The notes below the pieces were generated by a model. That model searched no databases. It was not told where the DNA came from and saw nothing but the letters and a program-made list of their open reading frames with translations. DNA of 64,000 nt from Photobacterium sp. TLY01 (GTDB taxonomy: Bacteria > Pseudomonadota > Gammaproteobacteria > Enterobacterales > Vibrionaceae). The stretch covers positions 372,001 to 436,000 of the forward strand of contig NZ_CP090365.1 in the NCBI RefSeq assembly GCF_021432065.1, written 5' to 3'. Shown piece by piece: positions 1-64,000 of this stretch; positions within the stretch are counted from its first letter, which is position 1, and each line of letters starts with the position of its first letter. The position numbers and the translations under genes are program-made.

Positions 1-656
1 TCGGGAGAGTGTCCGAAACACATCTCTTCAAATTGCTGCTCTGTCAGATCCTGGCACTTGAGTGAAATCAAAGGTAAATGCTGCCTTGGACTGTGGTCAT
101 GAATAAACTGAGCAACCAGACGTTTCCCTGTCCCTTCCTCGCCTTCCAGTAACACCGTTGTTTCGTTTTCTTGCAACTGGTACAGGCTGCGCCTGAGTTG
201 CTTGATGGCTAAACTGTTGCCCAAAATACGAGGCCCAGGACTGCTTTGTGATGCCAGCTCTTTTTTCAGTTCACGGTTCTCCAGGATCAACTCACGCTTG
301 TCACATGCTCGTTTAAGCACATCAAGCAAATGTTCAGTTGAGAAGGGTTTTTCAAGGAAATCGTAAGCGCCGATCCGCATGGCATCGACGGCGGTCGAAA
401 TATCGCCGTGTCCTGTCAGCATGATGACTGGCAGCTCTGCGTCTATCGTTAATGCTTGTTGTAAAAAAGTCATCCCATCCATGCCCGGCATATTGATATC
501 TGTGATGATGACGCCCGGGAAATGATTATCGAACTGACTGAGCGCCTGGCGAGCACTGGAGAATAGTTGAACCTGGTAATCTTCCAGTTCCAGAGTTTGC
601 CCGAGTGAATCCCGGATCGCTTTTTCATCATCAATAAAGATGACCGGAGGTTTCAT
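1..656 (-). CDS. dctD: Sigma-54-dependent response regulator, DctD-like (partial)
   Basis: Amino-terminal 218 residues of an NtrC-family response regulator; the rest lies beyond the left window edge. The receiver domain (about residues 1-120) begins with an acidic IDDE motif, carries the phospho-acceptor Asp in DINMPGMDG, and has the conserved Thr and Lys in MLTGHG and FLEKPF. A linker leads into the sigma-54 AAA+ domain, where the Walker A region reads EGEEGTGKRL instead of the usual GESGTGKE. The ATG overlaps the stop of the upstream kinase gene (ATGA), so the two are cotranscribed and probably translationally coupled. By family it would be phosphorylated by the kinase and activate sigma-54 promoters, classically for C4-dicarboxylate uptake. 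No dct transporter is in the window, so the target is inferred. Confidence 0.85.
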   Translation of the reverse strand, partial: MKPPVIFIDDEKAIRDSLGQTLELEDYQVQLFSSARQALSQFDNHFPGVIITDINMPGMDGMTFLQQALTIDAELPVIMLTGHGDISTAVDAMRIGAYDFLEKPFSTEHLLDVLKRACDKRELILENRELKKELASQSSPGPRILGNSLAIKQLRRSLYQLQENETTVLLEGEEGTGKRLVAQFIHDHSPRQHLPLISLKCQDLTEQQFEEMCFGHSP

Positions 657-2470
657 GCTTGTTCCTCTTTGCTCAGGGGTAAACTGATTTGAAATTCGGC
701 GCCACCCCCTGTGTGGTTGTGAACGGTTAAGCTGCCGGAGAACAGATCAAGGATCCGGCGACAGATGGTCAGCCCCAGTCCCAGCCCATCGTGCTTGGTA
801 CTGAAAAAGGGGGTAAAAATTCGTTGTTTTTGTGTGTCATCCAATCCGGGGCCATTATCCCAAAGGGTGATGACAGCGCGCTGGCGACCGGCATGCAGGG
901 CGATACCGATTTTCTTCTCGCTGACATCTTCCTGGGCCTGAATGGCATTCTGCAGCAGGTTAATGATCACTTGCTCAAACTGCACCGCATCGATACGGAC
1001 AAAGACATCATCACTGAGACTGAGCTGCAGCGCGACCTGATGCTTGGTCAGTGGGGCATGCATCAGCTGAATGGCATTGCGAATCGATTGGGCGGCATCG
1101 GTTGTGCTGTTCACGGACTGCCCTTTACGGGCAAAGATTTTGAAACGGGCGATAATCGTGGCGATGCGCTCGTTTAAATCAATCACCTGTTCAAGATTGC
1201 TGGCGACGGACTGGTAGCGTTCTTTCTCTAACAGTTTCAGGCCATTTTCACAATAAGTCCGCATGGCAGCCAGTGGCTGGTTAATTTCGTGATTGATGCT
1301 GGCTGACAGCTCGCCCAGCATGGCCAGCTTGGCCGCCTGGATCAATTCGGTTTGTGTTTCTTTCAGTTGTACCTGGGTCAGTTCATATTGCTCAATCGTG
1401 TGCCACAGTTCCTGGTTGGCCAAATGCAAATGCTGGGTTCTGTCTGCAACCTGATGTTCCAGGGTATCGTTCAATGCGGACAGCGCCTCTTTGGCACTGA
1501 CCGTCTGCCACCAGTAGATGATGACAAGAATCAGCAGCACGTAAAATGCGATAAACAAAAGGATGCTTTCAAAAACATTGGTGTAGATATGCAGACTGGG
1601 TGTGAAGCCATAAATCACCCAACCTGCCGTGGCCATGTCATGGTGAGCCTGCAAGAATGATTGGCTGCGCTGCCGATGTGGTAAATACATGTCAGCCTGG
1701 TGATTGGTATTGAGTGCCGTCAGACTTGGAAACCCAGTCAGCGGACTCAGTATTGGATGACCATACTGGCGGCTTTCTCGGATCTGTTGTTGTTGCGTTG
1801 GCGAAAGGGGAACCAGAGTGTGATAAAGCCAGGCATCGATTGAGCTGTAAAAGACCACGCCCTGCTGATCGCTGATTACATATTCCAATTCTTTGTATTG
1901 CCAGATTTCATCGACCAGATTGAGATCTATCTTGATGACAATCACGCCCTCGATTTGCTTCTGGTTATTAAAAACAGGGGCCGAAAAGAAATATCCCCGT
2001 TTCCCCGAACTGACACCAAGCGCAAAAAACTGACCGAGCGAACCTTGAATCGCATCACTGAAATAAGGCCGGTAGGCATAGTTATTGCCGACAAAGCTAT
2101 CAGCTTGCCGCCAATTGCTGGCTGCCAGCGTATCGCCTTGTGTATTAAGTAAATAAATGGTGTCTGCGCTTAATGTCTTCGCCCAGTAAGCCAGTAGCAA
2201 ATTGGTTTGCAGCATTTTTGCATCCCGTTCGCGCTTGGGACTTGATTCGGCATGCAGTGAATCCAATAGCCTGGGATCATGAGCCAGCAGTTGGGGTAAC
2301 TGCTGGTAGCGTGTCAGTCGCTGGTCAAGCTTTTCACCGAGTAACCGGATATCAGAGGTGATTTGTTCTGACAACGTCCGTGTGAAATGCTGCTGGGTCA
2401 GAAAACCAATCAGAACAGAAAGTATGATGCCCAGCCCTGCAATCAGGCCTAAGGTACGAGATTTTGGCAC
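653..2470 (-). CDS. dctB: Sensor histidine kinase, DctB-like
   Basis: A 605-residue membrane histidine kinase. A transmembrane helix near residues 8-24 is followed by a periplasmic double-PAS/Cache sensor of about 270 residues. A second helix (about 300-322, FESILLFIAFYVLLILVIIY) leads to a coiled coil and the HisKA domain, with phospho-accepting His394 in SINHEINQPLAAM. The HATPase domain shows the N box (LLQNAIQAQ), G1 (DNGPGL) and G2 (GLGLTICRRI) motifs. Order and length match DctB, which senses C4-dicarboxylates in the periplasm and phosphorylates DctD. The likely start is a GTG, and the stop overlaps the regulator's ATG. The ligand is inferred from family resemblance. Confidence 0.85.
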   Translation of the reverse strand: MPKSRTLGLIAGLGIILSVLIGFLTQQHFTRTLSEQITSDIRLLGEKLDQRLTRYQQLPQLLAHDPRLLDSLHAESSPKRERDAKMLQTNLLLAYWAKTLSADTIYLLNTQGDTLAASNWRQADSFVGNNYAYRPYFSDAIQGSLGQFFALGVSSGKRGYFFSAPVFNNQKQIEGVIVIKIDLNLVDEIWQYKELEYVISDQQGVVFYSSIDAWLYHTLVPLSPTQQQQIRESRQYGHPILSPLTGFPSLTALNTNHQADMYLPHRQRSQSFLQAHHDMATAGWVIYGFTPSLHIYTNVFESILLFIAFYVLLILVIIYWWQTVSAKEALSALNDTLEHQVADRTQHLHLANQELWHTIEQYELTQVQLKETQTELIQAAKLAMLGELSASINHEINQPLAAMRTYCENGLKLLEKERYQSVASNLEQVIDLNERIATIIARFKIFARKGQSVNSTTDAAQSIRNAIQLMHAPLTKHQVALQLSLSDDVFVRIDAVQFEQVIINLLQNAIQAQEDVSEKKIGIALHAGRQRAVITLWDNGPGLDDTQKQRIFTPFFSTKHDGLGLGLTICRRILDLFSGSLTVHNHTGGGAEFQISLPLSKEEQA

Positions 2471-2725
2471 AATCGGCGCCCTGTTTAAGTCAACATCGAA
2501 TGAGCAAAATTAGCATTTTTCGCTGTCTGGCACTAAAGCTTATGTTGAGCTAATTGATCGTGATCTTTGTATCGTCGTTGATTCTGAATAAAAACCGCTT
2601 ACTTTGCAGGAGGTGCTTGTTTTTCCACACACTAAGACGGACAATTTGGCGCATGAATCAGTCCAGCCTTAGGTCACTGAACTTTCGTGTCAGCGAACCA
2701 TGGCAGTCAGTCAACGGAGAATACA

Positions 2726-3361
2726 ATGGAGCTGTCTGATATTCGTCGCGAGTATACTCGGGGTGGGTTACGCCGCCGCGATCTGCCCGAACAACCGATT
2801 GAGCTTTTCAATCATTGGCTGCAGCAAGCCATTGAAGCGGGTCTGACCGATCCGACGGCAATGACGGTCGCGACCGTTGATGCAACCGGTCAACCTTTTC
2901 AGCGCATTGTATTGCTGAAACATTTTGATCAGCAGGGGTTTGTGTTTTATACCAATCTAGGAAGCCGTAAGGCTGCTCAAATCGAGCAAAACCATAAAAT
3001 CAGTCTGCATTTTCCCTGGCATCCTCTGGAGCGACAAGTACACATTACAGGAGTTGCTGAAAAACTGACGACGCTGGAAGTGATGAAATATTTTTCATCC
3101 AGGCCGAAAGAGAGCCAGATAGCAGCCTGGGCCAGCAAGCAAAGCAGCAGGTTAACCGCACGTCAGGCGCTGGAAGGAAAATTCATGGAGTTGAAGAAAA
3201 AGTTCTCCGCCGGTGAAGTGCCTTTTCCTACATTCTGGGGTGGCTATCGTGTGAGAGTGACATCCATGGAATTCTGGCAAGGTGGCGAACACCGTCTGCA
3301 TGACCGTTTCTTGTATGAGCGCGAAGATGATCATTGGCATATTGACCGCCTGGCACCGTAA
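2726..3361 (+). CDS. pdxH: Pyridoxamine 5'-phosphate oxidase
   Basis: FMN-dependent oxidase that converts pyridoxamine-5'-phosphate or pyridoxine-5'-phosphate to pyridoxal-5'-phosphate, the last step of vitamin B6 synthesis and salvage. The 211 residues match the family from end to end: [14 protein letters not shown] at the start, the FMN/substrate region QRIVLLKH and YTNLGSRKA, then [13 protein letters not shown] and a terminal IDRLAP. An in-frame GTG upstream at 2687 would add 13 residues, but the ATG at 2726 has an ACGGAGA ribosome site at the right distance and fits known PdxH amino termini. It stands alone and converges on vqmA. Confidence 0.97.
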
Positions 3362-3374
3362 ATAGAGACAGAAA

Positions 3375-3393
3375 GGCCACCGCTAAGGTGGCC
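3375..3393. terminator. Hairpin between pdxH and vqmA
   Basis: A perfect 7-bp stem (GGCCACC / GGTGGCC) with a 5-nt loop lies 14 bases after the pdxH stop and 13 bases before the end of the convergent vqmA. It is symmetric and could end transcription from both sides. It lacks a convincing U-tract on either strand, so its strength is uncertain. Confidence 0.55.
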
Positions 3394-3405
3394 TGCTATA
3401 GAAGG

Positions 3406-4116
3406 TTATTCTTTCAAAATGATGGATAACTGACTGGTCAGCATGCTTTCAGGTATGTGCGAGCCAAAGCCAAGATCTAAAGCTAAATCGATCAGTTCAT
3501 TTTTTGAATTCGCATTAAACTTTTCGCGAAGCTTAATGACGTAGTTTTCAACTGTTTTCACTGAAACATTAAGCACTTTGGCAATGTACTGTGGCTTTTT
3601 ACCGTAAAGCAGTAAGAACAGCACTTCAGATTCACGCGTATTGATCTGAACCTTTTGCCGGTGAAGATCCAGACTAAAGGATTTTTGTTGCTGATCATTC
3701 AGACCGGCAGCCCGGCAAATCCAGTGGCCAACTTCCAGAATGGCGGTATCTTTCAGCTCTATGCCTGAAAATATAGTGCCGACCACTTCATTTTCTTCAT
3801 TACGCCAAGGCATCTTCGTGAATAAATGTGCTCGCCAGTTCCCATCTGAGTATGGGTGGATGTCCAGCACCCGCATGCGTTTTTCACTGAGAATCACTTG
3901 ATGGTCCTGCTCTCGAAAGCTTTCCGCACACTCAATGGTGGGGCTTGGCATGTCGAAATCAGTGCGCCCGACACAGTCTAAATGGTGCTCCACACCGATG
4001 ATTTTGCCATATTCATGATTGGCATAAACGAATACAGAGTCTGTATCTTTACAACCCCAACATCCAGGAAGCTGATTAAACATATGTAACAGATTGGGAT
4101 CGAGTGAATCTTTCAC
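3406..4116 (-). CDS. vqmA: VqmA-type quorum-sensing regulator (PAS + LuxR HTH)
   Basis: Cytoplasmic transcription factor of 236 residues. The PAS domain (about 10-130) opens with QLPGCWGCKD and contains GRTDFDMPSPT; the LuxR-type helix-turn-helix (about 155-220) contains TRESEVLFLLLYGKKP and SVKTVENY. I recognise these strings as characteristic of Vibrio VqmA, which binds 3,5-dimethylpyrazin-2-ol and activates the small RNA gene vqmR. The probable start is a GTG at 4116, because the first ATG would remove residues ahead of the conserved QLPGCWGC that VqmA proteins have. A VqmA-box-like sequence and an sRNA-like terminator lie upstream in the same orientation, which is the vqmR-vqmA layout. 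No synthesis gene for the ligand (tdh) is in the window. Confidence 0.9.
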   Translation of the reverse strand: MKDSLDPNLLHMFNQLPGCWGCKDTDSVFVYANHEYGKIIGVEHHLDCVGRTDFDMPSPTIECAESFREQDHQVILSEKRMRVLDIHPYSDGNWRAHLFTKMPWRNEENEVVGTIFSGIELKDTAILEVGHWICRAAGLNDQQQKSFSLDLHRQKVQINTRESEVLFLLLYGKKPQYIAKVLNVSVKTVENYVIKLREKFNANSKNELIDLALDLGFGSHIPESMLTSQLSIILKE

Positions 4117-4227
4117 GCTTTTAGCCAGAGTTTATTATTTTGATGGGCGGATGAGGTCTGAGTTTAATGGAAGCGCAGAATGTTACAATATTAGCTGACT
4201 GAAAAATTAGACAAGTATGGAATAAAA

Positions 4228-4258
4228 TAGAAAAAAATGCCGACCAAACTGGTCGGCA
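4228..4258 (-). terminator. Rho-independent terminator of candidate vqmR
   Basis: On the minus strand a 7-bp GC-rich stem (GCCGACC / GGTCGGC) with a 5-nt loop is followed by an uninterrupted run of T residues. It faces away from any coding gene upstream, which is why a non-coding transcript is the best explanation. Confidence 0.8.
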
Positions 4259-4425
4259 AAGACAAGAGTTTAACTCCGAAGAGTTCAATCCTGTACGACG
4301 TGTAGAAGAGGTATCCAATCAAGTTTGCATCTTTGATAAGAGGGTATATATCAAAGAACCTCATTGGGATGTATCCGGTTAGGATACTGCAGACGGTTTT
4401 GGAAAGGGACTCTTCAACCGCCTAC
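4228..4425 (-). ncRNA. vqmR: Candidate VqmR regulatory small RNA
   Basis: This stretch upstream of vqmA has no credible reading frame but has the parts of a small RNA gene on the minus strand. A rho-independent terminator at 4228-4258 reads GCCGACC-AGTTT-GGTCGGC followed by a run of T. A -10-like TATAGT lies at 4438-4433, and a VqmA-box-like sequence lies about 43 bases upstream of the predicted start. In V. cholerae VqmR is an Hfq-dependent sRNA of roughly 140 nt, activated by VqmA, that represses biofilm and other mRNAs. The 5' end here is estimated from the -10 element; a processed or shorter RNA is possible. I identified it from position, promoter box and terminator, not from alignment of the RNA body. 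Confidence 0.7.
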
Positions 4426-4460
4426 AGTTGCAACTATAGTGAAGCGGTTACTTTTCGTTA

Positions 4461-4476
4461 AGGGGGGAAATCACCT
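4461..4476 (-). promoter_or_regulatory. VqmA-binding box upstream of candidate vqmR
   Basis: The minus strand reads AGGTGATTTCCCCCCT. Its last twelve bases are identical to the right half and centre of the V. cholerae vqmR operator as I remember it (AGGGGGGATTTCCCCCCT). The centre lies about 43 bases upstream of the predicted vqmR start, near the -35 position, where an activator would act. Confidence 0.65.
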
Positions 4477-4679
4477 ATTGACAATAAGTGAATGTTGTGA
4501 TTTGAGATTGATTACCGTTTTCAATATGACACAGATTGCTATTAAACGGTAAGAATTGAGCGCTTAAGATAATAAAAAATCGACCTGAGGTCGATTCTTT
4601 TTGCGTCTTATCTCGAATAAATATGCCGGTAGCTCATAAATATGTAATAAGTCAGTAATACCTGATGTGAAAAGTGATA

Positions 4680-5870
4680 TTACTCAAAAAAATAATAGTA
4701 ACTGTAAGCAACAAATAAAGCGGGCAGGCTGGAATAGACTGTCGCTATCAAAGCAGCTTTGGGCGCGAGTGCAATGGCGGGAAAGAGCGCATCCCCATCA
4801 TTGCTCAGTGCATTGCCTAATTGTGCCGACAGAGGGATTGCGCCGTGAAGATAAAAGCTGGTGATAAGAATCTGCGGTCCACAGCCAGGAATCAGGCCAA
4901 TGAGTACCCCGGCTAATGGCAGCGCTGCACGCCAGTGGCTAAGTGACGCTGCGATATCCCAGCCGGTCAGCTTCATGGTGACTTCGAAACAGAGAAACGC
5001 ACCAATCACCCAGGTTGTGACAAAATTCGTGTCCTGAGCCACACGCTGAAACAGGCTCGCTTTCTCCGATTTAGCATCTTCAGAAACCGTCTCCTGATAT
5101 CCCTGAATGTCACGACTGAGTGACCAGAGCAACATGGCTGCCAGCGCAAAAAAAGCACCCAGTACAGTGATGCTACCTTCAGGTAAATGTAACAATGCAT
5201 CTGTGTTGAGTTGGAACGAACCCATCACAGCAATCACAGCACTGGGAATCAGCAGCCATTGCCAGAAGGCTCCCTGTAAGCGAACTGCAGTTGCCTGTTC
5301 ATGAGAGGAAAACTTGCGGCAGCAAGATGGTGCACTTTCCTGACGTTGGGGATGTAAGTAAGTGCGGCCATGGATCGCATCGACCAGCCATCCACTGAGC
5401 ATCCCCACGACTAAGCCGATCATTATCATGAACAGCCCGGTTGCCGGTTGAGCGGCGAGCAACAGAAAAGCGGCATCCCCCATGGTGGCAGTCAGCACAG
5501 CGACCACAGATCCAAAGCTCAGCTGGCCGCGGACAAATTGTGTGATCACTATGATTGCGCCGCCACAACCCGGCAAGGCCCCCATGACAGAAGCAAAAAT
5601 AACCTGATAGTGCCGGCTGTTTTTGAGCCGCACGGTGAACGCGGACTGATGGTTCAGCTTTTGTGACAGCCAGTGATACAGTGCGAGCGTGATGGCGACG
5701 TAGGCGGCGACCTGCCAGAATGCATCTGCAAGCACACTGATGGTCAGTTCACGTGTCGCAGGCGCTGCCAGCATGGCCATCAGTACAACGGGAAGAATGA
5801 GGCGCTTATTGGCGAGGCGCCAGCGAACACCCAGTTTTTGCAATGGCGCGGATTTAACCTGAGATGTCAT
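4680..5870 (-). CDS. Putative 10-TM heavy-metal exporter (ArsP_2-like)
   Basis: Polytopic inner-membrane protein of 396 residues. Its hallmark is an internal duplication: GALPGCGGAIIVITQFVRG in the first half and GLIPGCGPQILITSFYLHG in the second, each in a hydrophobic segment. This repeat fits the family annotated as putative manganese or 10-TM heavy-metal exporters (ArsP_2). A cytoplasmic-looking loop between the halves holds a CC pair and several His residues, possible metal ligands. A TTG at 5882 is in frame, but the ATG at 5870 has GAGAG five bases upstream and is the likely start. A Fur-like sequence lies upstream. The transported ion is not established by sequence; Mn2+ and Fe2+ are the main options. 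Confidence 0.75.
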   Translation of the reverse strand: MTSQVKSAPLQKLGVRWRLANKRLILPVVLMAMLAAPATRELTISVLADAFWQVAAYVAITLALYHWLSQKLNHQSAFTVRLKNSRHYQVIFASVMGALPGCGGAIIVITQFVRGQLSFGSVVAVLTATMGDAAFLLLAAQPATGLFMIMIGLVVGMLSGWLVDAIHGRTYLHPQRQESAPSCCRKFSSHEQATAVRLQGAFWQWLLIPSAVIAVMGSFQLNTDALLHLPEGSITVLGAFFALAAMLLWSLSRDIQGYQETVSEDAKSEKASLFQRVAQDTNFVTTWVIGAFLCFEVTMKLTGWDIAASLSHWRAALPLAGVLIGLIPGCGPQILITSFYLHGAIPLSAQLGNALSNDGDALFPAIALAPKAALIATVYSSLPALFVAYSYYYFFE

Positions 5871-5923
5871 CGTCACTCTCAATTACACTAAATAGGAATA
5901 GTTCTTATTTAATATTAAGTGAG

Positions 5924-5942
5924 AGTGATTATCAATTCTATT
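5924..5942 (-). promoter_or_regulatory. Possible Fur box upstream of the metal transporter
   Basis: The minus strand contains GATAATCACTCTC, which matches 11 of 13 positions of the right part of the Fur consensus GATAATGATAATCATTATC; the left third is poor. It lies about 55 bases upstream of the transporter ATG, in a promoter position. Iron or manganese control is plausible but unproven. Confidence 0.4.
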
Positions 5943-5955
5943 ATTGGTGCACAAG

Positions 5956-6912
5956 TCAGATCATCGAGAAAGTTTTGAGCAACGTCAGGCCCAGGCTGCA
6001 GGTGAACATAGAGCCCAGTGTGGTCATCGCAATGATATTGGCCGCCAGACTGGCGTTGGCTCCCATGGCTCGCGCCATCACATAGCTTGCCGCCGCAGTG
6101 GGCGCAGCGCTCATCAGAAAGATGATCCCCAGTTCCATGTCGCGGAAGCCATAGCAGTAACCACCGAAGGTGATCAGCAAGGGCGCGATGATCAAGCGGG
6201 CGCTGGTTGAGAGATTCGCATGACCCGATTCCTGCTTGAATTGCCGCAGATCCAGGCTGGCGCCAGTACACAGCAGCGCCAGCGGCAGGGTCATGTCGGC
6301 AAAGTAACGGCCCGACTGCATGACAACATCCGGCAGGCGGAGATCCAGAAAAGTAAAAGGCAGCGCGCTGCAGATACTGATGATCAGAGGATTGGTGATG
6401 ATCGACTTCAGTACGAAACGATGATCAAGGGAAGCATTGGCGGCACTGGAACGGCTGAGGGTGATCACCGCCATGATGTTATACAAGACAGTGATCACGG
6501 CCACATACAGGGCACCGACCACGATGCCTGGCTCGCCGTACGCATTGGCCACGTAAGCCAGACCGATGATCCCCGTATTGGCCCGAAATGCGCCCTGGAC
6601 TACAACACCCCGCTCAGATGGTTCCTTGATCATCTTTCCGGCCAGGATTTCAAATACCAGAAACACCGCAATGTTTGCGAGGGCGGCAAAGATGAAAAGC
6701 TCCCCGCTGCCCAGTTGATGGACGTTGGCATTAACCAGATTGAGGAAGAGTAGTGTGGGCAGGGTCACGGTGAACACCAGTCTGGAACCTGCCTGAATAA
6801 AGGCATCATTGATGATTCCCCAGCGTTTTAAGGCAATTCCTAACGCCAGCATAATGAAAATTGGGCCTGTGACGGTAAATGAAAATGAAAGCTGCGTGAG
6901 AAATTCGCCCAT
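5956..6912 (-). CDS. AEC-family (auxin efflux carrier-like) permease
   Basis: Inner-membrane protein of 318 residues with about ten hydrophobic segments in two halves, the size and hydropathy of bacterial AEC transporters. It starts MGEFLTQLSFSFTVTGPIFIMLALG, with the family's short first loop followed by GSRLVFTVTLPTLLFLNLV. Bacterial AEC proteins export or take up small organic acids such as malonate or malate; the substrate here cannot be read from sequence. The stop lies 85 bases upstream of the metal exporter's start, so cotranscription is possible, though the Fur-like box between them suggests the exporter also has its own promoter. Divergent to it, beyond a 730-base gap with repeated TGATCAAG motifs, is an AraC-type regulator. 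Confidence 0.8.
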   Translation of the reverse strand: MGEFLTQLSFSFTVTGPIFIMLALGIALKRWGIINDAFIQAGSRLVFTVTLPTLLFLNLVNANVHQLGSGELFIFAALANIAVFLVFEILAGKMIKEPSERGVVVQGAFRANTGIIGLAYVANAYGEPGIVVGALYVAVITVLYNIMAVITLSRSSAANASLDHRFVLKSIITNPLIISICSALPFTFLDLRLPDVVMQSGRYFADMTLPLALLCTGASLDLRQFKQESGHANLSTSARLIIAPLLITFGGYCYGFRDMELGIIFLMSAAPTAAASYVMARAMGANASLAANIIAMTTLGSMFTCSLGLTLLKTFSMI

Positions 6913-7088
6913 TGTGTGTCCTTTCCACTCGGGTAAACGGCTCTACGTTTTATCACAAAGCGTGTCAGGCAACAGCAACTAACCGATTTATCTGTAACAT
7001 ATTTTCTGTCTTTCCATCTTCTTCTTCTGCCAGCACGCGAAAGGCTGGGAAAATGTGTGTGACCAGCCGGGATACACAGGCTGTTTAC

Positions 7089-7542
7089 ACTGGAAAGATG
7101 ATCAAGCAGGGATAGATAACGGCCTTTGTCATTTCAACTGGAAAGATGATCAAGCTGGATCCTTGATACCGAAGGGAACTAAAGAGCAATTTCAGCGGCA
7201 AATACGGGAAGTATGATCAAGGTGAGTGGAGCCAAAAGCTGATGCTTTGGCCCGTTCGGCGTGAGCTGAAACAAGCAGAGCGGATCGATGATCAAGCGAT
7301 ATGGAGTTAAGTTGTTAATTTATAATTGTTTTTTGTTTTATTGGTGAAGGGGGCAGATTTTTCTGTCTGTGTTGCTTTCTGGCTGAATGCCTGATGCTGC
7401 AGTGCCTGAAAAGTCAGCGGGATAAAATTGAAATGACACCGACCGTAAAAAGTTGAGTCTTGATCACGCTTCCGAGGTATTTTTGATCGAAATAAGGCTG
7501 GATCTGAGGAAAGATGATCAAGGTGAGCCGATCCAAGATCAA
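7089..7542. repeat. Array of TGATCAAG-containing repeats in a gene-free region
   Basis: The gap 6913-7643 has no credible gene but contains a repeated element. The 15-mer GGAAAGATGATCAAG occurs exactly at 7092-7106, 7140-7154 and 7508-7522, and the first two copies share 19 bases (7089-7107 and 7137-7155). Weaker copies with ATGATCAAG lie at 7213-7221 and 7289-7297 (the latter preceded by CG). TTGATC or GATCAA half-motifs lie near 7460, 7484 and 7537. All strong copies point the same way. They lie between an AEC permease and an AraC-type regulator facing apart, so multiple regulator binding sites are the simplest reading; this is inference. Confidence 0.6.
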
Positions 7543-7643
7543 CAGAAATCAGCCCGCCTCTTTTCATGACCGGGGCTTATCTATTATGATTCGCCCTGAT
7601 ACGCGCCAGATGGCGGCCTCAATTATTGACGCAGGAAGAACAG

Positions 7644-8429
7644 ATGAAGGATAGTCCCCATCCGTCAGGGTTCAAACCGGCGGAAATCATGAAGTTGCCA
7701 GAACAGATGGATCATCACAACCATGGTTATAATCAGGTGGTGATTGCGCTGTCCGGGCAAACTGAGTTTGAAATTGAAGGTTACGGTAGTCTGGTCTGTC
7801 CGGGGCAGGGGTGCCTGGTGACGGCAGAATCTGAACATGGTTTTTCCGGCGTGGGCAACAACGAGATTCTGGTGCTGAATGTGTCTGTGAATGACGCCGT
7901 ACCGGATTATGGTGCCGAACGGATGCAGAGATTGTTCGAGCAGTCTTCCTATTTTCATCTTGATAATCAGGCGCAGACACTGATCCGTGCACTCTCCGCA
8001 GAAATGCTGAGTCACCCGGACGACTGGCTGCTGAGCAAAGCCTGTACTGATACTCTGATGTGCGTGCTGCAGCGCCATTTCAAGCCGCTGGCGTCTGAGC
8101 GTTATCTGCCGCGTCTGAATATGGATGTGATTGATCATTACATCCATCAGCATCTTTCACGCAAAATCACGGTCGCCCAGCTGGCCGGACTGGTTTTTCT
8201 CGGCGAAAGCCAGTTTCATGTGGTTTTTAAAGAGCAGACAGGTGTCACGCCGCATCAGTATGTGCTGCAAAAGCGTCTGGAGCTGGCCCGTCATCTGATG
8301 GAAGAATCACGTCTGAGTCTGGCCCAGATTGCTCAGTCGTGCGGATTTTCAAGCCAGAGTAATTTCACTCAGGCTTTTTCCCGTCAATTTGGGGCATCAC
8401 CCGCCAAATACCGCCGTCAGTGGGGCTGA
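7644..8429 (+). CDS. AraC-family transcriptional regulator
   Basis: Regulator of 261 residues. The amino-terminal half is a cupin-like ligand domain (MDHHNHGYNQVVIALSGQTEFEIEG), and the carboxy-terminal 100 residues form the double helix-turn-helix of the AraC family (HLSRKITVAQLAGLVFLGES, then LAQIAQSCGFSSQSNFTQAF and FGASPAKYRRQWG). An in-frame TTG lies at 7626, but the ATG at 7644 follows an AGGAAG ribosome site and is preferred. It is immediately upstream of putA in the same direction, so proline catabolism is a plausible target. The divergent AEC permease and the TGATCAAG array are the alternative. Confidence 0.85.
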   Translation: MKDSPHPSGFKPAEIMKLPEQMDHHNHGYNQVVIALSGQTEFEIEGYGSLVCPGQGCLVTAESEHGFSGVGNNEILVLNVSVNDAVPDYGAERMQRLFEQSSYFHLDNQAQTLIRALSAEMLSHPDDWLLSKACTDTLMCVLQRHFKPLASERYLPRLNMDVIDHYIHQHLSRKITVAQLAGLVFLGESQFHVVFKEQTGVTPHQYVLQKRLELARHLMEESRLSLAQIAQSCGFSSQSNFTQAFSRQFGASPAKYRRQWG

Positions 8430-8797
8430 CCGCCAGATCGCTGCAGCCTTCAACACACTGGGGGCGCATTCTGAGCCGACAGTTGCTTATCTCACTCTTT
8501 TCAACCACAGTTTTTATGACTTCCCCTGTTCATTGAACCGTTTAGCGTGTGTCAGGGTCAGCTGTTTGCTGTTTCTTACATCAATTAAATAGAAAACAGC
8601 ATTTTTTGCTAAATACTTGGGTCTGATTTTGTTATAAAGCGGACCTTTTCGATAAATTATCGGAGTTTTTGGTAAGACTCTGCGACAGGTACGAAATAAA
8701 ATCCCCCGCTAAAGTAACACTGGTGTAACATTTATCCTGAATCACATGACAAACTGTGTTGATGGTTATTCAGGTCCACTATATTGAGGGAATGACT
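8430..8797 (+). promoter_or_regulatory. putA upstream region
   Basis: A 368-base non-coding stretch, AT-rich in its second half, that must hold the putA promoter because the AraC gene ends 370 bases upstream and no other gene intervenes. I see no confident -35/-10 pair or operator, and the open frames inside it look spurious. Confidence 0.4.
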
Positions 8798-11700
8798 ATG
8801 TTCAATGCGGCAGATGCCCTTCAGCCATCTTTTATTGAGCAACCTTTAGATGCACTATGGCAGCAGATTTCACCGTTATACTCGGTCGAAGAATCTGCCT
8901 GGCTGGAACAACTGTTGCCTCTGGCTGAGCCTTCTGAACAAGAACGCCAGTACACCGTCGAGAAGGCGACCAGCCTGATCGAGCAGGTGCGTGCAGATCG
9001 TACCGCGATCCAGATGATTGATGCCCTGTTGCTGGAATACAGCCTGGATACCAAAGAAGGCATTTTGCTGATGTGTCTGGCCGAAGCGCTGATGCGTATC
9101 CCGGATGCGGCAACCGCCGACGCGCTGATCCGCGATAAGCTGAGCGTGGCGGATTGGAAGTCTCACCTGAAAAACTCTGATTCCCTGTTTGTGAATGCGT
9201 CAACCTGGGGCCTGATGCTGACCGGTAAAGTCGTCAGCATGGAGTCGAAAGAAGATGGCAGCCCGGCCCGGGTGATCAACCGTCTGACCAATAAGATGTC
9301 TGAACCTGTGATCCGCAAGGCGATGCATCAGGCGATGAAAATCATGGGTCACCAGTTCGTACTGGGACGCACCATCGGCGAAGCGATGAAGAACGGTCAG
9401 GCCAAACGTGATAAAGGCTTTACCTATTCCTTTGACATGCTGGGTGAAGCGGCGCTGACTCAGGATGACGCCCAGAAATACTTCAACGATTACATTGAAG
9501 CGATTGACGCCGTCGGTCTGGATAACAAAAAGCACTCCAAATCACCTTGCCCGACTGTGTCGATTAAGCTGTCGGCACTGCACCCGCGTTACGATGTCTC
9601 CAATGAAGGCCGTGTGCTGACAGAAATGTATGACACCGTGCTGGAGCTGCTCAAGCGCGCCCGTGCACTGAACGTGGGTATCACGATTGATGCTGAAGAA
9701 GCCGATCGTCTGGAACTGTCGCTGAAACTGTTCGAGAAATTATACCGCTCAGAAGTTGTGAAAGGCTGGGGCCGTTTTGGTCTGGTGGTTCAGGCCTATT
9801 CAAAACGTGCTCTGCCTGTGCTGGCCTGGCTGGCGGCGCTGAGCAAAGAGCAGGGCGACGTGATCCCGCTGCGTCTGGTGAAAGGCGCCTATTGGGACAG
9901 CGAACTGAAAATGTGCCAGCAGAGCGGTTATGCCGGTTATCCGGTTTATACCCGTAAAGAGGCGACGGATACCTCTTATCTGGCCTGTGCCCGTTTCCTG
10001 CTGTCTTCCCATGTGCGTGGTCTGATTTTCCCGCAATTTGCGAGTCATAACGCCCACACAGTGACGGCGATTCTGGCGATGGCCAAACACCGTGATTTTG
10101 AATTCCAGCGCCTGCACGGGATGGGGGATGCCCTGTATAACCATGTGATGGATATCTACGGCGTGAACGTACGTATCTACGCACCGGTCGGCAGCCACAA
10201 AGACTTGCTGCCGTACCTGGTACGTCGCCTGCTGGAAAACGGTGCCAACAGCTCTTTTGTACACCGCCTGGTCGATGCGCGCTGTCCGATTGACTCTCTG
10301 GTGCAGCACCCTGTTGATGTGCTGCGCTCGCGTCCGACGCTGCATAATCATTTAATTCCGCTGCCAAAAGATATTTTCGGTGCCGACCGCAAGAACTCGG
10401 CCGGTATTAACATTGAGATCGAATCTGAATGGACGCCTTTCCGTGATTCGGTCGAGGCTTTCAAGACCCATCACTGGACGGCTGGTCCGATTGTGAACGG
10501 TGAGGTGCAATCCGGTGACATCTTCCACGTCACGGCCCCTTACGATCGCCGTGAGGCCGTGGGTGAAGTGGCCTTTGCTTCCAGCGATCTGGTCGCAAAA
10601 GCCATTGATGTTGCAGCGGACGCTTTCCCGGCCTGGTCTGAAACCCCGGCGGCTGAGCGCGGTGCTTGCCTGCAGCGTCTGGCGGATTTGCTCGAAGCCA
10701 ATACCGGTGAGCTGGTTGCCCTGTGTCATCGTGAAGCGGGTAAAACCATTCAGGACAGCATTGACGAAATCCGTGAAGCGGTCGACTTCCTGCGTTTTTA
10801 TTCGCACCAGGCGGCCACAGAATTGGCACAAGGCAAATCAATCGTCACATTTGATGGCCAGTCACGTACCTTGTCGTATCAGGGACGCGGTGTCTTTGCC
10901 TGTATCAGTCCGTGGAATTTCCCTCTGGCGATTTTCCTGGGTCAGGTATCGGCGGCACTGGCTGCGGGTAACACAGTGGTGTGTAAACCGGCGGAACAAA
11001 CCTCGCTGATTGCCTTCCGGGCGATTCAAATGATGCTGGAAGCTGGCGTTCCTGCCGGCGTGATTCAGTTCGTTCCCGGTCGTGGTGCCGAAGTGGGCTC
11101 AGTGCTGACTTCTGATGAGCGTATTGCCGGTGTGGCCTTTACCGGTTCAACCGAGACCGCGCAGCGGATCAACCGCACGCTGGCGGCGCGTGACTGCGAT
11201 CCTGTGCCTTTCATCGCGGAAACCGGTGGCCAGAATGCCATGATTGTCGACAGTACGGCGTTGCCGGAGCAGGTGGTACGCGATGTGGTTCGCTCTGCCT
11301 TTGCCTCTGCCGGTCAGCGTTGTTCGGCGCTGCGTGTGCTGTTTGTGCAGGAAGATGTCGCGGATCGGATTATTACGCTGATCAAAGGCGCGATGGCCGA
11401 ACTGTCGGTGGGTCGTCCTGAACTGCACAGCACGGATGTCGGTCCTGTGATTGATAAAACTGCCAAGCAGAAATTGCTGACCCACATCGGCGCGCTGAAA
11501 AATCAGGCTAAAATGGTCGCTCAGGCCGCATTAAGCCCAGATTGCACCCATGGGGACTTTGTCCTGCCGACGGCGTTTGAAATCCGCGGTATCCATGTGC
11601 TGCAGAACGAAAACTTCGGCCCGATTCTGCATATCGTGCGTTTCAAGGCAAACGAGCTGGATCAGGTGATTGACCAGATTAACCAGACGGGTTTCGGCCT

Positions 11701-11908
11701 GACCATGGGTGTTCACAGCCGTAACGAGCGGACTTACAGCCATATCGAGCGCCGTGCCCGCGTGGGGAACTGCTACATCAACCGCGATCAGGTGGGTGCC
11801 GTGGTGGGTGTGCAGCCATTTGGCGGTCAGGGTCTGTCGGGTACAGGTCCGAAAGCTGGTGGACCGCACTATCTGTATCGCTTTACGAAAGATGTATTCA
11901 CTGCGTAA
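8798..11908 (+). CDS. putA: Bifunctional proline dehydrogenase / P5C dehydrogenase PutA
   Basis: Converts proline to glutamate in two steps. The FAD-dependent proline dehydrogenase barrel (about residues 130-430) contains IDAEEADRLELS, LRLVKGAYWDSELK and FASHNAHTV. The NAD-dependent P5C dehydrogenase (about 570-1030) has the catalytic Glu in AETGGQNA and the nucleophilic Cys near residue 842 in AGQRCSALR. At 1036 residues it lacks the ribbon-helix-helix DNA-binding domain and the long carboxy-terminal extension of the 1320-residue enterobacterial PutA, so it should be an enzyme only. The ATG at 8798 is preferred over 8792 and over an in-frame TTG at 8756, because GAGGG sits seven bases before it and homologues start MF. 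It is followed by an ALDH-like gene and putP. Confidence 0.96.
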   Translation: MFNAADALQPSFIEQPLDALWQQISPLYSVEESAWLEQLLPLAEPSEQERQYTVEKATSLIEQVRADRTAIQMIDALLLEYSLDTKEGILLMCLAEALMRIPDAATADALIRDKLSVADWKSHLKNSDSLFVNASTWGLMLTGKVVSMESKEDGSPARVINRLTNKMSEPVIRKAMHQAMKIMGHQFVLGRTIGEAMKNGQAKRDKGFTYSFDMLGEAALTQDDAQKYFNDYIEAIDAVGLDNKKHSKSPCPTVSIKLSALHPRYDVSNEGRVLTEMYDTVLELLKRARALNVGITIDAEEADRLELSLKLFEKLYRSEVVKGWGRFGLVVQAYSKRALPVLAWLAALSKEQGDVIPLRLVKGAYWDSELKMCQQSGYAGYPVYTRKEATDTSYLACARFLLSSHVRGLIFPQFASHNAHTVTAILAMAKHRDFEFQRLHGMGDALYNHVMDIYGVNVRIYAPVGSHKDLLPYLVRRLLENGANSSFVHRLVDARCPIDSLVQHPVDVLRSRPTLHNHLIPLPKDIFGADRKNSAGINIEIESEWTPFRDSVEAFKTHHWTAGPIVNGEVQSGDIFHVTAPYDRREAVGEVAFASSDLVAKAIDVAADAFPAWSETPAAERGACLQRLADLLEANTGELVALCHREAGKTIQDSIDEIREAVDFLRFYSHQAATELAQGKSIVTFDGQSRTLSYQGRGVFACISPWNFPLAIFLGQVSAALAAGNTVVCKPAEQTSLIAFRAIQMMLEAGVPAGVIQFVPGRGAEVGSVLTSDERIAGVAFTGSTETAQRINRTLAARDCDPVPFIAETGGQNAMIVDSTALPEQVVRDVVRSAFASAGQRCSALRVLFVQEDVADRIITLIKGAMAELSVGRPELHSTDVGPVIDKTAKQKLLTHIGALKNQAKMVAQAALSPDCTHGDFVLPTAFEIRGIHVLQNENFGPILHIVRFKANELDQVIDQINQTGFGLTMGVHSRNERTYSHIERRARVGNCYINRDQVGAVVGVQPFGGQGLSGTGPKAGGPHYLYRFTKDVFTA

Positions 11909-11937
11909 TGGCTGCCGGAATTGGGAAGGAAAGAGAG

Positions 11938-12639
11938 ATGACAACAAGTATTCAAGCGCTCGTCGATCAGAGCAATGCAGCCTGGGAAAACTGGAACGGC
12001 CAGGGCTATGAAAAACGTATTACCAGGCTGACTCAGTGGAGCAGTACGCTCGATGCAGATGTGGCAGCCATGGTGGCGTTTCAGTGCCGCAATGCCAACG
12101 ATCATGTGGCAGAAACGGAATTAATGCCGGGACCAACCGGTGAAACCAATGAACTGTATTGCGCCGGCCGCGGTATTTTTGTGGTCACAGCCGAAGCCTC
12201 TGCACCTCTGGTGGCGGTTGCCGGCCAACTGACGGCTGCGCTGGTGACAGGTAACACAGTGATCTTGTCTCTGCCGGAAGGGTACGAGAAATCAGCTCAG
12301 CAAATTGTCACTGAACTGGAAAAGGCTGAACTGCCTAAAGGTGTTGTACAGTCAGTAAGCACTGACGAACTTGACGTGTTAGTCCGTCATGCCGGTGTAG
12401 CCGGCGTGGTGTTTGCAGGAAAGCGCGAGACAGCTTTGTCGCTGTCCCGTGATTTAGCCGCCCGTGACGGGCTGCTGGGCCAGTTAATTGCAGAGTCGGA
12501 TTTTGAATCTTATCCTGTGATTGGCAGCCCGACTTATTCGCTGCGTTTCGTAACAGAAAGAACACGTACCATCAATATCACAGCGGTGGGCGGAAACGCG
12601 ACGCTGTTGGAATTGGGGAGTGGCGAAGAAGCACATTAA
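11938..12639 (+). CDS. Truncated aldehyde dehydrogenase-like protein of the put cluster
   Basis: A 233-residue protein resembling only the nucleotide-binding half of an aldehyde dehydrogenase. GRGIFVVTAEASAPLVAVAGQLTAALVTGNTVI corresponds to the ALDH cofactor-binding region, and VAGVVFAGKRETA to the FTGS segment. The catalytic domain with the active-site Cys and the conserved Glu motif is absent, so it is unlikely to be an active dehydrogenase. It starts 29 bases after putA with a good GGGAAGGAAAGAGAG ribosome site and ends before a terminator, so it is cotranscribed with putA. Homologues in this position are often labelled P5C dehydrogenase; a structural or regulatory role is my inference. 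Confidence 0.7.
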   Translation: MTTSIQALVDQSNAAWENWNGQGYEKRITRLTQWSSTLDADVAAMVAFQCRNANDHVAETELMPGPTGETNELYCAGRGIFVVTAEASAPLVAVAGQLTAALVTGNTVILSLPEGYEKSAQQIVTELEKAELPKGVVQSVSTDELDVLVRHAGVAGVVFAGKRETALSLSRDLAARDGLLGQLIAESDFESYPVIGSPTYSLRFVTERTRTINITAVGGNATLLELGSGEEAH

Positions 12640-12677
12640 TGTTGATGGTGACTGTTACCCGTGACTCGTAACCTGAA

Positions 12678-12706
12678 CCGTCAATCGATGGATTGGCGGT
12701 TTTTTA
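12678..12706 (+). terminator. Terminator after the put ALDH-like gene
   Basis: A 9-bp stem (CCGTCAATC / GATTGGCGG, one G-U pair) with a 4-nt loop is followed by six T residues. It separates putA and the ALDH-like gene from putP, which must then have its own promoter in 12707-12831 or depend on read-through. Confidence 0.8.
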
Positions 12707-12831
12707 ACAAGGACTCTCAGGTACGTTGTACGAGGTGGAGCAGAACCCAGTCAGCACAGAGGCTGAATAAATCAGCATCATTCAATAAGCTCTTGCAACG
12801 ACGGGAGCAACAATAATGAGGGAACTCAAAC

Positions 12832-14328
12832 ATGATAGAAAATAGCTTTGCTATCACAGGCACGTTTATCGTGTATCTGATTGCTATGCTTGCAATCGGT
12901 TATTACGCCTATAAGCGTACTGCAAACTCATCTGATTACTTTCTTGGTGGCCGTTCGTTAGGTCCTTGGCCAGCAGCACTGTCTGCCGGTGCATCGGACA
13001 TGAGTGGCTGGCTGTTACTCGGACTGCCGGGCTATGCCTTTGCTGCAGGTATAGAATCACTGTGGCTGGCCGGTGGCCTGCTGTTAGGTACTTATCTGAA
13101 CTGGCTGATTTGTGCCAAACGCCTGCGTACCTATACCATTACCGCGAATAATGCGATCACCATCCCTGAGTATCTGTCGAACCGTTTTAAAGATACCTCT
13201 AAGTTAATTCAGACAATTTCAGCCTTCTTCATTTTGTTGTTTTTCCTCTTCTATACCAGTTCAGGCTTAGTGGCAGGCGGTAAGTTGTTTGAAACTGTCT
13301 TCGGTATGGATTACAAAATTGCCGTTGTGGTCGGTACGCTCTGCGTGGTGTCTTACACCCTGTTTGGTGGCTTTCTGGCGGTATCCTGGACTGACCTGGT
13401 ACAAGGCCTGCTGATGGCGGCGGCACTGATGATCGTACCGATTGCGGCAATGCAGGGTGGTTTTGGTGATCTGGCGGCGTCTCTGGAAGCCAAGAATCCG
13501 GAATTGATGACCTTGTTTAACGACGTAAAAGGTGAGCCGCTGACGGCCATCAGTATTATTTCTCTGGCTGCCTGGGGACTGGGTTACTTTGGTCAGCCCC
13601 ATATCCTGGCGCGTTTTAACGCCACCCGCTCTAACCGTGATATCACAACAGCGCGTCGCATCGCTGTGATTTGGTCTGCTCTGTCTATGACCGGTGCGAT
13701 CCTGGTGGGTCTGGTTGGTATTCTGTATGCCGATAACCAGCTGGGCGGTAACCTGGAAGATGGCGAAAAAATCTTCATGCTGCTGGTGAATGCGATTTTC
13801 CATCCAGTGATGGCCGGCATTCTGCTGGCGGCGATTCTGGCGGCGATCATGAGTACGGCTGACTCCCAGTTGCTGGTGTCGTCTTCTGCGCTGGCAGAAG
13901 ATTTCTACAAGCAAGTGATCCGTAAAAACGCCTCTTCAGAAGAAATCGTGACTGTCGGTCGTGTTGCGGTTATCGCACTGTCGATTATTGCACTCATGCT
14001 GGCAATGAATCCTGACAGTACAGTTCTGGGTCTGGTGTCTTATGCCTGGGCTGGCTTTGGTGCCGCATTCGGTCCTGCTTTGCTACTGAGCCTGTACTGG
14101 AAAGACATGAACCGTAACGGCGCATTGGCGGGTATTGTTATTGGTGCGCTGACTGTAGTTATCTGGAAGCAGCTGACTGGCGGGATCTTCGATATGTATG
14201 AAATTGTTCCCGGATTTGTCTTTGCGACCATTGCCATTATTGTGGTCAGCAAAATGACAGGCGGTGCACCGTCCGAACTGCACGCACAGTTTGATACGTA
14301 TGAGAAAAATCTGAGAGAGTTTGATTAA
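12832..14328 (+). CDS. putP: Sodium/proline symporter PutP
   Basis: Inner-membrane Na+/proline symporter of the solute:sodium symporter family. The 498 residues (E. coli PutP has 502) form about 13 transmembrane helices. Diagnostic parts are YFLGGRSLGPWPAALSAGASDMSGWLLLGLPG in the first helices, GYFGQPHILARFNA, and the sodium-site helix AAIMSTADSQLLVSSSALAEDFY. It supplies proline to PutA. The start is the ATG at 12832, with a GAGGGA ribosome site. A strong terminator follows. Confidence 0.95.
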   Translation: MIENSFAITGTFIVYLIAMLAIGYYAYKRTANSSDYFLGGRSLGPWPAALSAGASDMSGWLLLGLPGYAFAAGIESLWLAGGLLLGTYLNWLICAKRLRTYTITANNAITIPEYLSNRFKDTSKLIQTISAFFILLFFLFYTSSGLVAGGKLFETVFGMDYKIAVVVGTLCVVSYTLFGGFLAVSWTDLVQGLLMAAALMIVPIAAMQGGFGDLAASLEAKNPELMTLFNDVKGEPLTAISIISLAAWGLGYFGQPHILARFNATRSNRDITTARRIAVIWSALSMTGAILVGLVGILYADNQLGGNLEDGEKIFMLLVNAIFHPVMAGILLAAILAAIMSTADSQLLVSSSALAEDFYKQVIRKNASSEEIVTVGRVAVIALSIIALMLAMNPDSTVLGLVSYAWAGFGAAFGPALLLSLYWKDMNRNGALAGIVIGALTVVIWKQLTGGIFDMYEIVPGFVFATIAIIVVSKMTGGAPSELHAQFDTYEKNLREFD

Positions 14329-14354
14329 TTTCTTTTTCAAACCCTGATTACCTG

Positions 14355-14382
14355 AATGCGCAGCTCCGGCTGCGCATTTTTT
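14355..14382 (+). terminator. Terminator after putP
   Basis: A perfect 10-bp stem (AATGCGCAGC / GCTGCGCATT) with a TCCG tetraloop is followed by T residues. Because the stem begins with A residues it can also act for the convergent ohrR gene. Confidence 0.85.
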
Positions 14383-14842
14383 ATGCCTTGGATTCTATGG
14401 CGCTCAGCTGCGTATATAAAGCGTCACAACTGGCTTTCAGGGCTTTAAGCGACTCCAGTGGCATTTCAACCTGACAAACCAGTGATGCCGGAACCTGCGC
14501 AGCCTGTGTCTGAAGGGCTTTGCCTGCCTCTGTCAGGCTGATCTCACGGACTCTTTCATCTGTTTCACTGCGCCTGCGGCTGACCAGTCCTTTTCCTTCA
14601 AGGCGCTTGAGCAGAGGTGTCAGTGTGCCTGAATCGAGATGAACTTTCTCGCCCAACGCTTTGACACTCAGACATTCCTTTTCCCACATCACCAGCATCA
14701 CTATGTATTGTGAATACGTGAGGTTTAGCGCATCCAGGAGCGGGCGATAAGCCCGGATCATGGCGTTAGAGGCACTGTAGAGCGAAAAACAGATCATGTC
14801 ATCCAGGGTGACGTTGGAAGGTATGGCGGGAGCGTTGGACAT
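14381..14842 (-). CDS. ohrR: Organic-hydroperoxide-sensing repressor OhrR (MarR family)
   Basis: Winged-helix repressor of 153 residues. The peroxide-sensing Cys is at residue 18 in LDDMICFSLYSASNAM, the position of the reactive Cys in OhrR proteins. The DNA-recognition region is KALGEKVHLDSGTLTPLLKRLEGKGL, and the wing carries RRRSETDERVREISLT. It is divergent from ohr, the classical ohrR/ohr pair, and would repress ohr and itself until the Cys is oxidised. An in-frame GTG lies two codons upstream at 14848. Extra Cys residues later in the protein could resolve the oxidised sulfur as in two-Cys OhrR; this is inference. Confidence 0.93.
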   Translation of the reverse strand: MSNAPAIPSNVTLDDMICFSLYSASNAMIRAYRPLLDALNLTYSQYIVMLVMWEKECLSVKALGEKVHLDSGTLTPLLKRLEGKGLVSRRRSETDERVREISLTEAGKALQTQAAQVPASLVCQVEMPLESLKALKASCDALYTQLSAIESKA

Positions 14843-14875
14843 GAGCACGGTCCTGATTGGGAGTGATTAATTTAA

Positions 14876-14887
14876 ATTGTGCACAAT
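14876..14887. promoter_or_regulatory. OhrR operator-like palindrome 1
   Basis: A perfect 12-bp palindrome, ATTGTGCACAAT, inside an AT-rich stretch about 34 bases upstream of the ohrR start. It resembles OhrR operators of the TACAATT/AATTGTA type and would serve autoregulation of ohrR. Confidence 0.65.
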
Positions 14888-14930
14888 ATACTTGCGTTCT
14901 ACCTGAAAAGCGATCTAAGATTGCGTGAAA

Positions 14931-14951
14931 TTAAATTGCGTACAACTTAAA
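14931..14951. promoter_or_regulatory. OhrR operator-like palindrome 2
   Basis: TTAAATTGCGTACAACTTAAA is an imperfect palindrome sharing the AAATTG...CAA pattern with the first site. It lies 18 bases upstream of the ohr ATG, where bound OhrR would block ohr transcription. Confidence 0.6.
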
Positions 14952-14968
14952 TAGACAAGGGGAATCTG

Positions 14969-15394
14969 ATGAAAACAATTTATACCACTTCTGCAAAAGC
15001 CAGCGCTGGTCGCAATGGTCAGGCGAAGAGTGATGATGGTTTGCTGGATGTTTCACTGAGCTATCCCAAAGCATTGGGTGGTAGCGGGGAAGCGACGAAT
15101 CCAGAGCAGCTTTTTGCTGCAGGTTACTCAGCCTGTTTCTCAAATGCTGTGCTGCACATTGCAGGCCTTCAGAAACTGGGGCTGCGTGAAGCACCGACAG
15201 AAGCCAGTGTCCGGTTGCTGGCGAAAGAAAATGGTGCTTTCGCGTTGGCAGTGGACTTGTCGGTTGATCTGGCTATGGAGAATGATGCTGCCATTGAACT
15301 GGTCAAATCCGCCCATCAGGTGTGTCCATACTCCAATGCTGTCCGCGGCAATGTGGACGTCAGCCTGAGCGTGAACGGCATTTCGCTGGATTAA
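14969..15394 (+). CDS. ohr: Organic hydroperoxide resistance peroxidase Ohr
   Basis: Thiol-dependent peroxidase of 141 residues that reduces organic and lipid hydroperoxides, using lipoylated proteins as reductant. The two catalytic cysteines are present: Cys56 in AAGYSACFSNA (peroxidatic) and Cys119 in HQVCPYSNAVRGN (resolving). Other family features are YTTSAKASAGRNG at the start and NPEQLFAAGYS. A ribosome site AAGGGGAAT precedes the ATG. It is divergently paired with ohrR across two palindromes. Confidence 0.96.
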   Translation: MKTIYTTSAKASAGRNGQAKSDDGLLDVSLSYPKALGGSGEATNPEQLFAAGYSACFSNAVLHIAGLQKLGLREAPTEASVRLLAKENGAFALAVDLSVDLAMENDAAIELVKSAHQVCPYSNAVRGNVDVSLSVNGISLD

Positions 15395-15421
15395 GCGTCA
15401 CAAACTGTGGCTGTTTTCTGT

Positions 15422-15460
15422 CCCGGTTTTCGCAGAATCTCTGCTGAAACCGGGATTTTT
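15422..15460 (+). terminator. Terminator after ohr
   Basis: An 8-bp outer stem (CCCGGTTT / AAACCGGG) encloses an inner CAG/CTG pairing and is followed by ATTTTT. Confidence 0.8.
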
Positions 15461-15574
15461 GTACTGTTTTCGGTGCCCTGATCTGACCAGCTTCAAAATC
15501 AGAGAAAATTTAACTTTAGATTTATCTCAAAATGCCGTTATTACAAAGAATACAGATTTGTTTTAAGAGGGGTT

Positions 15575-16768
15575 ATGTCACAACTCGGTTTAGGCGTTTG
15601 CCTGGGCATTGTATTGCTGATTGTGGCGGTTTCCCGGTATTTTGCACTGATGAAAGACGTTCGTGAGGCGGCCAGAGAGCAGGCACTCAAGGATGAAAAA
15701 TACCGACAGGTATTAGAACAGGCAAAGGCTGTTGAACACGAAGAAAAAGTCAAAAAGGCGCAGTCAGGTCATCTTCCCAGCATTTTGTCGTTAGCGAAGG
15801 AAAATGAAATTGGCAATCTCCGTGTGGCATTAAGCTGGTACCAGAAAGCTGCTGAACTCGGGAATGAAATCGGACAGAATGCGTTGGCACGGTTAAGCCG
15901 GCAGGACGTCGATGACCCGCACGGCGAAGCCAAGTCACGCTATTGGGAGTGTCTGGTGAAAGCCAATAACAATGAACCCGAAGCGTTGTTTGAACTCGGT
16001 CGTTATGAGATCCGAGGCTATGGGACTGCCATCAATACGGCATCCGGGGTTGGGCACCTGATCAAAGCGGCTGAAATGGAATATGTGCCGGCGCAGCTGT
16101 TTCTCGGTGACTGGTACGTGGTGGAATCGAACCCCACCCCTTCGCCGCGCCGTGCTTTTTTCTGGCGTTTAAAGTCAGCCGTAAATAACGATGCGATGGG
16201 CTGTATTAAAGTCGCTTATTGTTTTCAGACCGGGGTGGGCGCGACGCGAGATCGCCGGCGGGCTATCTACTGGCTGGAAAAAGCGGCCGAACTGGGGAAT
16301 CTGGAAGCGCAGTACCTGGCGGGGAAAATGCATCTGAACAATGATCAGCCCGTCACCAATGTGACTGACGCTGCTGTGGCCTATATCTGGTTTTCTGTGG
16401 CATTTGCCTCAGGGTATCTGGATGCCAAAAAGGAGCGGGATATGGCGGTTCAGCATGTGGGGATTGAATCGATTCTGAATGTTCAGAAAGTGGCCAAGCA
16501 GATTTATAAATTCCTGCACAACCCGCCAGTACCGGTCCATTCCACCATGGATCTGCTGGACAAAATGTACGACCGATCAAAATACCGTCCGACTGATGCT
16601 GAGCTGGATGCGGCGTTGGGGCGTATCAATGAAGACATTGATATAGATGTCGCAGGACAAACAAATCCTGCTCCTGCTGCATCCGGAATGGGAAATGCTT
16701 CCATCAATAGCGTAAAAAAAGACTGGAGCGGTGAAATGATCGCGGCTGAGTCTGCGTCATCCGGATAA
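15575..16768 (+). CDS. Membrane-anchored Sel1-repeat protein
   Basis: A 397-residue protein with a hydrophobic signal-anchor (about residues 5-25, LGLGVCLGIVLLIVAVSRYF), a charged coiled-coil-like segment (about 28-65) and several Sel1-type alpha-alpha repeats. The repeats are visible as ALSWYQKAAELGNEIGQNAL, GHLIKAAEMEYVPAQLFLGDWYV and RRAIYWLEKAAELGNLEAQYLAGKM. Sel1 repeats mediate protein-protein contacts; no catalytic motif is visible. The carboxy-terminal 60 residues are low in predicted structure and hydrophilic. The ATG follows an AGAGGGG ribosome site. It appears monocistronic, and the partner is unknown. Confidence 0.75.
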   Translation: MSQLGLGVCLGIVLLIVAVSRYFALMKDVREAAREQALKDEKYRQVLEQAKAVEHEEKVKKAQSGHLPSILSLAKENEIGNLRVALSWYQKAAELGNEIGQNALARLSRQDVDDPHGEAKSRYWECLVKANNNEPEALFELGRYEIRGYGTAINTASGVGHLIKAAEMEYVPAQLFLGDWYVVESNPTPSPRRAFFWRLKSAVNNDAMGCIKVAYCFQTGVGATRDRRRAIYWLEKAAELGNLEAQYLAGKMHLNNDQPVTNVTDAAVAYIWFSVAFASGYLDAKKERDMAVQHVGIESILNVQKVAKQIYKFLHNPPVPVHSTMDLLDKMYDRSKYRPTDAELDAALGRINEDIDIDVAGQTNPAPAASGMGNASINSVKKDWSGEMIAAESASSG

Positions 16769-16908
16769 ACGGAATTTCTGCAATATTGAGCCGTTGCTGT
16801 GGTGTTGTCTTAGTTGGGTGACAGCATAGCGAGGCTGCTTCCAGACAGTTACAGTATACTGACATAAAAAGTCGCATTTTTTTGCGCATGTTTGAGTATG
16901 AGGTAATG

Positions 16909-17574
16909 ATGGCGACTATCTTTCCTTCCTGGCTTGGCGGCTACGAGCTGAATAAACAAGTGACGAACCCGAATATTATCGTCGGGGATTTCACTTACTA
17001 CTCTGGCTATTATCACGACAAACATTTTGAAGATCATTGCGTACGTTACCTGATGGGCGATCATTCCACTAAAGCGGTGTGGGAATCCGGTATTTTTGGT
17101 GAGGTGGATAAGCTCATCATCGGTAAATTCTGCTCGATCGCCTCAGGTGCCATTTTCATGCTGGCAGGGAATCAGGGACACAGGCACGACTGGATCTCCT
17201 CATACCCGTTTGAGGCCAGTGAATTTGGCGACAAAGTTAAATCAGGCTTTGCCCGGGCGGGTGATACGGTGATCGGCAATGATGTCTGGATCGGCAGTGA
17301 ATGCGTCATTATGCCGGGGGTACAGATCGGGGATGGTGCAGTCATCGGCGCGCGGGCCGTGGTCACTAAAGATGTGCCGCCCTACAGTATTGTGGTCGGC
17401 AATCCAGGCAGGGTTGTGAAGTCACGGTTTAACGACAGCGAAGTGGCCAAGCTGCTGGAAATCAAGTGGTGGGACTGGCCCTTATCCATGCTGAAAGCCA
17501 ATATGGACGTGATGTGCAGTAATGACGTCGAGGCGATGTACCAAAGGTATCTGGCTTCGTCTGAAGCAAGCTAA
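16909..17574 (+). CDS. CatB-like xenobiotic/chloramphenicol O-acetyltransferase
   Basis: A 221-residue left-handed beta-helix acyltransferase. Hexapeptide repeats appear in [19 protein letters not shown] and again in [32 protein letters not shown], broken by the loop [15 protein letters not shown], which carries the candidate catalytic His (91 or 93) and substrate residues. The ending [18 protein letters not shown] is typical of the xenobiotic acetyltransferase (CatB/Vat) group. These enzymes use acetyl-CoA to acetylate hydroxyls, in some cases of chloramphenicol or streptogramins. Chromosomal homologues are common and often do not confer clinical resistance, so the substrate is open. The ATG at 16909 is preferred because TGAGGT lies five bases before it; an in-frame TTG lies upstream at 16882. 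Confidence 0.85.
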
Positions 17575-17846
17575 GCGTTTCGCCGCTCGCGGTGAAGCGG
17601 GTGTACATCTCTTCTCTTTGTTGAACTATCGCTCAATTTTTTGATTCATTGCAAAAAAAATTTATGTTTTTACATTAAATTTGAATGTTGTATTGAATCA
17701 TTCAAAAAAAATTGAGTATTATGGTGCAGCACAAGATGCTATGAATACGTTGCTCCACATCAATTTCTTAGCATCTGTGCCGACAACATCTGTTGTCAGG
17801 GGGCACTCAGTGCCAAATCAGCCGACAATCTTCTGGTGGAATCCCC
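17575..17846 (+). promoter_or_regulatory. ackA upstream region
   Basis: A 272-base AT-rich non-coding stretch between the acetyltransferase and ackA that contains poly-A/T tracts (about 17650-17710). It presumably carries the ackA promoter. I see no clear operator, and the short open frame inside is not credible. Confidence 0.35.
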
Positions 17847-19040
17847 ATGCGCCATTCACTTGTACTCGTTATTAATTCCGGAAGCTCTTCGCTTAAATTT
17901 GCTTTGATCGATGCCGTTAGCGGCGATGCAAGACTGACAGGGCTGGGGGAGTGCTTTGGTCTCAGCGATGCGTCCGTCAGTTGGAAATATGACGGAGAGA
18001 AATCCAGCTTCGCGCTGGAAGCGACAGGTAATCACCATCAGCAGGCGATTGATCGCCTGGTGCTATTGCTCGATGAACTGGGCCTGAAGCAGGACATTAT
18101 TGCGGTCGGGCACCGCGTGGTTCATGGCGGCGAGCGCTTCAGCGAAACCGTGAAAATTGATGACCAGGTTCTGGCTGAGATTGAAGCGCTGAGCGAACTG
18201 GCGCCCCTGCATAACCCGGCGCATGTGATTGGCATCCGTGCGGCCATCAGTGCTTTCCCCTATCTGCCCCAGTACGCCGTGTTCGACACCGCGTTTCACC
18301 AAAGTATGCCTGCCAAAGCGTATCGCTATGCGTTGCCTGAGAAGCTTTATCAGGACTTTGGCATCCGTCGCTACGGCTTTCACGGCACCAGCCATTTCTT
18401 TGTCAGCCAGGAAGCGGCTAAGCAGTTGGGCAAGCCAGCAGAAAAAACCAATGTGATCACAGTGCATTTAGGCAACGGCGCCTCGATTTGTGCGGTGCGC
18501 AATGGCCAGAGTGTTGATACCAGCATGGGCTTTACCCCAACAGCCGGTCTGATGATGGGCACCCGTTGCGGCGATTTAGATCCAGGTATCGTGGATTTTC
18601 TGATCAACAAAGGCTGGAGCCAGGCTGAGGTGCAGCAGGCTCTGAACAAAGAAGCAGGCTTTCTGGGGGTTTCCGGTTTAACCAGCGACTGCCGCGGCAT
18701 TGTTGAAGCCATGGAAGCAGGCCATGCCGGGGCGAAACTGGCGTTTGAAATCTTTACTTACCGGGTGGCGAAATACATTGCTTCTTACATGGTGGCGCTG
18801 GACGAACTGGATGCCATCGTATTTACCGGCGGTATCGGTGAAAACTCCCTGCCGGTGCGCAGTGAAGTGCTCAAGTACCTGAAAATTTTCGGCTACCGCG
18901 AAGATGTCACGGGTAATGCCAACGCCCGCTTCGGCGAAAAAGGCGTGATTACCAAACCCAATACTCCGATGGCGATGGTCATTCCAACCAATGAAGAGTG
19001 GGTGATCGCCAGAGAATCCATGGCGCTATTGCATGCCTGA
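17847..19040 (+). CDS. ackA: Acetate kinase
   Basis: Interconverts acetyl-phosphate plus ADP and acetate plus ATP. The 397 residues carry all family signatures: LVINSGSSSLKF at the start, HRVVHGGERF, FDTAFHQSMP, FHGTSH, HLGNGAS and FTGGIGEN. The ATG at 17847 follows GGTGGA and gives the expected length; an in-frame upstream codon at 17793 would add 18 unlikely residues. The phosphotransacetylase gene pta is not adjacent, so this may be the second, separately located acetate kinase that vibrios often carry. Confidence 0.95.
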   Translation: MRHSLVLVINSGSSSLKFALIDAVSGDARLTGLGECFGLSDASVSWKYDGEKSSFALEATGNHHQQAIDRLVLLLDELGLKQDIIAVGHRVVHGGERFSETVKIDDQVLAEIEALSELAPLHNPAHVIGIRAAISAFPYLPQYAVFDTAFHQSMPAKAYRYALPEKLYQDFGIRRYGFHGTSHFFVSQEAAKQLGKPAEKTNVITVHLGNGASICAVRNGQSVDTSMGFTPTAGLMMGTRCGDLDPGIVDFLINKGWSQAEVQQALNKEAGFLGVSGLTSDCRGIVEAMEAGHAGAKLAFEIFTYRVAKYIASYMVALDELDAIVFTGGIGENSLPVRSEVLKYLKIFGYREDVTGNANARFGEKGVITKPNTPMAMVIPTNEEWVIARESMALLHA

Positions 19041-19061
19041 TTGAACAGCCTTTCTTTTGTA

Positions 19062-19095
19062 AAAACGGCTCTGAGTTTTGCTCAGGGCCGTTTTT
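19062..19095 (+). terminator. Terminator after ackA
   Basis: A stem of about 12 bp (AACGGCTCTGAG / CTCAGGGCCGTT, one mismatched pair) with a 5-nt loop is followed by a run of T residues. It insulates ackA from the foreign-looking region that follows. Confidence 0.85.
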
Positions 19096-19373
19096 GGTCA
19101 TTATTACTTTATAACCATGATTGATGACGATTTTGAAATAATTCTTGGGATCTGGCCAACTTGACAAGTGTCACAATTCATAATGAACAACGAAGCTTTG
19201 AAGTAAACCTTCTTGATTCTTCGTGATTTTATTAGTAATTTTACAAAAAAATTAACTAATAACCCCATCAATAATCAAGGATTTTTCCATGGACGGATTA
19301 AAATCAACCCACTTTCCGCTTAAGATCACCTCCCTTAGGTATATAAAGATTAATTCTATTTAGTCATTAATAA
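19096..19373. other. AT-rich spacer at the left edge of the foreign module
   Basis: About 280 bases of AT-rich non-coding DNA between the ackA terminator and the first (broken) gene of the module. The base composition shifts visibly here compared with ackA, and the left junction of the acquired segment is probably inside this stretch. No inverted repeat or tRNA end is seen. Confidence 0.4.
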
Positions 19374-19791
19374 ATGACTATAAAAAAGGTTTTATTTTTA
19401 ATAGCCGTTTTATCTGCTGTTGTAATTTCTTATGCCTTTTTTTACCTTTTCCTCAATCTGAATGTCGCCACTATGCAGGTGAAATGCTCATAGGTGAAGA
19501 AATTACAACTTTCAATTTTTCGCTCAGAGCGAAAACCGTCGAACTAGCGACAACATTTAACCTACCGTTACAAAAGCTAGGTATGCCGAGTGAAATATTA
19601 TATAATTTCAAATACTTGATGTTACTCATCAAGAAGGCGTTTGGCGCTATCACTTAAAAGAGTCAAGCAGTAATTTGCTGCAAGAATTTGAAATCACGCC
19701 AGATGGTGATCGTTATTCAATTCGTTGGGTCAATGATCGAGTAAACAACATAGTTTACAAATGCACGGAATTAGATGATGCAGCACTTTAA
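19374..19791 (+). pseudogene. Frameshifted gene for a small membrane-anchored or exported protein
   Basis: Read in three successive frames this gives one coherent protein of about 138 residues. It starts with a signal or anchor (MTIKKVLFLIAVLSAVVISY) at 19374 and shifts frame in the T7 run at 19437-19443, where one more T would restore LPFPQSECRHYAGE. It shifts again near 19613-19620 and ends ITPDGDRYSIRWVNDRV...ELDDAAL at 19791. The final codons overlap the start of the next gene by 17 bases, as expected for an operon. Both breaks look like single-base losses, so either the gene is dead or the assembly has indel errors. I do not recognise the family. Confidence 0.6.
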
Positions 19792-21325
19792 AAAAGTAGC
19801 AATCGCGGTAAGTATATCCTTAGCAGTTACTAGCTGTTCAAGCACAGGAGATTATGGTGACATTAGTACCACTACTGTAATTGGTTGTGCTGGCGGGATG
19901 ATCGTGGGAGGTCTTGCAGGCAAGGCGATTGGTGGGAAACAAGGAATGTGGATCGGTGCTGGTGTTGGCGCGCTAGTCGGTTGCTCGGCTGGTTATTACT
20001 GGGCACAACGTGAAGCAAAACTCGCAGAAGCAGCAGCAAAACATGACGTTGAGGTCGAGTTTGAACGTATCGGTTCGCCAGATGACGACGAAGTCGACAG
20101 TATGGTTGTTGTACAATCAAAAGCGATTATTGAAGCTGAAGAGACTGGCAATACCGAGCAAATCGAAAAAGTGGTGGGTGACTCTGAAGTGGTTGGCCTT
20201 TCTGCAACAGTCAAAGGCGATATCTTCCGCTCAGGACAAACAGATATCTCTAGCACTAAACATAAACGCTTCTTTAGTAAGTACGCTGAGACAGTTAAGT
20301 CAAGTGGTAGTGCAGTATTGATTGTGGGTCATACCGATAATACTGGCTCGGCAAAAATAAATGCTGATGTTTCACTTAAACGAGCTAGCAGCGTGGCGCG
20401 TGAGTTGATTCGTAATGGTATCCCTAAAGAGAATATTTACATTTATGGTGCGGGTGAATCTCAGCCGATTGCCTCCAATAACTCAGCCAAAGGCCGAGCT
20501 GACAACCGCCGTATTGAAGTCGTAACACTGGATAACAAACCTGAATACGTCACCAACTATGTACGATACAAAGCGACGGAGCCTAGCTATGCCAAGCTAA
20601 GAACCACAGATAATATTGCCAAACGTAGTAAAACTGTAAGCCAGCAAGTCGCGAAAGGACTGGCAACCTCTACGCAAAGTACTGCTGCAGTTCATGATTT
20701 GATAAATACAAACAACCGTCGTAGCAGTAGCAATCGTTCTTATGTCGATTTCGGCGGTGAAAACTATCGCGGTGGGGACGAAAACCTATTTGTCTATATC
20801 GGTGCACGCGAGAGCAATAGCTTCTCGCTTATCGGCCAAGCGGTGGCAAATACACTTGAAGAATCATCATGTGTTTATGATGAGCCAAGTGTGACGACAC
20901 TAGTTTTCAAGATCACAGATGATAGCCGCAGCACAACAGACTACCTACCGGGCATGAACCGCACGGCATGGGGCGGCGAGGTGAATGACCACCTTGTCGC
21001 TCTTGCACCATTAGCCGTTGACCGAAGTACATTAGAAGCGACTGAAAGCCCTTCGATTTATGTTTATGAAGATTACGCATCCAACAAGAAAGTTAAACCT
21101 CAAAAAACACAAAGACCCGTTGATGTCAACATTTACAACGGCTCAGAAGGGGTTATCTATCGTGCCTTTGTTCAAGACAAGAACTACCCAATCAAATGCA
21201 TTGATATCGTAGTAGACAAAAAACATAACAAAGGTGTGTTTAGTGCATTTGCGGGAAAAATATACTACCAGGGCCCTAAAGGCCTGATGATAGCAGACTA
21301 TAAACCAGGAAAAATAAAATCATGA
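19775..21325 (+). CDS. OmpA-like lipoprotein with glycine zipper, first intact gene of an uncharacterised module
   Basis: A 516-residue predicted lipoprotein. The signal peptide ends at a lipobox-like VTSC (Cys at about residue 21). Residues about 36-75 form a glycine-zipper segment (GGMIVGGLAGKAIGG, GAGVGALVG). An OmpA-type peptidoglycan-binding domain follows at about 145-255, seen in VGHTDNTGSAKIN, LKRASSVARELI, YGAGESQPIASN and GRADNRRIEV. The last 250 residues are not recognised. ATG codons at 19775 and 19778 are equally possible. The stop overlaps the next ATG (ATGA). By domain content it should sit in the outer membrane and hold the peptidoglycan, anchoring a complex made with the next two products; the complex is inference. 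Confidence 0.75.
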   Translation: MMQHFKKVAIAVSISLAVTSCSSTGDYGDISTTTVIGCAGGMIVGGLAGKAIGGKQGMWIGAGVGALVGCSAGYYWAQREAKLAEAAAKHDVEVEFERIGSPDDDEVDSMVVVQSKAIIEAEETGNTEQIEKVVGDSEVVGLSATVKGDIFRSGQTDISSTKHKRFFSKYAETVKSSGSAVLIVGHTDNTGSAKINADVSLKRASSVARELIRNGIPKENIYIYGAGESQPIASNNSAKGRADNRRIEVVTLDNKPEYVTNYVRYKATEPSYAKLRTTDNIAKRSKTVSQQVAKGLATSTQSTAAVHDLINTNNRRSSSNRSYVDFGGENYRGGDENLFVYIGARESNSFSLIGQAVANTLEESSCVYDEPSVTTLVFKITDDSRSTTDYLPGMNRTAWGGEVNDHLVALAPLAVDRSTLEATESPSIYVYEDYASNKKVKPQKTQRPVDVNIYNGSEGVIYRAFVQDKNYPIKCIDIVVDKKHNKGVFSAFAGKIYYQGPKGLMIADYKPGKIKS

Positions 21326-22920
21326 GTGAACTAACAACTTGGCTATTACTCAATCGTATACTCGTGGTGGGTATCAGCTCAATTATTGTCGCTACCGTTG
21401 TTTACCTAAGTAATCGCGATACCATCAACCTATATTTAAAAACGCTGTACTACCGTCTGCCGTTAATTGGTAAAAACGCTCGCCTATCGAAAAGACTGGA
21501 GCTTGATGATCAGCGCTGGTTTAACTCAGAGCGTGAAGTATGTAATAGCTTTTTGCCTTTCTACGACCAATACAATGCCGACGAGTACCATTACGAGCAA
21601 TCGAGCCGTTACCTAAACAAAATCGGCGACACAGGTATTTCGCCAATGAAATGGTACACTTGGCTTGGTCTATCAATCATGGTTCTAATTGAAGCCGCTG
21701 GTTTTGCTTATGTACTTGCGGGTTTCACTATTCAAGATGGCAGTGAGTCTATTCAAATTCAAGCAGCTGTTGGTATTGCGCTGTTGATCAGTGTGCTGTT
21801 GGTTGGTTTTACCCATGCGATGGGTGGTGAACTATACCGCAACCAACAGATCGGCAAAGTACGTTTGCACTGGAATCATGACCCACAAAAGCCAGGTGTG
21901 ATTGCCCCTGATCTAAACATTGGTTTGAAGTCTAAAACAAATGCACTAGATGACAATCAGCCAAGCTGGCGTCAAATGGCGAACCGTTTAGCAAAAACGA
22001 ATGCTGGCTTCTCTAAGTCTTGGGCAATGAGCATCGTCACAGTTGTGTTTATCTCAATTGTTGCCGTTGGTGCGACATATGTGCGTGGTCAAGTACTTGA
22101 AAAACTCGCTATTGAAGAGATCAGCGGTCATGAGCAAGAAGGCATGGGTAGCGCGTTTGATATTCAAGACCCATTCGCTGAGAGTGCTCCAGCTGAACTA
22201 ACTGCTTATAACGATGAAGCAGAAAACAAAGCATTTAGAGACGCGATCAACGCACACAAACGTGGCGGTTGGATGACATTTATCATGCTCGCGGTAATTT
22301 TTGCAGCGATGCAAGCATATAGTATTTACCTTGGCTTTAAGACAACTTTCTCAGGTAAAGAGTCGCCTGCCGCTTACGATGCGACCTATAAGTTCTCTAA
22401 CGTTAACGCATACATTGAGTACTACGTGGCACAACAAGCCAATGTTGAACGTGCTGCACAAAGCGTTCTATCGCACCTGCAGAGCAAAATCGCGATCAAT
22501 GCGCAGAGAAGTGCCGGCGAGCAACATGTTATTTATGCAGCAAATAACCCTTCGAGCCGTAACTTCTTGAACTACTACAAGCTACGTGCTTTGAAGAACG
22601 CTGAAACACCTGAATTAATCAAAACCCAATACCCAGACTATCAGCCAGCACAACAAGCTGCACCTCAGCCAATGGTACAACCGACAGCTCAGTCAGCAGT
22701 TGAACCTGTTTATCAGCCTGTGCCACAACCAGAAGTGGCATCTACTACTGAATCGTTCCTAAGCGATGTTGATATCATCAATAAAGTGAAAAACAACGAT
22801 CTTGATGGCCTGACAGACGAGCAAGTAATTGCAGCGCTAAAGGCCATTAGCAACGAGCCTAAGCCAGAAACGGCAGAAGAACGTTTAGCTCGCCTGCAAA
22901 AACAAGCGATGACATCATAA
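21322..22920 (+). CDS. Polytopic membrane protein of the uncharacterised module
   Basis: A 532-residue inner-membrane protein of no family I recognise. Hydrophobic segments are visible near residues 8-28, 112-135, 147-168, 235-255 and 316-340. Two soluble regions (about 30-110 and 170-230) and a loop of about 60 residues separate them. The carboxy-terminal 130 residues include a Pro/Gln-rich linker (about 435-475) and a short helical tail (LDGLTDEQVIAALKAIS) reminiscent of a binding motif. There are no ATPase or protease signatures. It is translationally coupled to the OmpA-like lipoprotein and followed 11 bases later by the vWA-like gene, which indicates a three-part envelope assembly. Confidence 0.6.
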   Translation: MSELTTWLLLNRILVVGISSIIVATVVYLSNRDTINLYLKTLYYRLPLIGKNARLSKRLELDDQRWFNSEREVCNSFLPFYDQYNADEYHYEQSSRYLNKIGDTGISPMKWYTWLGLSIMVLIEAAGFAYVLAGFTIQDGSESIQIQAAVGIALLISVLLVGFTHAMGGELYRNQQIGKVRLHWNHDPQKPGVIAPDLNIGLKSKTNALDDNQPSWRQMANRLAKTNAGFSKSWAMSIVTVVFISIVAVGATYVRGQVLEKLAIEEISGHEQEGMGSAFDIQDPFAESAPAELTAYNDEAENKAFRDAINAHKRGGWMTFIMLAVIFAAMQAYSIYLGFKTTFSGKESPAAYDATYKFSNVNAYIEYYVAQQANVERAAQSVLSHLQSKIAINAQRSAGEQHVIYAANNPSSRNFLNYYKLRALKNAETPELIKTQYPDYQPAQQAAPQPMVQPTAQSAVEPVYQPVPQPEVASTTESFLSDVDIINKVKNNDLDGLTDEQVIAALKAISNEPKPETAEERLARLQKQAMTS

Positions 22921-22931
22921 AAGAGATATAC

Positions 22932-23765
22932 ATGAGAAAAGTAACCTTAGCCATATGCGCGGTTCTTGTTGTGAGTCAATTCGCGAATGCCGCCACATTG
23001 CGAAACGATGTTCCAAGCTGTACCAATGAAGTACCGGGTGAATACTATCAATTACCAAATGAGCGTGAACTGTTTATCCTCGTAGATAAAACAATGGCTC
23101 ACTCTCTGGATCAGGAAATCAAATCAGAGCTGTTCCAGAGTGTGAAACGATTTATTCAACCGGGCGACAAAGTTCAACTGGTGGAGTTTTCGTCGTTTGC
23201 GCAGGACAGCTATACCAAAGTGGTATTTAATGGGCAACTTGATACTCAGCTAAGTGATGACCATCGCAGTTATGTGAAGAAATCTGTCCTTAAATCGCTC
23301 GATAAGTGTCTCGATAAGCAGCACAATTATATGCTGAACAAAGTTGGTATCTCACTGAAAGCAGCGTTTCAAGCGCAAGAAAAGCCCACCAATACCGAGT
23401 TAGTTGGCACGCTTAGCGACATTAGTAAGCAAGTGCTAACGCAATCTACTGCAAAGCGCAAAGTGGTACTTCTCATCAGCGACATGCTTGAAAACTCAGA
23501 TATTACGTCGTTCTACAAAAACAACCAAACTCGAGTTATCAGCCCAAAGCAAGAGTTGGAGCGTATCTCAACGTCGCAAATGTTTGCCAATTTTAATCAG
23601 GCTGATATCTATGTGATTGGTACTGGTGTTATTCCTGGTAATCAGCAGTATATCTCTGCGCAAAAGATGAACAAGCTAGAGTCTTTCTGGAAAGATTACT
23701 TCAAGCAGAGTAATGCTAAGCTACTCGGCTTTGGTAAGCCTATGCTACTTGGTGACATTCGCTAA
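22932..23765 (+). CDS. Exported vWA-like protein of the uncharacterised module
   Basis: A 277-residue protein with a Sec signal peptide (cleavage near ANA-AT at residue 20). The mature part resembles a von Willebrand factor A fold: a first strand ELFILVDKTMAHS, a second block DKVQLVEFSSFA, and a late strand KRKVVLLISDMLEN. The MIDAS motif is degenerate (DKTMA where DxSxS is typical), so metal binding is uncertain. Cys residues at about 30 and 118 could form a disulfide in the periplasm. It ends the operon, 17 bases before a strong terminator. The vWA assignment rests on pattern only. Confidence 0.55.
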   Translation: MRKVTLAICAVLVVSQFANAATLRNDVPSCTNEVPGEYYQLPNERELFILVDKTMAHSLDQEIKSELFQSVKRFIQPGDKVQLVEFSSFAQDSYTKVVFNGQLDTQLSDDHRSYVKKSVLKSLDKCLDKQHNYMLNKVGISLKAAFQAQEKPTNTELVGTLSDISKQVLTQSTAKRKVVLLISDMLENSDITSFYKNNQTRVISPKQELERISTSQMFANFNQADIYVIGTGVIPGNQQYISAQKMNKLESFWKDYFKQSNAKLLGFGKPMLLGDIR

Positions 23766-23781
23766 TTTCACTCACTTCCAG

Positions 23782-23803
23782 GGGCAACTTAAGTTGCCCT
23801 TTT
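23782..23803 (+). terminator. Terminator of the envelope module
   Basis: A perfect 9+9 palindrome, GGGCAACTT-AAGTTGCCC, is followed by TTTTGTTG and ends the three-gene operon. Confidence 0.8.
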
Positions 23804-24166
23804 GTTGTCAGCCCTAAACCACCGCCTTGGGCGGTGGTGACTGTTCCTTGGGGCTATTGCCCGAAGGAGTGTCCATTTTAGAAGTAAATCTCCTATTCAC
23901 CACAAGTGAAAGGAAACTAAAAACACGGGTGATTACAGAGGTACATCACATGTATATTGGCGATGTAAATACCACATAATGTGGACGCCGAAGTGTAACC
24001 CTCCCCGAAAAACATGTCGCTAGTAATTAGAGTTTTACCGCTCAATCTACATTTTGTGCAATATGAAAGATTGAAATAGAGCTAAATGTTTAGCCAGATC
24101 ATGTTCATCTGGTTGCGATAGTGTCACCGAAAGTTTTGATATCGACATTAATGGGGGTATTGAAAG
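23804..24166. other. Non-coding stretch between the module and the IS element
   Basis: About 360 bases with no credible gene. It holds a 9-bp GC-rich hairpin (ACCACCGCC-TTG-GGCGGTGGT, 23818-23838) and a 13-base palindrome, CCACATAATGTGG (23972-23984). The sequence may be remnants of mobile DNA, but no known IS end could be assigned by eye. Confidence 0.4.
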
Positions 24167-24229
24167 TGAATAGCCACCGACTTGATAGACACCTTTTAGT
24201 TAGACAAAATGACTAGCAGAGAGGTGCTT

Positions 24230-24508
24230 ATGAGCAGCAAGCGATACCCAGAAGAATTCAAAGTTGAAGCCGTCAAACAGGTTACTGAAAAAGGTCATAG
24301 TGTAGCCGATGTGGCAAATCGTTTAGGGACTACCACGCATAGCCTTTATGCGTGGATTAAACGCTACGGCCCAGATTCCTCCCAGTATCAAGCCAAGTCC
24401 GATGAAAGTGCCGAAATTCGTCGACTCAAAAAGGAGCTGCAAAGAGTCACCGAAGAAAGGGACATATTAAAAAAAGCCGCGGTGTACTTCGCAAGCCAGT
24501 CCGACTGA
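24230..24508 (+). CDS. IS3-family transposase OrfA
   Basis: A 92-residue HTH protein (SKRYPEEFKVEAVKQVTEKGHSVADVANRLG) with a carboxy-terminal leucine-zipper-like helix (IRRLKKELQRVTEERDILKKA). It binds the IS ends and, through a -1 shift at the A7 run 24469-24475, forms the OrfAB transposase. The ATG at 24230 follows AGAGAGGTG. Confidence 0.92.
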   Translation: MSSKRYPEEFKVEAVKQVTEKGHSVADVANRLGTTTHSLYAWIKRYGPDSSQYQAKSDESAEIRRLKKELQRVTEERDILKKAAVYFASQSD

Positions 24509-24555
24509 GGTACGCCTTTATCAAAGCCAATCAAGCTGTTTGGCCTGTTCGACGT

Positions 24556-25380
24556 ATGTGTAAAGTCCTTAGCATCCACCCAAGTGGTTATTATGCTTGG
24601 CTTAAGCAACCCGATAGCAGACAGGAGAAACGGCGTAAATACCTCCTCGGACTCATCAAGCAGTTCTGGCTGGAATCTGGTGGCGTTTATGGCTATCGAA
24701 AAATATACAGTGATTTACGTGATGAAGGTGAATGTTGCGGTATCAACCAAGTTCACCGCTTGATGAAACGAGAAGGCTTACAGTCGCAAAGAGGATATCG
24801 AAAACCCAGGGCCAAAGTGGGCACAGAGAATGTCGTTGTTGCGAATAAGTTGGCCAGGGAGTTCAACCCGACTGCTCCAAATCAGTCTTGGGTGACCGAT
24901 ATCACGTATATAAAAACTCACGAAGGTTGGCTATACCTCGCAGTCGTCGTTGATCTGTTCTCTCGGAGAGTGATTGGTTGGTCGATGAAAAGCAGAATAA
25001 CGAAAGAGCTGGTGTTGGACGCGCTCCTGATGGCGATATGGCGACGCTCACCGTCAGATAAGGTACTCGTGCATTCCGATCAAGGAAGCCAGTATACAAG
25101 TCATGACTGGGATAAATTCTTAAAGCAGCATGGTCTGGAATCAAGCATGAGCCGTCGGGGCAACTGCCATGACAATGCAGTAGCTGAAAGTTTTTTCCAG
25201 TTACTGAAAAGAGAAAGAGTGAAGCGAAAGATCTATTCCACTCGGGAAGAGGCGCGGATGGATATCTTCGAATATGTCGAGATGTTCTACAACGTCAAAC
25301 GCAGACACGGTTCCAATAATCAGTTGTCACCAGTAGAGTATGAAAAGCGGTATGAAGAAAGGTTAATTAGTGTCTACTGA
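24556..25380 (+). CDS. IS3-family transposase OrfB (DDE integrase core)
   Basis: A 274-residue catalytic part counted from its first ATG. The same frame is open upstream to the slippery A7 run at 24469, so the working protein is the OrfAB frameshift fusion. It has an HTH_21 region (SGGVYGYRKIYSDLRDEG) and the rve catalytic core with D in WVTDITYI, D in VHSDQGSQYTS and E in NAVAESFF. The frame is intact, so the element may still be mobile. Confidence 0.92.
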   Translation: MCKVLSIHPSGYYAWLKQPDSRQEKRRKYLLGLIKQFWLESGGVYGYRKIYSDLRDEGECCGINQVHRLMKREGLQSQRGYRKPRAKVGTENVVVANKLAREFNPTAPNQSWVTDITYIKTHEGWLYLAVVVDLFSRRVIGWSMKSRITKELVLDALLMAIWRRSPSDKVLVHSDQGSQYTSHDWDKFLKQHGLESSMSRRGNCHDNAVAESFFQLLKRERVKRKIYSTREEARMDIFEYVEMFYNVKRRHGSNNQLSPVEYEKRYEERLISVY

Positions 25381-25395
25381 GTCGGTGGCTATTCA

Positions 25396-25824
25396 ATTGC
25401 CGGTGCCACAGATACCATCGACATGACAGGACGCGCCTATTATGGCCCTTATCTGGACGATCAAGCGACCACTTCGCAACACCCGCTGTATCAGCACATC
25501 AAACGCCTGAACCAGATCCGCAAGGCGGTGCCGGCCTTGCAGAAAGCGCCGACCAGTCAGGTGAATGAATGGGGGGCTGGCATGAGCTATATCCGGGACT
25601 ATAACAATGGAGAGAGTTATGCCGTGGTGGGATTAAGCAATGCCGGGCAGCAAACCATGACCATCACAGGCGTGCGAAACGGAACCTACCGCGATGCCGT
25701 GACAGGTAACCAGCTGACGGTATCCAACGGTACGATCAGTTTTACCGTGAAAGGCTACAGTGCCGGGATTTACGTGCTGAATGGTCCCGGGAAAATCGGC
25801 AGTGACGGTGAGTTCCTGCGTTAA
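25396..25824 (+). pseudogene. 3' remnant of an alpha-amylase gene
   Basis: The open frame starts directly at the right end of the IS element and encodes the last 142 residues of a GH13 amylase. IAGATDTIDMTGRAYYGPYLDD leads into a beta-sandwich domain C (SYIRDYNNGESYAVVGLSN, GTYRDAVTGNQLTVSNGTISF, YSAGIYVL). No barrel or catalytic residues remain and no 5' portion is found to the left of the IS. The gene was decapitated, most likely by an IS-mediated deletion. A frame-matching ATG at 25423 exists, but a functional product is unlikely. Confidence 0.8.
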
Positions 25825-25834
25825 AACGAAACAG

Positions 25835-25856
25835 CCTGCCAGCGATGGCAGGTTTT
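25835..25856 (+). terminator. Terminator of the truncated amylase gene
   Basis: A 6-bp stem (CCTGCC / GGCAGG) with a 6-nt loop is followed by TTTT, shortly after the amylase stop. Confidence 0.65.
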
Positions 25857-25941
25857 GCTCTGAAACACGGGCATGTGACTGATACAAGGGTGAAAAAAAA
25901 TAATGGCAGGTTCAATCCTGCCAACTGTCATCACCCTGTAT

Positions 25942-25968
25942 GACGGCGAGCGATCAGTGCTCGCCGTC
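25942..25968. terminator. Hairpin downstream of the lipoprotein amylase gene
   Basis: A perfect 10-bp stem, GACGGCGAGC / GCTCGCCGTC, with a 7-nt loop lies 8 bases beyond the amylase stop on the minus strand. It has no T-run, so it may protect the 3' end of the mRNA as much as end it. Confidence 0.5.
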
Positions 25969-25975
25969 GATTCAC

Positions 25976-28000
25976 TTACTCACATTTCGACACCATGACG
26001 GCGTCGGGTAAGCCGTTATCCTGGAAAGTCAGGCTCCATACATAGCGTCCTGCTTCAGGGAGCATGGCAGCCGTGTCTTTGCCATAGCTGCCTGCCGTGA
26101 GAGGCGTTTCCTGACCCGGCCGGAGTTCCAGCCCTTCGGCCGTATACTGAGGCGACCAGTCCTGACTGGCGTACTGCATCCGGAAGCTGCCGGCCTGTTC
26201 ACTGACCACGACCTGATACAGGTTCTGGCCTTTGTATTCGAACTGCCGGTTGGCTTTGTGCTTCCACCCTGAATCGGTGAAATCACCCACCACATACAGC
26301 GGTTTGCTGACCGGGCCTTGCTCATTCACTGTGGGATTATCACACTTTGCCATCAGGCCTGTGCCCGTCACGCTCAGGGCTTTGGCTGTCAGATCGACAG
26401 CAGGTTGTACCGGGGATGCAATGCGCAGAAAGCGTGCTTCAAAGCCATTGAGCGGAATATTGTAGTGTCCGCTGCTGAGGGGGAAGCGCTCACCGCTTTG
26501 CAAGTCAATCAAATCTCCGGCTGATCCCAGCGTGTCCGCATTTAAAGCCAGTTGTTGCGAAGCGTCTGTGGTGCTCACCAGATAAACCACGGCGTCCTGA
26601 TCTTTTTGCTTGCGATCCACATAGACTTTGTCATTGGCCACAATGTTCAGGCGTTCACCTTGGGATAACGCCGGGTGCGCCGCCCGCATGGTCATCAGCT
26701 CAGTGACATAGGCTTTGAGATCGCGCTGGCGCGCATTCAGTGTGGTACTGACACCGTCAATTTTGCCACTGGAGCGGGCCACATGATCATCACACAAGCC
26801 CTGAATGGCGCAGATATCGCCCGGCACTTTCTCGGCAAAATCGTCAACCTGATCGCCAATTTCATCGCCGTAATACAAGGTGATGGGGCCGGTGTACGCG
26901 GCGAGGAAGGATAAGGCGGCTTTATGGCGCTGCCAGTATTGATCGTCGGTGGGCTCTGCAATATTGCCCCGTTGCAGTAAATCACCAAAGCGGACGAGAT
27001 CATGGTTGCCCAGCATCAGATTGGGTCTGGCATGATCGGGATACAGACGATGTAAATCCATGCCTTCTGCCAGCCAGCTTCCGCCTTTGCCGCCGTTGCT
27101 GTTTTCATTCACGGCGAAGGTTTCCACTAACCGGTAGCGGACCGGGAAATCAAAGGCTGAACACAGTCCCGGTGCGCCTTGCGGGCCATAACCGGCCTGA
27201 TTGATGACGTTCTCGTTATTCCATATTTCAGCCACCATGTAACCCAGCGGATGCACAGTCTCGCCACGGTGATTGACGTAAGTGACCGACTGCGAGGCTT
27301 CATCCACGGTCTTGCGAATGTCCTGCCAGGCATCAAGAGGCACCTGATAAGCCTGATCGAGTCGCCAGCCATCGATTCTGAGTGTTTTGATCCAGTAAGC
27401 TGCCACTTCCTGATAAAAAGGCAGGCTTTCCGGGTAGCTGACCGGATTGCTGCTGCCCACGGGCAGCTTTCCGGTTGGGGATGGCACCACATTCTCTTTG
27501 TGGTGGCCAAACACACCGTCAAAGAACACAGACAAACCCCGGGCATGGGCCTGATCGACCAATGCTTTCGCGGTCTCTAAGGTGCCAAATTTCGGATCAA
27601 TCGAAAAATAATCGGTCGCATAATAGCCGGTTGCATCCAAACGGTCCGCCCAGTGATCCTGACCATTGATGGGTACCGAAGCAAACACAGGCGTCAGCCA
27701 GATCGCATTGACTCCTAACGACTGGATATAGTCCAGAGAGTCGATGATCCCCTGTAAATCGCCCTGATGATGACTGGTGCCATAGCCGGTGCCATGACCA
27801 CGATTCGGGTCACCATCGATGAAGCTCTCGACCATGACCTGGTAAATTCGTAGCTGTTGGCTTTGCTCGGCAACGTTTGTGTTACAGGCATAAGGCGCAA
27901 TGGTTGGGTTTTCGTCCGCAGATGGGGTTGAGCTTCCGCATCCTGCCAGGGCTGCTGCTATCAGTAATGAGAGTGTGGAATGAGCAATCCTTTTGTTCAC
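25976..28000 (-). CDS. GH13 alpha-amylase, predicted lipoprotein
   Basis: A 674-residue secreted glycoside hydrolase. The signal peptide ends at the lipobox LAGC (Cys20), so it is probably anchored in the outer membrane. The GH13 barrel (about residues 50-430) has NAIWLTPVF and DATGYYATDYFSIDP (region I area). The nucleophile Asp lies in IDGWRLDQA, the general acid Glu in MVAEIW and the third Asp in LGNHDLVRFG. A beta domain C follows, and the last 110 residues look like an added carbohydrate-binding module (KPLYVVGDFTDSGWKHK). It should cleave alpha-1,4 bonds in starch or glycogen outside the cell. It lies 93 bases after the pullulanase gene in the same direction, a starch-use pair. Confidence 0.88.
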   Translation of the reverse strand: MNKRIAHSTLSLLIAAALAGCGSSTPSADENPTIAPYACNTNVAEQSQQLRIYQVMVESFIDGDPNRGHGTGYGTSHHQGDLQGIIDSLDYIQSLGVNAIWLTPVFASVPINGQDHWADRLDATGYYATDYFSIDPKFGTLETAKALVDQAHARGLSVFFDGVFGHHKENVVPSPTGKLPVGSSNPVSYPESLPFYQEVAAYWIKTLRIDGWRLDQAYQVPLDAWQDIRKTVDEASQSVTYVNHRGETVHPLGYMVAEIWNNENVINQAGYGPQGAPGLCSAFDFPVRYRLVETFAVNENSNGGKGGSWLAEGMDLHRLYPDHARPNLMLGNHDLVRFGDLLQRGNIAEPTDDQYWQRHKAALSFLAAYTGPITLYYGDEIGDQVDDFAEKVPGDICAIQGLCDDHVARSSGKIDGVSTTLNARQRDLKAYVTELMTMRAAHPALSQGERLNIVANDKVYVDRKQKDQDAVVYLVSTTDASQQLALNADTLGSAGDLIDLQSGERFPLSSGHYNIPLNGFEARFLRIASPVQPAVDLTAKALSVTGTGLMAKCDNPTVNEQGPVSKPLYVVGDFTDSGWKHKANRQFEYKGQNLYQVVVSEQAGSFRMQYASQDWSPQYTAEGLELRPGQETPLTAGSYGKDTAAMLPEAGRYVWSLTFQDNGLPDAVMVSKCE

Positions 28001-28093
28001 GTTTCAATTCCTGTCGTTATTTTTTTGAATGTTTGATCTCTGTGTGTTTGTGGATACGTGCCCCTTCACATTCAGGGACACGTATCAAGGCAA

Positions 28094-30688
28094 TTAACGG
28101 GGTTGGGTAAACACAGTCACGGCAGTGCCTTCAACCACCACACTGCCGGATAACCCCGTCTGATGACGGGCGCCTGAGGCATCGGCAACCAGTGTCCAGT
28201 CACCTGCAGGTAAGCTGATGGTTTGATTGTTGCCGCTGTTGTACACCACAAACAGCTGATGGGTGTCTTGCGGGTAGGTGATCAAACCTGTAACCAGTTG
28301 CCCGCCAAATTCAGCCGGCCGGGAAACTGTGAGGTAATTGGCGATGTCCTGATTGGAGGTCATACGCAAACCGGCGTGATTGCGGCGCAGTGCGATCAGT
28401 GCTTTGAAGTAATCGTAGGTGGCCGCATTGTCAGCTCGGCGCTGCCATTTAATGCTGTTAAAGCTGTCGGGCGCATTGTAGGTATTGTGGGTCCCGCCGT
28501 GTGCGCCGAAATTCCAGGCATCCGGATCACTCATTTGCTCGTTGTCGGTTTTGGTTCGCAAGAACTCGTCCCCGGCATGGACAAACCCGATGCCCTGGCT
28601 GGTCAGCACCATGCCCATACCAAAATTCACGACCCGTTTGGCGTAATCGAGACTGGCCGGTGGCGTCAGGCTGAGAATCTGGTGTGAGCTGTTCTGGACA
28701 ACATTGCCCGACAGGCTCAAATACACCTTATCCCACAGCCCGAAATTATCATGGGCAGAAATATAGTTGATGCTTTGCTCCGGATCGGCGGCAAAGTTTC
28801 TGAACCAGGTGCTGTTGCGGCTGTCATTGGGATCGTAGGCTGAACCGCGCATGCCATCGTAAACAGACCAGCCCGCATCGGCGCTGTCCAGATTATTGAA
28901 CATATAGCCGGTCCGGGTATCATCATTTGACCCTTTCAGGGCTTCGCGATACGCGCCGTTAAAGACGCCGACATGTTCTTGCACCATGTGATGCGTTGTG
29001 CCGTAGCGGACACGTTGTGCTTCTTTCGGATCGCTGGCGTAACCATTCCAGGGTTCACCGTAAAGCAGCAGATTGCGATCCGGGAATTGCTGGTTCAGCG
29101 CGCGTCCCCATTTCTCCACTTCCTGATAAGAGAAAATGCCAATCAGGTCGAAACGAAAACCATCAACGCCATATTCATCCACCCAGTAGGCCAGTGAATC
29201 CTGAATCATGCGGCTGACCATAGGCTGGTCGGCATCAATGGAATTACCTGTGCCGGACAGATCCGTGGGGGTGTAATAACTGTTGCTGATGTTTTCAAAC
29301 ATCTCTTTGGCGTAGGTGTGGTTGTAGACCACATCCATGATGACCCGGATCCCGGCTTTGTGAAATTCATTCACCATGGTTTTAAACTCGCTGGCACGTG
29401 CCTCGTAGTCGGTCGGCACCTGTGAATAACGCTCTTCCGGGACGTTGTAATTGCGCGGATCATAGCCCCAGTTGTAACAAGGATCGCTGTCAGGGAGTCC
29501 GTCGCAGGTGGCAAAGTCATAGACGGGCAGCAGCTGAACGTGAGTGATGCCCAGATCGACCAGGTGATCAATGCCCGTTTTCAGCCCGTTGTAACGGGTG
29601 CCGCTTTCAACCATGCCCAGAAACTTACCGCGCTTGTCTGCGCTGACGCCAGAGCTGGCATCGATAGTGAAATCGCGGACATGCACTTCATAAATCACGG
29701 CATCTTCGCGGTTCACCAGTGCAGGACGCTCAGCCCAGCCGCCAGCAGGGCCCGTGCGTGACATGTCCATCACAATATTGATGGCTTCACTGTCTCCTGT
29801 GCCGGGTTTTGCCATTTTGCCGTAGGGATCGCGCACCGGAATGCCATTGATCTTAAAGGTGTATTCGGCAAGGTGCAGATCGCCGCTGACGTCAACCTGA
29901 TAGATATCGGTGTAGCCGTTGGCATCGCTCGCTTTACTCAGCGGATATTCGATCCCGTTTACGGTCACAGTGACATCGCTGTGATCCGGCGACCAGATCG
30001 AAAAAGTGGTTTTATCTGGCTGATAGTGTGCGCCGAGAGTAGGAGGTGTGGGGCAATCTGAGGTACAGGGATTTACGGGGGTGAGGGTATAGTGCAGTGT
30101 CTGGTCGTTCACCGTGACCAGGTATTCGCCGTTGGCCTGGGTATAGATATCATCGCCGGATGTGTCTAACACGCCGTCATTTTGATTGTCACCATAGTTT
30201 TGTGACCAGTCTCCGGTCAGATCAAACTTAAAACGCTGATTGGTTTGTCCGTCAAAATCAACCAACAGCGACCAGGTGTTGTTATCGACCAGGGTCATTG
30301 CCTCAGCGGCCCATTGATTTGCCGTGCCGCGAAAGTGCAGTGCCGGGAAGTTTTGCGCCAGAGACTGGCTGTCGCAACTGGCCACCGGCGTGGTGAGAAT
30401 CGTCTGGCTGTCGGTGTAAAAGTCGATCCGGTAGCTCTGATCGCCGGCAACCGTGTAATCGCCGGCCGGGTAGCTTTCCTGCCAGTCGCCGTAGCGGTCG
30501 ATTTTAAACCGCGGGCCGCCTGTGGCGTCTCCTTGCTGAAATGTCTGGCACGTCTGATAGTGAGTGGTCGCTATCTGTGTCATTGCTGCCGCATTCCACT
30601 GATTCGGGGTACCCCGGAAATACCAGTCGGCGAGTGCGGGGGTGCTTAACAGCGCCGCACCCGCAATAAGTGTAGGTAAGGTTCTCAT
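28094..30688 (-). CDS. Secreted pullulanase-type alpha-1,6-glucosidase
   Basis: An 864-residue enzyme with a Sec signal (cleavage near ALA-DW, residue 20) and no lipobox. Two similar amino-terminal modules (WYFRGTPNQWNAAAMTQI and LHFRGTANQWAAEAMTLV) are probably starch-binding. A CBM48/E-set domain follows (about 215-310), then the GH13 barrel. The YNWGYDP motif is diagnostic of type I pullulanases. The catalytic residues lie in VDGFRFDLIG (Asp), LLYGEPWNG (Glu) and YISAHDNFGLWDK (Asp). It should cut alpha-1,6 branch points so that the adjacent amylase can act on the linear chains. Its promoter must be in 30689-31056. Confidence 0.88.
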   Translation of the reverse strand: MRTLPTLIAGAALLSTPALADWYFRGTPNQWNAAAMTQIATTHYQTCQTFQQGDATGGPRFKIDRYGDWQESYPAGDYTVAGDQSYRIDFYTDSQTILTTPVASCDSQSLAQNFPALHFRGTANQWAAEAMTLVDNNTWSLLVDFDGQTNQRFKFDLTGDWSQNYGDNQNDGVLDTSGDDIYTQANGEYLVTVNDQTLHYTLTPVNPCTSDCPTPPTLGAHYQPDKTTFSIWSPDHSDVTVTVNGIEYPLSKASDANGYTDIYQVDVSGDLHLAEYTFKINGIPVRDPYGKMAKPGTGDSEAINIVMDMSRTGPAGGWAERPALVNREDAVIYEVHVRDFTIDASSGVSADKRGKFLGMVESGTRYNGLKTGIDHLVDLGITHVQLLPVYDFATCDGLPDSDPCYNWGYDPRNYNVPEERYSQVPTDYEARASEFKTMVNEFHKAGIRVIMDVVYNHTYAKEMFENISNSYYTPTDLSGTGNSIDADQPMVSRMIQDSLAYWVDEYGVDGFRFDLIGIFSYQEVEKWGRALNQQFPDRNLLLYGEPWNGYASDPKEAQRVRYGTTHHMVQEHVGVFNGAYREALKGSNDDTRTGYMFNNLDSADAGWSVYDGMRGSAYDPNDSRNSTWFRNFAADPEQSINYISAHDNFGLWDKVYLSLSGNVVQNSSHQILSLTPPASLDYAKRVVNFGMGMVLTSQGIGFVHAGDEFLRTKTDNEQMSDPDAWNFGAHGGTHNTYNAPDSFNSIKWQRRADNAATYDYFKALIALRRNHAGLRMTSNQDIANYLTVSRPAEFGGQLVTGLITYPQDTHQLFVVYNSGNNQTISLPAGDWTLVADASGARHQTGLSGSVVVEGTAVTVFTQPR

Positions 30689-31056
30689 TTCAATTTCCTT
30701 TTGCCGTCCTTTGTAAGAGAGAAAACTCCCGAACGGATCGCGTTATTGTTGATGGCGATTTGTTCGCTGACGGTGAGATTTCATCCAGCCAGGTGAGTTG
30801 TAAATAGCACAAAAAATAACGCTGAAAATGCCGTTTCCGGTGAAATTGAAGTGAAATGTGAACCGATTAACTCATTGTATGGCAAGAAAAAATTGAACTG
30901 TGATCCTGTTATCTCAGCCCCGGCCTACGCCCCCTTTTCTACGCCCTGAATGGGGAGAGACGATTGCTGGAGATTTGTTTCGGGGGCTGTTGTCTTTACA
31001 TTGCGCTTATCCCACGCCCCGATAGGGACGTGGGTCATGCCAGAGAATATCTGCGG
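30689..31056. promoter_or_regulatory. Pullulanase promoter region and bcsG 3' region
   Basis: A 368-base non-coding stretch. The part next to 30689 must hold the promoter for the pullulanase-amylase transcript; I see no clear MalT or CRP box. The other part contains a hairpin, CCCACGCCCC-GATA-GGGACGTGGG (31011-31034), 23 bases after the bcsG stop, which may end the bcsEFG transcript although it has no T-run. Confidence 0.45.
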
Positions 31057-32700
31057 TTATTTTGCCGGGTATTCAGACCAGTTGCTGCCATCCAGGGTGA
31101 CATAGTTTTTGCCCTGGACTCTGATGACCGTCGAGCCTTCGTTCTGAGCCACGACAGGCGTCGCAGGCAGATTCCCGATCAAAGCGGCCGGGTCAAAGTT
31201 GCCACTCAGGTATGGGTTTTGCTCCAAAACATTGGCAATGAGCTGAGATAACGCCAGATAGCTGGACGGTGCTGTTACGCGGGCTGTCTCGCCGGTACGG
31301 ACGATGTCTTTGCCAAAGACTCTTAAGCCCACCGGGGTATGCACAATCGACGGTGACGGGATTTCCCGCATGCCGGTGATCTGCATCCGATCGCCTTTCA
31401 TGCCGGCACCGTGTTCCGGCACCAGCACCACCACAATATTCCGACCCGATTGTTCCAGCGACTGGAAGAAAGCGTACAGATCGTCGAGCAGATTTTTCAG
31501 CCGCAATTTGTAGCTCACCAAGCCGGTGGATTGGTTGCCGTGAATGATTCGGTTACCGTCATGCAAAGAAATGGTGTTATAGAGCGCCACAACTTTGTCG
31601 CTGCCTTCCTGCTGGCGCTGCTGCCACCAGTGATTCAAGACGTCTTTGTCGCGGTAAATCGGCGCCCCGTCAAACGACTTCTGGTACGGGGAGAAATCCG
31701 TTTGCGGCATCAGATCTGCTGTCACGTTTCCTTCGGTTTGAATCAACTCAAGGAAATTGTCGAAGACCCCGTCGTGGTTCATCACCAGATTTTCTTCAAA
31801 ACCCAATTGTTTCAGGTTGTCGAACAGGTAGCACTGCTGTGACGGCGCGCCCGCAAAAAGCTGGCTGTGGTTTTCCTGGCCGCAACTGGCTCGCAGCAGA
31901 CGGATCACCGCGGGCCCGCTGTAGGAGGTTGCGGCATTAAACTGATCAAAAAGGACATCGAACTCTTTTAATAAGGGATGATCTTCCAGTCCGGCGATAC
32001 GGATATCGTCCCAGGCCACCGAGCAGATGCTCAACAACAAAATATCGAACGGGGCCGCCTGAACGGCGCTGTCTTCAAAAAGAACCTGTCGCTTCGCTTC
32101 ACGGGAAAAGAACTCAGAAACGTATTGGTTGAGTGAGGCATCATCGGTGCCCGCCGGCATGTTGGCAGCCGTTGTGTTGGTATTGCCGGCAGGTCGGGTG
32201 ATCGGGGGATTGTTCTCAGATGTTCCCTGATCTGCAATCACAGGCGCTATCTGGCTTGAGGGCAGGCTGATGAACAGCATGGCCGCCATCACCAGTACGG
32301 AAACACGTAAAAAGCGATTGAGCAGGTGATAACCGATACAGACAGCAAACAGGCCCAAGAGTGCCTGGACAGAGATAAAACGCCCTGCCAGTTCAAACAG
32401 ATAACCCCATTCGAAATGCATCAACTGGTTCATTTGCGCCCACAGACGATCCAGCGGCGGCAGAAAAGAGTCATAATGCAGCAGCCAGGCTGCCGTAGGC
32501 ACAGCAATGATGAGCCTGACAGCGGCCAGCAGACGAGAACGCAGTGGCAGTAATAGAAACAGCGCCAGTGCGACGTTTTCCAGCGGGTGAAAATCAATTG
32601 TGCCCTGCAGATACAGGGCGAATTTTGCAATGAAATACACATTCCACCACCCCAGTCCTTGAACCGGTTGTGGTGAATGAGAAGCGAGTGGAATGGTCAT
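31057..32700 (-). CDS. bcsG: Cellulose phosphoethanolamine transferase BcsG
   Basis: A 547-residue inner-membrane enzyme with about five amino-terminal transmembrane helices and a periplasmic alkaline-phosphatase-like domain. It transfers phosphoethanolamine from lipid to nascent cellulose. RLLRASCGQENHSQ near residue 270 contains the conserved Ser nucleophile and neighbouring Cys known from E. coli BcsG. The metal-site region VVVLVPEHGAGMKGDRM is present. Its presence defines the cluster as type II. It is last in bcsE-F-G, starting 23 bases after bcsF. Confidence 0.92.
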   Translation of the reverse strand: MTIPLASHSPQPVQGLGWWNVYFIAKFALYLQGTIDFHPLENVALALFLLLPLRSRLLAAVRLIIAVPTAAWLLHYDSFLPPLDRLWAQMNQLMHFEWGYLFELAGRFISVQALLGLFAVCIGYHLLNRFLRVSVLVMAAMLFISLPSSQIAPVIADQGTSENNPPITRPAGNTNTTAANMPAGTDDASLNQYVSEFFSREAKRQVLFEDSAVQAAPFDILLLSICSVAWDDIRIAGLEDHPLLKEFDVLFDQFNAATSYSGPAVIRLLRASCGQENHSQLFAGAPSQQCYLFDNLKQLGFEENLVMNHDGVFDNFLELIQTEGNVTADLMPQTDFSPYQKSFDGAPIYRDKDVLNHWWQQRQQEGSDKVVALYNTISLHDGNRIIHGNQSTGLVSYKLRLKNLLDDLYAFFQSLEQSGRNIVVVLVPEHGAGMKGDRMQITGMREIPSPSIVHTPVGLRVFGKDIVRTGETARVTAPSSYLALSQLIANVLEQNPYLSGNFDPAALIGNLPATPVVAQNEGSTVIRVQGKNYVTLDGSNWSEYPAK

Positions 32701-32723
32701 AGTCTCTGCTTAATACTCGAGAT

Positions 32724-32870
32724 TCAATCTTGGTCGAAGTAGCGGGGGCGTGCGAAATATCTGCGATAAAAACGCTTCCCCAGAGTGTTCAGGCGATTCA
32801 GGTAATAGCCCAGTACCATGCCTGTGAACAGGCTCAGCCCTGCCGTGAGCAGAAAATCATCGATGTTCAT
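32724..32870 (-). CDS. bcsF: Small membrane protein BcsF
   Basis: A 48-residue protein, easily missed because it is so short. It starts MNIDDFLLTAGLSLFTGMVLG with one transmembrane helix (about 6-26) and ends in a basic tail (LGKRFYRRYFARPRYF). E. coli BcsF is a similar single-span protein of about 63 residues that brings BcsE to the membrane and works with BcsG. The ATG overlaps the bcsE stop (ATGA), and bcsG follows after 23 bases. Position, size and topology together give the name; sequence similarity alone would be weak. Confidence 0.85.
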   Translation of the reverse strand: MNIDDFLLTAGLSLFTGMVLGYYLNRLNTLGKRFYRRYFARPRYFDQD

Positions 32871-34447
32871 GATTCACCTTTGATTCGGATGGGTTTCGGG
32901 GTGGCAAAAAGCGCCGCCGCCTCAGGCTGGCGATTGCCTGTTGCTGCAAAAATGGCCGGCTCTGTGGTGATTTTTTTGATTTCAGCAGATACCGGCAAGG
33001 CTTCTTTGCCAATCACTTCCAGCTCTTGTTCAAGTTCATAGGGTGTCGTGATGATGTGAACAGCCCGGAAGAGATCCCGGACCGGAACATCAAAAATATG
33101 ATTGAGCGCGGTCTGAATATCCGTCTGGCGAATGGCGCTGAACAGCACATACAGCGCGTGGTTGCAGGCGGTAATTACATCGCCGTCACGGCGGATATGG
33201 CACAGCCGCAGACATTCCTCCGGCTGCATGCCCGACAGCAATTTGAGCTGAATCAGCACTACACCCAGACGCGGAGAGGTAAACTGCTGCATCACGGTAT
33301 GGCAATACTGGATAAATGTCTGATTATCCAGATAGCCCCTGGCGTGATAGTTCGGGTCATGGAACAAGAGTTCTTCCGTATTATCCGGCAGCGGGCGCGT
33401 CATGTACTGCCCCTGCATGGCTTCAACCTGGCTCATCATCCTGAGAAAGGGCAGGTGATAAGGCACGATTAGGTTCACACCGGCCAGTAACAGAAAGGTC
33501 TCATCTGTATATCGCAGGCATTGTCTGACTTCTCTGATGATGATCTTGAGCTGCGGGCCGGCTTGTTGCCGTAAGTGTAGGCAGTCGGCAGCCAGCTGAC
33601 GGACCGCTTCCGGCGACTGACAGGACAGGATGACGGTGGCGGCATGCGGAATCTGTGGATCACGGATGATCGCGGCATTATTCGCTGCCAGCTGAACATG
33701 CGCAGGATGCGGTATATCTTCATCCAGCACATCCTGGCTCATGATGATCAGCGTTGAGTCATGCGGGTTGCTGAATGCAGGCATACCGGGCGCGGACACC
33801 TGCACCTCGGCCAGCGCATCCTGGGCTGTTTTCTGTAACACAAACCTTCTGTCGGACTGAATACCGTCCGGGTCCGCCCAGAAATGTACCTGGTAGCTGT
33901 ATTTGTTGTCACTGATCATCGTCATGGACGCCAGTCCCGTCAGATGGCGATTCAGCGACAGCAAGGCCGGTGTGAATGAGCTTGCCGTCACCGAACCGTA
34001 TATGAGTAATTGGATAGACAGCTCATGCTGAGTCGCGTATGCGTTCAGCTTGTTTAAAACTATAGTGAGATTATCTTTATTAATATGAGTGAAAAATATA
34101 TCCGGTACAAAAAGAATAGCGAGTGATTTTTTGACACCTTTTAATTTAAGGATGTCATCCAGAAGCAAATGAAAATGGATACCATTTTTTGTTTTGTTCC
34201 TGTTCAGAAATAATCGCCGCTTACATTTTTCTTTTAATGTCGATGCGAGTTGTTCACCTTGCTCTGTGTTCAGGCCAGAGTAAAAGTTATCTTTATTAAT
34301 AAAGCCGATGAACTGATTGTTTTTATTCTGTTTAATAATTGATTTCAGATAATCGATTGCCAGAGTTTTCTGGTCAAAAAGGTTCACATAAAGCGACGGA
34401 AAATTGTTTATTTCGATAAAGTGTGTAAAGTCTGGATTTGTAGACAT
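32867..34447 (-). CDS. bcsE: c-di-GMP-binding cellulose regulator BcsE
   Basis: A 526-residue cytoplasmic protein that binds cyclic di-GMP and boosts cellulose secretion through BcsF and BcsQ. The GIL domain carries the RxGD ligand motif in HIRRDGDVITACN near residues 418-422. The middle part has the degenerate ATPase/receiver-like blocks of the family (HDSTLIIMSQDVL, AATVILSCQS). The carboxy-terminal 60 residues are low complexity and Ala/Pro-rich. The amino-terminal 150 residues are AT-richer and more Lys/Asn-rich than the rest, which is usual for fast-evolving BcsE amino termini. It is first in the minus-strand bcsEFG operon, divergent from bcsRQABZC. Confidence 0.9.
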   Translation of the reverse strand: MSTNPDFTHFIEINNFPSLYVNLFDQKTLAIDYLKSIIKQNKNNQFIGFINKDNFYSGLNTEQGEQLASTLKEKCKRRLFLNRNKTKNGIHFHLLLDDILKLKGVKKSLAILFVPDIFFTHINKDNLTIVLNKLNAYATQHELSIQLLIYGSVTASSFTPALLSLNRHLTGLASMTMISDNKYSYQVHFWADPDGIQSDRRFVLQKTAQDALAEVQVSAPGMPAFSNPHDSTLIIMSQDVLDEDIPHPAHVQLAANNAAIIRDPQIPHAATVILSCQSPEAVRQLAADCLHLRQQAGPQLKIIIREVRQCLRYTDETFLLLAGVNLIVPYHLPFLRMMSQVEAMQGQYMTRPLPDNTEELLFHDPNYHARGYLDNQTFIQYCHTVMQQFTSPRLGVVLIQLKLLSGMQPEECLRLCHIRRDGDVITACNHALYVLFSAIRQTDIQTALNHIFDVPVRDLFRAVHIITTPYELEQELEVIGKEALPVSAEIKKITTEPAIFAATGNRQPEAAALFATPKPIRIKGES

Positions 34448-34930
34448 ATAAAATACCAGTTGCTCGCGATCGGCACTTTTCCCCGCTGTTTAAAGCATGC
34501 AGAGGCACTATCATTGTCAGAACGCGACAGAAAAAGATGTTACTAATATAATCAGATCATATAGAATTCGCTCAAAAAGTCGAATCATTCATCGGTCTCA
34601 TCAGTCTATTGTCTGAAACTCAGAAGGAACTGTCGAGCTGCTTTGGGGTCAATGAATGAATCACGATATTTGATTATGAACTGAAAGGCATACATAATGA
34701 ACTGAAATATGATCATGAAATCCCGGTCTTATCCGTCAGTATTTGTGTCGTCAGTTTTCGCTGATCAAATTAAAAATATGATTTTTTTGTGGATGAATGT
34801 TAATCACGAACAGTCATAAATATAATACAAATAAGTACTTGTTTGTTTTATTGAATATCATGTACTTAAATTAAAATTTGTATGAATGGCATTGATAAAT
34901 TCTGTTAAGTAGTGGTGAATTATTGTGGTC
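34448..34930. promoter_or_regulatory. Divergent promoter region between bcsEFG and bcsRQABZC
   Basis: A 483-base AT-rich gap with no credible gene that must carry promoters for both cellulose operons. Near 34828-34870 there are two AAGTACTT/ATGTACTT-like sequences about 32 bases apart that could be operator halves. No regulator can be assigned by eye; biofilm regulators of the VpsT/VpsR type are the obvious candidates to test. Confidence 0.45.
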
Positions 34931-35119
34931 ATGCCAGCAAAAGATGTTGATGCAATTTATGCATCGTACAACATGACAAATCATGATTATGTTGAATTAA
35001 ATGAAACTGAAAGTTATCGGAAAGTGAAAAACAAGTGGTTGATATTAAAAAGCAAAAAATCACTTCACGGGACCAACCAAGCGAATACAGAAAGCAGTCG
35101 TCAGGCTGATATTGCATGA
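34931..35119 (+). CDS. bcsR: Small cellulose biosynthesis protein BcsR
   Basis: A 62-residue hydrophilic protein directly upstream of bcsQ. The central part, DAIYASYNMTNHDYVELNETESYRKVKNKWLIL, fits the short BcsR (YhjR) family, with an acidic helix followed by a Lys/Trp-containing stretch. In E. coli BcsR forms a complex with BcsQ that regulates the synthase and recruits BcsE. The stop overlaps the bcsQ ATG (ATGA), as in other type II clusters. An in-frame GTG at 34925 is an alternative start. Similarity is modest; the position is the stronger evidence. Confidence 0.75.
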   Translation: MPAKDVDAIYASYNMTNHDYVELNETESYRKVKNKWLILKSKKSLHGTNQANTESSRQADIA

Positions 35120-35901
35120 AAAGGATCGGGATTCTCAGCTTACGTGGCGGTGCCGGGGCGACAACAGTCACAGCGAATCTGGCTCAGGCATTCGTGCACA
35201 TGCAGAAAAATGTGCTGGCTGTGGATGCCGTTCCGGCCAATGTGCTGCGTCTTCATCTCGGTCTGCCGCTCCCCAGTGTGGCGGGGTGGGCCGGACACAT
35301 GTGTGCAAATACTGACTGGCAGTCAGCGGGCTTTGAAAGTCCGCATGGTGTGACATTTTTACCTTTTGGCCAGCTCAGTTCACAGAATGCGCGGCAGTTT
35401 GAAGCGAACCGCAGTCATTATCTTGCTGAGATCATCGACGCGCTCGGGCGTGTTGACCTGGGTGACAATCAGGATCACTGGCAGCTGATTCACCTGGCCT
35501 CGTCGGATCTGATGAGACTGGAAGATGACGCTCTTGCGTCTTTGTTTGATGTCGTGCTGGTGGTGCTCACACCGGATGCCGCCAGTTACAGCGTGCTGCA
35601 AGATGTTGCTGATATCCAGGCGACGATCAACCGGGCTGCTGTCACTGCAAAAGTGCGTTATGTGCTGAATCAGTATCAGCCAGAAACCGAGATCAGCCGC
35701 GATTTCATGCTGGTGATGAAAAATGAGCTGGGCGCTGATCTGTCACCTGTCCTGTTACACAGAGATATTGCTTTGATGGACAGTGTGGCAAATCTGACGA
35801 CAGTGCAGTCGTTTGCTCCAACCAGTCAGGCAGCAAAAGATTATCAGTCACTTGCCTTCTGGTGCATATCGCAACTATCAGCCTTGCAGCTTGTGTCCTG
35901 A
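35116..35901 (+). CDS. bcsQ: Cellulose biosynthesis ATPase BcsQ (MinD/ParA-like)
   Basis: A 261-residue SIMIBI-class NTPase homologue needed for polar cellulose secretion. The amino-terminal P-loop reads LRGGAGATTVTANLAQAF. Relative to the MinD/ParA KGGxGKTT, both lysines are replaced (Arg and Ala), the kind of deviation also known from E. coli BcsQ. The switch II area IHLASSDLMRLEDDAL and the FDVVLVVLTPDAAS strand are recognisable. It overlaps bcsR and ends four bases before bcsA. Confidence 0.9.
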   Translation: MKRIGILSLRGGAGATTVTANLAQAFVHMQKNVLAVDAVPANVLRLHLGLPLPSVAGWAGHMCANTDWQSAGFESPHGVTFLPFGQLSSQNARQFEANRSHYLAEIIDALGRVDLGDNQDHWQLIHLASSDLMRLEDDALASLFDVVLVVLTPDAASYSVLQDVADIQATINRAAVTAKVRYVLNQYQPETEISRDFMLVMKNELGADLSPVLLHRDIALMDSVANLTTVQSFAPTSQAAKDYQSLAFWCISQLSALQLVS

Positions 35902-35905
35902 GTTT

Positions 35906-38527
35906 ATGTTCAACAGCTTAAATCTGATTTTTAAATCCTGGGTCATTGAGCAGTTTCAAGTGCAGACGCTTGCTTTTGAGCGCGAGCGCAATACGCCTGT
36001 CTCACGCACCGGACGTTTGATTCTCGGGTTGTGGTTCAGCTTTGCATTTGTGTGTCTCAAGCCGCAGATTGCCGGCGTACCGGCATGGCGTCTGCCTTTG
36101 ATTTATTACCCGCATATCAACTTTGCCTCCCCCTCCTTGCTGGATCCGGTGCGTTTTGTCCTGCAGAGCCTGTGGCTGCTCTGTGTCAGGCCACAGTCGC
36201 CGGGTCATCTGAAAGCCCAGCTGCAAGCGGGAACACAGCAACTCATCCGCCGGGTGAAAGCGGTCTTTTATTTACCGTTCGGACGCATTTCCGGTCTGAT
36301 CCAATGGCTGGAAATGAAAGCGACCGAGGCTGACACGGCCGATCTCAAGGCGGTCTTAAGAGAAACCAAAACCGGTCAGGTGATCAACATCCTGCTGCTG
36401 ATCGCCGTGATCTTGCTGGCGCTGATCTGTTTCACCGTACCGTTCGGGCTGGAAGCCCAGATGGTTTTCGTCTTATTACTCTGGGCACTGGCCATGATGT
36501 GCCGGCGGATGCCCGGCCATTTTCCGACCCTGCTGCTGATCATCCTGTCGGTCACGGCTTCCTGCCGCTATTTGTGGTGGCGCTACTCATCCACCCTGAA
36601 CTGGGACGATCCTCTGGCGTTCATGCTGGGTGTTTTGCTGTTACTGGCCGAAACCTATTCCTGGATCGTGCTGATTTTAGGCTACTTTCAGAATATCTGG
36701 CCGCTGAACAGAAAACCGGTTGCACTGCCGCCAGAGACCAAAGATTGGCCTACAATTGACGTGATGATACCGACTTACAATGAAGATCTGGATGTGGTGC
36801 GTGCCACAGTGTACGCCTCGCTGGGTGTCGACTGGCCAAAGGATAAGCTGAATATTTATATTCTTGATGACGGAAAGCGGGACAGTTTTCGCGACTTTGC
36901 CCGGGAAGTGGGCGTACATTACCTGCGACGGCCAACCAACGAGCACGCCAAAGCGGGCAATATTAACTATGCCCTGCAGCGCTCTCAGGGTGAATACGTC
37001 GCCATCTTTGACTGTGACCACATTCCGGCCCGAGCCTTTTTCCAGCTGACCATGGGCCTGTTTCTGAAAGATCCGAAACTGGCGCTGATTCAGACCCCAC
37101 ACCACTTTTTCTCGCCGGATCCGTTTGAACGTAATCTGGCTAATTTTCGCAATGTGCCCAATGAAGGCAACTTGTTTTACGGTCTGATTCAGGACGGTAA
37201 CGATCTGTGGGATGCCACCTTCTTTTGCGGCTCGTGCGCTATTTTGCGCCGCGGGCCACTGGAAGAAGTCGGGGGTATAGCGGTAGAGACAGTCACTGAA
37301 GATGCGCATACCTCACTGCGGATGCACCGCTTAGGCTATCACTCGGCGTATCTGAAACAACCGATTTCAGCCGGTCTGGCGACGGAAACACTGTCGGCGC
37401 ATGTTGGCCAGCGGATCCGCTGGGCCAGGGGCATGGCGCAGATTTTCCGGGTCGATAATCCGCTGACCGGCAAAGGACTTAAGCTGTCTCAGCGTTTGTG
37501 TTATGCCAATGCCATGCTGCATTTTTTGTCGGGGATTCCCAGAATTATCTTCCTGACCGCGCCGCTGGCGTTCCTGTTGCTGCACTCATTTATTATTTAT
37601 GCCCCGGCGCTGGCGATCATTTTGTACGTGCTACCGCACATGGTGCATGCCAGCATGACCAATTCCCGGATGCAGGGAGAGTTTCGCTATTCATTCTGGG
37701 GCGAAGTGTATGAAACCGTTCTGGCCTGGTATATCGCCCGGCCGACCACGGTTGCACTGTTTGCACCCCATAAAGGGCAGTTCAATGTCACCGCCAAGGG
37801 CGGGCTGGTGAAAGAATCTCACTATGACTGGGTGATCTCCCGGCCTTATCTGGTACTGGTTCTGCTCAATATTATCGGACTCGGCATGGGGATTTACCGG
37901 CTGGGGTGGGGGCCGGAGAATGAAATGGCCACCGTGCTGGTCAACATTGTCTGGACCCTGTACAACCTGCTGATCCTCGGTGCGGCCGTGGCGGTGGCTG
38001 TTGAAGCCAAGCAGATACGCCGGGACCACAGGGTGGAAGTGTCTATGCCGGTGGCCGTCAGGCTGAAATCCGGACACCTGCTGCAGGCAGAAATGAAAGA
38101 TTTCTCGCTCAGTGGTCTGCGGGTCCAACTGGGCGAGCGGGACAGTGAGCGGCTCAATGTCCAGGTGAATCAGAAACTGGAGGTTGTGCTGAGTCGTGGT
38201 CATCAATCCTATGTATTTCCGGCGACCATCGCCTTTAGTGGCAACGGCATATTGGGGCTTCAGCTCACTGAACTCAGCACACAGCAGCAAATCCAGTACG
38301 TGCAGTGTACATTTGCCAGAGCAGATATCTGGGCGAAGTGGCAGCAGTCTTATCAGTCGGATAAGCCGATGTCGAGTATGAAATCTGTGTTGCAGGTCGG
38401 CTGGAACGGATACCGCCGCCTGATTCAGCACAGCCCGGCACCAGTCGCTGCGCTGGCGCAGGGATTCTCTATCTTTGGCGGCCTGATTTGGTCGCTGAGA
38501 CCCCGAAATGTCCCCAACAGGGCTTAA
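35906..38527 (+). CDS. bcsA: Cellulose synthase catalytic subunit BcsA
   Basis: An 873-residue inner-membrane GT2 glycosyltransferase that polymerises UDP-glucose into cellulose and extrudes it. The catalytic signature is complete: DDGKR near residue 320, DCDHI, TED near 464, and the acceptor motif GQRIRWARG near 501. A PilZ domain follows, with RRDHRVEV near 704 and DFSLSGLRV, which binds cyclic di-GMP and opens the active site. About eight transmembrane helices surround the catalytic domain. The ATG at 35906, four bases after the bcsQ stop, gives the family length (E. coli 872); an in-frame codon at 35813 would overlap bcsQ. Confidence 0.97.
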   Translation: MFNSLNLIFKSWVIEQFQVQTLAFERERNTPVSRTGRLILGLWFSFAFVCLKPQIAGVPAWRLPLIYYPHINFASPSLLDPVRFVLQSLWLLCVRPQSPGHLKAQLQAGTQQLIRRVKAVFYLPFGRISGLIQWLEMKATEADTADLKAVLRETKTGQVINILLLIAVILLALICFTVPFGLEAQMVFVLLLWALAMMCRRMPGHFPTLLLIILSVTASCRYLWWRYSSTLNWDDPLAFMLGVLLLLAETYSWIVLILGYFQNIWPLNRKPVALPPETKDWPTIDVMIPTYNEDLDVVRATVYASLGVDWPKDKLNIYILDDGKRDSFRDFAREVGVHYLRRPTNEHAKAGNINYALQRSQGEYVAIFDCDHIPARAFFQLTMGLFLKDPKLALIQTPHHFFSPDPFERNLANFRNVPNEGNLFYGLIQDGNDLWDATFFCGSCAILRRGPLEEVGGIAVETVTEDAHTSLRMHRLGYHSAYLKQPISAGLATETLSAHVGQRIRWARGMAQIFRVDNPLTGKGLKLSQRLCYANAMLHFLSGIPRIIFLTAPLAFLLLHSFIIYAPALAIILYVLPHMVHASMTNSRMQGEFRYSFWGEVYETVLAWYIARPTTVALFAPHKGQFNVTAKGGLVKESHYDWVISRPYLVLVLLNIIGLGMGIYRLGWGPENEMATVLVNIVWTLYNLLILGAAVAVAVEAKQIRRDHRVEVSMPVAVRLKSGHLLQAEMKDFSLSGLRVQLGERDSERLNVQVNQKLEVVLSRGHQSYVFPATIAFSGNGILGLQLTELSTQQQIQYVQCTFARADIWAKWQQSYQSDKPMSSMKSVLQVGWNGYRRLIQHSPAPVAALAQGFSIFGGLIWSLRPRNVPNRA

Positions 38528-38530
38528 AAA

Positions 38531-40819
38531 ATGAAAATCAACAAAACAATAAAAATAGCGGCCGCCATACTGAGCAGTCTGGGGATGGCGGCAATGGCCA
38601 GTGCGCAGGTCACCGTTTCTGACACCGATCCAGCGGGAACGGCGACTCCTTCACATACGCTTTCACCCGTTACCCAGCGGGCGCTGCCATTCTCACAATT
38701 GGGCTTCAATGGTTCTATCGGCATTTATGGCAGTGAAGCCAGCGCCACGGTCGGTTTTGGCTCGCGACTGGATGAAGTGATTGCCAAAGCCAATTTGCAT
38801 TTTGATGTCACGCCTTCTCCGGCGCTGCTGGCCCTTGTGTCGCATATCAAGGTGTACCTGAATAATGAGCTGATGGGGGTTGTGCCGGTCACCGATGGCC
38901 AGCAGGGCAAAAAAATCAGTGTGTCGATGCCGCTGGACTCACGTTATTTCAGCAACTATAACCAGATTCGCTTTGAGCTGATTGGCAACACCCATAAAAC
39001 CTGCTCGAACCCCAATGATGCCAGTATCTGGGCGGAGATCAGCCAGAGCAGCCGGGTCGAACTGTCTGTGCAGAAAACCCGGCTGGAAAGCGATTTGAGT
39101 TTATTGCCGGCACCCTTTTTTGATCCCCGTGATTTTGGCCAGTTAACCCTGCCGGTTGTGATGGGCGCTGACTATGATCTGGCGGAAATCAAAGCGGCAG
39201 GCGTGCTGGCGTCCCACTTTGGTTCGCTGTCCGGGTGGCGGGGGGCGCAATTTTCGCTCTTGTTCGATCAATTGCCAGAGCAGCATGCTGTGGTCTTTGT
39301 CACCAATGACAATAAACCTGATTTTCTGCGTGACTTCCCGGATGCCGACGGGCCGTATTTACAGGTGATCACTCACCCGACCAACCCTTATGTCAAACTG
39401 CTGCTGGTGCAGGGCCGCGACAGTCAGGATCTCAATACCGCGGTTCAGGGGCTGGCACTGGGCACCCAGTTGTTAACCGGCCCGATGGCGAAGATCAATC
39501 AGGTGGTTCAGGTCAAACCCCGCGTCCCATATGACGCGCCCAACTGGGTGGATACCTCAAGGCCCGTGGCGTTCACTGAGCTGGTGGAACAGCGCAGTCA
39601 GCTGCAGGTGGAAGGCCGTACCCCGCCGCCGGTCCGGCTGAGCTTTCAGCTGCCGCCGGATTTGTTCACCTGGCAGAGCCGCGGTATTCCGATGGATCTG
39701 CAGTACCGTTATTCGCCACCCATGAAAGATAACTCGGGCTCACGGCTGACACTGGGGATTAACGATGAGTTTGTCGAAGCGTTCAACCTGACCACAGCCG
39801 GTCAGGGCGGCGAATCCAAGCGGGTGCGTGTGCCATTGCTGGATGACGGCTTGCTGGGCGGCAGCGACAGAGTAAGAATTCCGGCGTTCAAAGTCGGCAG
39901 TAAAAATTTCATCGATTTTGAATTCGGCTTTGCCTCAGTCACCGAAGGGAACTGCCAGATCACCCAGCCGAGCAAACAGTATGCCGTGGTGGATGGCGAC
40001 TCAACCATTGATTTCAGCGGCTTCCCGCATTATATCCAGATGCCGAACCTGCGTGCTTTTGCCACCTCCGGCTTCCCGTTTACCCGCATGGCAGACTTGT
40101 CGGATACGGCTGTGGTGCTGCCGGCGTCTGCGTCAGCCGAAGCGCTGCAAACCTTTTTAAATGTCATGGGTCGGCTGGGTGCGGATGCCGGTTATCCGGC
40201 GATTCAGGTCACGGTGACAGATCAGTGGGACAGCGCCACGCTGAAAGGCAAGGATATTCTGAGCATCGGTGTGGCACAGGAACTGACTCAGGCGATCGGG
40301 AAGCCGGATCAGGTCAATCTGGTATTGCAGTCCGGACAGCGCCAGATCCGTCTGCCGGGACGAAATGAAACGTCGCCGGGTGCCCACTGGCTGGACAGAA
40401 CGTCTGACAATCCGGAGGCTGCCGATCTGGTGTCTGTTGATGCCAGCGGTCAGTTTGCCGCCATCACAGGCATGGAATCCCCGTTCAGCAAAAAACGCAG
40501 TCTGGTGGCGATCATGGCTGCCAGCCCGCAGGCATTCAATCTGGTGGATCAGGCCATCATTGATTCGGGCAAAGTGGAACACATGTCCGGCTCTGTAGTG
40601 ATCCTGCGTGAGCAGGACGTGGCCAGTTATCACGTCGGTGCGCACTACTATGTCGGCCAGTTACCTGTGCTGAAGTTGATCTGGTATCACTTCTCTAACC
40701 ATCCGGTGCTAGTCGCCAGTCTGGCGGTGTTGCTGGTGGTGATTGTCACTGTGTTCCTGTGGCGGGTGCTGCGCAAAATTGCCGCCAGACGGCTGGCACG
40801 AAGCGGAGAAGATGAATGA
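38531..40819 (+). CDS. bcsB: Cellulose synthase periplasmic subunit BcsB
   Basis: A 762-residue periplasmic protein with a Sec signal (about residues 1-27, ending MASAQ) and a carboxy-terminal membrane anchor (VLVASLAVLLVVIVTVFLW) that packs against BcsA. It guides the glucan through the periplasm. Blocks typical of BcsB include NQIRFELIGNTHKTCSNPNDASIWAEI and VTEGNCQI. It starts three bases after bcsA and overlaps bcsZ (ATGA). Confidence 0.95.
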   Translation: MKINKTIKIAAAILSSLGMAAMASAQVTVSDTDPAGTATPSHTLSPVTQRALPFSQLGFNGSIGIYGSEASATVGFGSRLDEVIAKANLHFDVTPSPALLALVSHIKVYLNNELMGVVPVTDGQQGKKISVSMPLDSRYFSNYNQIRFELIGNTHKTCSNPNDASIWAEISQSSRVELSVQKTRLESDLSLLPAPFFDPRDFGQLTLPVVMGADYDLAEIKAAGVLASHFGSLSGWRGAQFSLLFDQLPEQHAVVFVTNDNKPDFLRDFPDADGPYLQVITHPTNPYVKLLLVQGRDSQDLNTAVQGLALGTQLLTGPMAKINQVVQVKPRVPYDAPNWVDTSRPVAFTELVEQRSQLQVEGRTPPPVRLSFQLPPDLFTWQSRGIPMDLQYRYSPPMKDNSGSRLTLGINDEFVEAFNLTTAGQGGESKRVRVPLLDDGLLGGSDRVRIPAFKVGSKNFIDFEFGFASVTEGNCQITQPSKQYAVVDGDSTIDFSGFPHYIQMPNLRAFATSGFPFTRMADLSDTAVVLPASASAEALQTFLNVMGRLGADAGYPAIQVTVTDQWDSATLKGKDILSIGVAQELTQAIGKPDQVNLVLQSGQRQIRLPGRNETSPGAHWLDRTSDNPEAADLVSVDASGQFAAITGMESPFSKKRSLVAIMAASPQAFNLVDQAIIDSGKVEHMSGSVVILREQDVASYHVGAHYYVGQLPVLKLIWYHFSNHPVLVASLAVLLVVIVTVFLWRVLRKIAARRLARSGEDE

Positions 40820-41928
40820 AAAGCCTGATCCTTGTGCTGGGCTTATTGATCTTCAGCACCCAGAGCCTGGCCGCAGGCTGTGAATGGCCACAATGGCAGC
40901 AGTTTAAATCGGTTTACCTGGTCAATGGCCGCGTGATCGATGGCAGTGACGAGCGCCGGATCACCACATCCGAAGGCCAGTCATACGGCTTGTTCTTTGC
41001 CTTGATCGCCAATGACAGACCGGCCTTTGCGGCGATGCTGGACTGGACACAGAACCAGCTGGCAGAAGGCGATCTGACGGCGCGCTTACCGGCCTGGTTG
41101 TGGGGACAGCAGCCCTCGGGGCGCTGGGGCGTGCTGGATGATAACCCGGCCTCAGACTCTGATCTCTGGATTGCGTACACGCTGGCAGAAGCGGGTCGTC
41201 TCTGGAATAACCAGTACTATCAGTCGCTGGCGCATTTGATGGCTAGCCGGATACTGCGCGAAGAAACCGTCACGATCGACGGCCTGGGCACTGTGCTGCT
41301 ACCGGGTTCCGTGGGTTTTGCGCTGGAAAATGGTCAGTACCGGGTCAATCCGAGCTATGTTCCGTTGCAGCTGATGGCCCGGATGGCGCACCTTTATCCG
41401 CAGTACAATTGGACATCCTTATACCGCACCAGTCTGGCCATGATTTTGGGCACCATGCCCGCCGGTTTCAGCCCGGACTGGGCCACGCTGGCCAACGGCA
41501 GCTATATTGCAGATCAGGAAACCGGGCCGGTGGGCAGCTATAACGCTATTCGGACCTACTTATGGGCCGGGATGCTCAGCGACGACTCGAAAGACAAAGC
41601 AGCACTGGTGAAGGCCATGCAACCCATGGTGGCGGCGACGGCGGCTTTGTCGGCGCCGCCACGCACGGTGAACACTCAGACGGGCCAGTATCAGGCGCAG
41701 GGCAGTGCCGGATTTTCCGCTGCCATGCTACCTTTGCTGGCCGCGTCAGGGGAAACCGCGCTGTTGCAGGCGCAGGCCGAACGGGCGACAGCAGCTCTTG
41801 TCACACACCGGGATGATCATTATTACGACAATGTGCTGGCACTGTTTGGCCAAGGCTGGCACCAGCAAAGGTATCGCTTCGGCGTACAGGGTGAACTGGA
41901 GCCTGCATGGGAAAAAGGATGTCAGTAA
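40816..41928 (+). CDS. bcsZ: Periplasmic endo-beta-1,4-glucanase BcsZ (GH8)
   Basis: A 370-residue glycoside hydrolase family 8 endoglucanase with a Sec signal (ending LAAGC, about residue 22). The general acid Glu lies in TTSEGQSYGLFFALIAN and the Asp in DDNPASDSDLWIAYTL, both diagnostic of GH8. It trims cellulose during export and is needed for correct polymer output. It overlaps bcsB at its start and bcsC by 22 bases at its end. Confidence 0.95.
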   Translation: MKSLILVLGLLIFSTQSLAAGCEWPQWQQFKSVYLVNGRVIDGSDERRITTSEGQSYGLFFALIANDRPAFAAMLDWTQNQLAEGDLTARLPAWLWGQQPSGRWGVLDDNPASDSDLWIAYTLAEAGRLWNNQYYQSLAHLMASRILREETVTIDGLGTVLLPGSVGFALENGQYRVNPSYVPLQLMARMAHLYPQYNWTSLYRTSLAMILGTMPAGFSPDWATLANGSYIADQETGPVGSYNAIRTYLWAGMLSDDSKDKAALVKAMQPMVAATAALSAPPRTVNTQTGQYQAQGSAGFSAAMLPLLAASGETALLQAQAERATAALVTHRDDHYYDNVLALFGQGWHQQRYRFGVQGELEPAWEKGCQ

Positions 41929-44900
41929 CTGTTTCGCTCAACGCCAGTCTCCTGACGGCGCTCAGTCTCAGCGCCGTCAGCCTGTCTGCTGGCGCGGGTA
42001 TTGTACCGACGACCCCCCTGACACCGCAGCAGCTTGAGCAGGTCTATCAGCCTGTCGGCTCGGCGACCTCATTTTCCAGCGTGCCATCGGAGAGCGATTC
42101 GGTGGATTTTCTGCTCAATCAGATTGAGCTGGCCACCGCCTTAGGCCGTGATGATATTGTTGCGAGTGCGCTGGAGCGATTACTGGCGATTGACAGCCAG
42201 CACCCGGATGGCCTGTATTATCAGGCACGGCTGCTGATCAAACAAAACCAGCTGCAGCAGGCGCAGGCAGTCAGAAATCAGCTTAAAGCCAGCGCGCCGC
42301 AGTCGGTACAGCTCAAAGCGCTCAATGATCTGATTGCCATCAACGGCCGCAAAAAAGCCGAGTTGCAGCAAGCCAGATTACTGGTGCGCGCCGGCCGGTA
42401 TGAACAAGCGTTGAACGCCTATGATGCGCTCTTCCCCTACGGGATGCCTTCGGCCGAGTTGCAGCTGGAATACCTGCAGGCTGAAGGCAGTCTCAGTGAG
42501 CGCTGGGACAGTGTGAAGCAGGGGCTGGAGCAGCTCAATGCCGCGTATCCCGGCGTGCCTGCTTTTCAGCTGGCGCTGGCAAACCACATTCGCCGCCGCG
42601 ACCCTGCCGATCCCTGGATTCTGGCAACTTACCGCCAGCTGGCACTGCGTTCTGATATCGGCACGGTGGCGGCCAGTGCCTGGTTGCGAGCGCTGGATCA
42701 GCAGCCAATCTCGGCACAAGTGGTCGAGCAATATGCCATTGTTGCCAGCTATTTTCCGTCTGATACAGCCATTCAGCGCGCCAACCGCAATGCGCAGGCT
42801 CGCTGGGAAACCGAGCAGACCTTACGACAAGACCCCACCTATCAGGCCAAGCGTCAAGGCCTGGCGCTGATCGAGCAAGGGTCATACCCGCAAGCCAAAA
42901 AACAGCTGGAATATGCCTTAACCACCCGCCCGGACGATCCTGAGATCCTGGGTGGACTCGGCATGGTGTACCTGCGTCAGGGCCAGCAGGGCAAAGCCCT
43001 GGAATATTTCAAACAGGCACAACAGCTGGATGAGGATCCGGACAATGTCAGCAAATGGCAATCGCTGGTGGAGGCTTCTTCTTACTGGGCGTATCTGGAT
43101 GAAGGTGATGCACTGCGACAAAAAGGCCAACTGAGTCAGGCCGAGCGCGCCTATCGCAAAGCTATCCCGGTCAATGACGCAGAACCTTATGCCTATCTCA
43201 AACTGGCAGAGCTGTATCAGCAACAGCAGCAATTTTCTGCCGCCGAGCAGGCCTACCGGCAAGCCTTGCAGCGTGATCCCGGCAATGCGCAGGCTGTGCG
43301 TGCGCTGGTGAACCTGACTCAGGAAAGCCAGGGGCTGGCGGCGGCGATTCGCTTTGCTGAGCAGTTATCGCCGGCCCGGCAACGGCTGGTACGTGACACC
43401 ATACTGGAGATGAAAACCCAGCTCACAGTGCAGCAACTAAGCCGCGCGCTGGCAGACAATGATACGCAGGCCGCAGCGCTGTTCGCCAAACAATTACTCC
43501 AATTGGATCCCTCCTCGCCCTGGCAGCGCCGCGATATCGCCGATGCCTTAGTCGCTGCCGGACAGCGCAGCCGGGCCGATGCCCTGATGCAGCAATGGGC
43601 CGCCGACAGCCGCGATCCTGAGATGCAGTTTGCCTACGGCTTATACCTGAGTCAGGCCGGTCGCGATGATGAGGCCATTGCCGTCATGTCACGTGTGCCT
43701 GCCGCCCGGCGCAGTGAGGCGATGCAGAATAATTTGCTGCGGCTGCGCCTGAATCAGTCACTGGCTGATCTGCCTGCCCGCTATCAGGCCAACCCAGATG
43801 CGGTGCGCCAGCAACTGCATTCGCTGGCGCAGCAGTATGCCGATCAGCCGGCCGTGCTGGCGCGGCTGGCCATGAGCTGGTCCGGTTTAGGGGAACGTCA
43901 GCAGGCTGAGTATATTTACCGCCAGTTAACCCCGAATGACAGCTGGCCGCCAAGCGCCCGGCTTGGCTATGGCGAGCTGATGATTGCGCTGGCGCATTTC
44001 AGCGCCTTTGATCTGTGGCTGGCGCAGCAGGGACAGGCACGTGTCAACGCAGAACAAGGAAACGCCGTCTCGCAGGCCGAACTCGATGCGCTCAATACCC
44101 GGCGCTTGCTGGCAGAAGCGGCAATCCTGACTGAACAGCGTCAGTACAGCCGGGCGCAGGCGCTCTTCCAGAATGTGCTCAGCGACGCTCAACCTGCCCC
44201 CGAACCTTACCTTACCGAGGCCCGGCTGGGCCTGTTACAAACCAGTGCTGCGCTGGGCGATAAGGCGGTCTATCAGCCGGTCTCTGATCAGCTCTATGCC
44301 AGCCGCGCCCAGCTGACAGCCAGGCAGTTCATGCTGGCCGCCCCTGTGATGCAACGTCAGGGCGAATACGCTAAAGCCCGTGAACTGAACCGCTTACTGG
44401 ACCAGCGACCAGACGCGGATGCGATGGATTACCGCAATAGTATGGCGCTGGCGATGGAGAATCAGCAGTGGTCGCTGGCACAGCAGCGTGGCTATCAGGC
44501 ACTGAATGCGGATCGCATCGAAAAAAGTGCGGATGCGCAGGCCGCACAGGCGCAATCACCCGATTTGCGCACCCTGTATCAGGAGGCCGATGATTACTGG
44601 CTGACCCGCAATGTCAAAGCGGACATCGATCGTCTGCGTGATCGCAGCGACGGCCACATTCTGATTGGCTGGGATTACAGCGCACGGGACGGGGAAAACA
44701 AGGCCAGTCAGGTGCCGATTGAAGCGCGGATCCCCATCGAACAATGGGACGGCCATCTGATGGTACGGGCCGATTATGTCTCGCTCGACTCCGGCGATCT
44801 GGACTATTTCGACAAGTTTGCCAATTCCAATGCGCAATACGACACGCTGCGCGCCCGTGAGAGCGGACTGGCCCTGGGCATCGGCTGGCAGGCGGCCAAC

Positions 44901-45719
44901 TGGCAGGCCGATATCGGCACCACACCGCTGGGTTTTGCGCAGTCAACCTGGGTGGGCGGCGTTACGCTTGAGGGAGATATCGGGGATTTCGGCGTGTCCG
45001 GCACCTTGTCGCGCCGGCCCGAGACCAGCACTGTGCTGTCCTATGCCGGGATGAGTGTGCCCCAAGTGACGGCTGGTTCTTCTGTCGATCCCGCCGGGAC
45101 ACAATGGGGCGGTGTGGTCAGCACAGGCGTTAAGCTCAATGCCAGCTGGGACATTGGCGGCCCGTACGGGTTCTGGAGCAGTGTGCAACATCATCTGATC
45201 ACCGGCGAAAAGGTGGCCGATAATACCCGTCTGGCCCTGCTGGGCGGCGGCTATTACAAACTGATTGCCACCGATGATCGGCGTTTAAGTATCGGCACCA
45301 ATGTGCTGTATTTCGACTATGACAAAAATCTGAGCGAGTACACGCTGGGCAGCGGTGGGTATTACAGTCCGCAGCGCTACCTGTCGCTGTCGCTGCCGGT
45401 GAATTATTACGGCCGCTACAACAGCAGTTGGTCATATCTGGTCAGCGCTTCTGTGTCCAACTCCTGGTCCAGAGAAGATGCGCCTTACCTGTCGGACGGT
45501 GAGTCAGACACAGGCGGCGGTTTTGGCTATTCGCTCGAAGGCGCACTGGAAAAACGGGTCAGCAGCCGCTGGTATGTCGGGGTCGCCCTGGACTTGCAGC
45601 GCTCTGATTTCTACGAGCCAAACCATTTTATGCTCTATACCCGGTTTACCTTTAACGATCGCTGGCAACCGATCGATTACCCACCGGCTGTGCCCCGCCT
45701 GTACAGCGATTTTGATTAA
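41907..45719 (+). CDS. bcsC: Cellulose outer-membrane exporter BcsC
   Basis: A 1270-residue secretion protein. After a signal peptide (cleavage near residue 30) come many tetratricopeptide repeats (about 50-900; clear examples are PEILGGLGMVYLRQGQQGKAL and PYAYLKLAELYQQQQQFSAA) that span the periplasm and contact BcsB and the polymer. The carboxy-terminal 330 residues form a beta-barrel rich in alternating aromatic strands that ends in a family-typical RLYSDFD. The start lies inside bcsZ; a second ATG at 41919 is possible. This completes the exporter chain BcsA-BcsB-BcsC. Confidence 0.95.
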   Translation: MGKRMSVTVSLNASLLTALSLSAVSLSAGAGIVPTTPLTPQQLEQVYQPVGSATSFSSVPSESDSVDFLLNQIELATALGRDDIVASALERLLAIDSQHPDGLYYQARLLIKQNQLQQAQAVRNQLKASAPQSVQLKALNDLIAINGRKKAELQQARLLVRAGRYEQALNAYDALFPYGMPSAELQLEYLQAEGSLSERWDSVKQGLEQLNAAYPGVPAFQLALANHIRRRDPADPWILATYRQLALRSDIGTVAASAWLRALDQQPISAQVVEQYAIVASYFPSDTAIQRANRNAQARWETEQTLRQDPTYQAKRQGLALIEQGSYPQAKKQLEYALTTRPDDPEILGGLGMVYLRQGQQGKALEYFKQAQQLDEDPDNVSKWQSLVEASSYWAYLDEGDALRQKGQLSQAERAYRKAIPVNDAEPYAYLKLAELYQQQQQFSAAEQAYRQALQRDPGNAQAVRALVNLTQESQGLAAAIRFAEQLSPARQRLVRDTILEMKTQLTVQQLSRALADNDTQAAALFAKQLLQLDPSSPWQRRDIADALVAAGQRSRADALMQQWAADSRDPEMQFAYGLYLSQAGRDDEAIAVMSRVPAARRSEAMQNNLLRLRLNQSLADLPARYQANPDAVRQQLHSLAQQYADQPAVLARLAMSWSGLGERQQAEYIYRQLTPNDSWPPSARLGYGELMIALAHFSAFDLWLAQQGQARVNAEQGNAVSQAELDALNTRRLLAEAAILTEQRQYSRAQALFQNVLSDAQPAPEPYLTEARLGLLQTSAALGDKAVYQPVSDQLYASRAQLTARQFMLAAPVMQRQGEYAKARELNRLLDQRPDADAMDYRNSMALAMENQQWSLAQQRGYQALNADRIEKSADAQAAQAQSPDLRTLYQEADDYWLTRNVKADIDRLRDRSDGHILIGWDYSARDGENKASQVPIEARIPIEQWDGHLMVRADYVSLDSGDLDYFDKFANSNAQYDTLRARESGLALGIGWQAANWQADIGTTPLGFAQSTWVGGVTLEGDIGDFGVSGTLSRRPETSTVLSYAGMSVPQVTAGSSVDPAGTQWGGVVSTGVKLNASWDIGGPYGFWSSVQHHLITGEKVADNTRLALLGGGYYKLIATDDRRLSIGTNVLYFDYDKNLSEYTLGSGGYYSPQRYLSLSLPVNYYGRYNSSWSYLVSASVSNSWSREDAPYLSDGESDTGGGFGYSLEGALEKRVSSRWYVGVALDLQRSDFYEPNHFMLYTRFTFNDRWQPIDYPPAVPRLYSDFD

Positions 45720-45756
45720 GGTTTGCGGCCTTCACGCAGATTGGAACAAATAAAAA

Positions 45757-45778
45757 CAGGCGCACGTGAGTGCGCCTG
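45757..45778 (-). terminator. Terminator between bcsC and the VOC gene
   Basis: A perfect 9-bp stem, CAGGCGCAC / GTGCGCCTG, with a 4-nt loop. On the minus strand it is followed by TTTTTATTT, so it ends the VOC transcript, and the stem may also stop bcsC read-through. Confidence 0.75.
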
Positions 45779-45800
45779 CTGTTAATGGTTTCAGTTCCCG

Positions 45801-46166
45801 TTATTCATCCGGTGTGCAAACCCGGATTCTGTGCCCGTCAGGATCCAGTGCCACAAAAGTCAGACCAAAAACCGCGTCATGCAAAGGTTGCTCAATCACG
45901 ACACCGGCAGTCTGCCATTGGTCATACAGCGCTTTGACCTGATCGTCATCCGGCACCATAAACGCGAATTCACTGCGATGGCCCTCGCCGCCGGAGACAA
46001 AATTGCGTGCTTGCTCTGACCACAAACTCAGGTTAAAGCCGTTTTCAAACTCAAACGCCACGTAAGTCGGCAGTGCGGCCACAGGCTCCCGGCCAAGTAG
46101 TTGGCGATAGAAATCTGCGCTTGTTTCCGGGTTTTTCACATACAGCAGCAATAGGTTCGGTATCAT
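45801..46166 (-). CDS. VOC/glyoxalase-superfamily protein
   Basis: A 121-residue single-module protein of the vicinal oxygen chelate fold (MIPNLLLLYVKNPETSADFYRQLLG at the start, FVALDPDGHRIRVCTP at the end). Such proteins bind a metal or a drug; no catalytic assignment is possible from sequence. The ribosome site AAAGGAAAGAG precedes the ATG. It is divergent from the WYL-domain regulator gene, which may control it. Confidence 0.8.
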   Translation of the reverse strand: MIPNLLLLYVKNPETSADFYRQLLGREPVAALPTYVAFEFENGFNLSLWSEQARNFVSGGEGHRSEFAFMVPDDDQVKALYDQWQTAGVVIEQPLHDAVFGLTFVALDPDGHRIRVCTPDE

Positions 46167-46244
46167 TTTCTCTTTCCTTTTGTGTTCATCCTCGTTGGGT
46201 AGATCAGAGCTTACCCCGTGACACTGTCAGAAAGTGGCAGTATC

Positions 46245-46937
46245 ATGTTGCTTATGCGTACCGAACGATTACTCCAATTACTGCAGATTCTTCGCCAGCA
46301 CCGGCTGCCCGTCAGCGGACAGCGGCTGGCCGATGAGCTGAATATCAGTATCCGCACCCTGTACCGGGATATCGCCACACTGCAGGCCCAGGGGGCGCAG
46401 ATCGACGGCGAACCCGGTATGGGCTATGTGCTGAAACCGGGATTTTTCCTGCCGCCGTTAATGCTCACCGAAGACGAAATCAGCGCCATCATGCTGGGCG
46501 TCCGCTGGGTCTCGGCCTTTGGCGATGTGCCGATGGCCAGCGCCGCCGACACTGCACTGGCGAAAGTCACCGCCGTGCTCCCCGCCGATCTGGTGCAGGG
46601 TGCCAATGAGGTTCCACTTCGCGTCGGCCCGCCCGGTGAGCTTGCCACGGAAGATCTGACCCTGTTCAGAACGGCCATCCGGCGGGAAAGAAAACTCGCC
46701 ATTCGCTATCGCGCGGCCGACGGACAAGAGAGTACCCGGGTGATCTGGCCGTTTGCGATCGGCTATTTCGCCCAGGGCAGAGTGCTCGCCGCCTGGTGCG
46801 AACTGCGGCAGGATTTTCGCCACTTCCGTACCGAGTGGATTGCTGATCCTATGATGATGGATCAGGCGTATCCAAGGCGGCGTCATGGGTTGTTTCAGGA
46901 GTGGCGGGAGAAGGAGTTAAGACTGCGTCAGGGCTAG
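46245..46937 (+). CDS. YafY-like HTH and WYL-domain transcriptional regulator
   Basis: A 230-residue regulator. The amino-terminal winged HTH (about 5-65) is seen in TERLLQLLQILRQHRLPVSG and ADELNISIRTLYRDIATLQAQG. The WYL domain (about 145-220) contains AIRRERKLAIRYRAADGQE and VIWPFAIGYFAQGRVLAAWCE. WYL proteins sense ligands, often nucleic-acid related, and several guard defence genes. Starts at 46245 and 46254 are both plausible. It is divergent from the VOC gene; the next features downstream are the repeat and the defence island, so a role there is conceivable but unproven. Confidence 0.85.
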   Translation: MLLMRTERLLQLLQILRQHRLPVSGQRLADELNISIRTLYRDIATLQAQGAQIDGEPGMGYVLKPGFFLPPLMLTEDEISAIMLGVRWVSAFGDVPMASAADTALAKVTAVLPADLVQGANEVPLRVGPPGELATEDLTLFRTAIRRERKLAIRYRAADGQESTRVIWPFAIGYFAQGRVLAAWCELRQDFRHFRTEWIADPMMMDQAYPRRRHGLFQEWREKELRLRQG

Positions 46938-46977
46938 GGTGAACAAAGGGACGGCTGAGGATTATGGTACGGCGGAG

Positions 46978-47148
46978 GTATGTCGCGCTTGAGTTCTGTG
47001 GTTCATTTGGCATGGTGTGATGCGCGCCAGACACTCTTTGTGGGGCCAAAGAGTGCCCAGAAAGCCCTTGTTGTTCTTTGGTGTGGTCCGGGACGGTTGT
47101 AGGCGCTCCCGGCGCCGACAACCTAAAAATTCGTCCTGAATTTTTCCC
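46978..47148 (-). repeat. Dispersed repeat, copy D (minus orientation)
   Basis: About 170 bases that, on the minus strand, match the repeat found at 56140-56620. Shared blocks include AATTCAGGACGAATTTTTAGG, then TTGTCGGCGCCGGGAGCGCC, and the ending GCGCGACATAC. It contains a strong GC-rich inverted repeat (GGCGCC...GGCGCC region). It lies left of the restriction-modification genes, in the opposite orientation to the right-hand copies. Confidence 0.85.
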
Positions 47149-47467
47149 TGTGGGAGTAGGTATCTTTTGGGCTTTTTGGTGTGGTTTGATTATGGATTCT
47201 GGTGCAACTGAGTGGAGCACGACTTCTGAGGTAAACCGGTGTCGGTGAAGAGTAAAGCTGCCTAAAGTTCGGAGATTATACATTTATTGTTTTAAATCAG
47301 CGATGCAGTGATAGGGTGGATGTCATCCCCGGAAAATGCGTATATCTGGCCTGAGCTCAATGAGTCCGGGTCGGTATAAGTTTATTGAATTTTCGGTGCT
47401 GTAGATAAGCGGGACAGGTAGTGTGCCGTTCGCTTGTTTTCATACCAGGTTTCGGTTGCCGTAATCT
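47149..47467. other. Non-coding stretch left of vsr
   Basis: About 320 bases between the repeat and the vsr stop. I see no credible gene, terminator or attachment site in it. The short open frames that cross it are shadows. Confidence 0.5.
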
Positions 47468-47935
47468 TTACAACCGGGTCATCCCTTTGGCGCTCAGTTG
47501 CTGGTTGCCGGTGCTGCTGAGAATCCACTCTTCCAGGCGCTCTATGATTTGCTGCTCGCTCAGGCGTTCTTTCCCTTGCAAGGCGCAGCCCCATATCACC
47601 AAGATGCGCCACCCTGTTGCCATCAAAGAGTCGATGTTTTTTTTGTCACGCTGTTGGTTATTTTGGATCTTATCGCGCCAGAACTCAGTGTTGGTTGCCG
47701 GGAGTTGAGCGCGGCGGCAGTCATGGCCGTGCCAGAAGCAGCCGTGAACGAATATGAGCGCTTTATATTTGGGGAGGGTGATATCAGGTTTGCCGGGAAG
47801 CTTTTTGTTGTGTAGACGGAAGCGAAAGCCGCGGGCGTGAAGCAACCGGCGAACGAACATCTCCGGCTGTGTATCTTTGCCTCGTACCGCCTGCATGTTA
47901 CGGCGGCGTGTCGATTTATCGTGCACGTCCGCCAT
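47468..47935 (-). CDS. vsr: Very-short-patch-repair endonuclease Vsr
   Basis: A 155-residue nuclease that nicks 5' to the T of T:G mismatches formed when 5-methylcytosine deaminates. The signature parts are TRRRNMQAVRGKDTQPE at the start, the catalytic Asp in KKLPGKPDITLP, and the zinc-site and active-site strings FVHGCFWHGHDC. It starts five bases after the cytosine methylase stop, so the two are cotranscribed. That is logical, because the methylase creates the mutable base. Its context specificity presumably follows this methylase, not the E. coli Dcm site. Confidence 0.95.
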   Translation of the reverse strand: MADVHDKSTRRRNMQAVRGKDTQPEMFVRRLLHARGFRFRLHNKKLPGKPDITLPKYKALIFVHGCFWHGHDCRRAQLPATNTEFWRDKIQNNQQRDKKNIDSLMATGWRILVIWGCALQGKERLSEQQIIERLEEWILSSTGNQQLSAKGMTRL

Positions 47936-47940
47936 AAGAA

Positions 47941-49047
47941 TCAGGCCACTTTGCCGTCCTTGCTGCTCTGACAGTGCTCAAGGATATGGTAGGCATATTT
48001 CGCTATCTGACAGGCAAAGGTAACCGGTACGGCGTTACCGATTTGCTTGGCGATTTCTGTTTTGGTACCGCAAAACTTGAAATCATCCGGGAAGCTCATG
48101 ATCCGGGCAGCTTCACGGTGGGTAATCGGGCGATGCTTCTCCGGGTGTAGGTAACGGCCTTTCTCCGGTTTGAAGAACTCGGTCCGGATGGTGACGGACG
48201 GGCGGTCCCACCACAGCCGGCCGAACAGGTCTGTGCCGCCGGTTGGTTTGTTCAGCCAACATTTCGGGGTGATTTCCGGTGCGTTTCTCTGCAGATCGAA
48301 TCGGTTACCTCCAGGCGGGACTACTTTATACCGTTGAAGGCTCAGTTCCGTCGGGTTACGTCCGAAATGCAGATCATACGGTGCTGCAGCGTCGCGGATC
48401 TCCGTGCCGACCGGATCCCCTAAATCACTGATGGCAGAGCGAACGTCTTTCCACGCTGGTAGCAGAGCATCAATGCCTTCAACGTGTTTTTGGTGGGTCG
48501 GCTCCGGCGGAAACTTCGGCAGCTTATCGGCATCGAAGCGGTCGGTTTTGAGTCCGAGAACGATCGCGCGCTTACGGGTTTGCGGTACGCCGTAATCCGC
48601 GGTATTGAGTAGCTCGAATTGCACGTCAAAACCCAGGGATTCCGCTTTGACTTGGATATCCTGAAACTCCTGGCTTTTCAGAAGTCCCTGGACATTCTCC
48701 ATGATGAACATCTTCGCCCCTGAACGCTCGACGATATCCATATAGGGTTCCCACAGGGCACGTCTCTCGTCACCATCACGTTTTTTGTTCAGCAAGCTGA
48801 AGCCTTGGCAAGGCGGTCCGCCGATCACGATGTCGGCTTGAGGGATCTCATCCTGCTGCGCCAGCCATTCTTCAATGTTGACGTTGATGCAGTGATCGCC
48901 GGCAAAGTTGGCGTTGTAGGTATCGCAGGCATATTGGTTGTTATCGATCGCCAAAATCCCCACGAATCCGAGGTTGTATCCTTTGAACATGAAGCCAGCT
49001 GATAAGCCGCCTGCTCCGCAGAAGAGATCGATAATTTTGTAAGCCAT
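47941..49047 (-). CDS. C5-cytosine DNA methyltransferase (of the restriction system)
   Basis: A 368-residue m5C methylase. Motif I is IIDLFCGAGGLSAGF, motif IV with the catalytic Cys is GGPPCQGFSLLNK, motif VI is MENVQGLL, motif VIII contains QTRKRAIVLG, and motif X ends in EIAKQIGNAVPVTFA. The variable target-recognition region (about 220-300) is short. It is divergent from the NaeI-type endonuclease gene and is presumably its protective partner. If specificity matches NaeI it would modify GCCGGC; that is inference. Confidence 0.93.
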   Translation of the reverse strand: MAYKIIDLFCGAGGLSAGFMFKGYNLGFVGILAIDNNQYACDTYNANFAGDHCINVNIEEWLAQQDEIPQADIVIGGPPCQGFSLLNKKRDGDERRALWEPYMDIVERSGAKMFIMENVQGLLKSQEFQDIQVKAESLGFDVQFELLNTADYGVPQTRKRAIVLGLKTDRFDADKLPKFPPEPTHQKHVEGIDALLPAWKDVRSAISDLGDPVGTEIRDAAAPYDLHFGRNPTELSLQRYKVVPPGGNRFDLQRNAPEITPKCWLNKPTGGTDLFGRLWWDRPSVTIRTEFFKPEKGRYLHPEKHRPITHREAARIMSFPDDFKFCGTKTEIAKQIGNAVPVTFACQIAKYAYHILEHCQSSKDGKVA

Positions 49048-49276
49048 ATCTTGTTATGCCGTGCTTGTTGTTCTGAGGTTGTGGATTCTACCTGCTCTTG
49101 CCGGATTTCTAAAGCAAGAAATACTGTTTAAATATACATATAAATGCTCAGCAGTTTGTGTTTTTCTTTGTGATGCTTATCAATATTTATCCTGTGATTT
49201 ATAAATTTCCTTTATTTTTATGAGCTTATATGAATGATCGTCTTGGTTACTGATCATCTTATTAGTGAGAGGCTCT
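49048..49276. promoter_or_regulatory. Divergent promoter region of the restriction-modification genes
   Basis: A 229-base AT-rich gap between the divergent methylase and endonuclease genes. It must hold both promoters. No controller-protein gene is present, so timing of expression probably depends on this region or on the methylase itself. Confidence 0.5.
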
Positions 49277-50176
49277 ATGTCACAGGAACATCTGCTGGAA
49301 AACGATGAGGAGTTACGGATTGTCGTTGAACGCTTATCAACTGAGAAACGTTTGCAAGAACGCTTCATCACGACAATGAGAAAATCCATCGATGAAGTTA
49401 TCGATGGTCCGAGAACCGGTCGTTTTGCATATGCTCAGCTTGAGAAAACGGAAAAGACTTATCTGGGGACTAAGGTTGAGATTTTGTTGCGCTCAGAGTT
49501 CAGGTTCGAGCACGGTAGTAAAATGGACTACAGCATCGAAGGGATTGAAGTTGACTGTAAATACACCGGTAATCGTTGGGGATGGAATATCCCGAAAGAA
49601 GCTGTCGGAGAACTATGTTTGCTGGTCTCTGCTGATGATGAAAAAGGTATTGCAAGCCTCGGGGTGATCAGAGCTGTGCCGGAGGTCATGAATAAAGGGA
49701 AAAATCAGGACGGCAAAGGGACAATCAGTAAAGCCGGAAGAGAACACATTTACTGGTTGCTTCAAGATGTTGAAATGCCCTTCAATCAGCTGTTTTTATG
49801 GCCCTCAACGTTGATAGATATAATCAAGCAAAAGCCATCCGGTCAACAGAGGCTTAATGAAATGTTCCGCCTGAAACAGGAAGAGCTGATTGATAGAGAA
49901 ACCATCGCGACAATTGCAGAATCTAAAGATGATCCGATGAAGAGAGTCCGAGCAAATGGAGGTGCCCGCTCTATGTTGGCTTCAGAAGGCATCATTATCC
50001 TGGGTCATCAAAATGACCACCCCCGTATCTGCCGAGAGCTTGGTTTGCCCGTACCTAAAAAAGGTCAGGTTGTGGCTGTACGGGTTGTTCCGGGAAATGT
50101 TTGTGAATTTTCGGGGAATAGCTGGCAAAAAGCGTCAGAGAGTGATCCCTGTTATCCGGTTCCGGAGGGTTACTGA
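49277..50176 (+). CDS. NaeI-type type II restriction endonuclease
   Basis: A 299-residue protein whose amino-terminal half has the NaeI catalytic arrangement with exact spacing. Glu68 (in TKVEILLRSEF), Asp84 (in KMDYSIEG), Asp93 and Lys95 (in EVDCKYT) correspond to NaeI Glu70, Asp86, Asp95 and Lys97. The carboxy-terminal half would be the second DNA-binding domain of this type IIE enzyme, which must bind an effector site before it cuts. The ATG at 49277 follows GAGAGG; an in-frame GTG at 49265 is less likely. It is divergent from the methylase. NaeI cuts GCC^GGC; the same target here is inferred. Confidence 0.88.
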   Translation: MSQEHLLENDEELRIVVERLSTEKRLQERFITTMRKSIDEVIDGPRTGRFAYAQLEKTEKTYLGTKVEILLRSEFRFEHGSKMDYSIEGIEVDCKYTGNRWGWNIPKEAVGELCLLVSADDEKGIASLGVIRAVPEVMNKGKNQDGKGTISKAGREHIYWLLQDVEMPFNQLFLWPSTLIDIIKQKPSGQQRLNEMFRLKQEELIDRETIATIAESKDDPMKRVRANGGARSMLASEGIIILGHQNDHPRICRELGLPVPKKGQVVAVRVVPGNVCEFSGNSWQKASESDPCYPVPEGY

Positions 50177-50185
50177 TAGAGTCAA

Positions 50186-50210
50186 TGAGCTCGGATCTGC
50201 TCCGAGCTCA
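50186..50210. terminator. Hairpin between the endonuclease and helicase-nuclease genes
   Basis: A perfect 10-bp stem (TGAGCTCGGA / TCCGAGCTCA) with a 5-nt loop lies between the two convergent genes. There is no T-run, so it is a weak or factor-dependent terminator. Confidence 0.5.
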
Positions 50211-50272
50211 TTCGGCCAATACAAGCTAAAAGGGGCTTGTTTATCGGCCCCCTACTTATCGCTATTGCTTTT

Positions 50273-53200
50273 TTACTTCGCTTTCGGGCAAAGTGCTTTG
50301 CCGATAATGCAATGTTGACATGCACTCGGCGGGCAATTTTTGGTTCGTACCCCATTTTGAATATCACTGCCTATTGCTGAGAGTTTCGAGCGGGTTTTCT
50401 TCAGCATGTCGTCTGTAACCATTTCTCTGCTAGATAAGTCGCCGCTTAGGTTATCCGGCTGTAGATAGATTGCACTGATGGTATCAGGTTTGGATCCCGT
50501 GTTTTGCTCTTCTGCAAGCGCATATCCTGCCAGTTGCAGTTGAACTTTACGTTGAATTTCTATTTGTTCATCACCAGTGGTGTTTTTTGATAGCTGGCCG
50601 CTCTTGATATCGATAACTTCTTTTTTCCCGTCCCGGTAGCGTAGCAAGTCCATCCTGCCGGTAATTCGTAAATTATCGTTGATCATGAGATTCAGTGATT
50701 GTTCTACATGAGCGATATCCTTGAGGTATTTCCCCTTGCTATTGTGGTAATGAAGCAGGCGTTTTTGGATCCCCTGCTTCATCTTTTCTCTCAGCTTAAT
50801 TTCGAATTTTTTCGTATGAGGAAGATGGAAGTGGCGATCAATGGCCTTTATGATATCTGCTTCTGTCGGCTCCTTGCCTTGCTTCTTCATCTCGTGATAA
50901 TCGTACAGACAGTTATGCATAATTTGCCCGTAGCCCATTTCCCTGCGGTAGGCCTCGTCAAACCCGCATACAGTTTTGAGGAAGTAACGGTACGGACATA
51001 CATCATATTCCACGATATCCGTGAACGGGATATTGAGAACTCCTTTGCTGCTTCGCATTTCCGGTCTGATCTTATCAAGCGACAAATGTTCCGTGTAGTT
51101 TTTGTCGGTGATAATGCAGTCAACAAGCTGTACCTCATTAAAGAACAGAGAGGGTTTGTTTTGTCCGCGCTTGCCGGTATTGCTCCAGGACAGGTGGAGA
51201 TACTTTTCCGCACGGGTCATTGCCACAAAGGCAAGCCGCCGCTCTTCATCTTCCGGCGTTCTGAAAGCTTCTGCATTCTTAACACATTCTCTGGGCAGGA
51301 TATGGAACATATTCGCTCCACCTGCCGGTTTGAGCGGAAATTTCCCGTTAACCATACCGGGTATAAATACAGCTGGCCATTCCAGTCCCTTGGCGGCGTG
51401 CACGGTCATCACGGACACGGCGTTAATATCATTGTTCGGTAATTGTTCTTCCTTGAATAAACCGTCTGCGGCATAAAACAAGAATCGGCAAAAATAGTCG
51501 TAGTTGCGGTGCGGTGTGCTGTCGAAGTTATGTTGTTCATATTGAGTGATCAGTTGACTGAATTGTCCGAGCAATGAAAACACTTGTTCACCATAGCTGC
51601 GCAGCATACTGTTTCCCGCTGCGGGAATTTTATCCTGGTCAATATTGGCGGCTTCAAGAAAGGCCAGGAATGCCCGTTGAAGAGACCATTCGGAGTGGTC
51701 TTTTCCCGTCCGTGTACCTTCCTGCGGGAATTGCGCTTTGAATGTGTCCAATCGGTCGATACCGCGACAGATATCACTTTTCGTCAATCCGAGGGCAGCT
51801 TTTTCCCAGGCTTCAAGTAATTGCTTCCGTCCGAAGACTTCTTTCGTAATCTTGTTGTCTTGCCGGCGATACGTATGGCCGTGGATATAGTAAAAAATAC
51901 CGGCGGCAGCTTGTCCGACAGATGAACTGGTAATCAGGCCCGGTCCGCCTTTGAACTCATAACGAATACCATGTTGTTCCAGCGCTTTTACAATCGGCTC
52001 TGCCTGTGCTTTGGTCCTTACCAGTATGACAAAGTCGCTGTAGGTCAGACCCCGCTCAGGTTTTCCGGGTTTGTCCTGATAAGGGCAGCCGATCATGTCT
52101 TCGATACGTCGGCAAATCCACTCACTTTCATCTTGCGGGTTGGGGAAAGTCAGGGCTGTGATATCTCCGTCTGTGTACGAATGAATGCTTGCTGCTTTCC
52201 AGTCTTTCTCAACTCGTTTGGCATTTTCTCCGACTAAAGCATAGGCGCATGTGAGAACACCACGGCTGGAGCGGTAATTATGGTTGAGTTCGATTTTCTC
52301 TACGTTTTTGTATCTCTGATGAAATGTCAGAATGTTGTCGGTATCTGCATTGTTCCACCCGTAAATGGACTGATCATCATCGCCCACGACAGACAAGTGA
52401 ATATTGTCGGGATCCAGGTTAACAATATTTCGAATCAGCCTCTCTTGCAGGTGGTTCGTATCTTGGTATTCATCGATGATCAGGTAACGTAATTTTTCCC
52501 GAACGGCATTGCGGAATGCATCGTTGTCTTCCAGCGCTTCCACAATCGTCAGAAGAAGACCGCTGAAATCCATTTTCCGCATTTCATGAAGCTTTTTCTG
52601 ATAACGAGCCAGGCATTCCAGAACTTCCGAATCTTGTACCTGGCTTTTGTCTATTTCAGCCTCGCGAAGAACGTTAAAAATTTGCGGAGCCAGGCGCATG
52701 GCTACCGGCATCTTATAATATCCGCCTTCCTCTTTGGGGAGGCCGTTGGGACAAATCTCGGAGAAGTGCCGCTGGATAAATATGTATTGCCCGATACCAT
52801 CCAGTAGTTCAAAGCTCAGATACTCCGGTAGGTAGGTATCTCTTAACTCCAGACAGTATGAGTGGATGGTACCGACGAACATATGGTCCAGCCGTTTTTC
52901 GTGCCCGAATTTCGAGCGGTAGCGCTGGCGGATTCGATGAGCAACCTCCGTCGCAGCTTTTTCAGTAAACGTCAGGACGGCAATGTTTTCCGGTGATATT
53001 GCATGTTCGCTGATCAGTGATACGGAGCGCTCAGACATGACTGCAGTTTTCCCTGAACCTGCCCCGGCCAGAATTTGCAGGTTAGAGGGCGTGTGGTCAA
53101 TCGCTTGTTGTTGAGCAGGACTGTAGTTGAATTGCTCTCCAACAGCTTTGGCTATCGGGGTCTCTTTCAGCTCTTTTATGACCGGGGTGGTGTCAGCTTG

Positions 53201-53383
53201 TATCGAGTCAACTTCCACATTTAATGCATTAGCAAGCCTTCGCATATTTCTGGCTGAGCACGTTTCTCCTCGTTCAACCCTGGCGATAGTTGCTCGACTG
53301 ACGCCGGAAGCGAGAGCCAGAGATTCCTGAGTAAAACCTTGTGCGTTTCTGAACTTTTTCAGGTTGGGTAGTAAAGTACTCAT
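50273..53383 (-). CDS. XRE-HTH / UvrD helicase / Fe-S PD-(D/E)XK nuclease fusion
   Basis: A 1036-residue three-part protein. Residues about 5-60 are a Cro/CI-type helix-turn-helix (KFRNAQGFTQESLALASGVSRATIARVERGE). Residues about 85-750 are a superfamily 1A helicase with Walker A LAGAGSGKTAV, Walker B IIDEYQDTN near 302, VVGDDDQSIYGWNNAD, and motifs V/VI in VMTVHAAKGLEWPAVF and RRLAFVAMTRAEKYL. The carboxy-terminal part is a RecB/Cas4-like nuclease (GRMDLL, EVIDIKSGQ) with four Cys (one near 794, then CQHC and a last Cys near 1033) in the pattern of AddB/Cas4 iron-sulfur nucleases. The HTH suggests it binds its own GTATC-type operators. It is probably a DNA-processing defence enzyme. Confidence 0.85.
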   Translation of the reverse strand: MSTLLPNLKKFRNAQGFTQESLALASGVSRATIARVERGETCSARNMRRLANALNVEVDSIQADTTPVIKELKETPIAKAVGEQFNYSPAQQQAIDHTPSNLQILAGAGSGKTAVMSERSVSLISEHAISPENIAVLTFTEKAATEVAHRIRQRYRSKFGHEKRLDHMFVGTIHSYCLELRDTYLPEYLSFELLDGIGQYIFIQRHFSEICPNGLPKEEGGYYKMPVAMRLAPQIFNVLREAEIDKSQVQDSEVLECLARYQKKLHEMRKMDFSGLLLTIVEALEDNDAFRNAVREKLRYLIIDEYQDTNHLQERLIRNIVNLDPDNIHLSVVGDDDQSIYGWNNADTDNILTFHQRYKNVEKIELNHNYRSSRGVLTCAYALVGENAKRVEKDWKAASIHSYTDGDITALTFPNPQDESEWICRRIEDMIGCPYQDKPGKPERGLTYSDFVILVRTKAQAEPIVKALEQHGIRYEFKGGPGLITSSSVGQAAAGIFYYIHGHTYRRQDNKITKEVFGRKQLLEAWEKAALGLTKSDICRGIDRLDTFKAQFPQEGTRTGKDHSEWSLQRAFLAFLEAANIDQDKIPAAGNSMLRSYGEQVFSLLGQFSQLITQYEQHNFDSTPHRNYDYFCRFLFYAADGLFKEEQLPNNDINAVSVMTVHAAKGLEWPAVFIPGMVNGKFPLKPAGGANMFHILPRECVKNAEAFRTPEDEERRLAFVAMTRAEKYLHLSWSNTGKRGQNKPSLFFNEVQLVDCIITDKNYTEHLSLDKIRPEMRSSKGVLNIPFTDIVEYDVCPYRYFLKTVCGFDEAYRREMGYGQIMHNCLYDYHEMKKQGKEPTEADIIKAIDRHFHLPHTKKFEIKLREKMKQGIQKRLLHYHNSKGKYLKDIAHVEQSLNLMINDNLRITGRMDLLRYRDGKKEVIDIKSGQLSKNTTGDEQIEIQRKVQLQLAGYALAEEQNTGSKPDTISAIYLQPDNLSGDLSSREMVTDDMLKKTRSKLSAIGSDIQNGVRTKNCPPSACQHCIIGKALCPKAK

Positions 53384-53759
53384 CCAATGCTCCGTGTGGT
53401 GGCTGTTTGCATTTATATTTAGGACCCGAGCAGCAAAAAATTCAAAGATTTTCTTGTGTCACTTTTGTATCAAAATGAAGAGTAAATCTGTTTGATACAA
53501 AATACACTTGTATCAAAACAATATAAATCATTGATATTTAAAGCTTATATTTATGGTTGTTTTTTTGTATATGGATTAAATCGATACAAGAAAGTACCTG
53601 TGCGGGAATGATTAGATTCCAGACAAAGGCGCTTTGTTCACAGTTTGGTGAAGTCTATTTGATGCTGGTTGCATATTGCGTGGTAGGTGCGGTAATTATA
53701 ACTAACTGAAAAATTGTTCGTTATGGTCAGAAACCAGGCGTGACAGGGAGTGATTATCG
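53384..53759. promoter_or_regulatory. Divergent promoter region of the helicase and CoiA-like genes
   Basis: A 376-base AT-rich region between two divergent defence-type genes. Apart from the GTATC operator cluster it contains a long AT-only run near 53515-53580, suitable for promoters in both directions. No gene is visible. Confidence 0.5.
53463..53518. promoter_or_regulatory. GATAC/GTATC operator cluster upstream of the HTH-helicase gene
   Basis: Three related sites lie within 56 bases: TTTTGTATCAAAA (53463-53475), TTTGATACAA (53491-53500) and TTGTATCAAAA (53508-53518). The last two form an inverted repeat around AATACAC. A fourth, CGATACAAG, lies at 53582. They are 80-200 bases upstream of the helicase start and in the divergent promoter shared with the CoiA-like gene. 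The XRE domain of the helicase protein is the obvious candidate to bind them. Confidence 0.65.
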
Positions 53760-55958
53760 ATGGGGCAAAGCGGGTATCATCGCGGTTGGGAGATTTTGTC
53801 GGGTAATCATTCCCGACCGGTTCCGGCCTGGTATTTAATCGAACAGATTAAAAAAGGTTCGGATTTAACCAATGGTATTATCCGACATCAGATCGCCGAG
53901 GAAAATGGTAGTTACCGTTGCGCCCACTGCCGGGTACCGGTGCGTCTGGCCGGCGGAAATGGAGGAACACAATGCCTCCACTTCCGGCATTTCACTAAAG
54001 ATCCCGAATATAAGCAACAGGCCGAAGGTTGCCCTTTTTGCCATCCTGATAGCGAACAGCGCAAGCTGTACAGCGAAGTTTTTCGCGGTGAGGGACAATG
54101 GCATTTGAGCCACAAGGAAAAGGTTGCTGAGATTTTATCCCGCGATCCGCGTATTGATGCGGAGTCCGTAACAACGGAGCACTATATCTTCAGCAAGGAT
54201 CACGATACTAATATCCGCCGGCAACCGGATATTTACTGCCGCGATTGGGACGGCAACCACTGGGTCTTTGAGCTGACCCGTTGGTGGCTCCATCCCGAAA
54301 CGGCGGTGGAACGCCAGCGTGCCTATTGCCGGCTGGGTTATAACCTGGTGTGGCTGTTCAGTCCGGACTGCCAGGAGAAGAACCGTTCGACTTTTCAACT
54401 GCTGCTTTACGGTGCCAACTACCGGGAAGATGCTCCGCCGGAAACATTGGGGGGAGGCGGGGCCCAGTTCAATGCTTTTGAGCTTTCCGAAGCGGCATTG
54501 GTACAAAGCGACAAGGCGGGGAGCTTACACTTGGAAGTGGTTTATCCTCACTTTGCCGTCAATAACTCCCTTGGCTCGATTGATATCTGCTATCAGCGAG
54601 AAATCATGAGCATGCATTCGATGCCCCTCGCACCTGAAGAAAGGCTGCCGTACGGGGTAAAAACCGCACTTCAGTTGCAACAGGCAAAAGATCATCTGGA
54701 AGCGGCTCGTCAGGCCATTGCCCGGCGTGAAGAAGAGCATCAACGAATGCAGCAAGCGTCCGTGATGAAGGCTGTCAGGCAGGAACTCGGTACGCTTCGG
54801 TGCTTGCTTCGCAGCGAGCATATGACTGATGCGCTGGCCGAGCGGTGTCGGAAGCTGATCAGGCAATGCCGTGGAAATTACCTGAACGAGCTGTCACCCT
54901 CGCAGGCTTTACGAGTCGGTTTGGTGGTCGCAAAGGCTGAAAGCAAGATGCTGGCAGCTGTTAATCGCTATCTCAGGGAAAAAGCTGCTCTGGAATCACA
55001 CCGGCAAACGCTAAAGGAAATGGCTCTGGGTTATATTGACCAGATAAGGGGCAGGTCGTTGGCGCCCGAGAGTGAGTCTAGTCACCAGGGGCGTGAGCTT
55101 TACAGTCAGCTGAACCAGTATGAACTGTCTGAGCTGGCGAGACGGGTGGAATCAGCCAGCCATGCCTGTCACCAGCGCTATATTGCTGAATATATTGTTT
55201 CGCTGGGGAAGGCGTTAATCAGTTACCAACCGGTGCAGTGGATGCTGGATAGCCGCCTGCGAGTACTGTCGTTGATCAGCTATACTCGGTCTGTTTCTGA
55301 GCACCAGTTACAGTTACGACTGGAAAAGTATCTCCCCATTATCGATAACCATACTGTTTATCTTCGTTACTGCCGGTCGGCCGATGAACTGGCCCGGGCT
55401 GAATTACGCACTGGTTTGATTGATGATGTGATTAAAGTACGGGAGTCACTGATGGATGCCGGGCTGGATGAGCTGGCTGATTGTCTGCAGACAACATTGG
55501 TAAGCCGCTATCAAAATAAGGCCCGGGATATTTTTTCTATATTCTCGGCGTGGAGTTCACAAACGGATTATCGGGATATTCTTCCACTCGTTATTCAGGC
55601 CTCTGAAGATCAAGCGAGGGCCATTGCGGACTTGCTGGGTTGTCGGGAAACCTCACTGGCATTGCTGCCCCAGTTACGGGACTTTTATGTTCGTCAGGCA
55701 GATGAAGCTGCCTTTAACTTCTTCAACGCTATCGGTATCGCATTAAACCGCTTACTTGAAGTAACAGCTTCCGTTAGCAACAATAGGAGGGACTGTGACT
55801 CTGAGGCGGCAAAAAAAATACTCGATGATTGCGTTCTCTATGTTTCTTCGTTTTACAACGAGGAGCAACAGGCGAAAGCCAGAGGATTGTTTGATGAACT
55901 CTATGGTAAAGAGCTTGATAGATTATGTGATGTATTTTCCTGTTTTGCGGGGGATTAG
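53760..55958 (+). CDS. Large CoiA-like zinc-binding and nuclease-like protein
   Basis: A 732-residue protein. Residues about 53-97 form a zinc-ribbon-like part (YRCAHCRVPV ... LHFRHF ... GCPFC), as in competence protein CoiA and related families. Residues about 155-200 resemble a PD-(D/E)XK core, with RRQPDIYCRDWDGNHWVFEL followed by a hydrophobic strand GYNLVWLFS. The Lys is not obvious (ELTRWW), so activity is uncertain. About 440 residues of mostly helical, partly coiled-coil sequence follow, with no recognised domain. It is divergent from the helicase-nuclease and shares its operator region, so a two-component defence or DNA-uptake-control system is possible. Confidence 0.6.
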   Translation: MGQSGYHRGWEILSGNHSRPVPAWYLIEQIKKGSDLTNGIIRHQIAEENGSYRCAHCRVPVRLAGGNGGTQCLHFRHFTKDPEYKQQAEGCPFCHPDSEQRKLYSEVFRGEGQWHLSHKEKVAEILSRDPRIDAESVTTEHYIFSKDHDTNIRRQPDIYCRDWDGNHWVFELTRWWLHPETAVERQRAYCRLGYNLVWLFSPDCQEKNRSTFQLLLYGANYREDAPPETLGGGGAQFNAFELSEAALVQSDKAGSLHLEVVYPHFAVNNSLGSIDICYQREIMSMHSMPLAPEERLPYGVKTALQLQQAKDHLEAARQAIARREEEHQRMQQASVMKAVRQELGTLRCLLRSEHMTDALAERCRKLIRQCRGNYLNELSPSQALRVGLVVAKAESKMLAAVNRYLREKAALESHRQTLKEMALGYIDQIRGRSLAPESESSHQGRELYSQLNQYELSELARRVESASHACHQRYIAEYIVSLGKALISYQPVQWMLDSRLRVLSLISYTRSVSEHQLQLRLEKYLPIIDNHTVYLRYCRSADELARAELRTGLIDDVIKVRESLMDAGLDELADCLQTTLVSRYQNKARDIFSIFSAWSSQTDYRDILPLVIQASEDQARAIADLLGCRETSLALLPQLRDFYVRQADEAAFNFFNAIGIALNRLLEVTASVSNNRRDCDSEAAKKILDDCVLYVSSFYNEEQQAKARGLFDELYGKELDRLCDVFSCFAGD

Positions 55959-56139
55959 TGGGCCTTGGGATCCTGATATTATAGGTAATAACATCCAACA
56001 ACCATGCCGTTTAAGATGAGTAATACGGCAATATTTACCTGTTATCGGATGGGAATGTTATGGCATACAAGATATTTAAATATTGTTCTTATCGTCATTG
56101 CGGCAATAACTAAACCACGCAAAGATGTGGTGGTTAACT
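55959..56139. other. Non-coding stretch at the right edge of the defence island
   Basis: About 180 bases between the CoiA-like gene and the first right-hand repeat copy. It is AT-rich, with no terminator or gene that I can support. Confidence 0.4.
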
Positions 56140-56304
56140 AATTCAGGACGAATTTTTAGGTTGTCGGCGCCGGGAGCGCCTACAACCGTCCCGGCCCACA
56201 CCAAAGAATCAAAAGGCATTTCTGGTTACTGTTTGTGCCAGCAAAGAGTAACTGGCGCGCGTCAATCAATGCCAAGAGAAGCACCGAACTCAAGCGCGAC
56301 ATAC
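56140..56304 (+). repeat. Dispersed repeat, copy A (plus orientation)
   Basis: A copy of about 165 bases that starts ATTCAGGACGAATTTTTAGG and ends GCGCGACATAC. It matches copy D at 46978-47148 in inverted orientation. It contains the GGCGCCGGGAGCGCC inverted repeat and a block GGCATTTCTGGTTACTGTTT. It has an incidental open frame that is not a gene. Confidence 0.85.
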
Positions 56305-56370
56305 TTTCTGCTTTACCTGAAATCGCTTGTTTATCGTCTGCGCCACATTGAAGTAATCCCCAACCTCAGG

Positions 56371-56478
56371 GAAAAATTCAGGACGAATTTTTAGGTTGTC
56401 GGCGCCGGGAGCGCCTACAACCGCCCCGGCCCACACCAAAGAACAACAAGGCATTTCTGGTTACTGTTTGTGCCAGCA
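56371..56478 (+). repeat. Dispersed repeat, copy B (truncated)
   Basis: It starts GAAAAATTCAGGACGAATTT like the others and stops after TGTTTGTGCCAGCA, where it is fused directly to copy C. The last third of the unit is missing, which suggests recombination between copies. Confidence 0.8.
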
Positions 56479-56620
56479 GTCGGCGCCGGGAGCGCCTACA
56501 ACCGTCCCGGCCAACGCTAAAGAACAAAAAGGCATTTCTGGTTACTGTTTGTGCCAGCAAAGAGTCACTGGCGCGCATCACACAATGCCGAGAGATACAC
56601 AGAACTTATGCGCGACATAC
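56479..56620 (+). repeat. Dispersed repeat, copy C (lacks 5' end)
   Basis: It begins at GTCGGCGCCGGGAGCGCC, without the ATTCAGGACG start, and runs to GCGCGACATAC. Joined head to tail with truncated copy B it makes one complete unit with an internal duplication of about 80 bases. Confidence 0.8.
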
Positions 56621-56869
56621 CATCAGAACCAGATTCGCCGCCAGCCCTGCACAGGGCAATTCCCCCTTACTGATATCACACTTTTTAGCATCTCTTTAAC
56701 ATCCTATATCACTGATAATAAATGAAAATAACCATGATGTTACGTACGTGTTACGTTCGAGTTTCCTTTTGTTACAGTGCCGTTTCCTTGCTTGGGTAGA
56801 CTCTACACAACCGGCGCTCTGTACCCTACACGCCGGTCATATCCCTGATAAACAAGGAAGAGCATAATA
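56621..56869 (+). promoter_or_regulatory. Promoter region of the sugar ABC transporter, with phased TGTTAC repeats
   Basis: About 250 non-coding bases before gtsA. TGTTAC occurs three times in the same orientation at 56738, 56749 and 56770, spaced 11 and 21 bases, close to one and two helical turns. Regulator binding on one DNA face is a reasonable guess. No catabolite or HexR consensus site is convincing. Confidence 0.4.
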
Positions 56870-58135
56870 ATGACAAAGCAAGGTACCTTTACTCTGAAAA
56901 AATCGCTGATCGCTATGACATTCGCGGCAGCCAGTTCTGTGGCCAATGCCGGTGAAGTGGAAGTGCTGCACTGGTGGACATCGGGCGGTGAGGCGAAATC
57001 GGCCGCTGTGCTCAAGCAAATGTTGGAAAAGCAGGGCGATAGCTGGAAAGACTTCGCCGTGGCCGGAGGCGGCGGTGAGAGTGCGATGACAGTACTCAAA
57101 ACCCGTGCGGTATCGGGGAATCCGCCTTCTGCGGCGCAAATTAAAGGTCACGATATTCAGGAGTGGGGCGATCTGGGTTTTCTGACCTCGCTGGATGATG
57201 TGGCAGAAGCCGGTCAATGGGACAAGGTGCTGCCAGCCGTGGTGACCAAAGTCATGAAGTATAACGGCGACTACGTGGCCGTGCCGGTGAACGTACACCG
57301 TGTGAACTGGCTGTGGGCCAACCCTGAGGTATTCAAGAAAGCCGGTGCGAAAGTGCCTGCCAACATGGACGAGTTTTTTGCCGCGGCAGAGAAGATTAAA
57401 GCCGCAGGCTTTGTGCCTCTGGCGCATGGCGGTCAGCCTTGGCAAGACGCAACGCTGTTTGAAGCGATTGCGCTGGATGTTTTAGGTTCGCAAGACTACA
57501 ACAAGGCGTTTGTTGATCTGGATATGGACGTGCTGTCCGGTCCGAAAATGGTTGAAATCTTCGCGACCTTCCAGCGTATGCACGACTACATCGACGAGAA
57601 CTCGCCGGGGCGTGACTGGAATATCGCCACCTCCATGGTGATCAATGGTGAGGCTGCCATGCAAATCATGGGTGACTGGGCAAAAGGTGAATTTGCGGCG
57701 GCCGGTAAACAGCCGGGCAAAGATTACATCTGCGCACCTGCGCCGGGCACAGCAAACCAGTTTACCTTCAACATCGACAGCTTTGCCTTCTTCAAACTGA
57801 GCAACAAAGACAATGAGCAGGCGCAGAAACATCTGGCCAAAACCATTCTCAATAAAGACTTCCAGGAAGTGTTTAACCTCAACAAAGGCTCGATCCCAGT
57901 GCGTCTGGACATGAACATGGACAAGTTCGACAAGTGTGCGCTGGATTCAATGGCCACCTTCAAAGCCTCAGCGCAAACGGGCGATCTGGTGCCGAGTATG
58001 GCCCACGGTCTGGCCACCACCAGCTATGTGCAGGGTGCGGTCTATGATGTGGTGACCAACTTCTTCAACGATACATCTGCCGATCCTAAACAAGCCGCGC
58101 AACAGCTGGCTCGTGCAGTAAAAGCAGCCATATAA
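56870..58135 (+). CDS. Sugar ABC transporter substrate-binding protein (GtsA-like)
   Basis: A 421-residue periplasmic binding protein of the extracellular solute-binding family 1. The Sec signal ends SVANA-GE near residue 27. The mature start [20 protein letters not shown] and blocks such as [19 protein letters not shown] and [16 protein letters not shown] are typical of GtsA, the glucose/mannose-binding protein of pseudomonads and vibrios. Two Cys (in YICAPAPG and FDKCALDS) could pair. It has the AAGGAAGAG ribosome site. It leads the operon with two permeases and an ATPase. Glucose as substrate is inferred from the family. Confidence 0.85.
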
Positions 58136-58141
58136 CCCTGT

Positions 58142-58167
58142 CGGCGGGCTGGGTGTTCAGCCCGCCG
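58142..58167 (+). other. Intercistronic GC-rich hairpin between binding protein and permease genes
   Basis: A perfect 10-bp stem (CGGCGGGCTG / CAGCCCGCCG) with a 6-nt loop and no T-run, 7 bases after the binding-protein stop. Such hairpins in ABC operons stabilise the upstream mRNA, so that the binding protein is made in excess over the permease. Confidence 0.6.
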
Positions 58168-58278
58168 GTTCACCTGCGCTTTTTTTACCTCTGCGGCGAA
58201 TGAATCCGATATTCAGGCCGGGGCACGCGCGTGCCTGAGAGGTGATCATTGAGACACAACCAGAATCAAGGACGCACT

Positions 58279-59199
58279 ATGGAGCAAACCTTGTCGCTCA
58301 CCAAACAGAAAGCGGCCCGGCCCAGCCTGGCGGACAGATTACAGAAGTGGCTGCCGAAAATCGTGCTGGCCCCGACCATGCTGGTCACTGTGGTGTGTAT
58401 TTATGGCTTTATGTTTTGGACATTTTATCTGTCGCTGACCAATTCCCGCTTTCTGCCCAGCTTTAATTTTGCCGGGTTGATGCAATACCAGAAGCTGATG
58501 GACAACGACCGTTGGATCACCTCGGTGACCAATCTTGGCATTTTTGGCCTGATGTTTATGCTGATTGCGATTGTACTGGGGGTCGGTCTGGCGATTTTGC
58601 TGGATCAGAATATCCGCCAGGAAGGCGCAATCCGGACGATTTATCTCTATCCCATGGCGCTGTCCTTCATTGTCACCGGCACGGCCTGGAAGTGGATTCT
58701 CAACCCGGGTCTGGGGATCGAAAAACTGATGCACGATTGGGGATTTACCGGCTTTGAATTTAACTGGCTGGTGGATCAGGACATGTCGGTGTACACCCTG
58801 GTGATCGCCGCGGTGTGGCAGTCGTCGGGTTTTGTGATGGCCATGTTCCTGGCGGGCCTGCGCGGGATCGATTCTTCGATCATCAAAGCCGCCCAGATCG
58901 ACGGGGCCAGCATGCCGACGATTTACTGGAAAATTGTCCTGCCATGCCTGCGTCCGGTCTTTTTCAGTGCGGTGATTATCACCTCGCACATTGCCATTAA
59001 GAGCTTCGATCTGGTCACCGCGCTGACCGCGGGTGGTCCGGGCTATTCGTCCGATTTACCTGCACTCTTTATGTACGCGCATTCCTTTACCCGCGGACAG
59101 GTGGGTCTGGGGGCAGCCAGTGCCATCATGATGCTGGCGGGCGTTCTGGCGATTCTGGTGCCTTATCTCTATTCCGAATTGCGGGAGAAGAAATCATGA
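58279..59199 (+). CDS. Sugar ABC transporter permease 1 (GtsB/MalF-like)
   Basis: A 306-residue inner-membrane permease with six hydrophobic segments and the ABC-binding EAA-type loop (IKAAQIDGASMPTIYWKIVLPCLRPV). The ATG at 58279 is preferred because AAGGA lies eight bases before it; an in-frame TTG at 58249 is upstream. Its stop overlaps the next permease's ATG (ATGA). Confidence 0.92.
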   Translation: MEQTLSLTKQKAARPSLADRLQKWLPKIVLAPTMLVTVVCIYGFMFWTFYLSLTNSRFLPSFNFAGLMQYQKLMDNDRWITSVTNLGIFGLMFMLIAIVLGVGLAILLDQNIRQEGAIRTIYLYPMALSFIVTGTAWKWILNPGLGIEKLMHDWGFTGFEFNWLVDQDMSVYTLVIAAVWQSSGFVMAMFLAGLRGIDSSIIKAAQIDGASMPTIYWKIVLPCLRPVFFSAVIITSHIAIKSFDLVTALTAGGPGYSSDLPALFMYAHSFTRGQVGLGAASAIMMLAGVLAILVPYLYSELREKKS

Positions 59200-60053
59200 A
59201 TAAGCATGTCACTCTGGGCCGGATGGCGATTTACAGCGGGCTGCTCTTTTTCTGCGTTGTGTACCTGATGCCGCTGTTTGTGATGGTGATTACCTCGTTC
59301 AAGACCCTGCCCGATATCAAAAGCGGCAACCTGATGTCTTTGCCGCAGGAATGGGTGGGGTATGCCTGGAATAAAGCCTGGTCCGGTGCTTGTACCGGGG
59401 TGAGCTGCGACGGTATCAAAGGCTATTTCTGGAATTCCTTCCAGATGGTGATCCCGGCGGTGGCAATTTCTACGCTGCTGGGGGCCTTTAACGGCTATGT
59501 GATCAGCAAGTGGCGTTTCCGGGGCTCTCAGCTGTTCTTCAGTTTGCTGCTGTTCGGCTGCTTTATTCCGTTTCAGGTCATTTTGTTACCCATGGCGGCG
59601 TTGCTGGGCAAACTGGGACTGGCCAATACCACAGCCGGTCTGGTGACGGTGCACGTGATTTACGGTCTGGCATTTACCACACTGTTTTTCCGTAACTTTT
59701 ACGTCGGCGTGCCTGATGAGCTGGTCAAAGCGGCCAAGCTCGACGGGGCGGGGTTCTTTACCATTTTCTTCCGGATTCTACTGCCGCTGTCGACCCCTAT
59801 CTTCATGGTGACAGTGATCTGGCAGTTTACCGCTATCTGGAACGATTTCCTGTTCGGCGTGGTGTATTCCGGCGCAGAAACCCAGCCGATCACGGTGGCG
59901 CTCAATAACCTGGTCAATACCAGCACCGGGGTGAAAGAGTACAACGTCGACATGGCCGCCGCCATTATTGCCGCATTACCAACGCTGTTGGTGTACGTGC
60001 TGGCAGGGAAGTATTTTGTTCGCGGTCTGACCGCGGGATCAGTGAAAGGATAA
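59196..60053 (+). CDS. Sugar ABC transporter permease 2 (GtsC/MalG-like)
   Basis: A 285-residue permease with six membrane segments and the EAA loop [27 protein letters not shown]. It pairs with the preceding permease, to which it is translationally coupled. The large periplasmic loop (about residues 45-75) includes a Cys pair (ACTGVSC). Confidence 0.92.
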
Positions 60054-60058
60054 CAAGC

Positions 60059-61162
60059 ATGGCTACACTCGCGTTAAAACAGATTCGTAAAACCTACCGT
60101 AATGCCGAGATTGAGACCCTGAAAGGAATTGATATCAGCATTGATTCCGGTGAATTCCTGATCCTGGTCGGCCCTTCCGGTTGTGGCAAATCCACCCTGA
60201 TGAATACCATCGCCGGGCTGGAAGATATCACTTCCGGTGAGATCCTGATTGATGGTGTCGATGTCGCTCAGGTGGAACCGAAAGACCGCGATATCGCTAT
60301 GGTGTTTCAGTCTTATGCCCTGTATCCCAACATGACGGTGCGGGACAACATCGCTTTCGGTCTGAAAATCCGCAAGATGGATAAAGCCAAAATTGCGCAG
60401 GAAGTGGATCGCGTTGCCGCCATGCTGCAGATCGATCACCTGCTGGATCGCAAACCGGCACAGCTGTCAGGCGGCCAGCGCCAGCGTGTTGCCATGGGAC
60501 GGGCACTGGCGCGTCAGCCTAAGCTGTATCTGTTCGATGAGCCTTTGTCGAATTTAGATGCCAAGCTGCGGGTTGAAATGCGCACCCAGATCAAACGTCT
60601 GCACCAGCAGTTGGGCACCACCATAGTGTATGTGACGCACGATCAGATAGAAGCCATGACCCTGGCCGACCGCATCGCGGTGATGAAAGACGGTGAACTG
60701 CAGCAGCTGGGCACACCTAAAGAAATCTACAACCAGCCCAACAACATGTTTGTCGCCGGTTTTATGGGCTCGCCGTCCATGAATTTTATTCAGGCCAAAG
60801 TGGATCTCGATGCCCAGGACAAGCCGGTTGCCAGCGTAACCGTTGCGGGAGAGCCGCACCTGCTTGCGTTGCCTGCAGCGCTGCGTGAACGTGATGGTCA
60901 GTCAATTGTGATCGGCCTGCGTCCGGAAAACATCACAGAGCAGCGGGTGGAAGGCGAAGGCTGTACCACGCTACCGCTGACGGTGGATGTTCTGGAACCG
61001 ACAGGCCCGGATACCATTGCCATGGTGACCATGAACGGGCAGGAAGTGGCGTGTCGTATTTCACCGGACTATGAGGCTAAAGTGGGCGAAACCATGCCTT
61101 TCTACATCGATTTGTCGAAGGCGGTCTTTTTCGACGCGCAATCCCAGCAACGCATTATCTGA
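60059..61162 (+). CDS. Sugar ABC transporter ATPase (MalK/UgpC-like)
   Basis: A 367-residue ABC ATPase that powers the transporter. Walker A is [10 protein letters not shown], the Q-loop is VFQSYALYP, the signature is [17 protein letters not shown], Walker B is [12 protein letters not shown], and the switch His is in [10 protein letters not shown] carboxy-terminal OB/TOBE regulatory domain of about 130 residues (GLRPENI) marks the MalK subgroup. It starts five bases after the second permease, with a strong terminator behind. Confidence 0.94.
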
Positions 61163-61193
61163 TTTCTTGGGGAAGGCTCACTCGAGCTGTTTT

Positions 61194-61227
61194 GCCCGCT
61201 CTGGTCTGCGCCAGAGCGGGCTTTTTT
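61194..61227 (+). terminator. Terminator of the sugar ABC operon
   Basis: A perfect 11-bp stem, GCCCGCTCTGG / CCAGAGCGGGC, with a 6-nt loop is followed by six T residues. Confidence 0.92.
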
Positions 61228-61383
61228 GTCTGATCTCAGAGCAGAAAGCCCTGATCTGCAAAGTACAGCAGAGAAACACAGTGCCATAGCCGGTATCCGT
61301 CTATTCCATTCCCGCCTGAGCCGAATGACAGGTATTCTGTTAGTCTTGGCAGTACAGACAGAGACTAATAAGGAGCAGACAGG

Positions 61384-61812
61384 ATGAAAGCCAGAATCAG
61401 TGTCCTGACACTCGGTGTGGATGATCTGGAACAAGCGGTCAGCTTTTACCGGGATGGCCTGGGGCTGCACACAGACGGCATTGTCGGCCAGGAATTTGAG
61501 CACGGTGCGGTGGCATTTTTCGATTTACAGTCGGGGCTCAGATTGGCGCTCTGGCCGCGCAGCAGTATCGCGCAGGATACCGGCTTGCCTCAGACAAGCC
61601 CAGCACCCACCGGGTTGACACTGGGGCACAATGTCAGCTCGAAAGCAGAGGTTGACAGTGTCATGCAACAGGCAGAATCTGCCGGAGCCACTGTGATCAA
61701 AGCTGCGCAGGAGACTTTCTGGGGCGGCTACGCCGGCTATTTTCAGGATCCGGATCAGCATGTGTGGGAAGTGGTGTGGAATCCGCATTTTCTGCCAGAT
61801 GAAGAAGTATAA
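61384..61812 (+). CDS. VOC/glyoxalase-superfamily protein
   Basis: A 142-residue VOC protein with two beta-alpha-beta-beta-beta modules: SVLTLGVDDLEQAVSFYRDGLG and, later, YAGYFQDPDQHVWEVVWNP. The final Glu in that second motif is a usual metal ligand of the fold. No substrate can be named. The ribosome site AAGGAG precedes the ATG. The pentapeptide-repeat gene follows after 20 bases, so the two are probably cotranscribed. Confidence 0.82.
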   Translation: MKARISVLTLGVDDLEQAVSFYRDGLGLHTDGIVGQEFEHGAVAFFDLQSGLRLALWPRSSIAQDTGLPQTSPAPTGLTLGHNVSSKAEVDSVMQQAESAGATVIKAAQETFWGGYAGYFQDPDQHVWEVVWNPHFLPDEEV

Positions 61813-61832
61813 CAATCACCAAGGATGTACCC

Positions 61833-62432
61833 GTGAAACACATTGAAAATGACGAGCAGTACTACAATGAAACCTTTGAGAAGCTGTCGTTGCCTTATTC
61901 TGAGTTTGCAGGCATTGAATTTGAAGACTGCGAATTCAATGACTGTAACTTTACCGAATCCGTCTTCAAACACTGTAAGTTCATTAACTGCCAGTTTCAT
62001 CAATGTAACCTGAGTTTGCTCAAGATCCCGCACACACGCTTTTTCGACGTGCATTTTCTCGACTGTAAACTGGTGGGAGTCGACTGGACGCAGGCCAACT
62101 GGCCTTCGTTTAATATCGATCATGAATTGCGGTTCCGGAAATGTATTCTCAATGACGCGTCTTTTTTCGGCCTGACATTGAATGCGCTCAAGCTGGACGA
62201 TTGCAAACTGCACGATGTCGATTTCAGGGAAGGCGATTTTAAAGACTCAGCCATGACCTACTGCGATTTTACCCACAGCCTGTTTATGCGATCCGATCTG
62301 CGACGGGTCGACTTCACTGAATCGACCCATTACCACATTCACGTGCTCGATAATCAGGTTGAAGGTGCCAAATTCTCCCGATTTGAAGCGCTCCATCTGC
62401 TGGAAAGCCTGGGTATTGAGCTGGTGGACTGA
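61833..62432 (+). CDS. Pentapeptide-repeat protein, McbG/Qnr-like
   Basis: A 199-residue right-handed quadrilateral beta-helix protein. Repeats with central Phe/Leu every five residues are seen in FAGIEFEDCEFNDCNFTESVF, and again at CKLHDVDFREGDFKDSAM and FTHSLFMRSDLRRVDF. In the middle, KLVGVDWTQANWPSFNIDHELRF breaks the helix in the way McbG, the microcin B17 immunity protein, does. The end, LHLLESLGIELVD, resembles the dimerisation tails of McbG and Qnr. Such proteins mimic DNA and shield gyrase; protection from a gyrase poison is inference, as many relatives have no known role. Confidence 0.75.
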   Translation: MKHIENDEQYYNETFEKLSLPYSEFAGIEFEDCEFNDCNFTESVFKHCKFINCQFHQCNLSLLKIPHTRFFDVHFLDCKLVGVDWTQANWPSFNIDHELRFRKCILNDASFFGLTLNALKLDDCKLHDVDFREGDFKDSAMTYCDFTHSLFMRSDLRRVDFTESTHYHIHVLDNQVEGAKFSRFEALHLLESLGIELVD

Positions 62433-62699
62433 ACAGAGGTAACGGAAAACTTCAATTAAGCGGGTCGGTGAAATGGGAGCAGTGCGTCAAACTTCTTTGT
62501 AAAGCTTCTTATTGCAAACTAATTTATTGAGCCGAATATGATAATAGGTGCATTATGACGCTTTTATGACAATGCAGCTTTTTCTTCGCTTTTATCATAA
62601 GCCGACACAATCCGGGACGGAATCTTGTCCGGCCAACGCTGGCTTGCCAGTCCCGGCTGATTGTCTGAGGTTAGGGTTTAGATGAAGTTTGGAGAGAAA

Positions 62700-63449
62700 A
62701 TGAAAAAGCACCCTGTTTTAACGATGTCATGTCTGATTGCTGCAATTCAGGCCGGTTTGGTGTTTGCGGCCGAGAAGCCGCACTGGAGTTACAGCGGGCA
62801 AAATGGCCCGGAACATTGGTCGACGCTGGATCCTGAATTTAACGTCTGCGCGGCTGGTAAAAATCAGTCCCCGATCAATGTAACCGCTACCGTTCAAGGC
62901 GTATTAGCGCCGCTAGCCCTCAGCTACCGGCCTTCTGCCGCCAGTGTAGTGAATGATGGTCACACAGTGCAGGTGAACTATCAGCCCGGCAACTATCTTA
63001 CGCTTGATGGTGAGCAGTTTGAGCTGAAACAGTTTCACTTTCATGCCCCCAGTGAAAACCTGATCCACGGTGAGTCTTTTCCGCTGGAAGGGCATTTTGT
63101 CCATGCCGGCAAAGACGGCAGTCTGGCCGTGATTGCGGTGATGTTCAAAGAAGGCAGAGTCAATGATGAACTGGCATCGATCTTGCCGCAAATCCCGGAC
63201 AACGTCGGCGAAACGGTGGCGCTGAATCAGCCTGTCGATGCCAGACAGATACTGCCGAAACAGCCGGACTATTATCGTTTCAGTGGTTCACTGACGACAC
63301 CGCCCTGCTCGGAAGGGGTACGCTGGCTGGTGATGAAAGCGCCCCAGACCCTATCGGCGAAGCAGATAACAGATTTCAAGAAAATCATGAAGCACAGCAA
63401 TAACCGCCCTGTGCAGCCTTTGCATGGCCGTGTGGTGGTGGCTTCCTGA
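62700..63449 (+). CDS. Periplasmic alpha-carbonic anhydrase
   Basis: A 249-residue zinc enzyme that interconverts CO2 and bicarbonate. The Sec signal (about 1-24, ending VFAA) is followed by HWSYSGQNGPEHW. The zinc His pair is in LKQFHFHAPSEN and the third His in EGHFVHA. FSGSLTTPPCSEGVRWLVM is the substrate-pocket signature. The two Cys (NVCAAG and TPPCSEG) form the usual disulfide of bacterial alpha enzymes. The ATG at 62700 follows GGAGAG; an in-frame ATG at 62682 would place six extra residues ahead of the signal. It stands alone. Confidence 0.95.
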   Translation: MKKHPVLTMSCLIAAIQAGLVFAAEKPHWSYSGQNGPEHWSTLDPEFNVCAAGKNQSPINVTATVQGVLAPLALSYRPSAASVVNDGHTVQVNYQPGNYLTLDGEQFELKQFHFHAPSENLIHGESFPLEGHFVHAGKDGSLAVIAVMFKEGRVNDELASILPQIPDNVGETVALNQPVDARQILPKQPDYYRFSGSLTTPPCSEGVRWLVMKAPQTLSAKQITDFKKIMKHSNNRPVQPLHGRVVVAS

Positions 63450-63513
63450 TTCTCTTTGTCGTTTGAAGGGTTGTGTGAGCGTTATCAGAACTGTGAATAG
63501 TCCTGCACACTGC

Positions 63514-64000
63514 TTAGTCATTGACCAATTGATTATGCTGCTCCTGATTCTGGTAAAGCCAGAACTGGTGATATAGCTCTTGCTGGCTATTAATCTGCAG
63601 TTTTTTATAGATATTTTTACGGTGGTTCTTCACCGTACCTAACTGAATGTTCAGCTTACCTGCAATCTGCTTGCTGGCTAAGCCCTGAAGGATAAGCTGA
63701 ACCACCTGTCTTTCACGCGCTGTCAGGATTTCTGCTGCGAATTGGTTGGAAACGTAAAGCGGTTCCCCTTCCGACATATTGTCGTGGAGACTACTGCTCA
63801 GCCAGTACTGCTCAAACAAGGCTTGCAGAACAGGGAACAGATAGACAATCAGCTCCAATGCCTCGTCTCGTTTACAGCGCTTTCTGTGATTGTAAAACCC
63901 AAAGGAAACAGCAATACACTGTTGTTCTGAAAGGGGAAAGTATGCCATTACTTCATCATACAGGCCCAGTCTGGCGTAATAGTCGTTATAAAATGGGCTG
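63514..64000 (-). CDS. LuxR-type transcriptional regulator (partial)
   Basis: The carboxy-terminal 161 residues of a regulator whose frame runs open past the right window edge, so any ATG inside the window (for example 63948) is internal. The LuxR helix-turn-helix is near the end: LTARERQVVQLILQGLASKQIAGKLNIQLGTVKNHRKNIYKKLQI. The part before it (YLFPVLQALFEQYW) resembles the end of a sensory or GAF-like domain. No receiver domain is visible in the present part. Its target is unknown. Confidence 0.85.
   Translation of the reverse strand, partial: SPFYNDYYARLGLYDEVMAYFPLSEQQCIAVSFGFYNHRKRCKRDEALELIVYLFPVLQALFEQYWLSSSLHDNMSEGEPLYVSNQFAAEILTARERQVVQLILQGLASKQIAGKLNIQLGTVKNHRKNIYKKLQINSQQELYHQFWLYQNQEQHNQLVND

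Follow-up and report, generated by a model that had tools for sequence, protein, structure and literature searches.

A candidate trans-envelope module of an OmpA-type lipoprotein, a polytopic membrane protein and a vWA-like protein in Photobacterium sp. TLY01

The ZorAB pair of Zorya, an anti-phage motor, ties an OmpA-type peptidoglycan-binding domain to an inner-membrane protein. We know of no vWA protein in Zorya. Tol-Pal has an outer-membrane peptidoglycan-binding lipoprotein and an inner-membrane partner. YfiBNR, in the part of its description available to us, comprises an outer-membrane lipoprotein with an OmpA domain, a periplasmic go-between and an inner-membrane protein. The available portion of PMC12204202 describes Tol-Pal as widely conserved, in line with general knowledge, and proposes transmembrane (TM)-tethered vWA proteins as force transducers with TolQ-like motors. 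In vWA-MoxR ternary conflict systems, vWA proteins are paired with MoxR or STAND ATPases, and OmpA-type peptidoglycan-associating domains are possible, according to the portion available of PMC7159879.

The window, a stretch of 64,000 nucleotides of the Photobacterium sp. TLY01 genome, contains three genes, A, B and C, whose products recall parts of these systems. A described system of this make-up was found neither in profile and structure databases nor in the literature, in agreement with the first-pass annotation. In the records examined, the module genes are mostly annotated as an OmpA family protein and hypothetical proteins.

Locus organisation

The three ORFs are intact and tightly coupled: the stop codon of A and the start codon of B overlap in ATGA, and 11 bases separate B from C (Table 1). 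The earlier description of coupled genes followed by a terminator agrees with these coordinates and with the hairpin behind C. A hairpin scan of the stretch yielded 7 sites versus 4.3 ± 2.2 in shuffles, a count that is not significant alone, and a scan of the same stretch for sigma-70-like promoters gave no match on the plus strand. The GC content of five 1-kb blocks between 19 and 24 kb is 0.38-0.46, below the 0.55 of the block at 18-19 kb, which holds most of ackA, and the 0.51-0.56 found at 25-34 kb, so the AT-richness noted before is real. The neighbouring insertion sequence was likewise recognised before; from its gene make-up, we take it to be of IS3 type.

The module had been given a start at position 19374. 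This position lies outside A and marks the opening codon of a fourth ORF, which is broken. Photobacterium galatheae has an intact 143-aa homologue of this ORF (L007:8039-8470) upstream of its module copy. In tblastn against the window, residues 34-88 and 83-135 of this protein matched in two different frames; a Pfam search with it gave no match.

Table 1. Features of the module locus and its surroundings (positions in the window)
Feature	Position	Strand	Description
Broken upstream ORF	19374..19786	+	Hydrophobic N-terminus; remnant of a short fourth gene
Pieces matching the L007:8039-8470 protein	19460-19624 and 19606-19764
Gene A	19775-21325	+	516 aa, intact ORF
ATGA overlap	21322-21325		A stop and B start
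Gene B	21322-22920	+	532 aa, intact ORF
B-C spacing	22921-22931		11 bases
Gene C	22932-23765	+	277 aa, intact ORF
Terminator-like hairpin	23780-23801	+	Directly 3' of C, behind the operon
Second hairpin	23820-23839		Without T run
IS3-type insertion sequence	24164-25398	+	Mobile neighbour, outside the module; inverted repeats, HTH_Tnp_1 and rve domains
IS inverted repeats	24164-24192 / 25370-25398
IS orfA	24209-24508		HTH_Tnp_1
IS orfB	24556-25380		rve

Features of the three proteins

Protein A consists of a lipoprotein signal (SLAVTSC), a glycine-zipper stretch (about 33-78), an OmpA peptidoglycan-binding domain (151-245) and a C-terminal domain (about 320-510), which is conserved in the alignment and of no known family. 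The Pfam OmpA match (PF00691; E 6.5e-19, 68.5 bits, cut-off 27.2) assigns A to this family; matches to Gly-zipper_YMGG (7.9e-6) and YiaD-like (1.2e-36) stayed under the respective family cut-offs. H186 and R203 are invariant in 10 aligned A proteins and D188 is present in 9 of them; presumably these are peptidoglycan-site residues. The family match and the invariant residues favour the peptidoglycan anchor proposed earlier. The window protein has the lipobox VTSC, and a loose lipobox pattern matches the N-terminal stretch in 16 of the 22 A proteins. An off-pattern cysteine follows a hydrophobic stretch in the A proteins of L013, L025, L027, L028 and L093; the L092 ORF lacks the N-terminus. At locus L008, A is broken. 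Among solved structures, the A profile found YfiB at 1.4e-23, ranked after YiaD and PA0833 entries. An assignment as MotB or ZorB was rejected: the likeness is limited to the OmpA domain (ZorB 1.5e-13) and a lipoprotein signal is present. A type VI secretion TssL-OmpA protein was also rejected, the type_VI_ompA match covering only the OmpA domain (73.8 bits, cut-off 139.8); by eye, no type VI secretion genes were recognised among the ORFs of 14-30 kb.

Protein B has five hydrophobic segments (9-27, 115-133, 146-164, 236-254 and 320-338) and is a predicted inner-membrane protein with a long, putatively cytoplasmic tail (339-532). Glu124 lies within the second segment and His165 just after the third. 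The transmembrane glutamate is common to 30/30 B-like proteins, among them one of L048 that was assigned by eye without a profile match and whose glutamate does not count independently. The histidine of the next segment occurs in 14 of 16 window-type B proteins. Tails of Aliarcobacter B proteins end in zinc ribbons. Searches of B and C against Pfam, NCBIfam, PADLOC and PHROGs yielded non-significant matches only; family profiles detected no GGDEF or other output domain in B and no ATPase in A, B or C. ZorA was not recognised in B by PADLOC, nor a TolQ-like motor by Pfam or by profile comparison with the MotA-like subunit g3. In this comparison, hhalign gave a probability of 1.4-2.0%, and B was rejected as a MotA/TolQ-like subunit. 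The description of the core as polytopic and free of MotA and ATPase signatures was thus correct. The search for solved-structure relatives of B returned six chance matches (E 0.38-5.6), and the AlphaFold model of B (pLDDT 40) was dropped. A weak B match, G100 (7.4e-4), was left uncounted; this 359-aa protein resembles a secretion or pilus platform protein by eye.

Protein C is a predicted exported, periplasmic protein with a divergent vWA-like domain, as previously suggested. Its motifs are D52-x-T54, SD184MLENS and FWxxYF. Comparison by hhalign with a profile of 30 vWA stretches, chosen by their DxSxS pattern, gave 93.4% (E 2.5e-7, 138 columns), versus 0.5% for a reversed control; the single window sequence had no match to Pfam vWA. 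D52 and D184 are each conserved in 31/31 aligned C proteins and T54 in 26/31. A complete MIDAS (DxSxS...T...D) was not found, the second serine of DxSxS falling outside the conserved columns of C. AlphaFold2 predicted, with low confidence (pLDDT 54.9, pTM 0.59), alpha and beta elements in alternation, and no relatives of C were found among solved structures.

Linkage, distribution and genomic context

A, B and C are located on one strand at 22/22 loci, 20 in the order A-B-C and two in the order B-C-A. Twenty of these loci were found by a B match (the window, 4 relatives, 7 of 20 plasmid records and 8 from 398 sampled genomes); L092 and L093 were added via C matches after A and B had been seen there. 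Short or second copies (L001-L006, L016-L024, L035-L045, L079 and L080) were left out, and the near-identical sister genomes L033/L034 and L027/L028 were each counted. Two sister genomes have a rearranged gene order and retain the linkage. Among the 398 sampled genomes, the nine with a strong B match are the nine with a strong C match, and both proteins match the same 20 of 72,556 plasmid records. The expectation that the genes travel together was therefore confirmed, and at the level of sequence comparison the core showed no homology to a known system.

The module ranges over Gamma-, Beta- and Alphaproteobacteria and Campylobacterota. Its occurrence is patchy (5/99 relatives including its own genome; 10/398 sampled genomes), and copies reside on plasmids and chromosomes with differing neighbours. 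B had no match among 50,697 phage records, and three pattern scans of IMG/VR with B and C, whose reach is limited by the few patterns, gave no confirmed match. Thus, there is no sign of phage carriage, and a phage or prophage origin was rejected on these results. A DNA search for E. coli copies gave no match to the Pantoea operon; distant copies would escape such a search.

Synonymous sites have reached saturation between the window and L007 (pS 0.80-0.94), which leaves dN/dS not computable. Together with a pN of 0.13-0.16 across the module proteins, the saturation indicates that the module is more than a chance group and that all three proteins are constrained. Across the 17 of 22 loci compared (L008, L031, L034, L092 and L093 omitted), divergences of A, B and C are correlated (r 0.86-0.95, permutation p<=0.0005); joint function and shared cassette descent look alike in this test.

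Elsewhere, B and C occur alone as a pair or, at 13 loci, accompanied by subunits resembling MotA/ZorA and MotB/ZorB. C homologues, and probably B homologues, share an operon with these subunits; the B-g1 homology covers 84 aligned columns. A fused or adjacent nuclease was present at 8 of the 13 loci, and the C homologues are TM-tethered in this architecture. In L049, PADLOC matches the ZorB-like subunit at E 1.4e-27 and the ZorA-like subunit at 1.3e-5; g3 resembles MotA/ZorA weakly, with Pfam MotA_ExbB under the cut-off in L049 and L101. One set of C matches, read at 12/12 places, comprised 6 MotAB-like loci, 5 pairs and one other (L077). Another was read in 11 of 12 genomes (G702 omitted). 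There, B accompanied C in two window-type loci (L092, L093), a pair (L100), a MotAB-like locus (L101) and L102 beside a coupling protein, and L094 begins at a contig end. The other five, all gammaproteobacterial (L095-L099), have C without a B match, near a uvrD or M48 protease gene by eye. These C-only loci suggest that, across the wider superfamily, C need not be paired with B. From a further plasmid set, 6 of 24 records were read.

The neighbourhood survey suggested for defence genes showed no excess: 13 PADLOC families (E <= 1e-15) in 107 proteins flanking 18 loci versus 14 in 108 proteins of 18 control stretches, in a scan that gives no protein-level assignment and contains spurious high-GC ORFs in both arms. 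The test loci were 8 window-type, 6 MotAB-like and 4 others, with the window and plasmid loci outside the set; the controls came from elsewhere in the same genomes and were not paired one for one. Some flanking test proteins (e.g., of L049 and L077) may be operon members. No nuclease or ATPase gene was seen in the window-type operon, and no ZorC/D or ZorE beside the window operon or five other operons (by eye and annotation). An anti-DNA or anti-phage role of the module is a plausible hypothesis, and the nuclease- and motor-like neighbours of B and C relatives hint at a role in excluding foreign DNA.

Candidate function and comparison with known systems

In our reading, the module is a complex, coupled to energy or tension, that joins inner membrane, peptidoglycan and outer membrane. 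A would be the outer-membrane lipoprotein bound to peptidoglycan. B would reside in the inner membrane with one buried glutamate, which may turn proton flow or a charge switch into movement; in most copies of the window type, a histidine ends the hydrophobic segment that follows. The periplasmic vWA domain of C, with its reduced metal site, could bridge B and A and open or close the link. The complex would sense or act on local cell-wall disturbance, and the likeliest benefit would be protection when DNA or phages cross the envelope. That the three proteins form a complex is highly probable and that C forms the bridge is fairly probable. Ion coupling through Glu124 is possible, and protection against DNA or phages is somewhat more doubtful. 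The reading as a whole, one trans-envelope complex on a mobile cassette that reacts to or acts on cell-wall disturbance and guards against DNA or phages, is tentative and falls just short of an even chance. The trans-envelope machine proposed at the outset keeps its peptidoglycan anchor, polytopic core and exported partner, and may serve defence, envelope upkeep or signalling.

Alternatively, A may sense outer-membrane or peptidoglycan stress, with C as periplasmic go-between and the B tail receiving the signal without ion coupling. The tiers equal those of YfiBNR as far as described in the portion available, the A profile finds YfiB after YiaD and PA0833, and the long B tail, which in Aliarcobacter ends in zinc ribbons, would suit a receiver. 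Such a relay is rather unlikely, however: B has no output-domain match, C is vWA-like, a membrane glutamate in 30/30 proteins exceeds the needs of a relay and the MotAB-like sister architecture points to energy coupling. A Tol-Pal/TonB-like force transducer that serves not defence but transport or the upkeep of the outer membrane would fit the Pal/YiaD-like OmpA domain of A, the TM-tethered C homologues and their precedent in the portion available of PMC12204202. The patchy occurrence of the module, compared with the widespread Tol-Pal, a B unlike TolQ or MotA by profile and the signal-peptide-like start of the window C make it unlikely.

Copies on 20 plasmid records and the L102 B-C pair directly upstream of a TraG/VirD4-type coupling protein suggest that the module might aid or gate conjugation or another secretion machine. 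This is quite improbable, since the coupling protein was found at one locus only, 15/20 plasmid records are predicted non-mobilizable, further copies are chromosomal and the gene table, which is incomplete, lists no transfer gene closer than 9 kb to any of five window-type copies. A chance or decaying assembly of genes with no shared function could account for the broken fourth ORF, the IS neighbour and the broken A of L008, but is barely credible against the 22/22 linkage, the protein constraint and the mirrored divergence. Beyond the module, a more speculative and rather unlikely generalisation places B-C at the centre of a new superfamily of envelope-spanning machines, with a buried-glutamate membrane protein that would power or gate a vWA switch in the periplasm. 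Three forms would exist: the pair by itself, the pair plus a lipoprotein bound to peptidoglycan (window type), and the pair coupled to a motor of the MotAB/Zorya kind, whose peptidoglycan-binding subunit can bear a nuclease facing the periplasm. This last form would act as a barrier, cutting or stopping foreign DNA in the periplasm and keeping it from the cytoplasm.

If the complex-based reading is true, the few whole-envelope machines of Gram-negative bacteria gain two families without a name, the membrane proteins of the B type and the vWA proteins of the C type. The nuclease-bearing sister architecture would then allow a direct test of periplasmic defence against incoming DNA. With envelope upkeep as its role instead, the module would still be a mobile system that spans the envelope and is present in several classes of bacteria.

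Like vWA-MoxR systems, the module has a vWA-like protein and an OmpA-type domain; unlike the ATPase pairing in the accessible part of PMC7159879, A, B and C have no ATPase match. The three tiers resemble YfiBNR, but B lacks a GGDEF output, C is vWA-like and A carries a further domain at its C-terminus. Compared with Tol-Pal, the module is patchy, no TolQRAB was seen adjoining and the inner-membrane partner is not MotA/TolQ-like by profile. The TM-tethered vWA systems also couple a periplasmic vWA domain to an inner-membrane partner. Their partner is TolQ-like, unlike B, the window C is without a TM anchor apart from its signal, and the portion available of PMC12204202 names no OmpA lipoprotein partner. 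In comparison with Zorya, the window module is without ZorA, a TM-anchored ZorB and ZorC/D/E, and its A is a lipoprotein. The suggested MotAB/Zorya kinship does not hold for the core B, which by profile does not resemble the MotA-like subunit (1.4%). It does hold for operon neighbours elsewhere, where homologues of C, and probably of B, stand beside ZorA- and ZorB-like subunits (L049).

Gene layout of the locus and the lipoprotein A

The source genome (G000, 4.7 Mb) has two contigs, and the window is 372001-436000 of contig C2. Genes A (OmpA lipoprotein), B (inner-membrane protein) and C (exported vWA-like protein) are intact. The tight coupling described in the first-pass annotation was confirmed: A and B share ATGA, and 11 bases separate B from C. 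Base composition also supported the AT-rich setting, and an IS element adjoins, as had been stated; it is of IS3 type. The proposed module start at 19374 is not part of A, but belongs to a broken fourth ORF. Its homologue, a gene for 143 amino acids, is intact upstream of the P. galatheae operon (L007). The 143-aa protein had no Pfam match, and tblastn gave none at the other loci compared.

The right end of the IS3-type element abuts an ORF that weakly resembles an alpha-amylase C-terminus (Pfam Bac_A_amyl_C, E 7e-4, under the cut-off), suggesting that the element inserted into an amylase gene or next to one. Further along the window, a strong GC dip (0.33) lies between two ORFs.

A is an OmpA lipoprotein. 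Its signal ends in SLAVTSC, and the OmpA domain was recognised by Pfam (E 6.5e-19). A glycine zipper matched below cut-off, and the C-terminal part of about 190 residues had no Pfam match. The best curated families, YiaD and PA1041-type anchors, were both below their own cut-offs.

Features of the window (bare coordinates), of compared loci (L-numbers) and of the sister operon g1-g4
Feature	Location	Strand	Remark
Broken fourth ORF	19374-19786
Gene A	19775-21325	+	intact ORF
Gene B	21322-22920	+	intact ORF
Gene C	22932-23765	+	intact ORF
Terminator-like hairpin	23780-23801		3' of C
IS3-type element with abutting ORF	24164-25824
ORF abutting IS3-type element	25423-25824
ORF	32867-34447	-
GC dip	34001-35000
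ORF	35116-35901	+	MRP/BcsQ-like by eye
143-aa gene, P. galatheae	L007:8039-8470
Broken A, Photobacterium sp. Ph5	L008:8800-10001		OmpA and C-terminal parts in different frames, middle part absent
570-aa protein, Photobacterium sp. Ph5	L008:12401-14113		directly 3' of C; weak zinc-ribbon matches
B, Aliarcobacter	L009:8977-10584		itself ends in zinc ribbons
Zorya-like operon	L049:3391-11027
g4-SNase fusion	L069:2714-4726
g4-SNase fusion	L075:9341-10807		OmpA part below Pfam cut-off
g1			first gene; about 480 aa; in L064, four hydrophobic segments
g2			second gene; TM-anchored, vWA-like
g3			third gene; weakly MotA/ZorA-like (PADLOC 1.3e-5 in L049; Pfam MotA_ExbB below cut-off)
g4			fourth gene; ZorB-like (PADLOC E 1.4e-27 in L049)

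Proteins C and B and their sister operons

The start of C resembles a signal peptide. Searches of Pfam, NCBIfam, PADLOC and PHROGs gave a single match at chance level (Pfam, 0.0098). A profile of 31 C-superfamily proteins matched a vWA profile with 93.4% probability (E 2.5e-7, 138 columns); the reversed vWA profile gave 0.5%. The vWA profile comprised 30 stretches from relatives' genomes, selected by Pfam VWA_2 matches and the DxSxS pattern. D52-x-T54 aligns with the DxSxS motif, and S183-D184, part of SDMLENS, with the TDG position. All 31 C-superfamily proteins retain D52 and D184, and 26 of 31 retain T54; the second serine of DxSxS is not conserved. An AlphaFold2 model from three sequences alternates between strands and helices, but its confidence is low (pLDDT 54.9, pTM 0.59). 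The profile match and signal-peptide-like start support the exported vWA-like partner that the first-pass annotation had proposed.

Other architectures were traced from two weak C matches. C matched g2 of another operon with 97.6% in a profile comparison (E 3.7e-12, 200 columns). This operon, g1-g4, was present at 13 loci: six are on alphaproteobacterial plasmids, six in genomes of the G228 class (taken as Alphaproteobacteria) and one in a gammaproteobacterial genome (L101). L064 and L065, both counted, are nearly identical. The g4 TM helix carries a glutamate (GLTxAE or SLTE) in 13/13. A nuclease is fused or adjacent in eight of the 13. An SNase is fused to g4 in L069 and L075, and a GmrSD_C/HNH domain in L049. 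A separate SNase gene adjoins L064, L065, L066 (opposite strand) and L076 (same strand); the one at L067 (same strand) is known by annotation only. The fused nuclease should be periplasmic, because it comes after the OmpA domain. The L049 operon appears to be a Zorya-like system not yet listed: beside g1, C-like, ZorA-like and ZorB-HNH genes it encodes a GHKL/Toprim-like protein of 746 aa, recognised through weak Pfam matches.

Stand-alone pairs of B-like and C-like genes, with neither A nor MotAB-like genes, occur at six loci (L048, L070, L072, L073, L074, L100). Such genes once precede a conjugative coupling protein gene (L102) and once stand among further genes with a weak match to g3 (L077). 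C without a B match was found at five loci (L095-L099). By eye, uvrD or the gene of an M48 protease lies close to these gammaproteobacterial C-like vWA genes.

Hydropathy shows five hydrophobic segments in B, whose best family match across Pfam, NCBIfam, PADLOC and PHROGs had E 0.069. A scan of genome contigs yielded two loci, with B identities of 77% (P. galatheae) and 60% (Photobacterium sp. Ph5). In profile comparisons, B against g1 alone reached a probability of just 12%. Stand-alone B-like proteins matched g1 with 98.4% (E 5e-15) and B with 79.8% (E 1.4e-5). B against both groups combined gave 93.1% (E 3.1e-7, 84 columns; reversed control 10.3%, E 0.003). B and g1 are probably homologous. 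Their aligned hairpin has a glutamate within a hydrophobic segment in 30/30 proteins (16 B, 10 g1 and four stand-alone, with the L048 protein assigned by eye). A histidine ends the following segment in 14/16 B and 3/4 stand-alone proteins; g1 has an asparagine about one turn before this position (10/10). A relationship of B to the MotA-like g3 was rejected, as the profiles had no similarity (1.4%).

Linkage and spread of the module

B was present in 5/99 relatives, including the source genome. In an even sample of the phylum (398 genomes), B was found in ten genomes: nine matches were strong (E <= 2.8e-26), and the weak tenth was set aside. C was found in 11, with nine strong matches and two weak ones. 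Strong matches to B and to C fall in the same nine genomes, and C adjoins B in each. Among 72,556 plasmid records, B and C each occur in 20, and the two sets of accessions are identical. Their hosts are Pantoea, Paraburkholderia, Caballeronia, Aeromonas, Acidiphilium and Aliarcobacter, spanning Gamma-, Beta- and Alphaproteobacteria and Campylobacterota. A search of 50,697 phage records had no match to B, and no match was confirmed from three IMG/VR pattern scans.

The expectation that A, B and C travel together held: profiles located them on one strand at 22/22 loci, 20 in the order A-B-C and two, from sister genomes, as B-C-A. The set was chosen by B match except for two loci from C matches, and includes near-identical sister genomes. 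A is broken at one locus, L008, where the frames of B and C are open. Neighbouring genes vary from locus to locus (by eye and annotation). Mirrored distances at 17 of the 22 loci (A-B 0.86, B-C 0.91, A-C 0.95; p <= 0.0005) show joint inheritance; joint function does not follow from distances alone. Compared with the P. galatheae copy, synonymous sites are saturated and pN is 0.13-0.16.

Proposed mechanism and comparison with known systems

A is proposed to sit in the outer membrane and grip peptidoglycan; its domain, conserved site residues and lipobox support this. Linkage and co-divergence suggest a single complex of A, B and C. The reduced metal site and location of C suggest that it acts as the switchable link. 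B may convert ion flow or a charge change into movement, given the invariant buried glutamate and the MotAB-bearing sister operons. The benefit may be protection from DNA or phage entry, considering the mobile, patchy occurrence and the nucleases in sister operons. Against a protective role, flanking proteins were not richer in PADLOC families (13 families/107 versus 14/108 in controls). By eye, though, the P. galatheae copy adjoins genes resembling type I restriction genes, and REase_I families match one flanking protein, left unnamed by the scan.

Titles and abstract starts of open-licence papers contained no description of the A-B-C module, and the following comparisons draw on parts of the sources. 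In Zorya, ZorAB is a 5:2 ion motor in which ZorB binds peptidoglycan and ZorA has a cytoplasmic tail (PMC11890865); both are absent from the window module. The nearest published idea found assigns TM-tethered vWA proteins a proposed role as force transducers for motors of TolQ type (PMC12204202), but B is not TolQ-like. MotAB diversity is described without vWA (PMC12505986). vWA-MoxR systems can carry OmpA-type domains (PMC7159879), but require ATPases, and none was seen in the window module. YfiBNR has the same three tiers, but its inner-membrane component is a cyclase. A-B-C is predicted to be an undescribed, conserved and mobile trans-envelope module. Judged by sequence profiles, each named system tested failed a defining feature.
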